Shown: positions 1 through 64,000 of the stretch, piece by piece | Position numbering within the stretch: the first letter of the stretch is position 1 | Layout: each line of letters opens with the position of its first letter | NCBI GenBank assembly: GCA_027490265.1 | Contig: JAIXYL010000002.1 | Location: 1 to 64,000 of the forward strand | Source of the DNA: Sediminibacterium sp. | Lineage (GTDB): Bacteria > Bacteroidota > Bacteroidia > Chitinophagales > Chitinophagaceae | DNA length: 64,000 nt | Reading direction: 5' to 3' | Position numbers and translations under genes: made by a program | The notes under the pieces: model-generated | The model's database searches: none | What the model saw: only the letters and a program-made list of their open reading frames with translations | What the model was told of the DNA's origin: nothing

Positions 1-2714
1 ACAATCAATGCTTCAAACGGATTCAAAATATGGTTTTGTGAAAACGGTAAAGTGGTATACCCTCCATTTTGACCAAGGGCTGGATTCCAAATATATTTGT
101 AAGCCCGCACACCAGTTGACCTCCCAATGGCATTGGTTTGAATAGGACTTAAATATGGATTAGACACTAGATTAAATTGATGGCTTTTTCCATTGAGTAG
201 AACGGTCTGATTACCCATTTCAATTGGCCCACTTAAGTATGGTGGTGCCGTTTGCGCTGATTGATTGGCTGGAATCCGCCATTGGATGCCCTGTTGCTTT
301 TTCCATAACCCTAGCAAGCTGTCTGCACCATATTGGAAGGGTTTCCATCTGGGTTCAATTGAAAAACTATCAGTGGATATAGAGTCATCTAGATAAAAAA
401 GACTTGGTTGAGCAGTCCATTTATTTAAGTTGATACTAGCATTAAATGGATGCCCCGCTAAATAGTTACCAGCAGTTTTATTGGCGAACAGATTGGCCGC
501 ATGCACATTTCCAATAATGGTCGTGCCAATTGCAGCACTGCTTATAGCAGCGCCAGACAAGAAGAACAACTGGTCATTTGTCAATAAACTACCTGCCCGC
601 ATGTTCAAATGTTTTTGTAAATGAAGCGGATGAGACAACACCACACCAGATGCATTTTGAATGGTCAAATTGTTGACGGTTTGTTGTTGGAAAATATGTC
701 CATTGATTGATTGAGGGCGTAGACCATTCAATTCAATTGTGCCTGCAGTTGCTTGAACCGATGCACTGTCTGCAAACAAATGCCCACTTAATTTTAACGT
801 ACCAGTAATTTGTAAAGCGGCTCCAGTGCTGATATACAAATCTTTGATTTGATGCACCCCTGCAAGTGTGGGCATATATTGAGCGTTAGGGGGGATGATC
901 ACTGTTGCACTATCTTTCGGTAACGCTGTATTGCACCAGTTCAACGGGTTCTGCCAACTGCTGTCTGCTGTGCCCAACCAGCTCAGTGTTTGTAGGAATA
1001 TTTTTTTAACGGCTTGCTTGTTGCCATCTTTTACGCGAATGAGGAGGCTGTCTTTTAGATGGCCATTCTTGCTAAACCATTTCCATTGATTGGGTTGTGT
1101 GTATTCAGTTTGGCTATTCGCTGTAACACGCTGTTGAAGACTGTTCCAATGAGTCGGTCCTTCTACTACCTCCCATAGAATTTGGGCGCCGGCATGGCTT
1201 TTATCGATCTGCAAAACTGGTGCAATATCAATGCTGTCTAAGCTATTGCATTGCGTCAGCATCGTATCCTTAAGTGATACAAATTGAATCATTTGGTTAC
1301 CAATTTTAATTGGTTGAATCGGTAAAGAAGGCCAACCTGTTGCACATGTATTTTCTGCCAGATCGCTAATCCCTAAACTGTTCAAATTGAAGTTGGTGGC
1401 TAAGCCAATACCATCTGAATCAATATCGCCTTCAGCAACAATGTATTGAAATACCAACTGTTTCGATACATTTCCATACGTATAACTGGCTTGCTTTACA
1501 GCAGATCCAATTTGTATATCAATGGCTGGCCTTGCTATACTCGTATCTAAGGTTATGGGCTCACTAAAATTAAATACAAGGGTAAGTGTGTCCTTGGTTT
1601 TAAACAGTGAATCTTTGATTGCATGCCAATTGAGCAATACTGGTTTTATTTTATCAATGCGTTGTGTATCGATACTAAAAAAGGGTAGGCCACTTAATCC
1701 TGGTACTAAGTTTTGGTTATTTTGAATGCCTAAAACCATTTTCCCTTCTCCAGTGCCAGTATACACGTGAATCAAGTAATCGCTGCCAGTGCCAGCAACT
1801 TTGGTAATAGCGGCGTTGCTAATCCCTTCAGTTAACAAAGCAAAATTTGCAGTACTCAAACCGGTGATATCACCGCCTGCTTTAAACCAATATTGTATGG
1901 TATCTGCATTGCTTGGATTGGGCGCTTGACTTGTCAACTGCTCTATCGGCACATTGTTTTTACTTGTATCAAAATCGGCTTTGATGCTGAATTGATCAAT
2001 GGCTAATAAATCATCGCTACCAGATTCGTCTGTATCATCCCATCGCAGTAATAATTGTTCGCCAGGTTTCCAATCTATGCCTGATAGGGTAAATTGAATC
2101 GTGGTTTGGTTTTCCGGACTATTGCCATTTAAGCTGCCAGCACCCGTGCTGTACTGAACTGAAGCCATTTGGAGGGAAGGGTGGCTGTTTAAATTGGGAT
2201 GGTCCAATCCATCAATCAACCCCACTGCAAATTTGCCGTTAAGGCTATTGCGATTGCCTGATCCCCCTTTGCGCCACTGTTCAACAGTGATGCTCCCAGA
2301 CACTGTGTTTAAACTGCTGCCTGTTGCATTGGTGAGTCGGATGCCAATGGCATACACGCCAGTGCCCGCAGCCAATAAACCCAATGCCCTATCAGTGCTG
2401 CCAGTTGCCCCAACACTGTAAACGCCAGCAGCAGTTGAACTGCCCGTACCAATTGACAAAAGTGCATTGGACGCGGAGCCAGCTTTTTGCATAAAAGACC
2501 AGCCTGCTAAAGCGGTAATTGAAAAAGGGGCACTGCTGAAATCGAAAGGACCTTTTCCGGTTAAGCTGAAATTGCCCGAGTTGGGTAATGCATTAAAATC
2601 TTGCTGGTAAACCGTATTTTTAGCAGAATATAGCACTGGTGTACCGGATTGTGCAAAAACAGTGGATGCTCCTGCTTGCAGCAGTAGGAGACAAGCGACA
2701 ATAAGTGGCCTCAT
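1..2714 (-). CDS. Large secreted/surface protein, partial (C-terminus beyond window edge)
   Basis: Reverse-strand frame open from ATG at 2714 to base 1 with no stop; begins MRPLIVACLLLLQAGASTVFAQSGTPVLYSAKNTVYQQDFNALPNSGNFSL (signal peptide); later ...SGDITGL/ANFALLTEG-like and DLYISTGAALQITGTLKLSGHLF segments typical of Bacteroidota surface proteins. Absent from ORF track, probably because no stop lies in the window. Confidence 0.85.
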   Translation of the reverse strand, partial: MRPLIVACLLLLQAGASTVFAQSGTPVLYSAKNTVYQQDFNALPNSGNFSLTGKGPFDFSSAPFSITALAGWSFMQKAGSASNALLSIGTGSSTAAGVYSVGATGSTDRALGLLAAGTGVYAIGIRLTNATGSSLNTVSGSITVEQWRKGGSGNRNSLNGKFAVGLIDGLDHPNLNSHPSLQMASVQYSTGAGSLNGNSPENQTTIQFTLSGIDWKPGEQLLLRWDDTDESGSDDLLAIDQFSIKADFDTSKNNVPIEQLTSQAPNPSNADTIQYWFKAGGDITGLSTANFALLTEGISNAAITKVAGTGSDYLIHVYTGTGEGKMVLGIQNNQNLVPGLSGLPFFSIDTQRIDKIKPVLLNWHAIKDSLFKTKDTLTLVFNFSEPITLDTSIARPAIDIQIGSAVKQASYTYGNVSKQLVFQYIVAEGDIDSDGIGLATNFNLNSLGISDLAENTCATGWPSLPIQPIKIGNQMIQFVSLKDTMLTQCNSLDSIDIAPVLQIDKSHAGAQILWEVVEGPTHWNSLQQRVTANSQTEYTQPNQWKWFSKNGHLKDSLLIRVKDGNKQAVKKIFLQTLSWLGTADSSWQNPLNWCNTALPKDSATVIIPPNAQYMPTLAGVHQIKDLYISTGAALQITGTLKLSGHLFADSASVQATAGTIELNGLRPQSINGHIFQQQTVNNLTIQNASGVVLSHPLHLQKHLNMRAGSLLTNDQLFFLSGAAISSAAIGTTIIGNVHAANLFANKTAGNYLAGHPFNASINLNKWTAQPSLFYLDDSISTDSFSIEPRWKPFQYGADSLLGLWKKQQGIQWRIPANQSAQTAPPYLSGPIEMGNQTVLLNGKSHQFNLVSNPYLSPIQTNAIGRSTGVRAYKYIWNPALGQNGGYTTLPFSQNHILNPFEALI

Positions 2715-2844
2715 GGCGGTTCAGGGGGATTTGCGGGGCTACTTTGTAAAACAACTAAGTCTTTGGCAAACCAACAATAGGGGGGCTAAAATTGGGCTAA
2801 ATCCCTTTTTTTTGCCCGTAGAAATACTTTTTTTTTGAAAACAT

Positions 2845-2875
2845 TTTGGATTCTCATTTAGAGCCATTACCTTTG
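2845..2875 (+). promoter_or_regulatory. Bacteroidota-type promoter for rpsL: TTTG-N19-TACCTTTG
   Basis: TTTG at 2845-2848, TACCTTTG at 2868-2875, spacing 19; consensus TTTG/TAnnTTTG. Confidence 0.75.
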
Positions 2876-2901
2876 CCGTCCGAAATTTTAAATGGTTTAT
2901 A

Positions 2902-3282
2902 ATGCCTACAATACAACAATTAGTTAGAAAAGGCCGCGAAATTATCAGGGCTAAGAGTAAGTCAAGAGCTTTGGATGCATGTCCTCAGCGTCGTGGCGTA
3001 TGTACCCGTGTATATACTACCACTCCAAAAAAACCAAACTCTGCTTTGCGTAAAGTAGCGAAAGTGCGTTTGACCAATAAAGTTGAGGTGATTGCCTATA
3101 TTCCAGGTGAAGGCCACAACTTACAAGAGCACTCTATCGTATTAATCCGTGGTGGTCGTGTAAAAGACTTACCAGGGGTACGTTACCATATTGTGCGCGG
3201 TAGCCTAGATACTGCGGGCGTTAAGGATCGTAAACAAAGCCGTTCTAAATACGGTACTAAGAAAGAAAAAGCTAAAAAATAG
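2902..3282 (+). CDS. rpsL: 30S ribosomal protein S12
   Basis: [13 protein letters not shown]...[15 protein letters not shown]...[17 protein letters not shown]. Confidence 0.98.
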
Positions 3283-3352
3283 TTCATTCATCCATAGTGA
3301 CTGAGTAAAGTTTTAATACTTGAAGACAATCAGTCTCTTTAAAAATTAAATC

Positions 3353-3820
3353 ATGCGTAAAGCCCAAGCGAAAAAATTACCCTTAGCACCAGACGGTCGT
3401 TTTAACGATAAGTTGGTTACCCGTTTCATCAACAACTTGATGTGGGATGGTAAAAAAAGTACTGCAATCAATATCTTTTATGATGCAGTAGATAAAATCA
3501 CTAAAATCACTGGTGAAGACGGATACGAAGTATGGAAGAAAGCAATTGCTAATGTAACACCAGCTGTTGAAGTTAGAAGCCGCAGAATTGGTGGTGCTAC
3601 TTTCCAAATTCCTGCTGAAGTTCGTCCTGATCGTAAAATTTCTTTGAGCATGAAGTGGTTAATCCGCTACAGCCGCGAAAGAAACGGACGTACCATGGCC
3701 GACAAGTTATCAAATGAAATCATGGCTGCTGCAAAAGGTGAAGGTGCTGCATTTAAGAAGAAAGAAGATACACACCGTATGGCTGAAGCAAACAAAGCCT
3801 TCTCTCACTTTAAAGTTTAA
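3353..3820 (+). CDS. rpsG: 30S ribosomal protein S7
   Basis: MRKAQAKKLPLAPDGRFNDKLVTRFINNLMWDGKKSTA; follows rpsL. Confidence 0.98.
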   Translation: MRKAQAKKLPLAPDGRFNDKLVTRFINNLMWDGKKSTAINIFYDAVDKITKITGEDGYEVWKKAIANVTPAVEVRSRRIGGATFQIPAEVRPDRKISLSMKWLIRYSRERNGRTMADKLSNEIMAAAKGEGAAFKKKEDTHRMAEANKAFSHFKV

Positions 3821-3838
3821 TTCAACTGATTTTTATAC

Positions 3839-3870
3839 AAGCCTCTTCCTCACCGAAGAGGCTTTTTTTT
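3839..3870 (+). terminator. Rho-independent terminator after rpsG
   Basis: AAGCCTCTTC-CTCACC-GAAGAGGC followed by T8. Confidence 0.85.
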
Positions 3871-3953
3871 GCACCAAACCACTCATTTCAGTCGCTTTGA
3901 AGCCCGTTTCAGTACACGATTTTTCCCCATTCTAAATAAAACCGCCCGAACCC

Positions 3954-3983
3954 TTTGTTGGTTCGGGATTATCTGTACCTTTG
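3954..3983 (+). promoter_or_regulatory. Promoter for fusA: TTTG-N18-TACCTTTG
   Basis: TTTG 3954-3957; TACCTTTG 3976-3983. Confidence 0.75.
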
Positions 3984-4010
3984 CGGCCTCTAAAAAAACA
4001 AGAATACTAT

Positions 4011-6161
4011 ATGGCTGATTTGAAATTTCAACGAAACTTTGGTATTGCCGCCCACATTGATGCCGGTAAAACCACTACCACCGAGCGTATTTTGCGCTAC
4101 ACTGGTATGATCCATAAGATTGGTGAAGTACATGATGGTGGTGCTACTACCGACTGGATGGAGCAAGAAAAGGAAAGAGGTATTACCATTACTTCTGCGG
4201 CAGTAAGCTGTCAGTGGAATTTCCCAACTGTATTGGGTAAAGCCACTCCTGAAACCAAGAATTATTATTTCAACATCATCGATACTCCAGGACACGTAGA
4301 CTTTACCGTAGAGGTAGAGCGTTCTATGCGTGTATTAGATGGTTTGATTGCGTTGTTTTCAGCAGTAGATGGTGTAGAACCTCAGTCTGAGACCGTTTGG
4401 CGTCAAGCTAACCGTTATAAAGTACCACGTATTGGATTCGTTAATAAAATGGACCGTGCAGGTGCCGATTTCTTAATGGTGGTAACACAGGTTAAAGAAA
4501 TGTTGGGTGCTAAAGCAGTGCCATTGCAATTACCTATTGGCGCAGAAGATAACTTCAAAGGCGTGGTAGACTTGATTAAAATGAAAGGTATTGTATGGCA
4601 TGCTGAAACAGAAGGAATGACTTTCGACGAAATTCCTGTACCAGCAGACATGATGGAAGACGTATTGCATTGGAGACAAAACTTGATTGAAGCCGTTGCT
4701 GAATACGATGATAAGTTAATGGAGAAATTCTTTGATAACCCAGATTCAATTTCTGAAGATGAGGTACACGAAGCCATCCGTAAAGCTTGTATCGATCTAA
4801 GCATCGTTCCAATGATGTGTGGTTCTTCATTCAAAAATAAAGGGGTACAAACAGCATTAGATGCAGTTTGTCGTTACTTACCTTCTCCAGTTGATGTGGA
4901 AGATACAGTAGGTACAGATCCTGATTCTGGTGAGCAAATCACTAGAAAGCCAAATGCTAAAGAACCATTCTCCGCATTGGCTTTCAAAATCATGACCGAT
5001 CCTTTCGTTGGTCGTTTGGCATTCTTCCGTTGTTACTCTGGTCGTTTAGATGCTGGTTCTTATGTATTGAACGTAAGAAGCGGTAAGAAAGAGCGTATCA
5101 GCCGTATCATGAAGATGTTTGCAAACAAACAAAACCCAATTGATTTTATTGAAGCTGGTGATATCGCAGCTGCGGTAGGTTTCAAGGAAATCAAAACTGG
5201 AGATACACTTTGTGATGAAAACCATCCAATTACTTTGGAGAACATGTTTATTCCTGAGCCTGTAATCGCGATTGCTGTTGAGCCTAAAACTCAGGCAGAC
5301 GTTGATAAAATGGGTATGGCTATTGCAAAGTTGGTAGAAGAAGATCCTACTTTACGTGTTAATACTGATGAAGATACTGGCCAAACCATTTTACGTGGAA
5401 TGGGTGAATTACACCTTGAAATCATCATTGACCGTATGCGTCGTGAGTTTAAGGTAGAAGTAAACCAAGGTGCACCTCAGGTTGCTTACAAAGAATCATT
5501 CGGTACAACTGTTCAACACAGAGAAGTATTGAAAAAGCAGTCTGGTGGTCGTGGTAAGTTTGCGGACATTCAATTTGAAATTGGACCAGCTGATGCAGAG
5601 TGGTTAAAAGAAAATGAAGGAAAGAGCTTCCAATTTGTAAATGATTTATTTGGTGGATCTATTCCAAAAGAATTTGTTCCAGCAATCCTTAAAGGGTTTG
5701 AAACATCAATGACTTCTGGTGTATTGGCAGGCTATCCTGTAAACAATATGAAAGTGCGTGTATTTGATGGTAGCTACCACGATGTGGATTCTGATGCAAT
5801 GAGCTTTGAATTGTGTGCTAAAGCTGGTTTCCGTGAAGCGGGACGTAAAGCGAAGCCTACATTGTTAGAGCCAATCATGAAAGTAGAAGTACTTACACCA
5901 GATCAATACATGGGAGATGTTACCGGAGACTTAAACCGTCGTCGTGGTATGTTAGAAGGAATGGATAGCCGCGCTAACCTACAGGTTATTAAAGCTAAAG
6001 TTCCATTGAGCGAAATGTTTGGTTATGTTACCCAACTACGTTCATTAAGTTCTGGTCGTGCAACGTCTACCATGGAGTTCTCTCATTACAATCCTGCTCC
6101 AAATAACGTGGCAGAAGAAGTAATGGCAAAGAACAAGGGTAAGGTTAAGTCTGAAGACTAG
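4011..6161 (+). CDS. fusA: Elongation factor G (start corrected to ATG 4011 from ORF-track 3981)
   Basis: [32 protein letters not shown]; GTPase motifs; ORF-track TTG start lies inside the promoter -7 box. Confidence 0.97.
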
Positions 6162-6183
6162 TCTTTTAAAAGTTTGATGATAC

Positions 6184-6212
6184 AACGCCTCGATTCGTCG
6201 GGGCGTTTTTTT
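6184..6212 (+). terminator. Rho-independent terminator after fusA
   Basis: AACGCCTCG-ATTCGT-CGGGGCGTT then T-run. Confidence 0.8.
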
Positions 6213-6391
6213 GTTCAATAGAAGGACCAATCTAAAATTGATTGGGTGGATTTAGGGGGAAGGACACTGGCTCATCAGATTTAATATTCATTATTTTTGT
6301 AATCTCAAAGCCTTTTTTGGGGAAAAATTCGCCAAATCAGCAAAAAATAAAAAATAAATCCACAAAAAGCGGTAAAAAAAAGATAAAAAAC

Positions 6392-6422
6392 TTGTCTGTT
6401 CAATTACAGCTCCTTACCTTTG
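6392..6422 (+). promoter_or_regulatory. Promoter for rpsJ/S10 operon (TACCTTTG, weak -33 TTGT)
   Basis: TACCTTTG at 6415-6422; TTGT at 6392-6395, spacing 19. Confidence 0.6.
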
Positions 6423-6452
6423 CAACCCCAACGTAAAAATTGGTTTTTGACT

Positions 6453-6758
6453 ATGTCTCAGCGAATCAGAATCAAATTACAATCATACGATCACAATCTG
6501 GTAGATAAATCTGCAGAGAAGATCGTTAAGACAGTACGTAGTACAGGTGCAGTAGTAACAGGACCTATTCCTTTGCCTACACACAAGAAAATTTTCACTG
6601 TATTGCGTTCACCACACGTTAATAAGAAGAGCCGTGAGCAGTTCCAATTAGCTACGCACAAGCGTCTAATGGATATCTACACTTCTTCTTCTAGAACAGT
6701 AGATGCGTTGAGCAAACTAGATTTACCATCTGGTGTTGAGGTTGAAATCAAAGCTTGA
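6453..6758 (+). CDS. rpsJ: 30S ribosomal protein S10 (start corrected to ATG 6453)
   Basis: [45 protein letters not shown]. Confidence 0.97.
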
Positions 6759-6841
6759 TAAAAGCTTAACTGAAGTTCTTATAAAACATTATCTGCCAAT
6801 TGGCTAAACCCAAAAAAGCAGCTCTGATTAAAAGATAACAA

Positions 6842-7011
6842 TCATTTAGGTCACAAAGAACTAAATGAGTAACATATAAACAGGCCCTTCGAGGTTTGTT
6901 TACTACCGGTACTTCCCCTTCAAAATTTATTTTGAAAACAACGGAAAAGGTCGGTAGCAAACTAGGATTGAATCCCGCTTCATCGGTGGGATGTCCTCAT
7001 AACCGAGCGGG
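6842..7011 (+). ncRNA. Candidate structured leader / cis-regulatory RNA upstream of rplC (three hairpins)
   Basis: TCATTTAG(6842-6849)/CTAAATGA(6861-6868); GTTTaCTACCG(6898-6908)/CGGTAGcAAAC(6952-6962) enclosing TTCAAAA-TTTA-TTTTGAA (6919-6936); CCCGCT(6974-6979)/AGCGGG(7006-7011) plus CGGT/ACCG inside. Confidence 0.5.
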
Positions 7012-7028
7012 GCATAAACCGCAAAACG

Positions 7029-7646
7029 ATGAAAGGAATTATTGGAAAAAAAATCGGGATGACCAGCATCTTCGGCGCTGATGGAAAGCAGACTGCTTGT
7101 ACCATCGTAGAAGTTGCTCCAAACACCGTAACTCAAATCAAGACACAGGAAACCGATGGTTATTCTGCTGTTCAATTAGCAATCGGCGACAAGAAAGAAA
7201 AACACGCTACAAAAGCCGAAATCAATCACTTCGCAAAGGCACAAACGCCAGCTAAGAAATTCGTAAAAGAATTCCGCAATTACTCAATAGAAAAAAATCT
7301 AGGTGAAACTGTTACGCTTGACATCTTCTCTGAAGGAGACAGTGTTGAGGTAGTTGGTACCACTAAAGGTAAAGGTTTCCAAGGTGTTGTAAAACGCCAC
7401 GGATTCTCTGGTGTGGGTGAAGCTTCCCATGGTCAGCACGATCGTCAACGTGCACCAGGTTCTATTGGTGGTTCTTCTTATCCTTCAAGAGTATTCAAGG
7501 GTATGAGAATGGCCGGTCGTATGGGTGGAGACCGTGTTAAAATGAAAGGTTTGAAAGTAGTTAAAATATTTTCAGAAAAGAACTATATCCTGATCAGTGG
7601 TTCAGTACCAGGTCATAACGGTTCTATCGTTTTAATTCAGAAATAA
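7029..7646 (+). CDS. rplC: 50S ribosomal protein L3
   Basis: [29 protein letters not shown]...[16 protein letters not shown]. Confidence 0.98.
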
Positions 7647-7681
7647 TCACCCTGTTTAATTGACAGATTAATAGAAAGATC

Positions 7682-8314
7682 ATGCAAGTAGATGTATTAG
7701 ATATAAAAGGACAGAAAACCGGTAGAACGGTTGAATTACCACAGGAAATCTTTGGTATTGAACCAAACGACCACGTTATCTATCTAGCTGTTAAGCAATA
7801 CTTAGCCGCTCGTCGTTCTGGAACGCATAAAGTAAAAACACGCGCTGAAGTACAAGGTGCTAGCCGTAAGTTACACAAGCAAAAAGGAACTGGTGGTTCT
7901 CGTAAAGGTAATATCCGTAACCCTTTATACAAGGGTGGTGGTACCATCTTCGGACCAAAACCTCACGCTTACGATTTCAAATTGAATCGTAAAGTAAAAG
8001 ATTTAGCAAAGATTTCTGCGTTAAGTCATAAAGCAAAAGAAAGCGCCATCATTGTAGTTGAAGAAATTAAAATGGATGCGCCTAAAACCAAGCAATTGGT
8101 AGATATCATGGGTAATCTTAAAGTGTCTGATAAAAAAGCGCTCATTGTTTTACCTGAATACAACGACAATCTGTACTTGAGCACACGTAACGTGCCAAAT
8201 GTTGCCAGCACATTATTGGCCGACATTAACACCTACGAAATCATGAACGCAGATGTTCTAGTAATAACAGAAAACACTGTGAATATCTTTAACGAAGAAG
8301 AAGCAGTAGCTTAA
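7682..8314 (+). CDS. rplD: 50S ribosomal protein L4
   Basis: TRAEVQGASRKLHKQKGTGGSRKGNIRNPLYKGGGTIFGPKPHAY. Confidence 0.98.
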   Translation: MQVDVLDIKGQKTGRTVELPQEIFGIEPNDHVIYLAVKQYLAARRSGTHKVKTRAEVQGASRKLHKQKGTGGSRKGNIRNPLYKGGGTIFGPKPHAYDFKLNRKVKDLAKISALSHKAKESAIIVVEEIKMDAPKTKQLVDIMGNLKVSDKKALIVLPEYNDNLYLSTRNVPNVASTLLADINTYEIMNADVLVITENTVNIFNEEEAVA

Positions 8315-8340
8315 TTTAAGTAACGTTTCAATCATATACA

Positions 8341-8640
8341 ATGAGACAGTCAGAAATTTTAATAAAGCCAATCTTAACTGAGAAAGCAAACGCACAACAA
8401 GATACGTTGAGAAGATACGCTTTCAAAGTAAACCGTAAGGCAAATAAGTTAGAGATCAAAAAAGCAATTGAAGATTTCTATGGTGTGAACGTGGTAGATG
8501 TTAATACTGCAGTAGCTCCAGGAAAAAATAAAGCTCGCTACACAAAAGCCGGTTTTATTCAAGGGATGAAGTCTGCTTACAAGAAAGCATTTGTAACTGT
8601 AGCAGAAGGTGAAACAATTGATCTTTACGCAAATATTTAA
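8341..8640 (+). CDS. rplW: 50S ribosomal protein L23
   Basis: ILIKPILTEKANAQQDTLRRYAFKVNRKANKLEIKKAIEDFYGVNV; operon position. Confidence 0.96.
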   Translation: MRQSEILIKPILTEKANAQQDTLRRYAFKVNRKANKLEIKKAIEDFYGVNVVDVNTAVAPGKNKARYTKAGFIQGMKSAYKKAFVTVAEGETIDLYANI

Positions 8641-8684
8641 TTTATAGCAGCGGAGCTGAAAAATCCGCACAAAACAAATAAACA

Positions 8685-9524
8685 ATGGCACTAAAAAAGT
8701 ACAAACCAATCACAGCAGGAACACGTTGGAGAATTGGCAATGCTTATGCTGAGATTACAACTAATAAGCCTGAGAAGAGCTTATTAGAGCCTCAAAAAAA
8801 TACTGCAGGCCGTAACTTCCAAGGACGTAGAGTAATGCGTTACATGGGCGGTGGTAATAAGCAACATTATCGCATCATCGATTTCAAACGTAACAAAAGA
8901 GATATCGCTGCTACAGTTGTATCAATTGAATACGATCCAAACCGTACTGCATTTATCGCATTAGTTCAGTATACAGATGGAGAGAAGCGTTACATTATTG
9001 CACCTCAAGGCATTCAGGTTGGTCAAACCGTTATTGCTGGTGATGCAGTAGCGCCTGAAGTTGGAAACGCATTGGCAATGAAAAACATGCCTTTGGGTAC
9101 CATCATCCACAACATCGAATTACAACCTGGTCAAGGTGGTAAAATGGTAAGAAGTGCTGGTGCATCTGCACAGTTAGCCAACAAGGAAGAAAAGTACGCA
9201 GTACTTAAAATGCCTTCTGGTGAATTAAGAAAAGTATTGATCAATTGTTATGCAACCGTAGGTGTTGTATCTAACAGTGACCATAACTTGGAAACAGCTG
9301 GTAAAGCAGGTAAGAACCGTTGGAAAGGTGTTCGTCCACGTGTAAGAGGTGTTGCCATGAACCCAGTAGATCACCCGATGGGTGGTGGTGAAGGTAGAGC
9401 GTCTGGTGGTCACCCACGTAGTAGAACAGGTAAGTACGCGAAAGGTGAAAAAACACGTACTAAAGGAAAAGGTAGCGATAAGCTAATCATCCAACGCAGA
9501 AACGGTAAAAAACTGGCTAAGTAA
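8685..9524 (+). CDS. rplB: 50S ribosomal protein L2
   Basis: [36 protein letters not shown]-like signature. Confidence 0.98.
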
Positions 9525-9579
9525 AACCAACCAGTCAAAATAAATAAATAAACTAATAGACCAGTAAACTCAAATAATT

Positions 9580-9849
9580 ATGGGTCGTTCGATTAAAAAA
9601 GGTCCTTACGTAGATGCTAACTTAGAAGGTAAAGTAGTTGCGATTAATGACGGAAAAGTAAAGAGAAACGTTATCAAAACTTGGAGTCGTCGCAGCACAA
9701 TCACACCTGATTTTGTAGGACATACTTTTGCCGTGCATAACGGAAATAAGTTTATCCCTGTTTACGTAACAGAATTCATGGTAGGTCATAAATTAGGTGA
9801 ATTTGCACCAACCAGAAACTTCAGAGGACACGCAGGAACTAAAAAATAA
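9580..9849 (+). CDS. rpsS: 30S ribosomal protein S19
   Basis: [19 protein letters not shown]...[22 protein letters not shown]. Confidence 0.98.
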
Positions 9850-9888
9850 CTGTAGGGGTTAACACCCATACATCAAACAAAAAAAGAA

Positions 9889-10233
9889 ATGGAAGCAGTA
9901 GCTAAACTGAACAATTATCCAACAGGTCCGCGTAAAATGCGCCTGTTAGCCGATGTGATCCGTGGAATGGAAGTGGAGAAAGCCCTGGCTATTCTGGAAC
10001 ATCATCCTCAGCACAATGCCACTCCATTGGCAAAACTGTTGAAGAGTGCTATCAGTAACTGGGAGCAGAAAAACAGCGGATCAAATGCTGCAGACAGCAG
10101 TCTGATTGTAAAGACCGTATTCGTTGATGGCGGTAGAGTATTAAAGCGTATGCGCCCTGCACCACAAGGCCGTGGCTACAAAGTACGTAAGCGCAGCAAC
10201 CATGTAACATTAATCGTAGATTCTAAAAACTAA
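9889..10233 (+). CDS. rplV: 50S ribosomal protein L22
   Basis: [24 protein letters not shown]...[16 protein letters not shown]. Confidence 0.97.
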
Positions 10234-10249
10234 TTAGTAAAACCATTAT

Positions 10250-11026
10250 ATGGGTCAGAAAGCAAATCCAATTGGTAACAGGTTAGGCATCATCCGCGGA
10301 TGGGACAGTAACTGGTATGGTAGTAAAAAAGACTACGCATCCAAACTGATCGAAGATCATAAGATCCGTACCTACCTGAGTGCCCGTATCAACAAAGGTG
10401 GAATCGCAAAGATCGTTATTGAGCGTACGCTTGGTAAATTGATCATAACCATTCATACTTCTAAGCCAGGTATTATCATCGGTAAAGGTGGTAACGAGGT
10501 AGATCGTATCAAAGAAGAGTTGAAGAAGTTAACAGGTAAAGACGATGTTCAAATTAATATTTTGGAAATCCGTCGTCCTGAACTAGATGCAACCATCGTT
10601 GGTGATACCATCGCTCGTCAAATCGAAAACCGTATCAACTTTAAACGTGCAACTAAAATGGCCATTGCCTCTACACTCCGTATGGGTGCTGAAGGAATCA
10701 AGGTTAAATTGAGCGGTCGTTTGGGTGGTGCTGAAATTGCTCGTAGCGAAGAATTCAAACAAGGCCGTACTCCATTGCATACTTTCCGTATGGATATTGA
10801 TTATGCCAATGTTTTTGCTCAAACTGTATACGGTAAAATTGGTATCAAAGTATGGATCTGTAAAGGTGAAGTACTTGGTAAGCGTGAATTGAATCCAAAC
10901 TTCGTTGGTGGTAAGAACGATATGAGCGACAGAAGAGAAAGATCTGGTGCTGATGAAAGAAGAGGCGGCGGAGATAGAAGAGACGATAGAAACCGTGGTG
11001 GTGGAAGAGGAGAACGCAGAAACTAA
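10250..11026 (+). CDS. rpsC: 30S ribosomal protein S3 with Arg/Gly/Asp-rich C-terminal tail
   Basis: [26 protein letters not shown] domain [12 protein letters not shown]; tail [32 protein letters not shown]. Confidence 0.98.
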
Positions 11027-11034
11027 TAGTAGAA

Positions 11035-11084
11035 TTAGTAATGCATCATTACTAAAGTTTTAAATAACTACGAATCAAATTCGT
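11035..11084 (+). other. Two tandem hairpins in rpsC-rplP intergenic region
   Basis: TTAGTAATG-CAT-CATTACTAA (11035-11055) and ACGAAT-CAA-ATTCGT (11070-11084), both perfect. Confidence 0.5.
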
Positions 11085-11102
11085 GGACCAAAAAACTAAA
11101 CA

Positions 11103-11522
11103 ATGTTACAGCCGAAAAGAAGCAAACATAGGAAACAGCAGAAAGGACGCATTCGCGAAGTAGCTAAGCGTGGCACTGCTATATCATTTGGATCATTTGC
11201 CCTAAAAGCATTAGAGCCCATCTGGTTAACAAACCGCCAGATTGAATCTGCCCGTCAAGCCATGACTCGTGCTATGAAGCGTGAGGGAAATGTATGGATC
11301 AGAGTATTCCCTGATAAAATCATTACCCATAAGCCAGCTGAAGTGAGAATGGGTAAGGGTAAAGGTAACCCTGAATATTGGGCAGCTGTTGTTGAACCAG
11401 GACGTATCATCTTCGAGTGCGATGGTGTTACTGAAGCTGTAGCAAAAGAAGCGATGGGTCTTGCAGCACAAAAATTACCAATCGCAACCAAGTTCATCGT
11501 AAGAAGAGATTTGCAAGCATAA
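11103..11522 (+). CDS. rplP: 50S ribosomal protein L16
   Basis: [39 protein letters not shown]. Confidence 0.98.
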
Positions 11523-11540
11523 CCAAAAAAAGAAATTGCA

Positions 11541-11756
11541 ATGGCTAATAAAAAAACATTCGAATTCAACAAAAATCTAAAGGATCTCAGTGTAACAGAT
11601 CTTAGAGCAAAAATTCAGGAAGACGAACTTCGCTTGAAGAAGTTAGAGTTTGCTCACGCTATCTCTCCACTAGAAAATCCAATGACTATTCGTGGACTTC
11701 GTAGAGACATCGCCCGTATCAAAACGGAATTGAAGAAAAAAGAAATGGGTATTTAA
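11541..11756 (+). CDS. rpmC: 50S ribosomal protein L29
   Basis: Operon position; [24 protein letters not shown]...[15 protein letters not shown]. Confidence 0.95.
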
Positions 11757-11773
11757 ACCATAAATTAAACACA

Positions 11774-12031
11774 ATGGCTGAAAGAAATTTGCGCAAAACA
11801 AGGACAGGGATCGTTACCAGCGATAAAATGGATAAAACCATCACTGTTGCGGTTGAAAGAAAAGTAAAACACCCTATCTACGGTAAATTCGTAAAGAAGA
11901 CTACTAAGTTCCATGCTCATGATGAGAAGGGAGAGTGCACCATCGGTGATGTGGTAAAGATCATGGAAACTCGTCCGCTTAGTAAAACCAAGCGTTGGAG
12001 ACTAGTTGAAATTGTAGAAAAAGCGAAATAA
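11774..12031 (+). CDS. rpsQ: 30S ribosomal protein S17
   Basis: [45 protein letters not shown]. Confidence 0.98.
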
Positions 12032-12105
12032 TAATATTGATTTAAGGATCCGCTTAACTGAACAAGTGCAGTGGTTCTTGAATGTAAAATTTCAAATTAA
12101 ATAAA

Positions 12106-12474
12106 ATGATTCAGCAAGAAAGCAGGTTAAATGTAGCTGACAATAGTGGCGCTAAAGAAGTCCTTTGTATTAAGGTACTAGGCAATAGCGGTCAGGATTA
12201 TGCTAAAATCGGCGATAAAATTGTTGTTACGGTTAAAGACGCAATCCCTGCAGGTGGTGTTAAAAAAGGAACAGTTTCTAAAGCAGTTATTGTTCGTACT
12301 AAAAACAAACTTCGCAGAAAAGATGGTTCTTACATCCGTTTTGACGACAACGCGGTAGTGTTGTTGAACAATTCAGACGAGCCTCGCGGTACACGTATTT
12401 TTGGACCTGTAGCAAGAGAATTGCGTGATAAGGGATATATGAAAATTATTTCTCTTGCTCCTGAAGTATTATAA
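12106..12474 (+). CDS. rplN: 50S ribosomal protein L14
   Basis: [30 protein letters not shown]...[11 protein letters not shown]. Confidence 0.98.
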
Positions 12475-12496
12475 AAAAAGCTAAAAGCTAAATAAA

Positions 12497-12835
12497 ATGA
12501 GTACAAGATTTAAAGCCAAATTCAGCATCAAAAAAGGTGATTCCGTAGTGGTAATTGCCGGAGATGACAAGGATTTGAAAAAGCCTCGCACAGTATTGGA
12601 AGTGATTGTCGATAAAGGTCGTGTAGTAGTTGAAGGCGTGAACATCGTTACAAAGCACACCAAACCGTCTGCTCAAAATACCAAAGGTGGTATTGTTAAA
12701 GTAGAAGCCCCTATCAACATCAGTAATGTTATGTTGTGGGATGCTAAAAAGGGCGAGCCAACCAAAGTGAAGCGTACCCGTGAAAATGGAAAATTAATAC
12801 GTGTATCTAAAAAATCTGGGGAGGTAATCAAATAA
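12497..12835 (+). CDS. rplX: 50S ribosomal protein L24
   Basis: [46 protein letters not shown]. Confidence 0.97.
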
Positions 12836-13404
12836 TGAGTACAGAGAAATATACACCGAGATTAGCAGCCAAGTACACCAAGGATGTTGTACCTGCGCTC
12901 ATGAAGAAGTTTGCTTACACAACTGTAATGCAAGCTCCTAAGCTAGAAAAAATCTGTATTAACCGTGGTGTTAATGGTGCGGTTACAGATAAAAAATTAG
13001 TAGACATCGCTGTAGATGAATTGAACATGATCACTGGTCAAAAAGCAGTTCCTACAATGTCTAAAAAAGACATCTCAAACTTCAAGTTGCGTAAGGGTAT
13101 GCCAATTGGCGCTCGCGTTACTTTAAGAGGTGAAAAAATGTACGAGTTCTTAGACAGATTAGTATCTGTTGCTTTGCCTCGTGTACGTGACTTCAAAGGT
13201 ATCAGCGATAAAGCTTTTGACGGTAGAGGTAACTACACATTAGGTGTAACTGAACAAATCATTTTCCCTGAAATTGATATTGATAAAGTGAATAAAATCA
13301 CTGGTTTGGATATCACTTTTGTAACAACTGCAAATACCAATGAAGAAGCTTACGAGCTTTTGAAAGAATTGGGTATGCCGTTTAAAGGAACCAAGAAAGA
13401 TTAA
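12835..13404 (+). CDS. rplE: 50S ribosomal protein L5
   Basis: [23 protein letters not shown]...[37 protein letters not shown] overlap with rplX. Confidence 0.98.
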
Positions 13405-13426
13405 TTAAACTCAGAACAACAACATT

Positions 13427-13696
13427 ATGGCAAAAGAATCAGTAAAAGCCAGACAAAGAAAGCGCGAAAAGATGGTAGCTCAGTATGCTGAAAAGCGTGC
13501 AGCTTTAAAAGCAGCAGGTGACTATGCAGGATTGGATCTACTTCCAAAGAACGCTTCTCCGGTACGTTTAAAGAACCGTTGTCAGCTTACAGGAAGACCT
13601 AAAGGATACATGCGCTATTTTGGTCTGTCAAGGGTAATTTTCCGCGACATGGCTTTGAATGGTATGATTCCAGGTGTAAAGAAAGCAAGCTGGTAA
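13427..13696 (+). CDS. rpsN: 30S ribosomal protein S14 (no-zinc type)
   Basis: [24 protein letters not shown]...[41 protein letters not shown]. Confidence 0.98.
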
Positions 13697-13744
13697 TATT
13701 CCCGCTGCTCAAACAAAATTTAGAACTGATATAATATAAATAAT

Positions 13745-14143
13745 ATGGTAACTGATCCAATAGCAGACTTCTTAACTAGAATTCGTAATGCTCAGTTGGC
13801 TGGTCACAGACTGGTTGAAATTCCTGCTTCTAATTTGAAGAAGCGTTTAACAGAGATTTTGTATGATCAAGGTTATATCTTGAAATACAAATTTGAAGAT
13901 GATAACAAGCAAGGTTTAATCAAGATTGCACTTAAGTACGATCCTTCAACCAAGCAACCAGCTATCCGCTCTTTAGAAAGAGTAAGCCGTCCGGGTTTAC
14001 GTCAGTATGCAAAGCCTGCTGAAATCAAAAGAGTGATCAATGGTTTGGGTGTTGCCATCCTTAGTACATCTAAAGGTGTATTAACCGATAAGCAAGCCAA
14101 AGCGCAGAATGTTGGTGGAGAAGTGTTGTGTTATATTTCTTAA
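13745..14143 (+). CDS. rpsH: 30S ribosomal protein S8
   Basis: MVTDPIADFLTRIRNAQLAGHRLVEIPASNLKK. Confidence 0.98.
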   Translation: MVTDPIADFLTRIRNAQLAGHRLVEIPASNLKKRLTEILYDQGYILKYKFEDDNKQGLIKIALKYDPSTKQPAIRSLERVSRPGLRQYAKPAEIKRVINGLGVAILSTSKGVLTDKQAKAQNVGGEVLCYIS

Positions 14144-14221
14144 ATAAAATGGTTCCGACAATTAAGCCTCTTAGTCGTGGCTGAACACGGAGCAATGTTC
14201 ATCATAAATTAAAAATCGACT

Positions 14222-14776
14222 ATGTCTAGAATTGGTAAACAACCAGTAGTAGTTCCAGCAGGTGTAAGCATCACTGTTAGCCCAGAGAATGTACTAACTG
14301 TTAAAGGTCCTAAAGGACAATTGACTCAAAATATCGACAGAGATATTGTTGTAGAAGTTAAAGAAGGTGAAGTAGTTTTCAATAGACCTACTGATCAAAT
14401 TCGTCACCGCGCGATGCATGGTTTATACCGTTCATTGGTGAACAATATGGTAAAAGGGGTTACTGAAGGATATAAGAAAGAATTAGAATTAGTGGGGGTA
14501 GGTTTTAAAGCCGCTAACACTGGTAACTTGCTTGACTTATCATTAGGGTATTCTCACAATATTATCATTGAAATTCCTAGTGAATTGAAAGTGTCTACCA
14601 CTACTGAAAAAGGTCAAAACCCTAAAGTGTTTTTAGAAGGAATTGACAAGCAATTGATCGGACAAGTAGCTGCTAAATTAAGAAGCTTACGTAAGCCTGA
14701 GCCATACAAAGGAAAAGGTGTTAAATACGCAGGTGAAATCTTGAGAAGAAAAGCAGGTAAATCAGCTGGTAAATAA
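14222..14776 (+). CDS. rplF: 50S ribosomal protein L6
   Basis: MSRIGKQPVVVPAGVSITVSPENVLTVKGPKGQL...EPYKGKGVKYAGEILRRKAGK. Confidence 0.98.
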   Translation: MSRIGKQPVVVPAGVSITVSPENVLTVKGPKGQLTQNIDRDIVVEVKEGEVVFNRPTDQIRHRAMHGLYRSLVNNMVKGVTEGYKKELELVGVGFKAANTGNLLDLSLGYSHNIIIEIPSELKVSTTTEKGQNPKVFLEGIDKQLIGQVAAKLRSLRKPEPYKGKGVKYAGEILRRKAGKSAGK

Positions 14777-14824
14777 TTAAACTAACAATCCCCCGGCCGT
14801 ATCGGAGGTATAAAATAAACAACA

Positions 14825-15175
14825 ATGGGTAAATTAATTCAAAGGCAGAAAATTAGATACCGCATCCGTAAAAAGGTTGCTGGTACTGCTGTAAAGCCAC
14901 GCCTTTCTGTATTCAGAAGCAACGCTGAAATCTATGCACAATTAATTGATGACGATAATGGCGTAACAATTGTTGCTGCGTCTTCAAGAGATAAAGATAT
15001 TGCTGCTCAAAAAGTAACCAAAATCGAGAAAGCTAAAATGGTTGGTGCTGCTGTAGCTACAAAAGCATTGGCATTAGGTTTAACTAATTGTGTATTTGAC
15101 AGAGGTGGAAATCTATACCATGGCCGTGTGAAGTCTGTTGCAGACGGAGCAAGAGAAGGTGGTCTGGTATTCTAA
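14825..15175 (+). CDS. rplR: 50S ribosomal protein L18
   Basis: [36 protein letters not shown]...[24 protein letters not shown]. Confidence 0.98.
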
Positions 15176-15204
15176 TTACTAACATCAATTTAATCGCTCA
15201 ATAA

Positions 15205-15726
15205 ATGTCTAAAGTAAGCGTAAATAAAGTAAAAGCGGGTGGCGACATCGAACTGAAAGATAAGGTAGTTGCTATTAACCGTGTGGTTAAAACCACAAAA
15301 GGTGGCCGTACATTTAGTTTCTCTGCTCTTGTAGTTGTAGGAAACGAAAGTGGTATTGTTGGTCAAGGACTCGGAAAAGCAAAAGAAGTACAAGAAGCTA
15401 TTGCTAAAGGTATTGAAGATGCTAAGAAGAACTTGGTAAAAGTACCTGTAATGCACGGAACTATTCCGCATGAACAGTGGGCTAAAGATGGTGCTGCTAA
15501 AGTATTGATTAAGCCAGCTGCACATGGAGCGGGTGTAATCGCGGGAGGCAGTATGCGTTCTGTTTTAGAAAGCGCTGGCATCACCGACGTTCTAGCAAAA
15601 AGTCTTGGTTCTGCTAATCCACATAACGTGGTAAAAGCAACCATCAAAGCTTTAAGTCTTTTAAGAGAACCAGTTCAGGTTGCAAAAGGCCGTAACATCA
15701 AATTGAGCAAAGTATTCAACGGATAA
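15205..15726 (+). CDS. rpsE: 30S ribosomal protein S5
   Basis: [46 protein letters not shown]. Confidence 0.98.
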
Positions 15727-15731
15727 TATTT

Positions 15732-15914
15732 ATGAAAAAGATTAAAATTACTCAAGTAAAAAGCGGCATCGACAGATCTGAGCGCCAAAAGCAAACGCTG
15801 ATTGCACTTGGTTTAAAAAAGTTGAATGCTTCTAAAGAAGTTGAAGCAACTCCACAAATACTAGGCATGGTTAACAAAGTTAGCCACTTGGTAAAGGTTG
15901 AAGAGATTGCTTAA
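15732..15914 (+). CDS. rpmD: 50S ribosomal protein L30
   Basis: MKKIKITQVKSGIDRSERQKQTLIALGLKKLN...MVNKVSHLVKVEE. Confidence 0.96.
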   Translation: MKKIKITQVKSGIDRSERQKQTLIALGLKKLNASKEVEATPQILGMVNKVSHLVKVEEIA

Positions 15915-15926
15915 TCAAGGTATTTC

Positions 15927-15978
15927 AAGTCAGTTGTTTGGATATACCGCTTCGTGCGGATATCTTTGCGCCTGACTT
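15927..15978 (+). promoter_or_regulatory. Nested palindrome with embedded promoter TTTG-N20-TATCTTTG upstream of rplO
   Basis: AAGTCAG(15927-15933)/CTGACTT(15972-15978); inner GATAT-A-CCGC/GCGG-ATATC (15941-15964); TTTG 15937-15940; TATCTTTG 15961-15968. Confidence 0.55.
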
Positions 15979-16036
15979 TTATTTATTATAAACAACGCGA
16001 GGGGTGATACCCCGTAAGTTCAAAATCAAGTTTAAC

Positions 16037-16486
16037 ATGAAACTACACAATTTAAAGCCTGCTGAAGGTTCTGTAAAAAGAGAGAAAAGATTAGGTCGTG
16101 GTGAAGCATCTGGTAAAGGTGGTACATCTACAAAAGGTAACAAGGGTGGTCAAAGCCGTGCTGGTTACAAAAGTAAAATGGCTCACGAAGGTGGTCAGAT
16201 GCCTATTCAACGTCGTATTCCAAAGCGTGGATTTAAAAATATCAATAGAGTTGAATACAAAGTATTTAACCTTGGTCAATTAGATCAGTTGGTTGAGAAA
16301 TACGGATTCACTGAAATTTCTTTAGAGAATTTGTACATCAATGGTTTGATCAACCGTACTGACAGTGTTAAAGTATTGGGTAATGGCGAATTGAAAACAA
16401 AACTCAATTTCAAAATTAACGCCATCAGCGAAAAAGCAAAAGCTGCTATTGAAGCTGCAGGCGGAACAGTTGAGATTATCAAATAA
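16037..16486 (+). CDS. rplO: 50S ribosomal protein L15 (start corrected to ATG 16037)
   Basis: MKLHNLKPAEGSVKREKRLGRGEASGKGGTSTKGNKGGQSRAG. Confidence 0.97.
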   Translation: MKLHNLKPAEGSVKREKRLGRGEASGKGGTSTKGNKGGQSRAGYKSKMAHEGGQMPIQRRIPKRGFKNINRVEYKVFNLGQLDQLVEKYGFTEISLENLYINGLINRTDSVKVLGNGELKTKLNFKINAISEKAKAAIEAAGGTVEIIK

Positions 16487-16503
16487 TTTTAACGTAATTT
16501 GCC

Positions 16504-16530
16504 AGACGCATCCAGTATGCGTCTTTTGGT
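16504..16530 (+). terminator. Hairpin with T-rich tail between rplO and secY (weak terminator/attenuator)
   Basis: AGACGCAT-CCAGT-ATGCGTCT followed by TTGGTTTT. Confidence 0.5.
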
Positions 16531-16561
16531 TTTAAGTTATAACGCCATTTAATTTAGTGAA

Positions 16562-17908
16562 GTGAAAAAATTAGTTCAAACTTTTAGGAATATTTGGACC
16601 ATTGAAGAGTTACGAAATAAAATTATCGTAACCCTTGCCTTGGTGTTAACTTATCGTTTTGGTACAGAAATCGTTTTACCGGGTATTGACCCTAATAAAA
16701 TTGAAGCGGCTGCCAATTCTGCAAAGAGTAATGGTCTGTTAGGCATTTTTGATATGTTCGCGGGTGGTGCTTTTTCTCAAGCCTCCATCTTAGCGTTGGG
16801 TATCATGCCCTATATCTCTGCTTCAATCTTTATGCAATTGATGACCATTTTGGTACCTCAATTACAGAAAGTGCAAAAAGAAGGGGAGAGTGGTCGTAAA
16901 AAAATCAATCAATGGACCCGTTATTTAACTGTCATCGTAACCTTGTTCCAAGCAGGTGCTTATGTTGCCTATTTAAATAGCCCAGGTTATGCAGAAGCTA
17001 TTTTACCTGCATACAAACCTTTCTTTTGGTTTTCAACTGTGATCACTTTAACTGCTGGAACATTGTTTGTAATGTGGTTGGGTGAAAGAATTCAAGACAA
17101 AGGATTGGGTAATGGTACTTCTATCATTATCATGGTGGGTATTTTGGCGCGTTTGCCGCAAAGCATCATTCAGGAATTTAGTGCGAAAGGCGTTAGTGGC
17201 GGTGGTGGTTTGTTGATTTTCTTAATTGAAATGGCTGTATTGGTCTCTATTATTATGGGACTAATTATATTGGTTCAAGGGGTAAGAAAAATTCCTGTGA
17301 ACTATGCCAAACAAATTATTGGCAGCAGACAATTTGGTGGTGCACGTCAATTCTTGCCTGTTAAAGTAAACAGTGCAGGGGTTATGCCAATCATCTTTGC
17401 GCAAGCCATTATGTTCTTACCAACATTGGTATCATTTACTAATTTAGATTCTGCTTCAGGCATTGTAAAAATCTTTAACGATCACAGCAATGCATGGTAT
17501 ATGTTAATTTATTCTGTGATGGTTATTGGATTTACATTCCTTTACACCGCACTTATTTTCAACCCTAAACAAATTGCTGAAGATTTAAAACGCAATAACG
17601 GATTTGTACCTGGTGTAAAACCTGGTCAACCAACTGCAGATTATATCGGCGCAATCATGGATAAGATTACTTTACCTGGTGCTATTTTCTTAGCATTGGT
17701 AGGGATCCTTCCTGGCTTTGCACAGCGTTTAGGCGTTACCCAAGGATTCAGTACTTTCTTTGGGGGCACATCACTTTTAATTATGGTTGGTGTAGTATTA
17801 GATACGCTACAACAAATTGAAACCTACTTATTAATGCGTCAATACGATGGCTTAATGAATAGCGGTAGAGTTCAAGGAAGACAGGGTGTTACCAGTACCA
17901 CCATCTAA
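16562..17908 (+). CDS. secY: Preprotein translocase subunit SecY (GTG start)
   Basis: IVLPGIDPNKIE...GIMPYISASIFMQLMTILVPQLQKVQKEGESGRKKINQWTRY. Confidence 0.98.
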   Translation: MKKLVQTFRNIWTIEELRNKIIVTLALVLTYRFGTEIVLPGIDPNKIEAAANSAKSNGLLGIFDMFAGGAFSQASILALGIMPYISASIFMQLMTILVPQLQKVQKEGESGRKKINQWTRYLTVIVTLFQAGAYVAYLNSPGYAEAILPAYKPFFWFSTVITLTAGTLFVMWLGERIQDKGLGNGTSIIIMVGILARLPQSIIQEFSAKGVSGGGGLLIFLIEMAVLVSIIMGLIILVQGVRKIPVNYAKQIIGSRQFGGARQFLPVKVNSAGVMPIIFAQAIMFLPTLVSFTNLDSASGIVKIFNDHSNAWYMLIYSVMVIGFTFLYTALIFNPKQIAEDLKRNNGFVPGVKPGQPTADYIGAIMDKITLPGAIFLALVGILPGFAQRLGVTQGFSTFFGGTSLLIMVGVVLDTLQQIETYLLMRQYDGLMNSGRVQGRQGVTSTTI

Positions 17909-17932
17909 TATCAATCAAAATAACGACCTTTG

Positions 17933-17970
17933 TAAACCTGTTTGGCCTTGCTAAACAGGTTTACTTTTTA
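17933..17970 (+). terminator. Intrinsic terminator between secY and map
   Basis: TAAACCTGTTT / AAACAGGTTTA perfect 11-bp stem then CTTTTTA. Confidence 0.7.
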
Positions 17971-17997
17971 ATAAAAATGACCAGAAGACATAAAGCA

Positions 17998-18801
17998 ATG
18001 ATTATCTACAAAACAGAAGCAGAAATAGGGTTCATGAAAGAAGCCGCTATGTTGGTGAGTAAAACCTTAACTGAAGTGGCCAAGCAACTTCAGCCAGGTA
18101 TGACCACATTGCAAATTGATAAATTGTGTGCCGACTTTATTAAACAACACCATGCTATTTCTTCTTTTTTAAATTATAGAGGCTATCCATTTACCATTTG
18201 TGCTTCTGTAAACGATGTAGTGGTGCATGGATTTCCCAATGATATCCCACTTAAAAATGGCGATATCGTGTCGATTGATATGGGCGTCATTTTAAATGGT
18301 TGGCATGGCGATCATGCGTATACATTTATCATGGGAGAGGCGGATCCGGCAGCCATCAATTTGGTTAAAGAAACCAAAGCATCTTTGTATAAAGGCATTG
18401 AAAAAGCAATTGTCAATAATCGCATTGGTGATATCGCTTATGCTATTCAAGAACATACAGAAGTTAAACACGGATATGGTGTGGTAAGAGAATTGGTAGG
18501 GCATGGATTGGGCAAGAGCTTACATGAAGACCCGCAAGTACCCAACTATGGCAAAAGAGGCACAGGTCCTAAACTCAAAGAAAACTTGGTATTGGCCATT
18601 GAGCCCATGATTAATTTGGGCAGCCGAGAAGTGTTCACAGATGAAGATGGGTGGACAATCAGAACCAGGGATGGTAAGCCTTCTGTACATTTTGAACACG
18701 ATGTTTGTGTAAAGCGCAACAAAGCGCTCATATTATCTGATTACAGCATTATTGAAGCTGCTGAAAAAGCCAATCCTCATTTGAACAGCAGTTATTATTA
18801 G
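17998..18801 (+). CDS. map: Type I methionine aminopeptidase (ORF-track start 17977; 17998 also plausible)
   Basis: MIIYKTEAEIGFMKEAAMLVSKTL...YPFTICASVNDVVVHGFPND...GHGLGKSLHEDPQVPNYG. Confidence 0.95.
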   Translation: MIIYKTEAEIGFMKEAAMLVSKTLTEVAKQLQPGMTTLQIDKLCADFIKQHHAISSFLNYRGYPFTICASVNDVVVHGFPNDIPLKNGDIVSIDMGVILNGWHGDHAYTFIMGEADPAAINLVKETKASLYKGIEKAIVNNRIGDIAYAIQEHTEVKHGYGVVRELVGHGLGKSLHEDPQVPNYGKRGTGPKLKENLVLAIEPMINLGSREVFTDEDGWTIRTRDGKPSVHFEHDVCVKRNKALILSDYSIIEAAEKANPHLNSSYY

Positions 18802-20048
18802 TGGAGAATCCATTGCCTATGAAACAGTTGGTGGTCATTGGAGGCGGCGCAGCGGGCTTTTTCTGTGCAGTGAATGCTGCAAGATTACAACCTCATTTAC
18901 GCGTGATCTTAGTAGAGAAAACGAATAAACTGTTATCAAAAGTAAAAATCAGTGGGGGAGGACGCTGCAACACCACACACCAACTTTTTGATATTCGGGC
19001 CTTAGTAAAAAAGTATCCAAGAGGTGAACAGTTTCTAAAAAAAGCATTCCATCAATTTAATACAACGCATACCATTGACTGGTTTGCAGAACGAGGTGTA
19101 GCATTACACGCAGAAGCAGATGGTCGGATGTTCCCAATCACCAATCAGTCTGATACGATTATTCAATGCTTGTTAAAGGAAGCCAATCAATTCAAAGTGC
19201 AAGTGCTGATGCAAACAGCTGTCAACAACATCAATAAAACTGATACAGGTTTTCAGTTGCAGATTGACAATGGCCAAATCATGCAGGCAGATTATGTATG
19301 CATTGCTACAGGAGGATTACCCAAAGCAGCCATGTTCAATTGGATCACTGCATTAGGACACAGGATAGAAACGCCGGTTCCGTCATTATTCACATTTAAT
19401 ATACCTAAGCATCCAATCACTTCATTGATGGGATTATCAGTGCCACTCGCAACAGTAAAAATAAATGGTACCAAATTAAAAGAACAGGGACCATTACTCA
19501 TTACTCATTGGGGATTAAGTGGGCCTGTGATTTTAAAATTGTCAGCATGGGGTGCCAGGCAATTGGCGTCTATGGACTATCAATTTTCCATCCAAGTGAA
19601 TTGGTTAGGCGATACAACTGATGCCATGCTTCGAGATGATTGGACATTTTATAGAGAACAATATGCTGCTAATAAAATGGGCAGTAAAACGCCATTTCAA
19701 CTGCCCAGTCGATTGTGGCATTTCTTATTAGCCGAAGCGGGGATTCATCAAGATACACGTTGGGCTGAATTAAAAGCGGTCCATCAAAATAAGCTGATTC
19801 AATTATTGACTGGATTTGTTTTTTCTGTGTCTGGAAAAACCACATTTAAGGAAGAATTTGTAACCTGCGGGGGCATCCGTTTATCTGAAATTCAGCCACA
19901 AACGATGGAAAGCAAATTGCAACCGCATTTGTATTTTGCTGGAGAAGTCATGGATATAGATGGCATTACGGGGGGATTTAACTTTCAGCATGCATGGACC
20001 AGCGGGTATAATGCAGCAGTCGCTATTGCAGCAGCTAGTAAAATTTAA
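18801..20048 (+). CDS. HI0933/BaiN-family NAD(P)/FAD-dependent oxidoreductase
   Basis: VVIGGGAAGFFCAVNAARLQP; KISGGGRCNTTH; EVMDIDGITGGFNFQHAWTSGY; GTG 18801 overlaps map stop, ATG 18819 alternative. Confidence 0.88.
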   Translation: MENPLPMKQLVVIGGGAAGFFCAVNAARLQPHLRVILVEKTNKLLSKVKISGGGRCNTTHQLFDIRALVKKYPRGEQFLKKAFHQFNTTHTIDWFAERGVALHAEADGRMFPITNQSDTIIQCLLKEANQFKVQVLMQTAVNNINKTDTGFQLQIDNGQIMQADYVCIATGGLPKAAMFNWITALGHRIETPVPSLFTFNIPKHPITSLMGLSVPLATVKINGTKLKEQGPLLITHWGLSGPVILKLSAWGARQLASMDYQFSIQVNWLGDTTDAMLRDDWTFYREQYAANKMGSKTPFQLPSRLWHFLLAEAGIHQDTRWAELKAVHQNKLIQLLTGFVFSVSGKTTFKEEFVTCGGIRLSEIQPQTMESKLQPHLYFAGEVMDIDGITGGFNFQHAWTSGYNAAVAIAAASKI

Positions 20049-20105
20049 GCCCCACTCTTGCATTTTTCCAATTAATCACTTAACTTATGGTTAGAAATTG
20101 CTACC

Positions 20106-20534
20106 ATGAATAAAGTCAGTGATATCCTTTCCAGAAAAGGCGCCAACGTTGCAAGTGTTGGCCCAGATACTTCAGTAATTGACGCCCTTCGTTTAATGGC
20201 AGAAAAAAACATCGGTTCAGTGGTGGTGTCTAGTAACGACCGCTTTTTAGGGATTTTAACCGAACGAGATTATTCTAGAAAAGTCATTTTGATGGGCAGA
20301 CACTCTAGTGAAACACCAGTCAGCGAAATCATGAGTGCAGATTTTCCTGCTATAAGCAAAGACGATACCGTTGCACATTGTATGCAACTGATGAGTACCA
20401 AACATATTCGATATTTACCAGTGATGGAGAATAATCAGTTGGTAGGTATTATCAGCATGAACGATGTGGTAACTGAAACCATTCTTAATCAACAAGAAAC
20501 CATTTCTCAGTTAGAAAACTACTTGCAGTCTTAA
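20106..20534 (+). CDS. CBS-domain pair protein
   Basis: VSDILSRKGANVASVGPDTSVIDALRLMAEKNIGSVVV...GILTERDYSRKVILMGRHSSETPVSEIM. Confidence 0.88.
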   Translation: MNKVSDILSRKGANVASVGPDTSVIDALRLMAEKNIGSVVVSSNDRFLGILTERDYSRKVILMGRHSSETPVSEIMSADFPAISKDDTVAHCMQLMSTKHIRYLPVMENNQLVGIISMNDVVTETILNQQETISQLENYLQS

Positions 20535-20657
20535 CGACTACCGTCCTTCAGCCTATGACAGCTTTGATTGAGTTTTAAAGCCCATTATCAAAGATTCTGT
20601 TAAATCAATCAATGCTATCAATCCTTTGTATAAATTGTTCGACCAAAACCACAAAAA

Positions 20658-23228
20658 ATGAAAAAACATCTTATTGGCACTGCGTTGCTTATGATTGGCG
20701 TTAGTAGCATCCTATGTGCACAAACACCAGCAGCCCCAGTGAAGCCAGCTGGCGGCGATTCAGCAAAAACAGCTGCGCCTAAAAAACCTTCTGTTGCAGA
20801 CAAAACAAAAGGGAATAAGAAAATAGAAGGCTTGTTTACCATTTATCAAGACACTGCAACTGGTAGTTTGCAAATGTATGTTCGTAAGGATCAATTAGAT
20901 AAAGAATTCATTTATCAAAGTTTTTCCATCAGTGGACCAACTACCTTGTTTTTGAATCAAAGCATGCATCGCAATACATCGGTGTATAAAATTAAACGTG
21001 CTTATGATAAGTTGGAATTTTCTGAAGTCAATACCAACTTTTTCTATGATGAAAACAATCCTGTGAGCAAGTCTGCCAATGTAGACAAGCCTGAAGCTGT
21101 ATTCTTCAATGACAAATTCAGCATTGAAGACGAGAACGGTTATTTGGTTAGTGTAGACGGTTTGTTTTTAAGTGAAAAAATGGATCCAGTTAAGCCACAA
21201 ATGGCGCCAAGTCCGATGGCCATGTTCATGTTTAATTTAGGTGGTTTAAATCCAACCAAATCTAAATACGTTGAAGTGCGTTCTTACCCAAATAATACGG
21301 ATATCGTTGTAGACTTATCCTATGATAATCCCAGCACAATGGCAACCGGTGGTCCAGATGTGGTTGATCCTAGATACGTGCGTGTTAGAATGCAGCACAG
21401 TTTCTTAGAAATGCCAAAAAATGATTTTAGAGCCAGAAGAGACGATCCAAGAGTGGGATATTTCATGCAACAGCGCACCAATATGACCAGCATTAATGTG
21501 ACGCCTTATAAAGACATGATCAATCGTTGGTATCTTAAGAAAAAAGATCCAAGTGCCGCATTGAGTGAACCAGTAGAACCAATCGTATTTTGGATTGAGA
21601 ATACCACACCATTAGAATACAGACAAACCATCATGGAGGCTGGATTAAAATGGAATGAGGCATTTGAAAAAGCAGGCTTTAGAAATGCAGTGCAAATGAA
21701 AATAATGCCCGATGATGCTAAATGGGATCCAGCCGATATTCGTTATAACGTGATTCGTTGGGTATCATCTGCTCAACCATCTTATGGGGCCATTGGACCA
21801 AGTTTTGTTAATCCAAGAACAGGTCAAATATTGGGCTCTGATATTACCGTTGAGTGGTTCTCAGGCAGTGCTACCCCTATTAGTGATGAATTATTCAATG
21901 GCCCATCAATGCCACATTTAATTTTCCCAGGTATGGAGCACCAGCAGCATTATCATTGCAATATTGGTGCTGAATTAAAAATGCAATACACTGCTGGATT
22001 AACCACGTTAGAAGCAACTGGTGCAACCAATGCAGACATCAAAGAAATGCATCAGCAGTTTTTGACTTATTTGATCATGCATGAAATGGGTCATACACTT
22101 GGCTTGAATCACAATATGAAGAGCAGTCAAATGTTGTCACCTTCAGAAGTGCATAATACTTCCATTACTCGTAAGATTGGTTTGATTGGATCAGTGATGG
22201 ATTATCCAGCCATCAATGTATCACTAGATCGTTCAAAGCAAGGGGATTATTATACCACGAAAGCAGGTCCTTATGATATTTGGGCCATTGAATTTGGGTA
22301 TACACCATTCAGTGAATCTGAGGAAGAAGCCATGCTCAATAAAATTTTATCAAGAAGCAATGACCCTAAGTTGGCATTCGGCAATGATGGGGATGATATG
22401 CGTGCACCGGGCAAAGCGATGGATCCAAGAGTGAATGTAAACGATATGAGCAGCGATGCCATTGCATATGCAGAGGAACGTTTTAAATTGGTCAATAATA
22501 TCATGGGCAAGTTGTTGCAGAAGTATACCAAGCCAGGACAGTCTTATGCAGAACTTAGGTCAAGATATGGCGCATTGCAAGGTCAACGAAATGCCATGAT
22601 TAGTGCAGTGAGCCGTTATATTGGTGGCGTGTACATCGATAGAAGTTTTCCTGAACAAAATTCTGGCTCAAAGCCCTACACACCTGCACCATTGGCCACA
22701 CAAAAGAAGGCAATAGAAGTCTTGAATAAATATGTGTTTGCGCCGAACGCATTTGATGCAGACACGCCGTTATTCCCTTACCTCCAAATGCAACGCAGAG
22801 GCTTTAATCAACCTGGAAACGGAGAAGACTATAAAGTGACCAGCAATTTCTTGGGCTTGCAATTGAATGGCGCATTGGCGCATATTTTAAATTCAGTAAC
22901 CTTACAAAGAATCAATAACACGCGTTTGTATGGCAACGAATATGGCGTTGTAGAAGTAATGGGTGATTTAGTGAAAGGTATTTTTGATGCAGACATCAAC
23001 ACCAATGTGAACATGTATCGCCGTTATGTACAAATTAGTTTTGTAAAAGGTGCTGCAAGTTTATTGTCACCGACTGCGCCTTTAGATGATGTATCTAAGT
23101 CTGCTACGTTGTATACATTGAAAAAATTAAGAACCAAATTAGCCACTGCTGTGTCACCTAATGAAGACACCAAAGCACATAGAGCACATTTGTTGTTCAT
23201 TATTGACAAAGCGTTGAAAGTAGATTAA
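20658..23228 (+). CDS. Secreted zinc-dependent metalloprotease (DUF5117/DUF5118-type)
   Basis: Signal peptide; metzincin motif HEMGHTLGLNHN; downstream SVMDYPAINV. Confidence 0.88.
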   Translation: MKKHLIGTALLMIGVSSILCAQTPAAPVKPAGGDSAKTAAPKKPSVADKTKGNKKIEGLFTIYQDTATGSLQMYVRKDQLDKEFIYQSFSISGPTTLFLNQSMHRNTSVYKIKRAYDKLEFSEVNTNFFYDENNPVSKSANVDKPEAVFFNDKFSIEDENGYLVSVDGLFLSEKMDPVKPQMAPSPMAMFMFNLGGLNPTKSKYVEVRSYPNNTDIVVDLSYDNPSTMATGGPDVVDPRYVRVRMQHSFLEMPKNDFRARRDDPRVGYFMQQRTNMTSINVTPYKDMINRWYLKKKDPSAALSEPVEPIVFWIENTTPLEYRQTIMEAGLKWNEAFEKAGFRNAVQMKIMPDDAKWDPADIRYNVIRWVSSAQPSYGAIGPSFVNPRTGQILGSDITVEWFSGSATPISDELFNGPSMPHLIFPGMEHQQHYHCNIGAELKMQYTAGLTTLEATGATNADIKEMHQQFLTYLIMHEMGHTLGLNHNMKSSQMLSPSEVHNTSITRKIGLIGSVMDYPAINVSLDRSKQGDYYTTKAGPYDIWAIEFGYTPFSESEEEAMLNKILSRSNDPKLAFGNDGDDMRAPGKAMDPRVNVNDMSSDAIAYAEERFKLVNNIMGKLLQKYTKPGQSYAELRSRYGALQGQRNAMISAVSRYIGGVYIDRSFPEQNSGSKPYTPAPLATQKKAIEVLNKYVFAPNAFDADTPLFPYLQMQRRGFNQPGNGEDYKVTSNFLGLQLNGALAHILNSVTLQRINNTRLYGNEYGVVEVMGDLVKGIFDADINTNVNMYRRYVQISFVKGAASLLSPTAPLDDVSKSATLYTLKKLRTKLATAVSPNEDTKAHRAHLLFIIDKALKVD

Positions 23229-23245
23229 TTCAATTGGCTGTCAAG

Positions 23246-23284
23246 AAAAATCCCGTTCAAGTAAAATACTGAACGGGATTTTTT
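23246..23284. terminator. Bidirectional terminator between convergent genes
   Basis: AAAATCCCGTTCA / TGAACGGGATTTT perfect 13-bp stem. Confidence 0.85.
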
Positions 23285-23322
23285 ATGTCTTAGATTATTG
23301 GTGGATCAATGCTGTTGTAACC

Positions 23323-23643
23323 TCAAGACCGCTTGGTTTTTTTCAAAGGGGCTTTAAGCAGGTCTTTATTTTCTTTGTAACGCATATCGGGCGTGCCGTC
23401 TGCTTTTTTTGGACCAGGTGCAATCGCTTTTAATCGATCTTTATTCGCTTTATAGCGCATATCCATGGAGCCATCTGCTTTGGTAGGATGGGCCACGGAA
23501 GCATTTTTACCATTGGGCTGAATGCCCTTTTGTAAGATTTGAATTTTTTTTATGTCTTCAGGTTTTTGACTGGATTTAGTTTGGGCCACAAGTGGACCCA
23601 ACCATAGAAAACCAAATAAGCCTAAAAAAGACAATTTAAACAT
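23323..23643 (-). CDS. Small secreted protein with ADGxxDMRYKxNKDxLKA repeats
   Basis: Signal peptide MFKLSFLGLFGFLWLGPLVAQ; two ~20-aa repeats. Confidence 0.65.
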   Translation of the reverse strand: MFKLSFLGLFGFLWLGPLVAQTKSSQKPEDIKKIQILQKGIQPNGKNASVAHPTKADGSMDMRYKANKDRLKAIAPGPKKADGTPDMRYKENKDLLKAPLKKTKRS

Positions 23644-23685
23644 GGTTGCGGTTTTGAATGCTAAACTTTTTTAGCATTGTATCAC

Positions 23686-24105
23686 TTAAAATCGGCGAAT
23701 GGGTTGTGCCACTCTGGCTTCCTTCCGTTCCATATTGTTTGAAGGAGATTTATAACCAACAGACCCCTCTCTGATGGCGGCTCCACCAGGACCAGCTTTG
23801 TATTTGGCTTCTGGATTTACATTGGCAGCATTGTTTTGCAAGAATTGCATACGCTTGCGAATGCGGTCCATATTTTCTTTATTACGTTTCGCTTTTTCAG
23901 CTTCTGTTAATACTGGACCCGTATTTTTTTCTTTTTTACCCATTGAAAGCGCTTTTGCTCTTTCGGCTTTGTTGGCCATGATTTGTGCTTCCATTGCTTT
24001 CTTTTGGGCACGCATGGCTCTTTCCACTCTTGGGTCATAGGATTGTGCGTAACCGGATAGGCCAATCAAGCACCCTAATAAAAGGCATAAAGGCTTTCTT
24101 TTCAT
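23686..24105 (-). CDS. Small secreted, basic/coiled-coil hypothetical protein
   Basis: MKRKPLCLLLGCLIGLSGYAQSYDPRVERAMRAQKKAMEAQIMANKAERAKAL. Confidence 0.65.
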   Translation of the reverse strand: MKRKPLCLLLGCLIGLSGYAQSYDPRVERAMRAQKKAMEAQIMANKAERAKALSMGKKEKNTGPVLTEAEKAKRNKENMDRIRKRMQFLQNNAANVNPEAKYKAGPGGAAIREGSVGYKSPSNNMERKEARVAQPIRRF

Positions 24106-24210
24106 AAGAAAATGATCATTGGAACGCTAAAATAGTTATTTTTTTATATAAATGCAAGCATTCAAACAGATTTTTGATGGATAAAACCTGTTAAAATTCC
24201 CAAGATTCTA

Positions 24211-24218
24211 TACCTTTG
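24211..24218 (+). promoter_or_regulatory. Promoter -7 box (TACCTTTG) for rpsA
   Basis: TACCTTTG 30 nt before ATG; -33 box not clear. Confidence 0.55.
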
Positions 24219-24247
24219 CACCCCGATTAAAACCATCGGGTTATTGT

Positions 24248-26137
24248 ATGATATTATTTAACAAACAACTAAACGCAGATGCTCAGGAGAGCGCAGCCGC
24301 TTCAGAAGCCGCTACCGTTCCTACTGCGACAACAAATGCACCTGAAGTGGTAACTGCTCACGACGACTTCGATTGGTCAATTGACAAAAGAAATGTGAGT
24401 CATTATGCAGAATCAGAGCGTGTTAAGTACGACAAAGTGTACGACAACACATTCATTCAAATTGAAGATGGCGAAATCATCAGAGGCGGCGTTGTTGCCT
24501 TAACTAAAACAGATGTTGTGGTTAACATTGGTTTTAAAAGTGATGGTTTGGTATCATTAAACGAATTCCGTGATTTGCCAGGTTTGGCGGTAGGGGATGA
24601 AGTAGAAGTAATGGTAGTAGAAAAAGAAGACCGTTCTGGTAATCTTCACTTAAGCCGTAAATCTGCTCGCATTTACCGTGCTTGGGAAAGAATTGTGGAA
24701 GTACACAAGACTGGTGAAGTTGTTACAGGTACTGTAACAAGCAAAACCAAAGGTGGATTAATTGTAGACGTATTTGGTATGGAAACTTTCTTACCAGGGT
24801 CTCAAATTGATGTAAAACCTGTAACCGACTACGATCAGTTTGTAGGTAAAACAATGGAATTCAAAGTGGTGAAAATCAACGAAACCATTAAGAACGCCGT
24901 TGTATCTCATAAAGCATTAATTGAAAGTGATATTGAAGCACAACGTGCAGAAATCATGAGTAAGTTAGAGAAAGGTCAAGTACTAGAAGGTATTGTGAAG
25001 AACATTACTGATTTCGGTGCATTTATGGACTTAGGTGGATTAGATGGTTTATTATACATCACAGATATTTCATGGGGTAGAATCTCTCACCCAAGTGAAG
25101 TGGTGAAAATGGATCAGAAATTACAAGTGGTTGTATTAGACTTTGATGATGATAAAAAGCGTATCAGTCTTGGTTTAAAACAATTGACGCCACATCCATG
25201 GGATGTATTACCTGAAGGCTTAGCTGAAGGTTCTGTTGTGAAAGGTAAAGTGGTAAATATTGAAGATTACGGTGCATTCCTTGAAATTCAACCTGGTGTT
25301 GAAGGCTTGGTACACGTATCTGAAATCACTTGGGCTAACACACCAATCAATGCGAAGGAATTCTTCAAATTAGGTGATGAGCACGAAGCGAAAGTGGTTA
25401 CTTTAGATAAGGATGCGCGCAAAATGAGCTTAAGCATTAAGCAAATGACGCAGGATCCTTGGAACACCATTGAAAACAAGTTCCCAGAAAACAGCAAACA
25501 CAAAGGTTTGGTGAAAAACATCACCCCTTACGGTGTATTTGTTGAATTGGAGCCAGGTATTGGTGGCATGATTCATATCAGCGACTTAAGCTGGTTGAAG
25601 CGTTTCAATCACCCAACTGATTACACCAAAGTGGCTGAAACCATTGACGTGATTATTTTAAGCATTGATAAAGAGAATCGCAAGCTTCAATTGGGTCACA
25701 AACAATTGGAAGAAGATCCTTGGAATTCTCTTGAAGAAACTTTCGCTATTGGATCTATCCATGAAGGTACTGTTACCCGTAAGGATGATAAAGGTGCTTT
25801 GGTTCAATTACAGTATGGTTTAGAAGGTTTTGCGCCTAACCGTCACTTAAACAAAGAAGATGGTTCTCAGGTAAAAGCCGATGAAACAGCTCAGTTTGTA
25901 GTCATTGAATTTGATCGCAACGAGAAGCGTATTGTATTAAGCCACGCGCGCATTTGGGAACAGCATATTGCTGAAGAAAAAGAAGCAGCGAAGAAAGAAG
26001 CGAAAGCTGAATCTGATAACACCAAGAAAGCGGTAAAAAATATCCAAGCAAAGGTTGAAAAAGCTACCTTGGGTGATTTAGGCGCATTGGCTGAAATCAA
26101 GGCAAAATTGCAGGAAGGAGAGGGTGATACCAAGTAA
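24248..26137 (+). CDS. rpsA: 30S ribosomal protein S1 (multiple S1 domains)
   Basis: Repeated S1 motifs: GIVKNITDFGAFMDLGGLDGLLYITDISWGRISHPSE; GKVVNIEDYGAFLEIQPGVEGLVHVSEITW; GLVKNITPYGVFVELEPGIGGMIHISDLSW. Confidence 0.97.
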   Translation: MILFNKQLNADAQESAAASEAATVPTATTNAPEVVTAHDDFDWSIDKRNVSHYAESERVKYDKVYDNTFIQIEDGEIIRGGVVALTKTDVVVNIGFKSDGLVSLNEFRDLPGLAVGDEVEVMVVEKEDRSGNLHLSRKSARIYRAWERIVEVHKTGEVVTGTVTSKTKGGLIVDVFGMETFLPGSQIDVKPVTDYDQFVGKTMEFKVVKINETIKNAVVSHKALIESDIEAQRAEIMSKLEKGQVLEGIVKNITDFGAFMDLGGLDGLLYITDISWGRISHPSEVVKMDQKLQVVVLDFDDDKKRISLGLKQLTPHPWDVLPEGLAEGSVVKGKVVNIEDYGAFLEIQPGVEGLVHVSEITWANTPINAKEFFKLGDEHEAKVVTLDKDARKMSLSIKQMTQDPWNTIENKFPENSKHKGLVKNITPYGVFVELEPGIGGMIHISDLSWLKRFNHPTDYTKVAETIDVIILSIDKENRKLQLGHKQLEEDPWNSLEETFAIGSIHEGTVTRKDDKGALVQLQYGLEGFAPNRHLNKEDGSQVKADETAQFVVIEFDRNEKRIVLSHARIWEQHIAEEKEAAKKEAKAESDNTKKAVKNIQAKVEKATLGDLGALAEIKAKLQEGEGDTK

Positions 26138-26160
26138 TATCACCTGAAGTTGTAATAGAA

Positions 26161-26197
26161 AAGGCTGTCCGGTTGTAAAACGCTGGACGGCCTTTTT
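26161..26197 (+). terminator. Terminator after rpsA
   Basis: AAGGCTGTCCGG...CTGGACGGCCTT + TTT. Confidence 0.8.
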
Positions 26198-26279
26198 AGC
26201 TATAAATTAACGCCCACATGGGTGTTTTGATAAAATCCCTTCTTAAATTGCCATTTTATACGTAATTTCGCCAACTTCT

Positions 26280-27086
26280 ATGGGTAGAATTGTAACTGTT
26301 TTATTGTTGACCGTTTTTTTAGGCACAGCTTGTACAACCAAGTTTGCTAAAATCATGAAGAGTAAGGACTATGAGTACAAGTACAAAATGGCCGAACAAT
26401 ATTATGCGAACAAAAAATACGAAGAAGCCTTAAAGCTCTTTGATGACATTTTTCCATATTTAAAAGGGTCACCACGATACGAGGATTTGTATTATAAATA
26501 CGCATACGCCTACTACCATATCAAGGATTACTTGAATGCGGAAAATATGTTTAAAAGCTTCGTGGAAAATTTTCCAGCGAGCACCAAAAGTCAGGATTGT
26601 GAATACATGCGGGCTTATTGCTTTTTTAAGCAGTCGCCAAAAGTAGAGTTGGATCAAACCAATACTACAAAAACCATGGGGTTGATGCAGGCATTTATCA
26701 GCACGCACCCTACTTCACCTAGAGTAAAGGAAGCGACTGATATCATTGATTTGTGCAGAGAGAAATTAGAGCGTAAAGAATTTTTGAGCGCTGAACTTTA
26801 TTATAATTTGGGATTTTATAAAGCGGCTGCCATTGCTTTTAGCAACGTAGCGGATAATTTTCCAGATTCAAAGAAGTCTGATGAATACAAGTTACTCATG
26901 ATTAAGTCTTACTTCAAGTATGCTGAAATGAGTTACGAAGAAAAACAAAAAGAGCGTTATGAAAAAGTTGTTTCAGAATGCAATGAATTTGTTGATCGAT
27001 TTACAGACAGTAAGTTTTTAGAAGAGGTAACCAAGTATAAAACACAAACCCTTAACATACTTAAAAAAACGGGAAAAAATGAGTAA
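26280..27086 (+). CDS. bamD: Outer membrane assembly lipoprotein BamD
   Basis: Lipobox LGTAC; TPR-like YYANKKYEEALKLFDDIFPYLKGSPRYEDLYYKYAYAYYHIKDYLNAENMFKSFVENFPAS. Confidence 0.88.
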   Translation: MGRIVTVLLLTVFLGTACTTKFAKIMKSKDYEYKYKMAEQYYANKKYEEALKLFDDIFPYLKGSPRYEDLYYKYAYAYYHIKDYLNAENMFKSFVENFPASTKSQDCEYMRAYCFFKQSPKVELDQTNTTKTMGLMQAFISTHPTSPRVKEATDIIDLCREKLERKEFLSAELYYNLGFYKAAAIAFSNVADNFPDSKKSDEYKLLMIKSYFKYAEMSYEEKQKERYEKVVSECNEFVDRFTDSKFLEEVTKYKTQTLNILKKTGKNE

Positions 27087-27423
27087 ATTAAGAAGGCAAA
27101 TGAGTGCCAATACCGCTAGTGTGGTAGAAACCAAAAGCCTAATCTCCATAAAAGAGAAAACAGGTAATCTGTATGAGTCAATTGCAATTATTGCAAGAAG
27201 AGCCAATCAGATCAATATTTCTCTTCGTGAAGAATTGCACAACAAGCTTGAAGAGTTTGCCAGTCATACCGACAGCTTAGAAGAAATTCATGAGAACAAA
27301 GAGCAAATTGAAATTTCCCGTGCGTACGAGAAAATGCCCAATCCAGCCATTCTAGCTACAACAGAATTTATGGAAGGTAAAGTGTACCATAGAAGAAATA
27401 TCGATACCGACTTGTTTAGATAA
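27079..27423 (+). CDS. rpoZ: RNA polymerase omega/Rpb6-like subunit
   Basis: GNLYESIAIIARRANQINISLREELHNKLEEF...YEKMPNPAILATTEFMEGKVYHRR; overlaps bamD. Confidence 0.82.
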   Translation: MSKLRRQMSANTASVVETKSLISIKEKTGNLYESIAIIARRANQINISLREELHNKLEEFASHTDSLEEIHENKEQIEISRAYEKMPNPAILATTEFMEGKVYHRRNIDTDLFR

Positions 27424-27447
27424 GCTAATTCTTTCTAAAATGATTTT

Positions 27448-27474
27448 AACGACAGTATTTTACTGTCGTTTTTT
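27448..27474 (+). terminator. Terminator after rpoZ
   Basis: AACGACAGTA-TTT-TACTGTCGTT perfect 10 bp then TTTT. Confidence 0.8.
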
Positions 27475-27509
27475 GTTACTTTTAGTTTTCCTACAAAATT
27501 GCTCAGATT

Positions 27510-28436
27510 ATGCAAAAGCATTGGGTATTGTTTGTGTTTGCCAGTTTAATCACTTTAGCTAAACCCCTTGAGGCGCAAGAGCTTAAAGCTAAAGTCAGTG
27601 TAATGGCTATGCGCGTAGCCACCACAGTTGATAGGAAAATTTTCACAACCCTACAAACGCAACTCAATACTTTCATGAACAATCGCAAATGGACCGGCGA
27701 TGTGTTCAAAGAGAATGAAAAAATTGAATGCAGTTTTATTGTCAATATTGAATCCGCAGTAGAACCTAATATCTATAAAGCCTCTTTAACCGTTCAAGCG
27801 GCCAGACCCGTTTTTAATGCATCTTATCAGGCAGCATTGGTCAACTTTATTGACCCTGAATTAATTTTTAAGTATGTAGAGTTTCAACCTGTAGAATTCA
27901 ATGAAAACAGGATACAAGGAACCGATGCAGCCGTGGCCAATTTAACTGCAGTATTGGCCTACTATGCTTATACCATCATTGGATTAGATTACGATTCTTT
28001 CTCGCCGAAAAGCGGGGAGCCCTATTTCAGAAAGGCCCAAAATATTGTGAACAATGCTCCGGAAGGCTCAAGGATTGCTGGTTGGCGCGTCTTTGATGGC
28101 TTGCGCAATCGGTATTGGTTAAATGATAATTTGATCAACACGAAGTTTAATATTGTGCACGATGTGATTTATACTTATTATAGGGCGGGTTTAGACAAAC
28201 TCATTGAAAACGAGAATGAGGCAAGGGCCAATATCTTACAAGCTTTGATCCAGCTCAATGCCTTTAATAAAGAGAATCCCAATACCATGATACTGCAATT
28301 CTTCATGCAAGGCAAAACCAATGAATTGATTGGAATCTTTAAAAAAGGCGGTCCCGAAGAAAAAGCAAAAGCGGTAGAGATATTATCTGTGTTAGATATT
28401 CCCAATGCCAATAAATATAAAGAGGAATTAAAGTGA
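27510..28436 (+). CDS. DUF4835 family protein (PorD-like, T9SS-associated)
   Basis: QELKAKVSVMAMRVATTVDRKIFTTLQTQLNTFMNNRKWTGDVFKENEKIECSFIVNIES. Confidence 0.8.
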   Translation: MQKHWVLFVFASLITLAKPLEAQELKAKVSVMAMRVATTVDRKIFTTLQTQLNTFMNNRKWTGDVFKENEKIECSFIVNIESAVEPNIYKASLTVQAARPVFNASYQAALVNFIDPELIFKYVEFQPVEFNENRIQGTDAAVANLTAVLAYYAYTIIGLDYDSFSPKSGEPYFRKAQNIVNNAPEGSRIAGWRVFDGLRNRYWLNDNLINTKFNIVHDVIYTYYRAGLDKLIENENEARANILQALIQLNAFNKENPNTMILQFFMQGKTNELIGIFKKGGPEEKAKAVEILSVLDIPNANKYKEELK

Positions 28437-28789
28437 GAAAACTGATCATTGGATGTTTGATTTGTGTTGCAGTGGCTTGCACTGGCGATAAAATTCCAAA
28501 AACTGTATTGCCCATTAAAGACATGTCACTTATTATGTGGGATATGATGAAAATGGATGAATATTTTATTCGGCTGACCACCAAGGATTCGCTCAATAAA
28601 TTGGCCAAAGAAAATATTCGCATGTACGAACAAGTTTTCAAAAGTTATGGGATTGATCGAAAAACATTTTACAATAGTTATGCGTATTATGAATCGCATC
28701 CAGCTCATTATAAAGCATTGATTGACTCAATTGATGCCTTGAGTAACAGACAGAGAGCATTTTTATTAAAACAAACACCTGCAAAATAA
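28433..28789 (+). CDS. DUF4296-type lipoprotein
   Basis: Lipobox VAVACTGD; IWDMMKMDEYF...FYNSYAYYESHPAHYKALIDSIDAL; GTGA overlap with upstream gene. Confidence 0.7.
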   Translation: MRKLIIGCLICVAVACTGDKIPKTVLPIKDMSLIMWDMMKMDEYFIRLTTKDSLNKLAKENIRMYEQVFKSYGIDRKTFYNSYAYYESHPAHYKALIDSIDALSNRQRAFLLKQTPAK

Positions 28790-28791
28790 TC

Positions 28792-29484
28792 ATGAATAAG
28801 GTTTATACAAATGCCATTGAAGCAACTGCCGATATTAAGCATGGTGCTACCATTATGTTGGGCGGTTTTGGATTAAATGGTATACCAGAGAATGCCATTG
28901 CGGCGTTGGTAAAACACCAAGTGCGAGACTTAACTTGTATTTCAAACAATGCAGGGGTAGATGATTTTGGATTGGGCTTATTGCTGCAAACCCGTCAGAT
29001 CAAAAAAATGATCAGCAGTTATGTAGGCGAGAATGCCCTTTTTGAACAACAATTATTGAGTGGTGAATTAGAAGTTGATTTGGTGCCACAAGGCACTTTA
29101 GCAACCAGTATTCAAATGGCTGCCATGGGCATACCGGCCTATTTTACACCGGCCGGGTATGGCACTGAAATAGCATTGGGTAAAGAAGTGCGCGAGTTCA
29201 ATGGTAAAATGTATTTAATGGAAAAAGCCTTGCACGCCAACTTTGCAATTGTAAAAGCATGGAAGGGAGATACAGCAGGCAATTTGGTATTTAGAAAAGC
29301 CACTAGAAATTTTTCAACTTCAATGGCAAAGGCTGGGGATATCACTATTGCAGAAGTAGAGCATTTGGTAGAGCCAGGTCAAATAGATCCTGATGAGGTG
29401 GATGTTGCTGGTGTATACGTGCATCGCATCTTTCAGGGTGTTGATTATCAAAAAAGAATTGAAAGACGTACTACAAAAATCTAG
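28792..29484 (+). CDS. scoA: 3-oxoacid CoA-transferase subunit A
   Basis: IKHGATIMLGGFGLNGIPENAIAALVKHQVRDLTCISNNAGVDDFGLGLLLQTRQIKKMISSYVGEN. Confidence 0.93.
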   Translation: MNKVYTNAIEATADIKHGATIMLGGFGLNGIPENAIAALVKHQVRDLTCISNNAGVDDFGLGLLLQTRQIKKMISSYVGENALFEQQLLSGELEVDLVPQGTLATSIQMAAMGIPAYFTPAGYGTEIALGKEVREFNGKMYLMEKALHANFAIVKAWKGDTAGNLVFRKATRNFSTSMAKAGDITIAEVEHLVEPGQIDPDEVDVAGVYVHRIFQGVDYQKRIERRTTKI

Positions 29485-29514
29485 TTCATTACATTTTTAA
29501 GAACAGTCAATTTT

Positions 29515-30171
29515 ATGGCATTAGATAAATTCGGCATTGCAAAACGTATCGCCAAAGAACTCAAGGATGGCATGTATGTAAACTTGGGTATTGGTATTCC
29601 TACTTTGGTGGCCAATTATATTCCAGCAGATATTTCTGTAGTCTTTCAAAGTGAAAATGGCATATTGGGTATGGGGCCATATCCTGAAGCTTCCGACATT
29701 GATGCAGACCTTATCAATGCAGGGAAAGAAACGGTTACCGTGATACCGGGGGGTGCATTTTTTGACAGTGCAGAAAGTTTTGGAATGATTAGAGCTGGGA
29801 AAATTGACCTGACAGTATTAGGGGCTATGGAAGTTAGTGAGCAAGGGGATATTGCCAACTGGAAGATTCCTGGTAAAATGGTGAAAGGGATGGGAGGGGC
29901 GATGGATTTAGTGGCCAGTGCAAAAAATATCATTGTGGCAATGATGCATACCAATCCAAAAGGAGAGAGTAAATTATTGCCTTCCTGTAGTTTGCCTTTA
30001 ACCGGTGTAGGCTGCGTTAAAAAAGTAGTGACAGAATTAGCTGTGCTAAGCATTACCCCTGATGGATTTTACTTATTAGAGCGCGCTCCTGGTGTTTCAG
30101 TTGAAGAAATCATCGCAAAAACAGCTGGTAAATTAATTGTACCCGATGATGTGCCAGAAATGAACCTATAA
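29515..30171 (+). CDS. scoB: 3-oxoacid CoA-transferase subunit B
   Basis: [47 protein letters not shown]. Confidence 0.93.
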
Positions 30172-30250
30172 TCTGGTACGATTTGAGAACCATTCTTTAA
30201 AATCTTTGTTTAAGAAATACATCTATTCATCAAACTTTAAAATATACAAA

Positions 30251-30721
30251 ATGAGTATCCAAGTTGGCCAAAGCGCCCCTTCATTTACCCTTTTCAATAC
30301 TGAAAAACAAAAAGTTAGTTTAGAAGAACAAAAAGGCAAACCAGTCGTGTTATTGTTTTTCCCTTTGGCATTCACAGGCGTTTGCACTGCTGAACTTTGT
30401 AATGTAAGAGACAATATTGCTTTGTATAATAATACCAACGCTCAAGTGTTTGGCATTTCAGTTGATTCATTGTTTACTTTAGAGAAATTCAGCAAAGAGC
30501 AAAACCTTAATTTTCCTTTGTTAAGCGATTTCAATAAGGAAGCTGCAAAAGCATTTGGTGTGCTTTACGAAACATTCCCTGCATTTGAAATGTTGGGTGT
30601 TAGTAAGCGTGCTGCTTTTGTGATTGACAAAGACGGTGTAGTAAAATATGCTGAAGTATGTCCAACTCCTGGCGACTTACCTGATTTTGCCGCTATTCAA
30701 GCCACTTTAGCTTCATTATAA
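30251..30721 (+). CDS. Peroxiredoxin (AhpC/TSA family; start corrected to 30251)
   Basis: MSIQVGQSAPSFTLFNTEKQKVSLEEQKGKPVVLLFFPLAFTGVCTAELCNVRDN. Confidence 0.9.
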   Translation: MSIQVGQSAPSFTLFNTEKQKVSLEEQKGKPVVLLFFPLAFTGVCTAELCNVRDNIALYNNTNAQVFGISVDSLFTLEKFSKEQNLNFPLLSDFNKEAAKAFGVLYETFPAFEMLGVSKRAAFVIDKDGVVKYAEVCPTPGDLPDFAAIQATLASL

Positions 30722-30737
30722 GGATTAACCATATCTA

Positions 30738-30780
30738 GGGTATTGTTTTTCAGACAATTGAAAAACAGTACCCTTGTTTT
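30738..30780 (+). terminator. Terminator after peroxiredoxin gene
   Basis: GGGTATTGTTTTTCA...TGAAAAACAGTACCC then T-rich. Confidence 0.75.
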
Positions 30781-30829
30781 TTTTGGCTGTAATCGGAAGA
30801 CTGATTAACTTCAATGTACAATCAGTTGA

Positions 30830-31189
30830 ATGCGGATTTTCTACAAATCAATTTTTGGATGCTTTTTGGCGATTGGCTGTTTATATTTTGCAGTCAATGG
30901 TACTACTGTTGATTATTCTGCAACCTTATCCGGTGAGTCAAAAGTGCAAAGATTTTATCCCAACCCTGCATCCCAATATATCCACTTTCAATTAGATCCA
31001 TCCGTAGATAAATCATACACTTTAGAAATCTATAATTTCATTGGAAGAAAAATGAGTGCGCAAAGAATTAACAATGCTAAAACCACCATTTATTTCGATG
31101 ACAATTATTTTAAAGGCTTGTATATTTTTCAATTAAAAGATCGGTCTGGTAGAATTATTGAATCTGGCAAATTTCAAGTTGCCCGATAA
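30830..31189 (+). CDS. Mini-protein: signal peptide plus T9SS type-A sorting-like domain only
   Basis: [24 protein letters not shown]...[18 protein letters not shown]...[14 protein letters not shown]...[26 protein letters not shown]. Confidence 0.7.
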
Positions 31190-31231
31190 GTTTAGCAGCG
31201 TTTTTGTTCTTCTCTATCGCACTGCGTTCAG

Positions 31232-32407
31232 TTAACGATCACAAACTTCTACAATCAAGAATTTCAAGTAATTGGTATTGTCCATACCCCAAATAATTGG
31301 ATGGTCACTCGCCTGCGCTTGAAAGGTCACTTGTTTGATGCGTTTCTTAGCGTCTTTTGCCGCCGCATGAATGGTGTCTAAAAACAATTGCGGATGCACC
31401 AAATTAGTGCAGCTAGAAGTAACGAGGAAGCCTCCATTGCGAATCAGCTTCATTCCCCTTAAATTAATTTCTTTATAACCCGTTACCGCTTTTTGAATGT
31501 TCTCTCTACTCTTTGTAAACGCAGGTGGATCTAACATCACCACATCGTAACAAGGGCCGTTCTTTCCCCAGTCTTTCAATACATCAAATGCATTCATGGC
31601 TTTGAAAGAGACAATATTGTCTAACCCGTTGAGTGCCGCATTTTTATTGGCCTGCGCCACAGCTTGTTCAGAAATATCAATACCCAAAACCGACTTAGCA
31701 CCATAGTGTGCTGCATGAATTTCAAATGTGCCTGTATAGGTAAATGCCCCCATGACTTCGGCACCTTTTACAATATGTTGAATGGCGCGTCGATTGTCTT
31801 GTTGGTCTAAAAAATACCCCGTTTTTTGCCCATGTTGAACATCTACATAAAATTGTAAACCGTTTTCATGGATGATAATATTGGTATCAAAAGGGTCAGA
31901 TAAAAACCCTACTTGTTGCGGCAATCCTTCTAAGGTTCTTACTGGCACATCATTGCGTTCATAAATACCTTTGGGTTTAAAAATAGTGTTCAATGCATCA
32001 ACAATGGCGGGCTTCCAAAGGTCCATACCCAAGGACAAGGTTTGTATAACAAAGTAGTCATTGAATTTATCAATAATTAAAGCGGGCAATTGATCGGCTT
32101 CACCAAACACCAATCTGCAGTTCTCAGTATACCCTGTTTTTTGTCGATACTGCCAGGCATCTAGAATTCTTTGATGAAAAAAAGCTTCATTTATCGGTTC
32201 TATTTTACGGCTCAGTAACCTGATTTGAATCTGTGATTGTGGGTTGATATAACCTACCCCAGCCAGTTTGCCGTCTGCAAATCGTACTTCTACAATATCG
32301 CCAGGTGCGGGGCTTCCAGCTATCCGATCTACCTCATTGTTATAGATCCAAGGGTGTCCATTGGCAATTCTGGGGGCTATTTTGGGCTTGAGGTATACCT
32401 TTATCAT
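31232..32407 (-). CDS. Class I SAM-dependent rRNA methyltransferase (RlmI/RlmK-type, PUA domain)
   Basis: YLKPKIAPRIANGHPWIYNNEVDRI...VQHGQKTGYFLDQQDNRR...DVVMLDPPAFTKSR. Confidence 0.9.
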   Translation of the reverse strand: MIKVYLKPKIAPRIANGHPWIYNNEVDRIAGSPAPGDIVEVRFADGKLAGVGYINPQSQIQIRLLSRKIEPINEAFFHQRILDAWQYRQKTGYTENCRLVFGEADQLPALIIDKFNDYFVIQTLSLGMDLWKPAIVDALNTIFKPKGIYERNDVPVRTLEGLPQQVGFLSDPFDTNIIIHENGLQFYVDVQHGQKTGYFLDQQDNRRAIQHIVKGAEVMGAFTYTGTFEIHAAHYGAKSVLGIDISEQAVAQANKNAALNGLDNIVSFKAMNAFDVLKDWGKNGPCYDVVMLDPPAFTKSRENIQKAVTGYKEINLRGMKLIRNGGFLVTSSCTNLVHPQLFLDTIHAAAKDAKKRIKQVTFQAQASDHPIIWGMDNTNYLKFLIVEVCDR

Positions 32408-32500
32408 GCGGCAAATATAAGTCGGCTTGAACTGTCAATTTTTCCCTTTTCTTTGCGTGGCAAAATTATTGCCTATATAGGCTATCAAATATTTTATACT

Positions 32501-33070
32501 ATGGAAGAGCAAGAATTACCGAATAATAGCGAAACAGCCGAAAAAACAGCAGATTTAGACATTAATGCTGACGAAACTGCAGCTGGAACTGCCCATTTAA
32601 ATGAGCCAGTAGCCGAAGAATCAGCCATGGCAAAATTAGAAGCAGAATTGGCAGAACAAAAGGATAAATACTTGCGTTTAATGGCTGAATTTGACAATTT
32701 TAGAAGAAGAACAGCTAAGGAGCGTTTAGAATTGATTCAAACCGCTGGAAAAGACGTGATTGTATCGTTATTAGATGTGCTTGATGATTGTGATAGAGCA
32801 GAGAAACAATTACAAGGCAATGATGATATTGCTGCACAAAAAGAAGGGGTATTATTGGTGTTCAATAAACTCAGAAATACCATGCAGCAAAAAGGGGTGA
32901 AAGTAATGGAAAGCATTCAAACTGATTTTGATGTTGAAAAACATGAAGCCATTACAGAAATTCCTGCACCAACGGATGAGCTAAAAGGTAAAGTCATTGA
33001 TGAAGTAACCAAGGGTTATTTTCTGAACGATAAAATTATTCGATTTGCCAAAGTAGTGGTAGGAAAATAA
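32501..33070 (+). CDS. grpE: Nucleotide exchange factor GrpE (start corrected to 32501)
   Basis: DKYLRLMAEFDNFRRRTAKERLELIQTAGKDVIVSLLDVLDDCDRA; precedes dnaJ. Confidence 0.95.
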   Translation: MEEQELPNNSETAEKTADLDINADETAAGTAHLNEPVAEESAMAKLEAELAEQKDKYLRLMAEFDNFRRRTAKERLELIQTAGKDVIVSLLDVLDDCDRAEKQLQGNDDIAAQKEGVLLVFNKLRNTMQQKGVKVMESIQTDFDVEKHEAITEIPAPTDELKGKVIDEVTKGYFLNDKIIRFAKVVVGK

Positions 33071-33085
33071 TCCAATTAAAAGCGT

Positions 33086-34255
33086 ATGTCAAAAAGAGAT
33101 TTTTACGAAATACTGGGCGTGTCTAAATCTGCGTCTGCCGATGAAATTAAAAAAGCCTATCGGAAAGTAGCCATGCAATATCACCCTGACAGAAATCCAG
33201 GTGATAAAGCTGCGGAAGATAAATTTAAAGAAGCGGCAGAAGCTTATGAAATTTTAAGCGATGCAGATAAGAAAGCCAAGTACGATCGATATGGTCATGC
33301 AGCATTTGGACCAGGCACTGGTGGCGGTGGTCACTATGGTGGTGCAGGGATGAATATGGATGATATATTTAGCCAGTTTGGCGACATTTTTGGCGAAGAC
33401 ATGTTTGGTAGTTTCTTTGGTGGTGGCAGCAGACAAAGAGGTGGAGGCGGAAGGGCCAGAGGTACACGTGGCTCTAATTTGCGCATCAAGCTCAAATTGA
33501 ATTATGAAGAAATTGCCAAAGGCGTAACCAAAAATGTAAAAGTAAAAAAGCACGTTATCTGTACCACATGTACAGGCAGCGGAGCCAAAGATAAAAGCAG
33601 CATTCAAACCTGTTCAACCTGTGGAGGTTCTGGTCAGGTGCGAAAAGTTACCAGTACTTTTTTAGGTCAAATGCAAACGGTGTCAACCTGCCCTACTTGT
33701 AATGGGGAAGGCACCAGTATTACCGCTAAATGTGGTGCTTGTAAAGGAGAAGGTAGAGTATATGGCGAAGAAACCATCAGCATCGATATTCCTGCTGGTG
33801 TTCAAGAAGGCATGCAGCTTAGCATGAGTGGTAAGGGGAATGCGGGGGAGCGCGGTGGTGCACCTGGAGACTTGATCATTCAAATAGAAGAAGAGTCACA
33901 TGAAGAACTACACAGAGATGGATTAAACGTGGCTTACGATTTATACATTTCTTTCCCTGATGCTGTATTTGGTACTCAAGTAGAAGTGCCAACCATTGAT
34001 GGAAGGGCTAAAATTAAAATACCAGCTGGTACCCAAAGTGGCAAAATATTCAGATTGAAAGGCAAGGGCTTTCCTGAAGTACAGGGCTACCAACGCGGCG
34101 ATCAATTGATCAATGTAAATGTATGGACACCGCAAAGTTTGAGTGCAGAAGAGAAACAGGCATTGGAACAGTTTAACAACAGTGGTAATTTTAAACCCAA
34201 TCCTGCAAAAGGTGAAAAGAGTTTCTTTGATAGAGTGAAAGAAGCATTTAGTTAG
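33086..34255 (+). CDS. dnaJ: Chaperone DnaJ
   Basis: J domain [16 protein letters not shown]; zinc-finger CxxCxGxG repeats. Confidence 0.98.
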
Positions 34256-34274
34256 TCAATCAACTATATTTATC

Positions 34275-34319
34275 AAAGCCTTGCAACAAGTGTTTACTAT
34301 TCGTTGCGAGGCTTTTTTC
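34275..34319. terminator. Terminator between convergent dnaJ and vWA gene
   Basis: AAAGCCTTGCAAC...GTTGCGAGGCTTTTTT. Confidence 0.8.
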
Positions 34320-36063
34320 TTTTCACTGGGTTGTATATTTTATCAGCTTTCTGAATTAATTGTAAGAACTCATTTTGTAGTTTATTGGCAGGATTACAAG
34401 CTGTTGCCGCTAAGGCATATACTTGATTGTATTGATACCCATTCATAAAATCAGACTTTCTTAATACACCTGCAAATGCAGCGATGGCAATCGCTCTTCT
34501 TGAAGCTGAATCAATTTGATGGATGGGTGTATAATTCGGTAAAATGGTAAATTTTTCTATTTGTTTACTTGAATCAACAACAGATTGATATTGCAAGTTG
34601 ATTCGCGCCAAAGGATCAGTCAGCATTGAATCTGCAGGGATGAATTCAAACAATGCCAATGCAGCATGCCCACTGCCCACTTCACCGCCACTTAAGAAAG
34701 CGGTGCTGTCTGCAACTGCGTCTTTTTTATTGTCAAAACCTATTAATCGATACGATGCTACCATGCGTGGATTAAACTGAATGTTAAAAATGGCATCACT
34801 GGCAATGGCAAAAAGTGTTGTCGTAAATTCTTTGACCAATACTTTTTCGGCTTCTGCAATTTGATCTAAGTAGGCAAAATTGCCATTGCCTTTTTTAGCG
34901 AGGGTTTCTAACTTACTGTCTTTATAATTGCCCATGCCTACCCCCAAGCAGGTTAAAAAAATACCAGACGTTCTATACCCAATAATCATCTCTTCCAACT
35001 CTTTTTCAGTGCGTTGGCCTACATTAAAATCACCATCAGTGGCCAATATTACACGGTTGTTACCGCCTTTGATAAAACTGCCTTTGGCTAAATTGTACGC
35101 TACTTTAATAGCGTTTTCACCAGGTGTATCCCCATTGGCACTGAGTGAATCAATGACGGTATTAATGGTTTGTTGATCGGCACCACTGGTTGGGTACAGT
35201 GCAATGGCTACATTGCCTCCATAGGTAACAATGCTTACTGTATCGATTGGTCTTAAATTAGCCGTTAACAATTTAAAAGCCGATTGCAATAAGGGCAATC
35301 GATTGGGATGGTCCATTGATCCAGACACGTCAATTAAAAAAACCAAATTGCTGGGTGGTATTTGGTCAAGGTTTAATTGAGGTGCAGCAAGGTTCACCAA
35401 TAATAATTTAGCAGCCTGATTCCAAGGACAATCTGTTACGATGGAAACCGCTTCAAATTGCTTACTGGTATTATTGCGTTTGCTGTTGAACGAAAAGTAA
35501 TTCAACATTTCTTCGGTCCTCACGGCATCTACTGGCACATACATATCGTTCAATAAAAAACGTCTGATATTACTGTAAGCTGCTTTATCAATATTTAAAG
35601 AAAACCCAGTCTCAGGATATTGTGCTGCTTTGATGAATCCATTTTCAATTAAGCCGCTGTAGCTTTCGCCCATGCCCGCGTGTTGAATGGTTTCGGACGG
35701 ATTAAGATTGGTGATAACTGAAGCTAAATTTTTTTGATAAAGCCTGGCTGTTTGTGGCAGCATTTGTAAAATCAAATATTGAAAGCTGTTGGCGTTAACC
35801 AAGGTTTTGGTGGTTTCATAACCTGGTAAAGACAGCGTTATGCTATCCGTTGACTTTGTCAAGGGAATACCAAAGTCTCCATCCTTGCCACTAAAAAAAG
35901 GAACGGTTCCTTTTGATTGTAATAAAATGGTAACACCAGCCAATTTTTTACCACGGTTGTCTTTTATTTCACCTCGCAAATAGTATTGTGCACCAATTGG
36001 TGTAAACAATACTAACAAGAAGGGTATCATTAGCAACCGTTTCATCCTTAACAATTTAAGCAA
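34297..36063 (-). CDS. von Willebrand factor A domain protein (YfbK-like) with N-terminal carboxypeptidase-regulatory-like domain
   Basis: GEIKDNRGKKLAGVTILLQSKG; vWA MIDAS NLVFLIDVSGSM. Confidence 0.88.
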   Translation of the reverse strand: MLKLLRMKRLLMIPFLLVLFTPIGAQYYLRGEIKDNRGKKLAGVTILLQSKGTVPFFSGKDGDFGIPLTKSTDSITLSLPGYETTKTLVNANSFQYLILQMLPQTARLYQKNLASVITNLNPSETIQHAGMGESYSGLIENGFIKAAQYPETGFSLNIDKAAYSNIRRFLLNDMYVPVDAVRTEEMLNYFSFNSKRNNTSKQFEAVSIVTDCPWNQAAKLLLVNLAAPQLNLDQIPPSNLVFLIDVSGSMDHPNRLPLLQSAFKLLTANLRPIDTVSIVTYGGNVAIALYPTSGADQQTINTVIDSLSANGDTPGENAIKVAYNLAKGSFIKGGNNRVILATDGDFNVGQRTEKELEEMIIGYRTSGIFLTCLGVGMGNYKDSKLETLAKKGNGNFAYLDQIAEAEKVLVKEFTTTLFAIASDAIFNIQFNPRMVASYRLIGFDNKKDAVADSTAFLSGGEVGSGHAALALFEFIPADSMLTDPLARINLQYQSVVDSSKQIEKFTILPNYTPIHQIDSASRRAIAIAAFAGVLRKSDFMNGYQYNQVYALAATACNPANKLQNEFLQLIQKADKIYNPVKRKKPRNE

Positions 36064-36099
36064 TCATTCTGGTTGTCGCAATTTGCGAAAGCCTTTGAT

Positions 36100-36642
36100 T
36101 TATTCGCTGTCTTTTAATTGATAGATTTCTTTGAGATTTCTGCCAAACCCATCATAATCTAAACCATACCCTAATACAAAACGATCGGGAATACTGAAAC
36201 AACAATAATCAATTTGAACAGGGTAGATGGTGGCATCAGGTTTATGCAGTAAAACGGCCATTTTAATGGAAGCAGGTTGTTGGTGATGCAATTGCGGAAT
36301 AAATTCATGCATGGTTTTTCCTGTATCAATAATATCTTCTAACAAAATCAAATGACGCCCTCTAATATCGGTGTCTAAACCAATGGCGGTAATGACGTTG
36401 CCTGTAGATTTGGTCCCCTTGTAGGATGCCAATTTGATAAAGCAGATTTCTGCTTCAATGGTTATTTGCTTAAACAAATCAGCCGCAAACATGAATGACC
36501 CATTTAAAACGCCAATAAACAAAGGCTGCTTGCCTGCATATGTTTGATTGATGACTTCAGCTAACGCTGTAATCTTTTCTTGAATTAATTCGGCAGGTAA
36601 GTAAGGCTCAAAGGTTTTATTGAACAGGGTAATATTTGACAT
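36100..36642 (-). CDS. hpt: Hypoxanthine phosphoribosyltransferase
   Basis: PLFIGVLNGSFMFAADLFKQI...HLILLEDIIDTGKTM. Confidence 0.93.
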   Translation of the reverse strand: MSNITLFNKTFEPYLPAELIQEKITALAEVINQTYAGKQPLFIGVLNGSFMFAADLFKQITIEAEICFIKLASYKGTKSTGNVITAIGLDTDIRGRHLILLEDIIDTGKTMHEFIPQLHHQQPASIKMAVLLHKPDATIYPVQIDYCCFSIPDRFVLGYGLDYDGFGRNLKEIYQLKDSE

Positions 36643-36644
36643 GC

Positions 36645-37727
36645 TTATTTTTTGTTTGGGGTTGATTGATTGCCTACTGGACTTTTTAAATAGACTTTGC
36701 TGCCAACTGTTGGTTGAAAGTTTTTATCCCATTTATTGTACAATAATAATTGGTCTAATCGTATCCCATTTAATTGTGCAATTAATAAAAGTGTTTGCCC
36801 AGGTTGTACAATATGAACAGCTTCTGCCCCTTTTTTTTGCTTGCGCTCTAAAAAAATTAATTCGTCTTCAGCCAAGATGTCTTGAGGCGTCATATCATTG
36901 TATTGAAGCAATTGGCCTAATGAGATATTGTATTGATTGGCCAATGCTAATAATGACGTACCCGCTTTCACAAAAACAACTTTGGTTTGGTTAATGGTAA
37001 ACTGCCCTTCAGGATAATTGGCATGCCCATATTTATTTGACCTTTTCACTTCCGTTTTGCCTGCGCTTGGAATATAGGTTTCAGATGTACTGGTTTCTTC
37101 CTCAATGATTGGCTTGATAATTGAAATACTGGAATTGCCAGCGGTTTTATCTTCAATAGGTGGTTTTACAAACATTTCAGCTTCATTCCTGTCTGTTTTT
37201 TCTGGCACTTGATTCAATCGGGCCAATGCCATCGTATTGTATTGATTCAAATTGTAATCGTTGATGATTTTGATCAACTTCTGAGGATAAGTAGGCAAAG
37301 TGGCATACCCCGCTTTTTTTAATCCTTTTGCCCAGCCTTCAGAATCAGTTGGCGCAAGCTTAAATAAGAATTGGTAATGCGCTCTTGTCCTTAAAAAATC
37401 TGAATGGTCTTTAAATGATGCTTCGGGATTGTCGTAAACTCTAAAACATTCGCCTTTGGCATCGTCATCGTGAAAGGTTCTGGCACCGGTCCATTCGGGC
37501 TTGCACTTGATGCCAAAATGGTTGTTTGATCGTTTAACCAAATCGCTTTCACCCGATTGTGATTCTAATATGGCTTGTGCCAATGTAATGGAAGCTGGTA
37601 CCCCAGACCGAATCATTTCTTGAATGGCAATTTCTTTGTACTGTTCAATATAAGCCACTGTTTTATTGTTCTGTGCCCATAACACAGTTGATAAACATAA
37701 AGTCAATATACTCAATCCTAATTTCAT
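36645..37727 (-). CDS. Glucosaminidase-domain protein with LysM repeats
   Basis: SGVPASITLAQAILESQSGESDLVKRSNNHFGIKCK; two LysM-like segments at C-terminus. Confidence 0.88.
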   Translation of the reverse strand: MKLGLSILTLCLSTVLWAQNNKTVAYIEQYKEIAIQEMIRSGVPASITLAQAILESQSGESDLVKRSNNHFGIKCKPEWTGARTFHDDDAKGECFRVYDNPEASFKDHSDFLRTRAHYQFLFKLAPTDSEGWAKGLKKAGYATLPTYPQKLIKIINDYNLNQYNTMALARLNQVPEKTDRNEAEMFVKPPIEDKTAGNSSISIIKPIIEEETSTSETYIPSAGKTEVKRSNKYGHANYPEGQFTINQTKVVFVKAGTSLLALANQYNISLGQLLQYNDMTPQDILAEDELIFLERKQKKGAEAVHIVQPGQTLLLIAQLNGIRLDQLLLYNKWDKNFQPTVGSKVYLKSPVGNQSTPNKK

Positions 37728-38377
37728 GTTGTTGGTCGCTTTTTGATGATGGTCAATCCATCTCTGATAGACAACATCACCTGTTCTGTTCTGGGATCTG
37801 CCTGCACGTGTTCGTTAAATGCATGCATGGCTTTGGCATTCTTGCCTTTCAATGGTTGTTCTAGTACTTGTCCATGAAACAATACATTGTCTGCAACTAT
37901 AAAGCCATTGGTTGCTAAACGCGGCACAATCATTTCATAATAATTGATGTAACCAGTTTTGTCAGCATCAATAAATACCAAATCCCATTGGTAGGGAAGC
38001 GTTTGGATAATGTCCGCCGCATCGCCCACATGCAAAGTTATTTGGTTATTTGCATTCATTTTGCTAAAATTTTCAGCAGCCGTGGCGGCATCTTCTGGTC
38101 TGCGTTCAATGGTATGAAGCATGCCATCAGCGGTTAGGCCTTTTACTAAGCATAGGGCACTATAACCTGTAAATGTGCCAATTTCCAAGACATATTTGGG
38201 TTGGATCATGGCCGACAACATACTCAAAAACTGTCCTTGTACATGACCACTCAACATATGTGCCAGCGGATGTAAGGCTTGTGTTGCTTCATTGATGGCC
38301 AATAATTCAGCAGACTCCGGGCTGGTAAATTGTGCCAGATAGGCTTCTACAGTTGAAGGAATTAATGCCATGAGCAA
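37724..38377 (-). CDS. O-methyltransferase (class I SAM)
   Basis: VLEIGTFTGYSALCLVKGL...WDLVFIDADKTGYINYYEMIVPRL. Confidence 0.9.
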   Translation of the reverse strand: MLMALIPSTVEAYLAQFTSPESAELLAINEATQALHPLAHMLSGHVQGQFLSMLSAMIQPKYVLEIGTFTGYSALCLVKGLTADGMLHTIERRPEDAATAAENFSKMNANNQITLHVGDAADIIQTLPYQWDLVFIDADKTGYINYYEMIVPRLATNGFIVADNVLFHGQVLEQPLKGKNAKAMHAFNEHVQADPRTEQVMLSIRDGLTIIKKRPTT

Positions 38378-38397
38378 TCATCATTTAGTACAGCGGT

Positions 38398-39861
38398 TTA
38401 TGCAGCTGTTGATAGGGTAGTTTGTTTTTTTGAAATCAATAGCAAGCCCAAGAATGTAATAGAGCCATTGATGATCAACAGTTCTAATCCTACCTCATAA
38501 GACCCCAATAAAGTTTTTTGATACTTATCAATGATGAAGCATAAAATAGGTGCAGCAATACAGATATACGGCACCAGCCCATCATTCACCACTCTTTTGG
38601 TAATAATACCAAATGTAAACAAGCCAAGTAATGGCCCATAAGTATATGCGGCAATTTTTAATAGTAAACCAATCATACTTGGGTCGTTCACCCATTTAAA
38701 AATCAACACAAAAACCAAAAAGATAGCGGCAAATGTTAAGTGCACTCTTTGTCTGATTTTTTTCTGCGCTGCTTCACTTAAATCGGCTCTGCGCTGAATG
38801 CCAATAATATCAATGCAAAACGTTGACGTAAGTGCAGTGATGGCGCCGTCGGCACTGGGGAACAATGCAGAAATCAATGCAATGATAAATATCACCGATA
38901 CCACCGGTGGCATATGTTTCATTGCCAACTCAGGGAAAATTTTATCACCAGATGCAGTCACTTGTAAGTTTTCAGCATATAGGTAAAGTAAGCCGCCTAA
39001 AAATAAAAAGATTACAATTACTGTTGCCAAAGTAATGGCCATTGAAATCACATTTTTTTGCGAATCCTTTAATGTTTTTACGGAGATATTTTTTTGCATC
39101 ATTTCTTGATCCATTCCCGTCATGGTGACAGTGATAAATGCACCAGCAATGATTTGCTTCAAGAAAAAGAATTTGCTATTGGGGTCCGTAAAAAAAATAG
39201 TTGAATACCCTCTATCCTGCATGGCTTGCAAGCTATCCCCAAAGCCCATATTTAATTGTTGTAAAATATAGACAACACATATCACCAAACCAGCCAACAT
39301 ACAGGTTGTTTGCAAGGTATCAGTGTATACAATGGTTTTAACACCACCTTCATATGTATACAATAAAATCATGACCAAGATAATCAAAGTGGTTGCCCAA
39401 AAAGGAACATTAAAACTGTTCAAAATGGCTTCCTGTAAAATATTCACCACTAAATACAAGCGCGCAGTTGCACCGAGTGTTCTGGATAAAATGAAAAAGG
39501 AAGATCCTGTTTTATAAGACTTAACCCCCATTCTTGAACTCAAATAATTATAAATAGACGTTAGGTTCAATCGATAATAAAGGGGTAATAGAATATAGGC
39601 AATCATTAAATACCCAAACAAGTACCCAATCGTAATTTGTAAATAGGCAAACGACTCTTTGGCCACCGCACCAGGTACGCTCACAAATGTTACACCGCTG
39701 AGTGAGGTACCCACCATACCAAAAGCCACCAGCATCCAATTGCTGTTTTTATTACCAATAAAAAATGAATGGTTGTCGCTGTTTTTACCAGTATACCAAG
39801 CTACTGCCAAGAGAATTAAGAAATATCCAATCACAAACGAAAACAATAACAATGGAGACAT
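38398..39861 (-). CDS. Sodium:solute symporter family protein
   Basis: Multi-TM; FGMVGTSLSGVTFVSVPG...MLAGLVICVVYIL...TGMDQEMMQKNIS. Confidence 0.88.
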   Translation of the reverse strand: MSPLLLFSFVIGYFLILLAVAWYTGKNSDNHSFFIGNKNSNWMLVAFGMVGTSLSGVTFVSVPGAVAKESFAYLQITIGYLFGYLMIAYILLPLYYRLNLTSIYNYLSSRMGVKSYKTGSSFFILSRTLGATARLYLVVNILQEAILNSFNVPFWATTLIILVMILLYTYEGGVKTIVYTDTLQTTCMLAGLVICVVYILQQLNMGFGDSLQAMQDRGYSTIFFTDPNSKFFFLKQIIAGAFITVTMTGMDQEMMQKNISVKTLKDSQKNVISMAITLATVIVIFLFLGGLLYLYAENLQVTASGDKIFPELAMKHMPPVVSVIFIIALISALFPSADGAITALTSTFCIDIIGIQRRADLSEAAQKKIRQRVHLTFAAIFLVFVLIFKWVNDPSMIGLLLKIAAYTYGPLLGLFTFGIITKRVVNDGLVPYICIAAPILCFIIDKYQKTLLGSYEVGLELLIINGSITFLGLLLISKKQTTLSTAA

Positions 39862-39937
39862 ATGGCTTTATTTGGGTAAAAGAATTTGTAAAGTAGTAAA
39901 AATAATTCAGGTATTTTGCCTGTCCTAATTGTGCACT

Positions 39938-40477
39938 ATGAAAATTAAACATATAGCCGTTTTCTGTGGCTCAAAAGCTGGCAATGACCCTGAGTATTTA
40001 TTGCAAACCATAGCACTTGGCCAATTGATGGCAGCGCATCAGCTGACCTTAGTATATGGGGGCGGCAATAAGGGATTGATGGGGGCTGTGGCAGATGCAG
40101 TGATGGCTGGCAATGGGCAAGTAATTGGGGTCATACCAGAAGTATTGTTAGAATGGGAACACCAACACAAAGGCATTACCGATTTAAGAGTGGTTGCTGA
40201 TATGCATGTTAGAAAAAAATTATTGTACGAACTCTGTGATGCAGCCATTATTTTACCCGGAGGGAATGGCACATTAGATGAACTATTTGAGATGCTCACT
40301 TGGAATACACTCAAGATTCACAATAAAAAAATCGTGTTGCTTAATTGCAATGGTTATTACGACCATTTGATTGCTCATATTGATACCATGTATCAGCAAG
40401 GGTTTCTCTACGAGGATTGGAAGGAGCGCTTACTGGTGGCCACTACAGCAGCCGAAGCCATTACCTTCTTTGATTAA
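39938..40477 (+). CDS. TIGR00730/LOG family Rossmann-fold protein (ORF-track start 39929)
   Basis: IAVFCGSKAGNDPEY...LVYGGGNKGLMGAVADAVMAGNGQVIGVIP...LPGGNGTLDELFEMLTW. Confidence 0.9.
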   Translation: MKIKHIAVFCGSKAGNDPEYLLQTIALGQLMAAHQLTLVYGGGNKGLMGAVADAVMAGNGQVIGVIPEVLLEWEHQHKGITDLRVVADMHVRKKLLYELCDAAIILPGGNGTLDELFEMLTWNTLKIHNKKIVLLNCNGYYDHLIAHIDTMYQQGFLYEDWKERLLVATTAAEAITFFD

Positions 40478-41063
40478 GATAAAATCCAAATCCTCCCCTA
40501 AAAATTGGTTGTGGATCGCCCGCAATGCCATTTCTATATGGTGAATTGACTGCTTGGTTGAGATCAATCAAAATGGTAAAATACGTGATGCGATTGCCAA
40601 TTTCTCTTGAGCCATACCCAATACCAGCAAGTAAGCTAGGCGCTTGTAATTTCAATCTAAAATTTTCACCTGTTGGTTCAAGGGTTTGTGAAGAGTTAAT
40701 CCAATTGTATTCTGGTTGAAGATGAAAGTGCAAAAAAGGCAAAGGCCAAATACGCAGAAAAGCGCCTGCGCCAAAATTGAAATTCTTATACTTAAATGGA
40801 TCAAATACCGTAGCACTTTGACTGTAATAATTTAAATTCATGGCCACGCCCAAGTCAACAAATTTGTTGATACTGTAACCAACTTGAGGATTAATGCCAA
40901 TATTAAAAAAACGGTCAGATAAGCCAAGGTTTAAATCGCTACCAATATATAATCTGGTACGATCAAATCCTTTGGGTGATTCCGGTATATCTAATTGTGC
41001 GGATGCTTGCAATACAGCAAAGCTTAACAACATCAATAACCACTGACCTTTTTTCATACGCAT
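40461..41063 (-). CDS. Outer-membrane beta-barrel-like hypothetical protein
   Basis: Signal peptide; alternating aromatic/beta pattern (YLNQRR C-terminus). Confidence 0.6.
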   Translation of the reverse strand: MRMKKGQWLLMLLSFAVLQASAQLDIPESPKGFDRTRLYIGSDLNLGLSDRFFNIGINPQVGYSINKFVDLGVAMNLNYYSQSATVFDPFKYKNFNFGAGAFLRIWPLPFLHFHLQPEYNWINSSQTLEPTGENFRLKLQAPSLLAGIGYGSREIGNRITYFTILIDLNQAVNSPYRNGIAGDPQPIFRGGFGFYLNQRR

Positions 41064-41080
41064 TGTTTTGTTAAAATTAC

Positions 41081-42502
41081 TTAATCCTTGCTGTCAAAGA
41101 TTTTTCCAACATTTAAAATATTGTTAGGATCAAATGCTTTTTTAATATCTCTCATGAGTTGTATGGCAGTTTTGCTAAACACAGTTTCCATATAAGGCTT
41201 CTGAATTAAGCCAATGCCATGTTCTGCACTAATGGTGCCGCCTAAACCTTTTACCAATACAAACAACTCTTTAAGTATAGCAGTCATTTCGGGATTTCCG
41301 TGACTGTTTTTTATGGTAGGGTGGTTGATGCGAATATGTAAGTTGCCATCACCTGCATGACCATAACAAACCACTTTAAAACCATATTGATCGCCCATTG
41401 CTTTTACACCTTTAATGAGTGCCGGTAATTCTGCTCGCGGCACTACTGTATCTTCTTCAATGGTATAGCCTTCTAATTTTACTGCTTCAGCTGCTCTGCG
41501 TCTGAGTTTCCAGAGTTCTGCTTTTTGTTGGGCATCGTCTGCAAATAAAATATCACCAGCGTCAAACTCGGTCATCAACATGGCAATGGCTTCCATTTCT
41601 TGCATTAATACGTCAAGATTGTTGCCATCAACTTCTATGATTAAATGGCCTTCAATGCCTTCGTGAACAGGCACAGCAGAGCTGTCTACCATTTGGCTCA
41701 CAATCTGTAAAGCATTGATTTCAATGAGTTCAAGAGCACTGGGTACAAACCCTGCTCTAAAAATGGCGCTTACTGCGGCCCCCGCTTTTTCAATAGAGGC
41801 AAAGGGAACCAACATCAATAAATCATGCTGTGGATGTGGAATCAGTTTTAATACAATTTTGGTGACAATACACAATGTGCCTTCACTACCAACTACCAGT
41901 TGGGTTAAATTGTAGCCAGTGGCATTTTTCAACACATTGGCGCCAGTCCACATGATCTCGCCCGTTGGTAATACCACTTCAAGATTGAGGACATAGTCTT
42001 TTACTACGCCATATTTTACCGCCCGAGGTCCACCGCTGTTTTCAGCAATATTACCCCCGATCAAACAACTGCCCTTGCTGCTGGGGTCCGGGGGATAAAA
42101 CAAGCCCTTTTCTTTGACAGCATCTTGCAATACTTCAGTAATTACACCGGGTTCGGTGATCACTTGAAGATTTCTTTCATCAATGGACAAAATTTTATTC
42201 AGTTTTTCTAACGACAACACCACACCGCCCAAATGTGGCAAAGCCCCCCCACTTAAGCCAGTTCCTGCGCCTCTAGGGGTAACCGGAATGCGATGCGCGT
42301 GGCAGATTTTCATGATTTGCGCAATTTCTTCAGTGCTGCCAGGTTTTAATACCACTTCGGGTATATACAGTAATTTTTCAGTTTCGTCGTGTCCATATTC
42401 TGTGAGGGTTTCTTCATCAGCCAATACCTGTGCTTCCCCAACAATATGCTTGAATTGGCTTAAAATGTCCTGTGTAACCACCATTGTTTGCATGTTCCCC
42501 AA
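41081..42502 (-). CDS. FAD-binding oxidoreductase, GlcD/D-lactate dehydrogenase type
   Basis: PVTPRGAGTGLSGGALPHLGGVVLSLEKLNKIL...SAEHGIG. Confidence 0.9.
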   Translation of the reverse strand: MGNMQTMVVTQDILSQFKHIVGEAQVLADEETLTEYGHDETEKLLYIPEVVLKPGSTEEIAQIMKICHAHRIPVTPRGAGTGLSGGALPHLGGVVLSLEKLNKILSIDERNLQVITEPGVITEVLQDAVKEKGLFYPPDPSSKGSCLIGGNIAENSGGPRAVKYGVVKDYVLNLEVVLPTGEIMWTGANVLKNATGYNLTQLVVGSEGTLCIVTKIVLKLIPHPQHDLLMLVPFASIEKAGAAVSAIFRAGFVPSALELIEINALQIVSQMVDSSAVPVHEGIEGHLIIEVDGNNLDVLMQEMEAIAMLMTEFDAGDILFADDAQQKAELWKLRRRAAEAVKLEGYTIEEDTVVPRAELPALIKGVKAMGDQYGFKVVCYGHAGDGNLHIRINHPTIKNSHGNPEMTAILKELFVLVKGLGGTISAEHGIGLIQKPYMETVFSKTAIQLMRDIKKAFDPNNILNVGKIFDSKD

Positions 42503-42590
42503 AGATTAAATTTTGGTAAAAATACGATGCAAATGCCTTTAAAATTGTGTAAATAGTACACAAATAACACGTTGAAATCGTTAAACAATG

Positions 42591-42598
42591 TATTTTTG
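42591..42598 (+). promoter_or_regulatory. Promoter -7-like box TATTTTTG for pckA
   Basis: TATTTTTG 26 nt before ATG 42624; ORF-track start 42588 precedes it. Confidence 0.45.
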
Positions 42599-42623
42599 CA
42601 TACTAACTAACGATTGTTCGTAT

Positions 42624-44228
42624 ATGTCATTACCCACACTAACTGTAGACGCATCAAAATTTTTAGCCTTGGGATTAACCAATCAGAATGGGGTGCATTA
42701 TCAACTCTCACCAGAGACTTTAATGAATCAAGCATTATTGAAAGGCCAAGGCGTATTAAACAACACAGGCGCACTTTGCATCAATACTGGTGAATTCACT
42801 GGTAGAAGTCCTCAAGACAAATTCATCGTAAAAGATGATATCACAGCAGACACTGTTCATTGGAATAATTTTAATATTCCTATTGACGAAACATACTTTC
42901 ATCAACTCAAGAAAAAAGTATTGGATTATTTAGGGCAGCAAGATGAAATATGGGTAAGAGATGCCTATGCTTGTGCTGATGATGCTTACAGATTGAATAT
43001 CCGTGTTATCAATGAAAACCCATGGAGCAATTTGTTTGCTTACAATATGTTTTTAAGACCAACGGAAGCAGAATTAGCAGATTTTGAACCAGAGTGGCAT
43101 ATCATTCAAGCCCCAGGTTTTAAAGCCGATCCATTGGTTGATGGAACAAGACAACACAATTTTGCAGTAGTATCATTTACCCATAAAACCATTTTAATTG
43201 GCGGAACAGGATATACTGGTGAAATGAAGAAAGGCATTTTTACCATTCTCAATTATATCTTGCCACAACAAAAAAATGTATTGAGCATGCATTGCAGTGC
43301 CAATATGGGTTCTGAAGGGGATGTAGCCATATTCTTTGGGTTAAGTGGCACCGGGAAAACGACCTTAAGTGCCGATCCTAACAGAAAATTAATTGGAGAT
43401 GATGAACATGGTTGGACCAGCAACAGTGTCTTTAATTTTGAAGGGGGATGTTATGCTAAAACCATTGATTTAAGTGAAGAAAAAGAGCCTGAAATTTTCC
43501 ATGCGATCAAACCAGGTGCATTGGTTGAAAACGTTGGCTTTATAAATGACACCAATCAAATTGATTTTTCTTTCAAAGGCATCACCGAAAATACAAGGGT
43601 TAGCTATCCACTTGATTTTATTTCTAATGCTTTAGAACCAAGTATAGGTGGATTACCCAAAAATATTTTCTTTTTAACCTGCGATGCTTACGGTGTTTTA
43701 CCACCAATTAGTAAACTCAGTCCTGGTCAGGCCATGTATCAATTCATCAGTGGATATACTGCAAAAGTTGCAGGAACAGAAGCTGGTGTTACCGAACCAA
43801 AATCAACATTCAGTGCTTGTTTTGGTGCACCATTTTTGCCACTTCATCCCGGTAAATATGCAGAGATGTTGGGCGAAAAAATGAAAGCAAACCAAGTGAA
43901 TGTTTGGATGATCAATACGGGCTGGAGTGGCGGTTCATATGGCACTGGTAGTCGTATGAAACTGGGGTATACTAGGGCCATGATCACTGCGGCTTTAAAT
44001 GGGCAGTTAGACCATGTGGATTTTGAAAAGCATCCAGTATTTGGCATGATGATGCCAACCAGTTGTGAAGGCGTACCATCAGAAATGCTTAATCCAAAAC
44101 TTACTTGGAAAGATGCAGCAGCCTATGATGCCACTGCTAAAAACTTAGCACAACAATTCATTAAAAACTTTGAAAAATATGCAGCTGGTGTTTCGGCAGA
44201 GATTCTGGCAGCTGCGCCAATCGTTTAA
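42624..44228 (+). CDS. pckA: Phosphoenolpyruvate carboxykinase (ATP) (start corrected to 42624)
   Basis: FTGRSPQDKFIVKD; FFGLSGTGKTTLSADPNRKLIGDDEHGW. Confidence 0.97.
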   Translation: MSLPTLTVDASKFLALGLTNQNGVHYQLSPETLMNQALLKGQGVLNNTGALCINTGEFTGRSPQDKFIVKDDITADTVHWNNFNIPIDETYFHQLKKKVLDYLGQQDEIWVRDAYACADDAYRLNIRVINENPWSNLFAYNMFLRPTEAELADFEPEWHIIQAPGFKADPLVDGTRQHNFAVVSFTHKTILIGGTGYTGEMKKGIFTILNYILPQQKNVLSMHCSANMGSEGDVAIFFGLSGTGKTTLSADPNRKLIGDDEHGWTSNSVFNFEGGCYAKTIDLSEEKEPEIFHAIKPGALVENVGFINDTNQIDFSFKGITENTRVSYPLDFISNALEPSIGGLPKNIFFLTCDAYGVLPPISKLSPGQAMYQFISGYTAKVAGTEAGVTEPKSTFSACFGAPFLPLHPGKYAEMLGEKMKANQVNVWMINTGWSGGSYGTGSRMKLGYTRAMITAALNGQLDHVDFEKHPVFGMMMPTSCEGVPSEMLNPKLTWKDAAAYDATAKNLAQQFIKNFEKYAAGVSAEILAAAPIV

Positions 44229-44265
44229 CTATTGATTGCTAATGTTTACGATTGTTTGCCTGAAG

Positions 44266-44296
44266 AGCCTCCTCTATTTAGAGGGGGCTTTATTTT
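44266..44296. terminator. Terminator between convergent pckA and 44290-44655
   Basis: AGCCTCCTCTA-TT-TAGAGGGGGCT then TTATTTTT. Confidence 0.75.
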
Positions 44297-44655
44297 TTTG
44301 CAGATAAAAAGTTACCCGGCAAGCGCATGCCTTTTTCATCTTCAACAACTTTGCGCATGATTTTTTTTAAACCTTCAGGTAACAAAGCCGATTCTGCTTC
44401 TGTGAGTACATGCACAATTTCATGAAATTCATCTTCATCGTCGTAGTATCCTACAAATAAATCCATGCTTTGATTGGCGTGCATGCGAAGCGACATTTCT
44501 AAGTCTTCTTCGTATTGGTGCATGCTTACAATAGCCCATTGGTCGTTGTCCTCAAAATTAAACAACACTTCAACTGGGTCTTGGCTCACTACATGAGTGA
44601 TTAATTTTTCAATTAATTCCGCCGAATGATTTTGTACTAACGCTTCGTAATTCAT
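44290..44655 (-). CDS. Conserved-looking hypothetical protein, acidic
   Basis: 121-aa ORF directly upstream-oriented with dNK gene. Confidence 0.6.
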   Translation of the reverse strand: MNYEALVQNHSAELIEKLITHVVSQDPVEVLFNFEDNDQWAIVSMHQYEEDLEMSLRMHANQSMDLFVGYYDDEDEFHEIVHVLTEAESALLPEGLKKIMRKVVEDEKGMRLPGNFLSAKK

Positions 44656-44669
44656 ACAATAATGGGCCT

Positions 44670-45305
44670 CTAGAACAATCCAAATAACATACCATCAACC
44701 TTGCTGATGATTTCACCAAATTGCTCTTCGTTTTCTGCAAATTTATTTTTGTCACAATCAATGATCAACAGCTGACCTTCCTTATAACCATCAATCCATT
44801 TGTTGTAATATTCATTCAACTTTTTTAAATAATCTAGTCGAATATTCTCTTCGTATTCTCTACCTCTTTTTTGAATTTGAGAAACCAATGTTGGTACAGA
44901 AGCTTTTAAATAAATCAATAAATCTGGTGGCTGTACCATGGTTTTGAGCGTTTGGAAAAATTGATAATAATTATCAAAATCTCGTTTGCTCATCAAGCCC
45001 ATTTCATGCAAGTTGGGTGCAAAAATATTGGCGTCTTCATAAATGGTCCGGTCTTGAATCACTGTTTCGGTACCATGTTGAATATCCAATAATTGGTTCA
45101 GTCGGCTATTTAAAAAATAGATTTGTAAATTAAAGCTCCATCTTGGCATGTCTTCGTAGAAATCCATGAGATATGGATTGGTGTCCACATTTTCAAATTG
45201 AGGAATCCAGCGATAATGTTTGCTCAACATCTCGGTAAGGGTTGTTTTACCTGCGCCAATATTGCCTGCTATTGCTACGTGCTTTGGTTTTTTTGGTTTT
45301 GCCAT
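44670..45305 (-). CDS. Deoxynucleoside kinase
   Basis: VAIAGNIGAGKTTLTEMLSKHYRW...DRTIYEDANIFAPNLHEMG. Confidence 0.93.
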   Translation of the reverse strand: MAKPKKPKHVAIAGNIGAGKTTLTEMLSKHYRWIPQFENVDTNPYLMDFYEDMPRWSFNLQIYFLNSRLNQLLDIQHGTETVIQDRTIYEDANIFAPNLHEMGLMSKRDFDNYYQFFQTLKTMVQPPDLLIYLKASVPTLVSQIQKRGREYEENIRLDYLKKLNEYYNKWIDGYKEGQLLIIDCDKNKFAENEEQFGEIISKVDGMLFGLF

Positions 45306-45367
45306 GGAAGGGTGCTGTTAAAGTTTTGCAACTTAAGTAAACTAATCTGATTTTGGTGGTTTAGGGC

Positions 45368-46378
45368 TTAATAATTCAATCCTACAGCATCTCGCACCAA
45401 TTTAAGGGTTTCAGAGGCCCTAGAACGCCCTTTATCAGCGCCTTGCTTGATGATGCGGTGCAATTCATCTGTATTCGATAAAAGGTCTGCTGCTTTTTCT
45501 CGGATGGGCTGAATAAATGCCACCATATCTTCAGCCAATTGCTTTTTCATATCCCCATAACGGATGATGCATTGGCCCGCAGAGCTGGCATTAAAATCAT
45601 CTTCAAATTTTTGTAAAGTATCGGGTGCACTCACCAACTTCATCATGGTGAATAGATTTTGTATGTAATCAGGCTTTTCCGAATGAGGTGCTTCTGGCCC
45701 TTGATCAGTTTTGGCTTTCATGATTTTCTTACGAATCATTTCATCGGTGTCGGCCAAATAAAGGGTGGCATTTTGATTTTCGCTTTTGCTCATTTTGCCA
45801 TTGCCATCTAAGCCCATGATGCGGATTAAGTCATTGCCATAGTTAAAGGCATATGGCAAGGGGAATACTTCTCCGTAACGATAGTTAAAGCGGTCAGCAA
45901 AATTCCTGGCCATTTCTAAATGTTGTTCCTGGTCTTTACCAACGGGCACTTTTACGGCTCTTTGAATAATGATATCTGCGGCTTGTAATACGGGATACGT
46001 TAATAAACCAGCATTCACGTTATCTGGTTGTAATCTTACTTTTTCTTTGAATGTTACCGTTTTTTCTAATTCACCCTTGTAAGACAACATATTCAAATAC
46101 AAGTACAACTCAGCAATTTCTGGAATATCACTTTGAACATAAAATGCTACTTTCTCAGGATCTAATCCACAAGCCACATTTTCTGCAATGACTCTATATA
46201 CACTGTTCTTTAATTCCTTGGTGTCTGGATGTGTGGTTAAACTATGCCAATTGGCTACAAAAAAGTAACAATTAAAATCGTCTTGCATGCGCACATAATT
46301 GCGCATCGCACCAAAATAATTGCCCAGATGTAAAAATCCGGTAGGCCTGATGCCACTTACTACAACCTCTTTTTCCAT
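45368..46378 (-). CDS. trpS: Tryptophanyl-tRNA synthetase (start corrected to 46378)
   Basis: MEKEVVVSGIRPTGFLHLGNYFGAMRNYV; GKMSKSENQNATLYLADT. Confidence 0.96.
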   Translation of the reverse strand: MEKEVVVSGIRPTGFLHLGNYFGAMRNYVRMQDDFNCYFFVANWHSLTTHPDTKELKNSVYRVIAENVACGLDPEKVAFYVQSDIPEIAELYLYLNMLSYKGELEKTVTFKEKVRLQPDNVNAGLLTYPVLQAADIIIQRAVKVPVGKDQEQHLEMARNFADRFNYRYGEVFPLPYAFNYGNDLIRIMGLDGNGKMSKSENQNATLYLADTDEMIRKKIMKAKTDQGPEAPHSEKPDYIQNLFTMMKLVSAPDTLQKFEDDFNASSAGQCIIRYGDMKKQLAEDMVAFIQPIREKAADLLSNTDELHRIIKQGADKGRSRASETLKLVRDAVGLNY

Positions 46379-48578
46379 GTGGGCGAAGATAAATATAGAG
46401 TTTGGTTTTTTATGGTTGGCATCAAAAGAAATCGGAAATTGTACCCGGAACCATTTTATTAGCACCATTTCAGCCACAAATACCATACTTGCTTCACCAA
46501 TAGAATACCTTAAGGGGGTTGGCCCACTTAGGGCGGATATGCTTAAGAAGGAATTAGAGCTCTTTACCTTCAATGATTTATTGCAGCATTATCCCATAAG
46601 GCATATCGATAAAACCAAAGTAAGTGCCATCGCCGATATCAATTTTCAAACAGAATATATACAGGTAGCTGGCAGATTGATACAGTTTGATATCATTGGT
46701 GAAAAAAGAGCCAAACGGTTGGTCGCTCAAATTAAAGATGCTTCTGGTATTTTAGAATTAACCTGGTTTCAAGGCATCAGTTGGGTTCAGAAAAGTTTAT
46801 ACATTGGCTCTGACTATTTGGTGTTTGGCAAAACTACTTACTTCAATGGCAAGCCTCAAATAGTGCATCCTGAAATTGAAGTATTTGAGCCAGCCAAAAT
46901 GAGTGGCAAAGCATTTCTAGAGCCTGTATATCCCTCCACAGAAAAATTAAAGGCAAGGGGTTTAAATGGAAGGCAGCTAGCTAAGTTAACTTACACATTG
47001 TTCCAACAATTGGCCCCCAAAGATTTGCCTGAAAATATTCCACAAAAAGTATTGACCAATTTAAAGTTATTGGGCCGCTTTGAAGCCCTTGCCAATATTC
47101 ATTTTCCGGTGACCGAATTGCATTTTAAAAAAGCATTAGAGCGCCTGAAGTTTGAAGAATTTTTTATTGCACAAATCCGATTGCAGTTGGTGCGATTGCA
47201 GCGCAACAATTACAGCAAGGGTGTCGTCTTTGAAAAAGTGGGTAGTTATTTCAATGATTTTTATCAACAGTATCTGCCATTTGAATTAACGGGTGCACAA
47301 AAGCGGGTGCTCAAAGAAATCAGACAGGATACGGCCAGGGGCAAACAAATGAATCGCTTATTGCAAGGGGATGTTGGCAGTGGTAAAACCATTGTGGCAT
47401 TACTGAGTATGTTATTAGCGGCAGACAATGGCTATCAAAGTGCTTTAATGGCACCTACCGAAATATTGGCACAACAACATTATCAAAGCTTAACCAGCTT
47501 ATTAAAAGATATGCCTGTTGAAGTGGCGCTTTTAACTGGCAGTACCAAAACAGCTGAAAGAAAAAGAATATTAAAAGGACTGGAAGAAGACAGCATTCAT
47601 TTTGTAGTTGGCACACACGCCATTATTGAAGACAAAGTTCAATTTAAACATTTGGGTTTGGTGATTGTGGATGAGCAACATCGATTTGGGGTTGCGCAAA
47701 GGGCCAGACTATGGACTAAATCGGTGATACCTCCACATGTATTGGTGATGACTGCTACACCCATACCAAGAACGCTGGCAATGACCGCTTATGGTGATTT
47801 AGAATACAGTATTATGGATGAATTGCCACCCGGCAGAATGCCCATTAAAACTGTGCATCGCAACGAAATGGCCAGGGCAAGTGTCATGGGATTTGTAAAA
47901 GAAGAAATAGCCAAAGGTCGACAAGCTTATTTTATTTATCCATTAATTGAGGAAAGTGAAAAATTAAGTTATGAAGACTTGATGCAAGGCTATGAGCAGG
48001 TCAAAAGTTTTTTTCCAGAGCCTAATTATCGCATCAGCATGGTTCATGGCAGACAGCCTACCGATCAAAAGGAAACCAATATGCAACGGTTTGTGCAAGG
48101 CGATACACAAATCATGGTCAGTACCACGGTGATTGAGGTAGGGGTGAATGTACCAAATGCCTCAGTGATGGTGATTGAAAGTGCTGAAAAATTTGGGTTA
48201 TCACAATTGCACCAGTTAAGAGGAAGAGTTGGTAGGGGTAGTGAACAAAGTTTTTGCATTTTATTAACGGGCAGCAAAGCCAGCAAAGAAGCTAAAGAAC
48301 GTATCTCTATCATGTGTGCTACAAATGATGGCTTTAAAATTGCAGAAAAAGACCTAGAAATGCGGGGTCCAGGCGATATTGAAGGCACCAGACAGAGTGG
48401 AGCACTGAACTTTAAGTTGGCAAGTATTGTTAATGACAAAGCGCTTTTAGAATTGGCCAAAACACAGGCCGAACAAATTGTGGAACAAGATTTGTACTTG
48501 GATTTACCTGAGAATGCTTTGTTAAAAAATTACTTGGCCTCTCAACAATTAAAACAGGGCTGGAGTAAAATATCGTAA
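46377..48578 (+). CDS. recG: ATP-dependent DNA helicase RecG (start uncertain, 46377 or later)
   Basis: PIEYLKGVGPLRADMLKKELELFTFNDLLQHYP; LLQGDVGSGKTIVALL; VDEQHRFGVAQRARLW. Confidence 0.95.
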   Translation: MWAKINIEFGFLWLASKEIGNCTRNHFISTISATNTILASPIEYLKGVGPLRADMLKKELELFTFNDLLQHYPIRHIDKTKVSAIADINFQTEYIQVAGRLIQFDIIGEKRAKRLVAQIKDASGILELTWFQGISWVQKSLYIGSDYLVFGKTTYFNGKPQIVHPEIEVFEPAKMSGKAFLEPVYPSTEKLKARGLNGRQLAKLTYTLFQQLAPKDLPENIPQKVLTNLKLLGRFEALANIHFPVTELHFKKALERLKFEEFFIAQIRLQLVRLQRNNYSKGVVFEKVGSYFNDFYQQYLPFELTGAQKRVLKEIRQDTARGKQMNRLLQGDVGSGKTIVALLSMLLAADNGYQSALMAPTEILAQQHYQSLTSLLKDMPVEVALLTGSTKTAERKRILKGLEEDSIHFVVGTHAIIEDKVQFKHLGLVIVDEQHRFGVAQRARLWTKSVIPPHVLVMTATPIPRTLAMTAYGDLEYSIMDELPPGRMPIKTVHRNEMARASVMGFVKEEIAKGRQAYFIYPLIEESEKLSYEDLMQGYEQVKSFFPEPNYRISMVHGRQPTDQKETNMQRFVQGDTQIMVSTTVIEVGVNVPNASVMVIESAEKFGLSQLHQLRGRVGRGSEQSFCILLTGSKASKEAKERISIMCATNDGFKIAEKDLEMRGPGDIEGTRQSGALNFKLASIVNDKALLELAKTQAEQIVEQDLYLDLPENALLKNYLASQQLKQGWSKIS

Positions 48579-48587
48579 CTTAAGATA

Positions 48588-51500
48588 GTGATGCGGAAAT
48601 ACATTGGATTAATATGGTTGTTATTGTTGCATGTACTCACAGTGCATGGACAAGGATATTTAGATTTTGTAGAAAATAAAGGGCAATGGCCAGCATCCAT
48701 TCAATTTAAAAGCGAGATGCCAGCCAGTGCTTTCGCTTTAACCAAAAATGGATACAGGGTATTGCAACACAATGTGGACGATTATGCGGCCATATCCGAG
48801 TCTAAACACGTAGCGCATCAACACCAAACAGCCACTCAAAAATCAGACGTCAATCCAAAGTTTAGTTCCGAGGAATCTTATACACTGCGCTCACACGCTT
48901 ATGAAGTGAAGTTTCTAAATGCTAATCCTAATCCGACGATTGTATCAGACAAACCATTGAGCGGGGTCAGCAATTATTTTATCGGCAACGATCCAAGCAA
49001 ATGGGCATCAAATTGTAAAACCTTTCAATCGGTTACGTATAAAAATATGTATCCCAATATTGATATTCGTTATTACACCAATAATGGGGTATTGAAATAC
49101 GATATCATTGTACATCCTGGTGGTGACCCAGCTAAGTTGGTGATGTTTTTTGAAGGTACCAACGGTATGAGTTTAAAGAATGGTGCACTCCAAATCAAGA
49201 CATCGGTTGGTACATTACAGGAAACCATTCCATACAGTTATCAAATTGTTGATGGAGAACGTAAAGAAGTCAATGCAGGTTATGAAATAAAAGGCAATTT
49301 GGTGAAGTTATCGGTTGATCCAAACTACAATAAAAACACTACCCTTGTTATTGATCCACAACCCGTATTCATCAGTTATTCTGGCAGTAGGGCCGATAAC
49401 TGGGGCTTTACAGCAACCTATGATTTACTGGGTAATTTTTATGCAGGTGGTGTGGTCTTTAGTCCCGGATTTCCAACTACTAATGGGGCTTTTCAATCAG
49501 GCTTTGGCGGTGGGGTAACAGAAGGTACGATCACTGGATTTGATATGGGTATTTTAAAGTTTGAGCCAGGCGGCACCAGTTTAATTTATGCCACTTATAT
49601 TGGTGGAAATGGTAATGAACAACCACATAGTTTGGTAGCCGATGCAGCTGGCAATTTGGTCATAGCTGGCAGAACTTCTTCGGGGAGCAATTATCCAACA
49701 GCCGCAGCTTTCCCACTTTATGGTGATGGAGGTGGTATTTTTGATATTGTCTTGACCAAATTAAACCCCAGTGGAACCGCATTGGTTGGCTCAGTACGAA
49801 TTGGTGGAGAAGGTAGGGATGGGGTTAATATCAGACCCAATTATGATTCGCCTTTAGGCCCAGAGACAACTAGAAGAAATTATGGAGATGACGCGCGTAG
49901 TGAAGTGATTTTTGACAACCAAGGTAATATCATTTTAGCATCCGTTACACAGTCAACTGATTTTCCAACTACTCCTGGAGCATTTCAACGCAACCATGGA
50001 GCAGCAAGAACAAGCGGCGATAACAGAATGCAGGACGGTGTATTGATTAAAATGAATGCCAATTTATCACAGGTATTGTTTTCGAGTTATTTGGGTGGGA
50101 GTGATGACGATGCAGCATTTGTATTGGCCATCAATCCGGCCAATAATGCCATTTATGTTGCAGGTGCAACAGCTAGTTCAGATATGCCAGGCAGATCCAA
50201 CGCAGCCCCAAGTTTTAATAGTAGAAGAGGTGAAGTAGATGGATTTATCAGCATCATTTCACCAGACGGTTCTACTATCAATAGTACCAGTTATATCGGT
50301 ACAGATAGGGTAGATGTCATTTTTGGTATTCAATTTGATCGACAAGGGTATCCATATATAGTGGGAACTACCACCGGTGTGTTCACTCCTATTAATTCAC
50401 CTTATAATAATCGCAATCCCGGACAAAATTCAGGGAAACAATTTATCGCAAAGTTGCAACCCGACTTATCTAATTTTATTTACTTCACCAATTTTGGTAC
50501 GACTAACGCCAGTTTACCAAATTTATCAATTTCTGCATTCTTAGTAGACCGATGCGGCAATGTATATGTATCAGGCTGGGGGGGCAGTAATATCAATAGT
50601 TTCCCAACAACTGCGATTAATAATTTGCCAATTACTTCCGATGCCTATCAGTCGTCAACAGATGGTGCTGATTTTTATTTCTTTGTATTAGAACGTGACG
50701 CACAAAGTCAATTGTATGGGTCATTTTTTGGACAAACTGGAGGTTTTGCAGACCATGTGGATGGAGGTACAAGCCGGTTTGATCCCAATGGTACCATCTA
50801 TCAATCCATATGTTCTTGTAGACGAACTGGTGATCCGAGCCGACCAATCATCGGCACTGGTGGTGCATGGTCAACCACCAATCGCAGTAATTCTTGTAAT
50901 TTATTGGCGATTAAAATTGCGTTTAATTTAGCAGGCGTTGGCGGGGGGATTAAAACCGCCATTAATGGTGTACCCCGAGACACATCGGGCTGCGTTCCTT
51001 TGACTGTAGTGTTTTCAGATACACTCGAGTTGGCCAAATCGTATCGATGGAATTTTAACGATGGCTCTCCAGAAGTAACCACCAATAATCCTTCCATCAC
51101 ACACACGTTTAATAATGTAGGTGTTTACAATGTGCGGTTGATTGCCATTGATTCAGCTACTTGTAATATCAGTGATACATCGTTCATCACCATGCGTGTA
51201 AGAGCAGATGAAGCCATCCTTTCTTTTACACCCAATAAGTTATTACCCTGCGAATCCTTGACCTATCGGTTCGATAATACATCCATTGCGCCACGAGCGT
51301 TTGGTGCCAATGCTTTCCGATGGGATTTTGGAGATGGCACCAGGCAGGTTGCGTCCTTTGGATCAGTCACGCATACTTATGCAACCCCAGGCACATACAA
51401 TGTAAGGTTGATTTTAATTGATACCAGTTTCTGTAATGAACAAGACAGTACAACCATTCAGTTAAGAATTTCTCCTTTGGTAGATGCAAGAGTGCAAACA

Positions 51501-52247
51501 CCATCTATAGGTTGTGTGCCCTATACCGCAGTCTTTAATAATGTATCCTTAGCCGGCAGAACATTTCTATGGGACTTTGGTGATGGGGGAACATCCACAC
51601 AAACATCACCACAACATTTGTATGCTGCTGTAGGTACTTATAATGTTCGTTTGATTGCCATTGATTCTTCTACTTGTAATATTGCCGATACGCTTGTCTT
51701 CTCAATTAGTGTGAGAGATAATCCAACAGCGGGTATCAGTTTTACGCCAGACCCAACTGAACCCAATACACCTGTAACTTTTATCAACAGTAGTTTTGGA
51801 GCCAATCGATACAAATGGACTTTTGGAGATGGAGATTCATTGAATGCGGTTAGATCAGATACTACTGTTAGACACTTGTACAATGCCAGTGGCACTTATA
51901 ATGCTTGTGTGATTGCATACAATGATGCGGGTTGTTCGGATACGGCATGTGTGCCAGTCGTCGTGACCATTGTGCCAGGCTTTAATGTGCCCAATGCATT
52001 TTCACCAAATGGCGATGGCACCAATGATCGCATTTTTGTAAAGGGTTTTGGGATTGCAAAAATGAATTGGAAAATTTACAATCGATGGGGTAAGTTATTG
52101 TTTGTGGGAACCAGTCCTTCGCAGGGTTGGGATGGCACATACAATGGCAAATTGCAACCTCAGGAAGTATACCATTATACATTAGAATTAGAATTCAGTA
52201 CCAAGGAAAAAGCCACTAAAAAAGGCGATATAACATTATTGAGATAA
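48588..52247 (+). CDS. Large T9SS type-B adhesin: SBBP/beta-propeller-like repeats, four PKD domains, gliding-motility-type C-terminal domain
   Basis: YLDFVENKGQWPASIQFKSEMP; four PKD repeats (W.FGDG/WNFNDG); VPNAFSPNGDGTNDRIFVKGFGIAKMNWKIYNRWGKLLF. Confidence 0.88.
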   Translation: MMRKYIGLIWLLLLHVLTVHGQGYLDFVENKGQWPASIQFKSEMPASAFALTKNGYRVLQHNVDDYAAISESKHVAHQHQTATQKSDVNPKFSSEESYTLRSHAYEVKFLNANPNPTIVSDKPLSGVSNYFIGNDPSKWASNCKTFQSVTYKNMYPNIDIRYYTNNGVLKYDIIVHPGGDPAKLVMFFEGTNGMSLKNGALQIKTSVGTLQETIPYSYQIVDGERKEVNAGYEIKGNLVKLSVDPNYNKNTTLVIDPQPVFISYSGSRADNWGFTATYDLLGNFYAGGVVFSPGFPTTNGAFQSGFGGGVTEGTITGFDMGILKFEPGGTSLIYATYIGGNGNEQPHSLVADAAGNLVIAGRTSSGSNYPTAAAFPLYGDGGGIFDIVLTKLNPSGTALVGSVRIGGEGRDGVNIRPNYDSPLGPETTRRNYGDDARSEVIFDNQGNIILASVTQSTDFPTTPGAFQRNHGAARTSGDNRMQDGVLIKMNANLSQVLFSSYLGGSDDDAAFVLAINPANNAIYVAGATASSDMPGRSNAAPSFNSRRGEVDGFISIISPDGSTINSTSYIGTDRVDVIFGIQFDRQGYPYIVGTTTGVFTPINSPYNNRNPGQNSGKQFIAKLQPDLSNFIYFTNFGTTNASLPNLSISAFLVDRCGNVYVSGWGGSNINSFPTTAINNLPITSDAYQSSTDGADFYFFVLERDAQSQLYGSFFGQTGGFADHVDGGTSRFDPNGTIYQSICSCRRTGDPSRPIIGTGGAWSTTNRSNSCNLLAIKIAFNLAGVGGGIKTAINGVPRDTSGCVPLTVVFSDTLELAKSYRWNFNDGSPEVTTNNPSITHTFNNVGVYNVRLIAIDSATCNISDTSFITMRVRADEAILSFTPNKLLPCESLTYRFDNTSIAPRAFGANAFRWDFGDGTRQVASFGSVTHTYATPGTYNVRLILIDTSFCNEQDSTTIQLRISPLVDARVQTPSIGCVPYTAVFNNVSLAGRTFLWDFGDGGTSTQTSPQHLYAAVGTYNVRLIAIDSSTCNIADTLVFSISVRDNPTAGISFTPDPTEPNTPVTFINSSFGANRYKWTFGDGDSLNAVRSDTTVRHLYNASGTYNACVIAYNDAGCSDTACVPVVVTIVPGFNVPNAFSPNGDGTNDRIFVKGFGIAKMNWKIYNRWGKLLFVGTSPSQGWDGTYNGKLQPQEVYHYTLELEFSTKEKATKKGDITLLR

Positions 52248-53278
52248 TGCAGAAAACCAAATTCATATATAGTCTATTGGTGTTGTGGACCTGGATGATG
52301 GGCCAGCAAGCGGTACATGCACAAGCACTTAATTATTCACAATACTTTAATTCACCCCTACTGATTAATCCAGCGAATACAGGGTTCAATCCTGATTACG
52401 ATTATCGCGCAGGCATGAATTACAGAACCCAATGGGCTTCAGTTGGTGTACCTTATAAAACCATGGGTGTATGGGCCGATACCAAATTATTTGCCAATCG
52501 TTTTGAGAATGGATGGATGGGCATTGGTGGTAGTATTATGAAAGATGTTGCAGGACAGGGACAGCTCAGCGCAACAGCTGCCTCTTTGTCTGTTGCTTGG
52601 CACCAAATGTTGGGATACAACAGTTTGTTGAGTGCAGGCTTTAGTGCAGGCATTACTACCAAGCGAGTAGACATCAATAAACTCAATTTCGACAACCAGT
52701 GGAACGGACAATTTTTTGATGTTGCCATTCCCTCATTTGAACCCTTTGCTTTTAGTCAAGTAGGATATTTAGATATCAATATGGGATTGAATTATGCCTA
52801 TTTTGCTTCAGAGAATTTTTACTTTAATGCGGGGGTATCATTGATGCATTTGAATCGACCAAAGGAAAGTTTTTTTGCTGCCAATATTAGTGAAGCAAGT
52901 GTGCCTATGCGGTATAATTTGTTTGCCAATGCGAGTTTAAAAATTGAAGACCTCTGGATTGTTAATCCAAATATTTATTTTAGTTCTGTAGGTAATTCAA
53001 GTGAATTGGTGATGGGGGTCAATGCCAATAGAAATTTAGGCGGCAATGGGCTGCAACAAATGATTGTTGGCTTGTATTATAGAAATGCGGATGCCATTAT
53101 CCCAATGGTAGGCTATCAAATCAATGATCTAAAAATTACTGTGAATTACGACGCCACTATTTCTTCTTTGGGCAGACTCAATGCAGCCCGGGGTGCCTAT
53201 GAATTATCCATAGTTAAGCAGGGTATTTTCACCAGCTCACTCGGAAGGTCCGTGAAATGTCCAACGGTTCGGTTTTAA
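52247..53278 (+). CDS. PorP/SprF family type IX secretion membrane protein
   Basis: ALNYSQYFNSPLLINPANTGFNPDYDYRAGMNYRTQWASVGVPYKT; follows type-B adhesin gene. Confidence 0.9.
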   Translation: MQKTKFIYSLLVLWTWMMGQQAVHAQALNYSQYFNSPLLINPANTGFNPDYDYRAGMNYRTQWASVGVPYKTMGVWADTKLFANRFENGWMGIGGSIMKDVAGQGQLSATAASLSVAWHQMLGYNSLLSAGFSAGITTKRVDINKLNFDNQWNGQFFDVAIPSFEPFAFSQVGYLDINMGLNYAYFASENFYFNAGVSLMHLNRPKESFFAANISEASVPMRYNLFANASLKIEDLWIVNPNIYFSSVGNSSELVMGVNANRNLGGNGLQQMIVGLYYRNADAIIPMVGYQINDLKITVNYDATISSLGRLNAARGAYELSIVKQGIFTSSLGRSVKCPTVRF

Positions 53279-53320
53279 GTGCTTCAAACTTTATATATTG
53301 CGTTCCACAATTCGTGACGC

Positions 53321-54610
53321 ATGAAGTACGCACCGCTAGACCCCGCTATTTTTATCAACAATCGCAAAAGATTTGTTAGTCAATTATTGCCCAACAGCAT
53401 TGCCATTTTTGTAAGCAATGACGAATGGCCAAGCAATGGAGACGCCTTACACGCGTTTAAGCAAAACAGTGATTTGTATTGGTTGAGTGGCATTGTGCAA
53501 GAAGACTCCATGGTAATTTTATTTCCCGACAATCCAGATCCCAAATTCAGAGAGGTTTTGGTATTGGTAAGACCGAATGAACTAAAAGAAAAATGGGATG
53601 GCAAACGCCTCAGAGCCGCTGAAGCCAAAGCCATTTCAGGCATGGCAACGGTTGTATGGCTAGACAGCTTGGATGCGTTGTTACAAGGTTGGATACACTT
53701 GGCCGATCATATTTATTTAGACAGCAACGAAAATGATCGCAAAGCATCGAGCATTCGCTCCAGAGAATACCGATTCATTGACGAAATGAAAGCGCAGTAT
53801 CCATTGCATCAATTCATGCGCTCTGCAAAAATCATGAAAACTTTGCGCGCCATTAAATCCAAAGAAGAAATAGTGGTGGTGCAAAAAGCCATTGACATCA
53901 CCGATCAAACATTTAGACGCTTAATGAGATTCATACAACCTGGGGTGTATGAATACGAAATTGAAGCTGAAATTTGGCACAGTTTTTTAAGCCAAAGAGC
54001 TACTGGCCCTGCATATGGCAGTATTATTGCCAGTGGCGATAATGCCAGAACCCTGCACTATGTCAGCAACAATGCAAAATGCAAGGATGGAGATTTGATC
54101 TTAATGGATTTTGGGGCTGAATACGGCGGTTATTGTGCCGATTTAACCAGAACCATTCCGGTGAATGGCAAATTCACCAAACGCCAAAAAGTAGTATACA
54201 ATGCCTGTTTAGATTTGCACAACTATGCCAAATCAATTTTAAAACCAGGCATCAGTATTTTAGCGTACACCGATAAAGTGGGAGAAGCCGCCACCCAACA
54301 ATTTTTAAAAATTGGTTTGCTGAAAAAATCGGATGTAAAAAATGAAGACCCTGATAACAGAGCCTATCGTAAATATTTATACCATGGCATTTCGCACCAT
54401 TTGGGTATAGATGTTCATGATTTGGGCACCAGAACAGAACCCATTAAAGCGGGAATGTTGTTCACGATAGAGCCAGGTATATATATTGAAGAAGAACAAA
54501 TGGGGGTGCGCATTGAGAACAATGTCTGGATCACCAAAAATGGTAATATTGATCTGATGAAGCAAATTCCCATTACAGTAGAAGCCATTGAATCATTCAT
54601 GAAGCGCTAA
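53321..54610 (+). CDS. pepP: Xaa-Pro aminopeptidase P family (M24)
   Basis: GSIIASGDNARTLHYVSNN...LMDFGAEYGGYCADLTRTIPVNGKFT...HHLGIDVHDLG. Confidence 0.92.
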   Translation: MKYAPLDPAIFINNRKRFVSQLLPNSIAIFVSNDEWPSNGDALHAFKQNSDLYWLSGIVQEDSMVILFPDNPDPKFREVLVLVRPNELKEKWDGKRLRAAEAKAISGMATVVWLDSLDALLQGWIHLADHIYLDSNENDRKASSIRSREYRFIDEMKAQYPLHQFMRSAKIMKTLRAIKSKEEIVVVQKAIDITDQTFRRLMRFIQPGVYEYEIEAEIWHSFLSQRATGPAYGSIIASGDNARTLHYVSNNAKCKDGDLILMDFGAEYGGYCADLTRTIPVNGKFTKRQKVVYNACLDLHNYAKSILKPGISILAYTDKVGEAATQQFLKIGLLKKSDVKNEDPDNRAYRKYLYHGISHHLGIDVHDLGTRTEPIKAGMLFTIEPGIYIEEEQMGVRIENNVWITKNGNIDLMKQIPITVEAIESFMKR

Positions 54611-54611
54611 T

Positions 54612-55373
54612 ATGAAGCAACAAATTCCAAATGTGTTTACGCTGGTTAATTTATTTTTAGGCAGCACCGCCATTTTATACATTCTGCAACCAGGATTGGC
54701 TTATCACGCCGAGGGAGATGGCCTTGTGGCCATACCAGAGAAAATGATGATGGCCAGTTGGTTGATTTTTGCAGCAGCATTCGTAGATTTTTTAGACGGA
54801 TTTGTTGCAAGATGGTTAGGTGCTTGTTCAGATATGGGCAAGCAATTGGATTCATTGGCAGATGTAGTCAGCTTTGGTGTTGCACCTGGTTTAATCTTAG
54901 TGCAATTCTTGCGTTTTGCCTATGCCAGTCATGAGGGTGGATTAGACACTCCCATTGCACTCTATTTGCCAGCCTTGATTTATCCTTGCGCAGGCGCATA
55001 CCGCTTGGCTCGATTTAATTTAGATACCACAAAGTCGGTTGGCTTTAAAGGTATACCCATACCAGCCGCAGGTATATTAGTGGCTTCCTTTCCGTTGGTG
55101 AATTGGTATGCACAAGACGCATGGATACTAGACCTATTATTGAATAAATGGCTTTGGTACGGATTGGTGCTTGTATTAAGTGCAGGCATGGTGTCTACAG
55201 TGCCAATGCTGGCTTTAAAGTTTAACAGCTTAAGCTTCCAAAAAATATTACCCTTTTTAATCATCTTATTCATTGCACTGCCAGTTGGGTTTCTTTTTGG
55301 CTGGCTGGCAATTTCAGCAGGATTTATTGCGTATGTAATTCTATCTTTGCTGTTTAAACCAACTGAATCATGA
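54612..55373 (+). CDS. pssA: CDP-diacylglycerol-serine O-phosphatidyltransferase
   Basis: PNVFTLVNLFLG...DFLDGFVARWLGACSDMGKQLDSLADVVSFGVAPG. Confidence 0.93.
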   Translation: MKQQIPNVFTLVNLFLGSTAILYILQPGLAYHAEGDGLVAIPEKMMMASWLIFAAAFVDFLDGFVARWLGACSDMGKQLDSLADVVSFGVAPGLILVQFLRFAYASHEGGLDTPIALYLPALIYPCAGAYRLARFNLDTTKSVGFKGIPIPAAGILVASFPLVNWYAQDAWILDLLLNKWLWYGLVLVLSAGMVSTVPMLALKFNSLSFQKILPFLIILFIALPVGFLFGWLAISAGFIAYVILSLLFKPTES

Positions 55374-55618
55374 AGTTTGAAGTAGCCATCAATGTAATGC
55401 CGTTAAAAGATTTGTTAGATCCTCAAGGGAAAGCCGTTTTGGGTGGCTTGGCCAACCTTGGCATTCATGAAGTACAAGATGTAAGAGTTGGTAAACATAT
55501 TACATTGGTGGTTGAAGCAGCCAATGCCGAAGAAGCCAAAGCCATCGCAGAGAAAGCGGCTAAGCAGTTATTGGCTAATCAGGTCATGGAATTTTTTGAG
55601 ATTACCATAAACGGTTAA
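55370..55618 (+). CDS. purS: Phosphoribosylformylglycinamidine synthase subunit PurS
   Basis: FEVAINVMPLKDLLDPQGKAVLGGLANLGIHEVQDVRVGKHITL; ATGA overlap with pssA. Confidence 0.88.
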   Translation: MKFEVAINVMPLKDLLDPQGKAVLGGLANLGIHEVQDVRVGKHITLVVEAANAEEAKAIAEKAAKQLLANQVMEFFEITING

Positions 55619-55619
55619 T

Positions 55620-56285
55620 TTGCTGTATTTAGTTCCCACACCTTTAGGCAACCTGAAGGATATTACCTTGCGATCACTGGAAATACTTCAGACAGTGGAT
55701 TTGATTTTGTGCGAAGACACCAGAACCTCGTCTAAATTATTGCAACATTATCAAATTCAAAAACCATTAAGCCCTTATCACCAACACAATGAACATAAAA
55801 TTGTGGACCATTTGGTGGATCAACTGGCTGCGGGTAAAACCATGGCATTGATTACGGATGCTGGTACCCCAGGTATTTCTGATCCCGCTTTTTTATTAGT
55901 GCGCGCCTGCATTCAAAAACAAATTAGGGTAGAATGTTTGCCAGGTGCTGCAGCATTTGTGCCCGCTTTAGTGAACAGTGGATTACCCACCAATCGCTTT
56001 GTATTTGAAGGATTTATTCCCATAAAAAAAGGACGGCAAACCCTTCTGAAACAATTGGCAACAGAAGAACGCACCATGATTTTTTATGAAAGCCCAATGC
56101 GTTTGGTAAAAACCTTAGAAGACATGGCCCAATATTTTGGGGAGACTCGTGGCTGTTCGGTGGCTAGAGAGTTGACCAAACTGTTTGAAGAAAACAAACG
56201 AGGTACCTTACGTGAAGTGGCTGATTATTTTAAAGCCAAATCGGTGAAAGGTGAAATTGTATTGGTGGTAGCAGGTGCAGACTAA
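55620..56285 (+). CDS. rsmI: 16S rRNA (cytidine1402-2'-O)-methyltransferase (TTG start)
   Basis: LYLVPTPLGNLKDITLRSLEILQTVDLILCEDTRTSSKLL...ALITDAGTPGISDPAF. Confidence 0.94.
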   Translation: MLYLVPTPLGNLKDITLRSLEILQTVDLILCEDTRTSSKLLQHYQIQKPLSPYHQHNEHKIVDHLVDQLAAGKTMALITDAGTPGISDPAFLLVRACIQKQIRVECLPGAAAFVPALVNSGLPTNRFVFEGFIPIKKGRQTLLKQLATEERTMIFYESPMRLVKTLEDMAQYFGETRGCSVARELTKLFEENKRGTLREVADYFKAKSVKGEIVLVVAGAD

Positions 56286-56338
56286 TGCAGATTGCAATAT
56301 ATTTATAGACTATTTTGACTTAACCTCAATTTAATATT

Positions 56339-58201
56339 ATGCGGATATTCAATTTTTCTATTTTACTTGGAACATTTTTCATGAGTACAGTTGTGATGGC
56401 GCAGCCAGATCGTTGGCAGCAAAAGATCAAGTATACCATGAATGTAAACATGAATGTTGAAACCAATCGGTTTACAGGGACACAGAAAATTGATTACTTT
56501 AATCAATCCCCTGATACGCTAGGCAAAGTATTCATGCACTTGTATTGGAATGCATTTCAACCCAATAGCAGCATGGATGTAAGAAGTAGAGAATTGGGCA
56601 AAACCAAATTATCGGATCCTAGACGCAACAACGATGGTTTAGATTGGGATGCACGTGTGAAAGACCGCATAAGTAAATTAACCCCAGATGAAATTGGGTA
56701 TCAGCATGTAACATCCGTCATGATTAACGGGGTTGCTCAAAAATTAATTGAACACGAAACCATTTTAGAAATTGTTTTGGCCAAACCCATTTTGCCTAAA
56801 ACAAAAATCACCATGGATGTGGTGTTTGAAGCACAAGTGCCTCTGCAAATCAGAAGAAGTGGTAGAGATAATGCCGAAGGCATCCGCTACAGTATGTCTC
56901 AATGGTATCCAAAAGTAGTTGAGTACGATTATCAAGGTTGGCATGCCAATCCATATATCGCAAGAGAATTTTATGGTGTATGGGGCGATTTTGATGTGAA
57001 CATTACCATTGATAAAAAATACTTGGTAACTGCAGGTGGCGATTTATTGAATCCTAATGAAGTAGGATTTGGGTATGAAGCCAAAGGTGTTGCTGTAAAA
57101 CCCGTAACAGGCAATACATTAACCTGGAAATGGCAGGCCAATAATGTGCACGATTTCATGTGGGCAGCAGATCCTAACTACAAGCTAATTACCAGAACAA
57201 CACAGGGTGGTCCATTATTGAGAGTGGTATACAAACAAGTAGATTCATTAGAAAATCGTTGGCAGAAAATGGCTGATACTTGTGCGTTGATTTATCCTAT
57301 CATCGCCAAAACCTTTGGTGCATATCCTTATAAAACATACACGTTTGTACAAGGGGGCGATGGTGGCATGGAATACCCAATGGCTACTTTAATTAAAACT
57401 GCCAGCATTGGTACAGCCATTCATGAATGGATGCACAGCTGGTACCAAATGATTTTAGGCAGTAATGAAGCTTTGTATCCATGGATGGATGAAGGCTTCA
57501 CCGATTACTCAAGTACCAGGGCTATGGCAACCCTAAGAAACAGCCCAGGTTTTTGGTACAATGGTACTTATCAAGGGTATTATAGACTGGCCAGAAGTGG
57601 TTATGAAGAACCTGCGAGTACACATGCCGATCATTTTAACACCAATTATGCCTATAGTTCTGCGGCTTACAGCAAAGGTGCCGTATTCATGGAGCAATTG
57701 GGTTATATCACTGGCGCTGATACAAGAGATAAAATCTTATTGGCCTATTACAATACTTGGAAATTCAAGCATCCCAATCCCAATGATTTTATTCGTGTTG
57801 CTGAAAAAATCAGTGGCTTAGAATTGGATTGGTACAAAGAGTATTGGATCAACAGTACCAAAACCATTGACTACGCAGTGGGCGATATTACCATGGCAGA
57901 CAATAAAGCAGCCATTACCATTAAGCGCATTGGTAAAATGCCAATGCCTATTGATGTATTGGTCACTTATAAGGATGGCTCGCAAGAATTGCATTATATG
58001 CCATTGAACATCATGTATGGCACAAAGCCAGCAGAATCAAACATGCCTAGAACCGTTCATGCGCCTTGGAAATGGACGCATCCAGATTATACATTCACCA
58101 CCAGCAAATCGGTTGGTGATATTAAATCTATTGAAATTGATCCAAGCTTGCGATTAGCTGATCTCAATAGAACCAATAATAAATTGGTCATCCCAGATTA
58201 A
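56339..58201 (+). CDS. M1 family metallopeptidase, secreted
   Basis: Signal peptide; GGMEYPM and HEWMHSWYQM...ALYPWMDEGFTDYSS. Confidence 0.92.
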   Translation: MRIFNFSILLGTFFMSTVVMAQPDRWQQKIKYTMNVNMNVETNRFTGTQKIDYFNQSPDTLGKVFMHLYWNAFQPNSSMDVRSRELGKTKLSDPRRNNDGLDWDARVKDRISKLTPDEIGYQHVTSVMINGVAQKLIEHETILEIVLAKPILPKTKITMDVVFEAQVPLQIRRSGRDNAEGIRYSMSQWYPKVVEYDYQGWHANPYIAREFYGVWGDFDVNITIDKKYLVTAGGDLLNPNEVGFGYEAKGVAVKPVTGNTLTWKWQANNVHDFMWAADPNYKLITRTTQGGPLLRVVYKQVDSLENRWQKMADTCALIYPIIAKTFGAYPYKTYTFVQGGDGGMEYPMATLIKTASIGTAIHEWMHSWYQMILGSNEALYPWMDEGFTDYSSTRAMATLRNSPGFWYNGTYQGYYRLARSGYEEPASTHADHFNTNYAYSSAAYSKGAVFMEQLGYITGADTRDKILLAYYNTWKFKHPNPNDFIRVAEKISGLELDWYKEYWINSTKTIDYAVGDITMADNKAAITIKRIGKMPMPIDVLVTYKDGSQELHYMPLNIMYGTKPAESNMPRTVHAPWKWTHPDYTFTTSKSVGDIKSIEIDPSLRLADLNRTNNKLVIPD

Positions 58202-58234
58202 ACAGCCACGTGGTTGCGATAATGTAAAGCAATA

Positions 58235-58891
58235 TTATTTCGCTACGTGAATGATATATTTTTCCTCGAAGTACGCTTCGGGGAAAATTTTATTAATGGG
58301 CATCATTTTAGGGCGGGCACCACTTTCAAATATTTCTTGATTGAGGTCACCGCCTTTTAAACAGATTAAGCCATTTCTTATACCGCCCTCTGCAATTGGT
58401 GTAGTGGGCTTTTTAATGAGGGGCATGCTCCATTTTAATAATTCTTTTAATGGCGCAACGGCTCTTGAGACTGCAAAATCAAATTTGCGATTGGTAATAT
58501 CTTCGGCTCGGGTATGTTTGGTTGTAATATTTTTGATCCCTGCTGCTTCACAAACTGCATCTACCACTTTTAATTTTTTGGCAATGCTGTCTACCAAATA
58601 AAATTGCACATCCGGAAAAAAAATGGCTAATGGAACTCCGGGAAATCCGCCACCACAGCCAATATCCACTACCTGCATTCCTTTAGAAAAATCTGCAACT
58701 GCTGCAATACTCAAGGAGTGCAGCACATGGTGCAAATAGATGCTTTCAATGTCTTTTCTTGAAATTACATTGATCTTGGCGTTCCAATCTTTATAGAGTG
58801 CTTCTAATAACCTAAACTGCTCTAATTGAACAGGGGTGAAATCGTCGAAGTATTGGGTGATTAGCTCCAGTTTTTGCGGGGTGCTTTCCAT
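58235..58891 (-). CDS. rsmG: 16S rRNA (guanine527-N7)-methyltransferase (start corrected to 58891)
   Basis: LYKDWNAKINVISRKDIESIYLHHVLHSLSI...VVDIGCGGGFPGVPLAIFFP. Confidence 0.94.
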   Translation of the reverse strand: MESTPQKLELITQYFDDFTPVQLEQFRLLEALYKDWNAKINVISRKDIESIYLHHVLHSLSIAAVADFSKGMQVVDIGCGGGFPGVPLAIFFPDVQFYLVDSIAKKLKVVDAVCEAAGIKNITTKHTRAEDITNRKFDFAVSRAVAPLKELLKWSMPLIKKPTTPIAEGGIRNGLICLKGGDLNQEIFESGARPKMMPINKIFPEAYFEEKYIIHVAK

Positions 58892-60003
58892 ATTGCAGGT
58901 ACAGTAAATAGGTAATAAAAAAACATCCAAATATCAAAAAACAAGAACCAAGGATACAAGTCTTTTTCATTCAGTTGTTGCATGCCTTTATACAGCACAA
59001 TAGCTTGCACAATAAAGCGCAATGCAAACACACCTACAGCTAATTGCCAATTAAAAAACAAAATGCTCAACACCAACAAGGGATAAACTAAAAATAAACT
59101 GGTTGAATAAAGGCCTAATAAAAACTGATGAATGGGCTTATAATACTTGCCCGTAGAATAATGACGGTATTTTTGGGTCATCCATTCACCCCAACTGTTT
59201 TTAGGATCGCTTAGAGTATGGGTATCATGGTCTAAAAGTATCGCCGTGTTTTCTGCTTTGGCTACTTGGTTAATAAACAAATCGTCGTCACCGCTAGGGA
59301 TTTGATTGATGGAAGAGAAGCCCTTGTTTTTAAAGAACAATTCTTTTTTGTAACTCAGGTTTCTACCCACGCCCATATAGGGTTTGCCAGCCAATGCGTA
59401 AGAAAAATATTGAAGCGCGGTATGAAAGGTTTCGAAACGAATCAATTTATTGAGTAATCCTGGTTTTTTATGATAAGCGCCATAGCCCAAAACAATTTCA
59501 GTGTGGTCTTCATAAGCCCCTTGCATTTTTTTAATCCAGTTTTCAGAAGCTGGAACACAGTCTGCGTCTGTTAATAAAACAATTTCATACTTAGCGCTTT
59601 TGATCCCCATGGACAATGGAAATTTCTTGCCACTAATCATTTTCGCTTCCTGCGTCAACTCAATCATCGTCAAGTTTTTGAAAGAGCGTTTGAATTCATC
59701 AATTACATATTTGCTTTCGTCGGTAGAGTTGTCGTTTACCAAGACTACTTCGTGTGTGGTTGCATAATCTTGCACCAATACACCGGGTAAGTTTTTCACT
59801 AAATTATGCGCTTCATCTCTTGCACATATAATAACCGATACGGGATGTTCTACAGAAATCTCTTTTTCTGGGGATTTATAATAAGCCATTCTTCTAAAAA
59901 AGTACAAGTAATAAAACACTTGGATGGCTATAACGGTACAGAAAACGCCGAAACAAATAGTCCAGACAATTGCGGGTATGATCATGCCGCAAAAATAGGG
60001 CAA
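58861..60003 (-). CDS. Family 2 glycosyltransferase
   Basis: PVSVIICARDEAHNLVKNLPGVLVQDYATTHEVVLVNDNSTDES...LLTDADCVPAS; C-terminal TM segments. Confidence 0.88.
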   Translation of the reverse strand: MPYFCGMIIPAIVWTICFGVFCTVIAIQVFYYLYFFRRMAYYKSPEKEISVEHPVSVIICARDEAHNLVKNLPGVLVQDYATTHEVVLVNDNSTDESKYVIDEFKRSFKNLTMIELTQEAKMISGKKFPLSMGIKSAKYEIVLLTDADCVPASENWIKKMQGAYEDHTEIVLGYGAYHKKPGLLNKLIRFETFHTALQYFSYALAGKPYMGVGRNLSYKKELFFKNKGFSSINQIPSGDDDLFINQVAKAENTAILLDHDTHTLSDPKNSWGEWMTQKYRHYSTGKYYKPIHQFLLGLYSTSLFLVYPLLVLSILFFNWQLAVGVFALRFIVQAIVLYKGMQQLNEKDLYPWFLFFDIWMFFYYLFTVPAIWKAPRKNWS

Positions 60004-60022
60004 AGACCACTACTTTTGCAGG

Positions 60023-61162
60023 ATGGCCGCACTAAGTTTTACACTAAACCATACCGCTAAGGATTCAGCCGCTAGAGCAGGGGTGATACAGACAGACCAT
60101 GGCAGTATTCAAACGCCCATATTCATGCCTGTTGGTACAGTGGGCTCTGTTAAAGCCGTTACGCAACAACAACTTAAACTAGACGTACAAGCTCAAATTA
60201 TTTTAGGCAATACCTATCATTTGTATCTAAGACCAGGTACAGCCGTTTTAGAAGCCGCGGGTGGATTACACCGTTTCAATGGTTGGGATCGCCCCATTTT
60301 AACGGACAGTGGCGGTTATCAAGTGTTTTCATTGGCAGCCAATCGAAAAATTAAAGAGGAAGGTGTAGTATTTCAATCGCATATTGATGGCAGCCGACAT
60401 TTGTTTTCTCCGGAATATGTGATGGATATACAGCGGAGTATTGGGGCAGATATCATCATGGCATTTGATGAATGTCCACCATATCCAAGCACCTATGAGT
60501 ATGCCAAAAAAAGCATGGAGCTAACCCATCGTTGGTTAGATCGGTGCATCAACCGATTGGCTGAAACCCCTGATAAATATGGGTATACGCAAAATTTATT
60601 CCCCATAGTGCAAGGCAGTACCTACAAAGATTTAAGACAAGCATCCTGTGAGTTTATTGCATCTCGTGGTGCTGTTGGTAATGCCATTGGTGGGTTAAGT
60701 GTAGGAGAACCAGAAGACATGATGTATGAGTTCACAGCGCATTGCACGGAGTTCTTGCCCTTAGACAAACCGCGTTATTTAATGGGCGTGGGTACACCTT
60801 GGAATTTATTGTCCTGTATTGATTTGGGGATTGATATGTTTGATTGTGTAATGCCAACGCGCAATGGCAGAAATGGCATGCTGTTTACCACACAGGGGGT
60901 CATCAATATTCGCAATAAAAAATGGGCCACCGATTTTAGTCCGATTGATGCAGGATTACCCAGTGAGCCAAGTCAGTATTATTCAAAAGCGTATTTAAGA
61001 CATTTATTTGTAGCCGATGAAATCTTAGGATTACAATTGGCCAGTATTCATAATCTCAGTTTTTACTTATGGTTGGTTGGTGAAGCGCGTCAACAAATTC
61101 TTAACAACAGTTTTGCAAGTTGGAAAAACAACATGATTACCCAATTAAAGACCAGATTGTAA
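60023..61162 (+). CDS. tgt: Queuine tRNA-ribosyltransferase
   Basis: GSIQTPIFMPVGTVGSVKAVTQQQL; ILTDSGGYQVFSL; MGVGTPWNLL. Confidence 0.97.
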   Translation: MAALSFTLNHTAKDSAARAGVIQTDHGSIQTPIFMPVGTVGSVKAVTQQQLKLDVQAQIILGNTYHLYLRPGTAVLEAAGGLHRFNGWDRPILTDSGGYQVFSLAANRKIKEEGVVFQSHIDGSRHLFSPEYVMDIQRSIGADIIMAFDECPPYPSTYEYAKKSMELTHRWLDRCINRLAETPDKYGYTQNLFPIVQGSTYKDLRQASCEFIASRGAVGNAIGGLSVGEPEDMMYEFTAHCTEFLPLDKPRYLMGVGTPWNLLSCIDLGIDMFDCVMPTRNGRNGMLFTTQGVINIRNKKWATDFSPIDAGLPSEPSQYYSKAYLRHLFVADEILGLQLASIHNLSFYLWLVGEARQQILNNSFASWKNNMITQLKTRL

Positions 61163-61320
61163 AGCAGCGGCTATAATCCGCCCAGCTAAACCATTGATGT
61201 GGATAAGCGCAAACGCATTTTTTATTTATTCACTTTTATAATAAAAGCCAGTAGGTCTGCAAGCGCAAGCGTAATTTAGAAGTGCTTACTAATCCGCTAC
61301 CTACTGAAACCCAGACATTG

Positions 61321-61349
61321 ATACATCCATTTTCATGGATGTATTTTTC
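61321..61349 (+). terminator. Perfect 10-bp hairpin with T5 tail (terminator or operator) before lpt gene
   Basis: ATACATCCAT-TTTC-ATGGATGTAT-TTTTC. Confidence 0.55.
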
Positions 61350-61357
61350 TATCTTTG
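61350..61357 (+). promoter_or_regulatory. Promoter -7 box TATCTTTG for lpt gene
   Basis: TATCTTTG 5 nt before ATG 61363. Confidence 0.4.
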
Positions 61358-61362
61358 AGGAG

Positions 61363-62454
61363 ATGAAGAAACTGGATTGGTACATACTCAAAAAATTCCT
61401 CACAACGTTCTTCTTTGCTATTTTTCTTTTTGCAGTGATTGCGGTAGTGGTAGATGTGAGTGAAAAAACCGATGATTTTGTGCGCTCACAACTTGGGTTT
61501 CGCAGAATTGTAACGGATTATTATGCTGGATTTATTCCGCATATTCTTGCGCTATTGTTTCCTTTGTTTGTATTCATCGCTGTCATTTTCTTTACATCAA
61601 AAATGGCGGGCAATAGTGAAATCATTGCCATATTAGCCAGCGGCACTGGTTATTCAAGATGGCTCAGACCATATTGGATAGGAGGTATTTTAATGGCCAC
61701 AATTCTTTGGTTTGCCAATCAATATATTGTGCCGAAGGCAAATGTGTTGCGCGGTAATTTTGAAGCCAAATACATTGATGCCAATTCCAGTTACAATGCA
61801 TTGCTTAGTCAATCAAACCATATTTATTTGCGCATTGATTCGTTTACCTATGCGGGGATTCATTATTATGATACGTTGGTGAAACGAGGCGGTCCTGTGT
61901 TTTTTTATAAAGTAAAGGGCAATACGGTTACCGAAAACCTAAGAGCAGAATCCATTATTTGGGATACCGCGAGTAAGAAATGGAAACTCGATATGTTGAT
62001 TGATCGACAGCTCAAACCGATGCAAGAAAAATTGGTGCAAGAGACTTCTCGCTTAATGAATTTCAATTTTAAGCCATCTGATTTAACCAAAGACAAATAC
62101 ACCAAGGACAAATTAACCACACCCGAGTTAACCCGATTCATCGCTTTAGAAGAACTGAGAGGATCAGAGGGCTTGAACAGCTTAAAAGTGGAACGATACC
62201 GCCGAGACGCAACCTGTGTAACCGTCATTTTATTAACCCTTATTGGGGCAATTGTAGCAGGCCGAAAAGTGAGGGGAGGGAGTGGGGTCCACCTAGCGGT
62301 GGGATTTGTAACCGCGGCGCTTTTCATTATCACCGACCGATTTTCTACCATTTTTTCAACCAAGGGCAACCTGCCTCCCCTTGTAGCGGCATGGATTCCC
62401 AACATGATTTTTTTGTTTGTAGTGGTCTACCTCTATCGGACTGCTCCAAAATAA
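61363..62454 (+). CDS. LptF/LptG family permease (start corrected to 61363)
   Basis: MKKLDWYILKKFLTTFFFAIFLFAVIAVVVDVSEKTDDFV; YjgP/YjgQ-like architecture. Confidence 0.9.
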   Translation: MKKLDWYILKKFLTTFFFAIFLFAVIAVVVDVSEKTDDFVRSQLGFRRIVTDYYAGFIPHILALLFPLFVFIAVIFFTSKMAGNSEIIAILASGTGYSRWLRPYWIGGILMATILWFANQYIVPKANVLRGNFEAKYIDANSSYNALLSQSNHIYLRIDSFTYAGIHYYDTLVKRGGPVFFYKVKGNTVTENLRAESIIWDTASKKWKLDMLIDRQLKPMQEKLVQETSRLMNFNFKPSDLTKDKYTKDKLTTPELTRFIALEELRGSEGLNSLKVERYRRDATCVTVILLTLIGAIVAGRKVRGGSGVHLAVGFVTAALFIITDRFSTIFSTKGNLPPLVAAWIPNMIFLFVVVYLYRTAPK

Positions 62455-62490
62455 TAATTTGTGAAATTTTAGAACAAGACTGGCATTGAT

Positions 62491-62521
62491 TTTGTAGTAG
62501 GTAGAACTTCAATTAACTTTG
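62491..62521 (+). promoter_or_regulatory. Promoter for gltA: TTTG-N19-TAACTTTG
   Basis: TTTG 62491-62494; TAACTTTG 62514-62521. Confidence 0.75.
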
Positions 62522-62551
62522 AAGCATTCGTTTATCTAACATCAGATTGCC

Positions 62552-63874
62552 ATGGGAATAATTAAAGACAGGTTCAAAGCAAAGGCCGATACGGCCAGTG
62601 CAGAAATAAAGTCAATCATTAAGGAACACGGAAATAAAAAAGTGGGTGAAGTGACTTTAGCCCAAATTTACCAAGGAATGCGCGGCATCACAGGCTTGGT
62701 CACCGAAACCAGCCTATTAGATGCGCAGGAAGGCATCCGCTTCAGAGGTTATTCAATCCCTGAATTACAAGAAAAGTTACCCAAGGCCCCCAATGGTGGA
62801 GAACCATTGCCAGAGGGTTTGTTTTATTTAATGTTGATGGGCGAACTACCAACAGAAGAGCAAGCCAATCATATTACCAGTGTATGGCAACGCAGAAGCC
62901 ATGTGCCTAACCACGTATTTGCAACCATTGATGCATTGCCTTTGAGCACGCATCCAATGACCATGTTTGTAGTGGGGGTAATGGCATTACAAACCGAAAG
63001 CAATTTTGCCAAGCAATATGCCAATGGCATGAATAAGAAGGATTACTGGGATGCTACTTATGACGACGCCATGGACTTGATTGCGCGATTGCCGAGAATA
63101 GCTGCCTATATATACAGAAGAAAGTACAAGAATAACGAACATATTCAACCCAATGGGTTATTGGATTGGGCAGGTAATTTTGCCCATATGATGGGATACA
63201 ACGACGAAAGCTTTAAAGAGTTGATGCGTTTGTACATGACCATTCATGCGGACCATGAGGGTGGTAACGTATCAGCGCATACGACCCACTTGGTTGGTTC
63301 TGCATTAAGTGATCCATTTCTAAGTTATGCTGCAGGTATGAATGGCTTAGCAGGTCCTTTGCACGGATTGGCCAATCAGGAAGTAATTAAGTGGATTTTT
63401 GAAATGCAGGAAAAATTAGGTACAGATAGTCCTAGCAAAGAACAAATCGCTCAATATGTGCAAGACACATTGAATTCGGGTAAGGTTGTTCCAGGATACG
63501 GCCATGCGGTATTGCGTAAAACAGATCCACGTTTCTCAGCACAAATGGAATTTGGTAAGAAGCATATGGCTGATGATAAATTAGTAAACACGGTTTGGAA
63601 TATTTATGATACTGTTCCTCCAATTTTACAATCATTGGGTAAAATCAAAAATCCATGGCCAAACGTAGATGCGCACAGTGGGGCATTATTGGTACACTAT
63701 GGTTTTGTTGAGTATGAATTCTATACAGTTCTATTTGCAGTGAGTCGTGCATTAGGCGTGATGGCCAGCTTATGTTGGGACAGAGCATTAGGCATGCCAT
63801 TAGAGCGTCCTAAGTCAGTGACCACCGAGTCTGTGAAACTTTGGTTAGAAGGTAAAGATCAAATTTGGGAGTAA
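62552..63874 (+). CDS. gltA: Citrate synthase, eukaryotic (mitochondrial)-like type
   Basis: QIYQGMRGITGLVTETSLLDAQEGIRFRGYSIPE...HADHEGGNVSAHTTHLVGSALSDPFLSYAAGMNGLAGPLHGLANQEV. Confidence 0.95.
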   Translation: MGIIKDRFKAKADTASAEIKSIIKEHGNKKVGEVTLAQIYQGMRGITGLVTETSLLDAQEGIRFRGYSIPELQEKLPKAPNGGEPLPEGLFYLMLMGELPTEEQANHITSVWQRRSHVPNHVFATIDALPLSTHPMTMFVVGVMALQTESNFAKQYANGMNKKDYWDATYDDAMDLIARLPRIAAYIYRRKYKNNEHIQPNGLLDWAGNFAHMMGYNDESFKELMRLYMTIHADHEGGNVSAHTTHLVGSALSDPFLSYAAGMNGLAGPLHGLANQEVIKWIFEMQEKLGTDSPSKEQIAQYVQDTLNSGKVVPGYGHAVLRKTDPRFSAQMEFGKKHMADDKLVNTVWNIYDTVPPILQSLGKIKNPWPNVDAHSGALLVHYGFVEYEFYTVLFAVSRALGVMASLCWDRALGMPLERPKSVTTESVKLWLEGKDQIWE

Positions 63875-63895
63875 TCAGTCTCCTGATTAACATAC

Positions 63896-63927
63896 AACCC
63901 GACTGTGCAAACGGTCGGGTTTTTTTA
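63896..63927 (+). terminator. Terminator after gltA with GCAA tetraloop
   Basis: AACCCGACTGT-GCAA-ACGGTCGGGTT + T-run. Confidence 0.9.
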
Positions 63928-64000
63928 TTGGGAATATTCAAATTTGACTTAACTAATTAAGCCGTAAAATTACTTGCTCGCTTTTTCCAACGCAGAAAAA

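Follow-up and report, generated by a model that had tools for sequence, protein, structure and literature searches.

A conserved structured RNA between rpsJ and rplC in Chitinophagaceae, a candidate ribosomal protein leader with a boxA-like site

The gap between rpsJ and rplC in Chitinophagaceae holds a conserved, covarying, single-copy RNA that is fixed in its location and whose fold is kept in dozens of genera. It consists of a 3' module of four helices (P1-P2-P3-P5; positions 6878-7022 in Sediminibacterium sp.), to which most of the family adds a second hairpin, D1, and a boxA-like site, giving three modules as judged from the sequences. We consider it likely that this RNA is an autogenous ribosomal leader for rplC and the genes that follow it, joined to a boxA at which NusB-S10 would protect or tune transcription of the gap. 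Most likely, the gap RNA lets the cell adjust its output of ribosomal proteins.

RESULTS

Location and fold of the rpsJ-rplC gap

The window, which is the whole 64,000-nt stretch of Sediminibacterium sp. DNA that was analyzed, has the gene order rpsL, rpsG, fusA, and rpsJ, followed by S10/spc genes (Table 1). The original prediction of a 270-nt gap without a convincing open reading frame was confirmed. With the end of rpsJ at 6758 and the start of rplC at 7029, the gap spans 6759-7028, and there was no sign of a conserved open reading frame in the family gaps, in which the longest complete frame had a median length of 28 amino acids. The gap folds with -65 kcal/mol, compared with -51.1 +/- 4.4 kcal/mol for dinucleotide shuffles (z of -3.1), and 2 of 200 shuffles folded equally well. 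The genome to which it belongs contains a single copy of the gap sequence. The original prediction left the family of the suspected leader undecided. No Rfam 15 family reached its gathering threshold anywhere in the window; at E values up to 10 the gap yielded only sub-threshold, chance-like matches.

Table 1. Coordinates of features in and around the rpsJ-rplC gap of the window
Feature	Position	Strand	Description
S10-operon promoter, Bacteroidota type	6391-6422	+	TTG ... TACCTTTG; from sequence; 38 nt 5' of rpsJ ATG
rpsJ (S10 = NusE)	6453-6758	+	open reading frame and tblastn
boxA-like site	6774-6786	+	AGTTCTTATAAAA; about 16 nt 3' of rpsJ stop
D1 hairpin	6788-6828	+	outer helix 6788-6790/6826-6828; internal loop AU 6791-6792/CUCU 6822-6825; inner helix 6793-6796/6818-6821; apical helix 6800-6803/6810-6813
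Spacer hairpin (hairpin 1 of the original prediction)	6842-6868	+	sequence varies among relatives
P1 hairpin	6878-6901	+	AAACAGGCC-CUUCGA-GGUUUGUUU; 100% of cells paired; almost invariant
P2	6903-6957	+	conserved outer helix 6903-6908/6952-6957; near-invariant internal loop GUAC 6909-6912/AAGGU 6947-6951; second helix 6913-6916/6943-6946; variable apical hairpin 6919-6936
P3	6964-6997	+	lower helix 6964-6968/6993-6997 plus A6972-U6992; UGA bulge 6969-6971; upper helix 6973-6978/6986-6991; strongest covariation
P5 hairpin	7007-7022	+	GCGG/CCGC; pairs formed in 77% of cells, double changes present; 6 nt 5' of rplC ATG
rplC (L3)	7029-7646	+	open reading frame; first cistron 3' of the gap element

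Conservation and covariation of the 3' module

The expectation of a structured RNA before rplC held: conservation and covariation of its stems extend across the family. In a MAFFT alignment of the 3' module from 55 sequences (alignment A1), 37 columns were invariant, the P1-P2-P3-P5 pairs were formed in 92.5% of cells, and double changes were present in 26 of the 37 pairs. The covariation score of P1-P5 was 0.373, versus 0.171 after shuffling and no more than 0.108 after sliding. The top pairs in an R-scape-like scan of A1 were four P3 pairs, which lay beyond all 60 null alignments. With 98 sequences the top pairs were mostly in P3, P2, and the P2 apical stem; one pair of the 3' module exceeded every one of the 100 null alignments, and the remaining pairs had E values of about 0.3 to 1 or weaker. 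The null re-dropped the changes of each column on the tree, and the E values are from this home-made null, not from R-scape. Both the tree-aware null and the pair counts support the proposed folds, with weaker support for P2 than for P3. P5 is the least conserved helix of the module.

The three hairpins first proposed for the gap are present as inverted repeats, but the comparative data altered their anatomy and revealed P1, D1, and the boxA-like site, which had been overlooked. The first hairpin proved to be an unconserved spacer across relatives. The second is real, but its conserved outer helix is that of P2, and GTTT at 6898-6901, which had been assigned to it, belongs to P1. The CCCGCT/AGCGGG repeat of the third can be found in the sequence, but covariation instead backs the upper and lower helices of P3.

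The most constrained parts of the module are P1, the P2 internal loop, and AUUGAA/UGU of P3. In L168, a distant member of the family, the P2 loop is retained and the rest of P3 is lost, which suggests that this loop is the likely recognition core. A candidate pseudoknot would join GGCA in the P5 loop (7011-7014) with the complementary UGUC at 6992-6995. The letters are conserved, but no changes on both sides were seen and the pairing competes with P3; it was rejected as an established pairing and is kept as an option only.

Hairpin D1

D1 was aligned in 98 sequences anchored on the conserved motifs AU and CKCU, which form its internal loop and are flanked by covarying helices. The inner helix, CUNY/RNAG, was paired in 97 to 100% of these sequences and the three pairs of the outer helix in 98, 98, and 80%. 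The four variable pairs of D1 took the top four places of the covariation scan (E values of 0, 0, 0.005, and 0.13), and its pair-count score was 0.671 versus 0.270 when shuffled. A covariance model of D1 (R2) gave one strong match per genome with the 3' module, at the gap locus, and searching the window with it returned no match besides D1.

By eye, a similar AU/CGCU loop can be seen, in quite different helices, in family loci that lack the 3' module and in a sister family (f9; loci L048, L052, L056, and L063). Because R2 scores these loci poorly, the likeness is a reading of the sequence and not a model match. The four f9 loci, which are from the same order, have the D1-like hairpin just before rplC and a boxA-like site before rpsJ.

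Distribution of the element

About 95 Chitinophagaceae genera were sampled by an RplC search and the gaps were extracted, which gave 137 family loci; several come from one genus, and the counts that follow are therefore not independent. The P1-P5 module was present in 104 of the 137 loci (class A; median gap of 286 nt) and absent from the other 33 (class B; median gap of 124 nt). Most relatives within the genus of the window yielded leader DNA, and their gaps measure about 225 to 369 nt. In other families of the order the gap is mostly short (median, 20 nt).

In 297 genomes of the phylum, a covariance model built on P1-P5 (R1) found only 8 genomes of the family and one weak match (E value of 0.04). 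When one genome from each GTDB species (about 85,000) was searched with a degenerate P1-P2 pattern, at least 117 stretches matched. The titles of the matches listed were mostly of Chitinophagaceae genera (among them Sediminibacterium, Hydrotalea, Niastella, Niabella, Arachidicoccus, Flavihumibacter, and Terrimonas) or of uncultured Bacteroidetes/Sphingobacteriales, and two had other genus names. In 80 matches that were examined, rplC followed at 128 to 283 nt in 79 of the 79 that could be tested, the remaining stretch being too short to tell. Among the matches listed, with the family taken from their titles, the 3' module appears restricted to Chitinophagaceae and, wherever this could be tested, placed before rplC. 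The leader was not found on plasmids, nor the P1-P2 pattern in viral contigs.

Two metagenome-assembled genome records titled Flavobacterium and Williamsia (L288 and L345) carry the element, and their RplC proteins are 89% and 80% identical to that of the window; these records are probably mislabeled. At two further loci (L208 and L223) no rpsJ was found upstream of rplC, which appears to have its own promoter, and a shared hairpin, CGAAGCCCTACTGCTTCGATGG, before the rplC start is possibly another leader.

The boxA-like site and its association with rpsJ

The boxA-like site has the form AGUUCUUAUAAAA in the window and class A, and GUUCUUUAAUAAAAUUGAAAAACAG is an example from class B. AGYTCTTW was found in 93 of 134 family gaps, versus 2.2 expected from shuffles. 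The rrn leaders of the family read AG[TA]TCTTTGAAAGTTTGGAARCA, the usual boxA shape, and several of them adjoin a promoter. The core GYUCUU is common to the gap sites and these rrn leaders.

It is possible, though doubtful, that the RNA is a ribosomal protein leader in which GUUCUUA is not a boxA but an element of mRNA processing, stability, or translation. In the window and at most class A loci the site is GUUCUUA, which differs by one base from the full consensus of GYUCUUU with an A-rich tail: class A boxes usually have A where the rrn boxA has U (position 7). Their A-rich tail is also loose. Furthermore, a recognizable boxA is missing from 28 of the 137 loci, including those of a small-genome clade of the window's own genus, yet the folds are mostly kept. 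However, class B loci fit the full consensus, and boxes such as the class B example come close to the rrn sequence GUUCUUUGAAAGUUUGGAARCA. The alternative also has to accommodate the finding that boxA-like sites in other Bacteroidota lie next to rpsJ, not rplC or rplD. Outside the family, GHTCTTT precedes rpsJ at 16 of 45 loci, versus 0.3 expected, and was found at 0 of 52 loci before rplC and 0 of 52 after it. The site is thus associated with a Nus-factor gene both within and outside the family.

In the small-genome clade (L016-L018 and L020-L027) the boxA has decayed to forms like GTATTTATAA, D1 and P1-P5 are intact, and nusB is retained in the genomes tested. A boxA-like site is present on both flanks of rpsJ at four family loci (L037, L146, L154, and L164). 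GTTCTTT lies 9 to 24 nt 5' of the rpsJ ATG at L203-L207, L210, L212, L214, L216, L224, L048, L052, L056, L063, L064, and L043.

S10 is NusE, and S10-NusB binds boxA, as described in PMC10931766. The gap site is probably a docking site for the very protein that rpsJ encodes. nusB was present in 21 of the 22 genomes tested, the sole miss being the draft assembly of the window itself. Because boxA-like GTTCTTT precedes rpsJ in many Bacteroidota outside the family, autoregulation by NusE/S10 may be widespread in the phylum.

DISCUSSION

A proposed leader displaced to the 3' side of rpsJ

TAnnTTTG was found within 120 nt 5' of rpsJ at 132 of 150 loci, and the 38-nt spacing of the window's promoter is the same at nearly all loci of the genus. 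Since the promoter is only 38 nt from the ATG, there is no room before rpsJ for an E. coli-type L4 leader, which lies in the rpsJ 5' untranslated region and has an intrinsic terminator; in the window this region is predicted to be about 28 nt. With so short an untranslated region, displacement of the S10-operon control site to the 3' side of rpsJ is plausible. Between fusA and the S10-operon promoter, 3' of fusA, is a strong intrinsic-terminator-like site (6184-6207).

An internal leader under protein feedback, coupled to a boxA, would be the most economical reading, by analogy with S7 and S8 in E. coli. We infer a ligand and a direction of regulation as follows. An S10-operon protein, most likely L4 or L3, would bind D1 and/or the P1-P3 domain, and binding would close off the start of rplC, so that this gene would be repressed together with its coupled cistrons; P5 would gate the start codon. 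The boxA, following the gene for S10/NusE, would load NusB-S10 onto the elongating polymerase, preventing Rho termination across the long untranslated gap and making downstream transcription sensitive to free S10. The covariation-backed structure and its consistent place before a ribosomal protein gene are as expected for a ribosomal leader. No convincing motif match pointing to mimicry of 23S rRNA was found in the readable 3' part of a 23S sequence from the same genus, most of whose bases are N.

A more elaborate and rather speculative form of this scheme is a two-input switch, in which S10/NusE acts via the boxA and L3 or L4 via D1/P1-P3, with UGUC exchanging between P3 and the start-proximal GGCA pseudoknot. 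In such a switch boxA and S10 would decide whether polymerase crosses the gap, and the supply of small- and large-subunit proteins would be weighed before L3 is made.

The long three-helix build and the near-invariant loops, such as the P2 internal loop and the UGA bulge of P3, would also fit the ligand pocket of a metabolite-sensing riboswitch, or the RNA could be a processing or stability element instead of a protein-binding leader. We regard this as unlikely. Among the matches listed the element was seen only before rplC, in a ribosomal protein operon, and such operons are typically under protein feedback; nor was there a match to an Rfam riboswitch.

We give still less weight to an attenuator of transcription, or a promoter inside the gap, that would split the operon after rpsJ. 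One other family of the same order (f3; loci L045 and L047) has terminator-like AACCGAGGGGTTTTTTTATTTT, with its U-run, immediately 3' of the rpsJ stop codon, ahead of rplC. However, neither a terminator-like site nor a plus-strand sigma-70-like site was found in the gap of the window, and no conserved TAnnTTTG box was noticed by eye in the conserved part of the gap. That the hairpins arose by chance in a long spacer, or that the gap is a mobile insertion, has next to no probability: several apical hairpins do vary freely between genera, but the covariation tests, the nearly complete pairing of the D1 inner helix, the single copy, and the fixed location already refute this explanation.

Comparison with known systems

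Control of the S10 operon is a textbook case, understood chiefly through L4 of E. coli. In a large bacterial family, the candidate leader would place such control at a different position, with an extended structured RNA and a boxA beside the gene for the reader of that boxA, and the internal loops of D1 and P2 would be new candidate RNA-protein recognition motifs. No described counterpart was found in Rfam 15 or in a limited search of the literature.

As described in PMC10931766, the E. coli S10 leader lies 5' of rpsJ, is controlled by L4, and additionally acts on transcription through attenuation at a terminator. The Chitinophagaceae element resembles it as a structured cis-acting RNA in the same operon, likely under autogenous control by an S10-operon protein, but it lies after rpsJ, has no terminator found in the gap, and matches no Rfam family. 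The leaders reported by Eckert and Weinberg in 2020 are likewise lineage-restricted candidates found by covariation (PMC7247131). They include L13 and S4 leaders in Bacteroidia and an L4 leader before rplC in Archaeoglobi; this rplC leader is archaeal, unlike the gap element. The rpsJ motif RLC-47-1 of Peptostreptococcaceae, found from Clostridioides difficile and described in PMC11109978, is another S10-associated candidate leader, and it sits 5' of rpsJ.

In E. coli, ribosomal proteins S7 (str) and S8 (spc) exert control from intercistronic sites, according to PMC10931766. Like those sites, the gap RNA would be a ribosomal protein target inside a polycistronic mRNA that controls downstream cistrons; it belongs to a different operon, and the likeness is one of position.

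For the boxA-like site, the closest parallels come from gamma-proteobacteria. Baniulyte et al. predicted a boxA 5' of rpsJ in three genera, and for the suhB boxA translational repression plus Rho termination were shown (PMC5725501). In those cases, as here with rpsJ/nusE, the site is tied to a Nus-factor gene, but in Chitinophagaceae it lies 3' of rpsJ, within a structured gap before rplC, and the phylum is Bacteroidota. The proposed leader would extend to Bacteroidota the Nus-factor autoregulation predicted in gamma-proteobacteria and would link the level of S10, antitermination, and the synthesis of large-subunit proteins.
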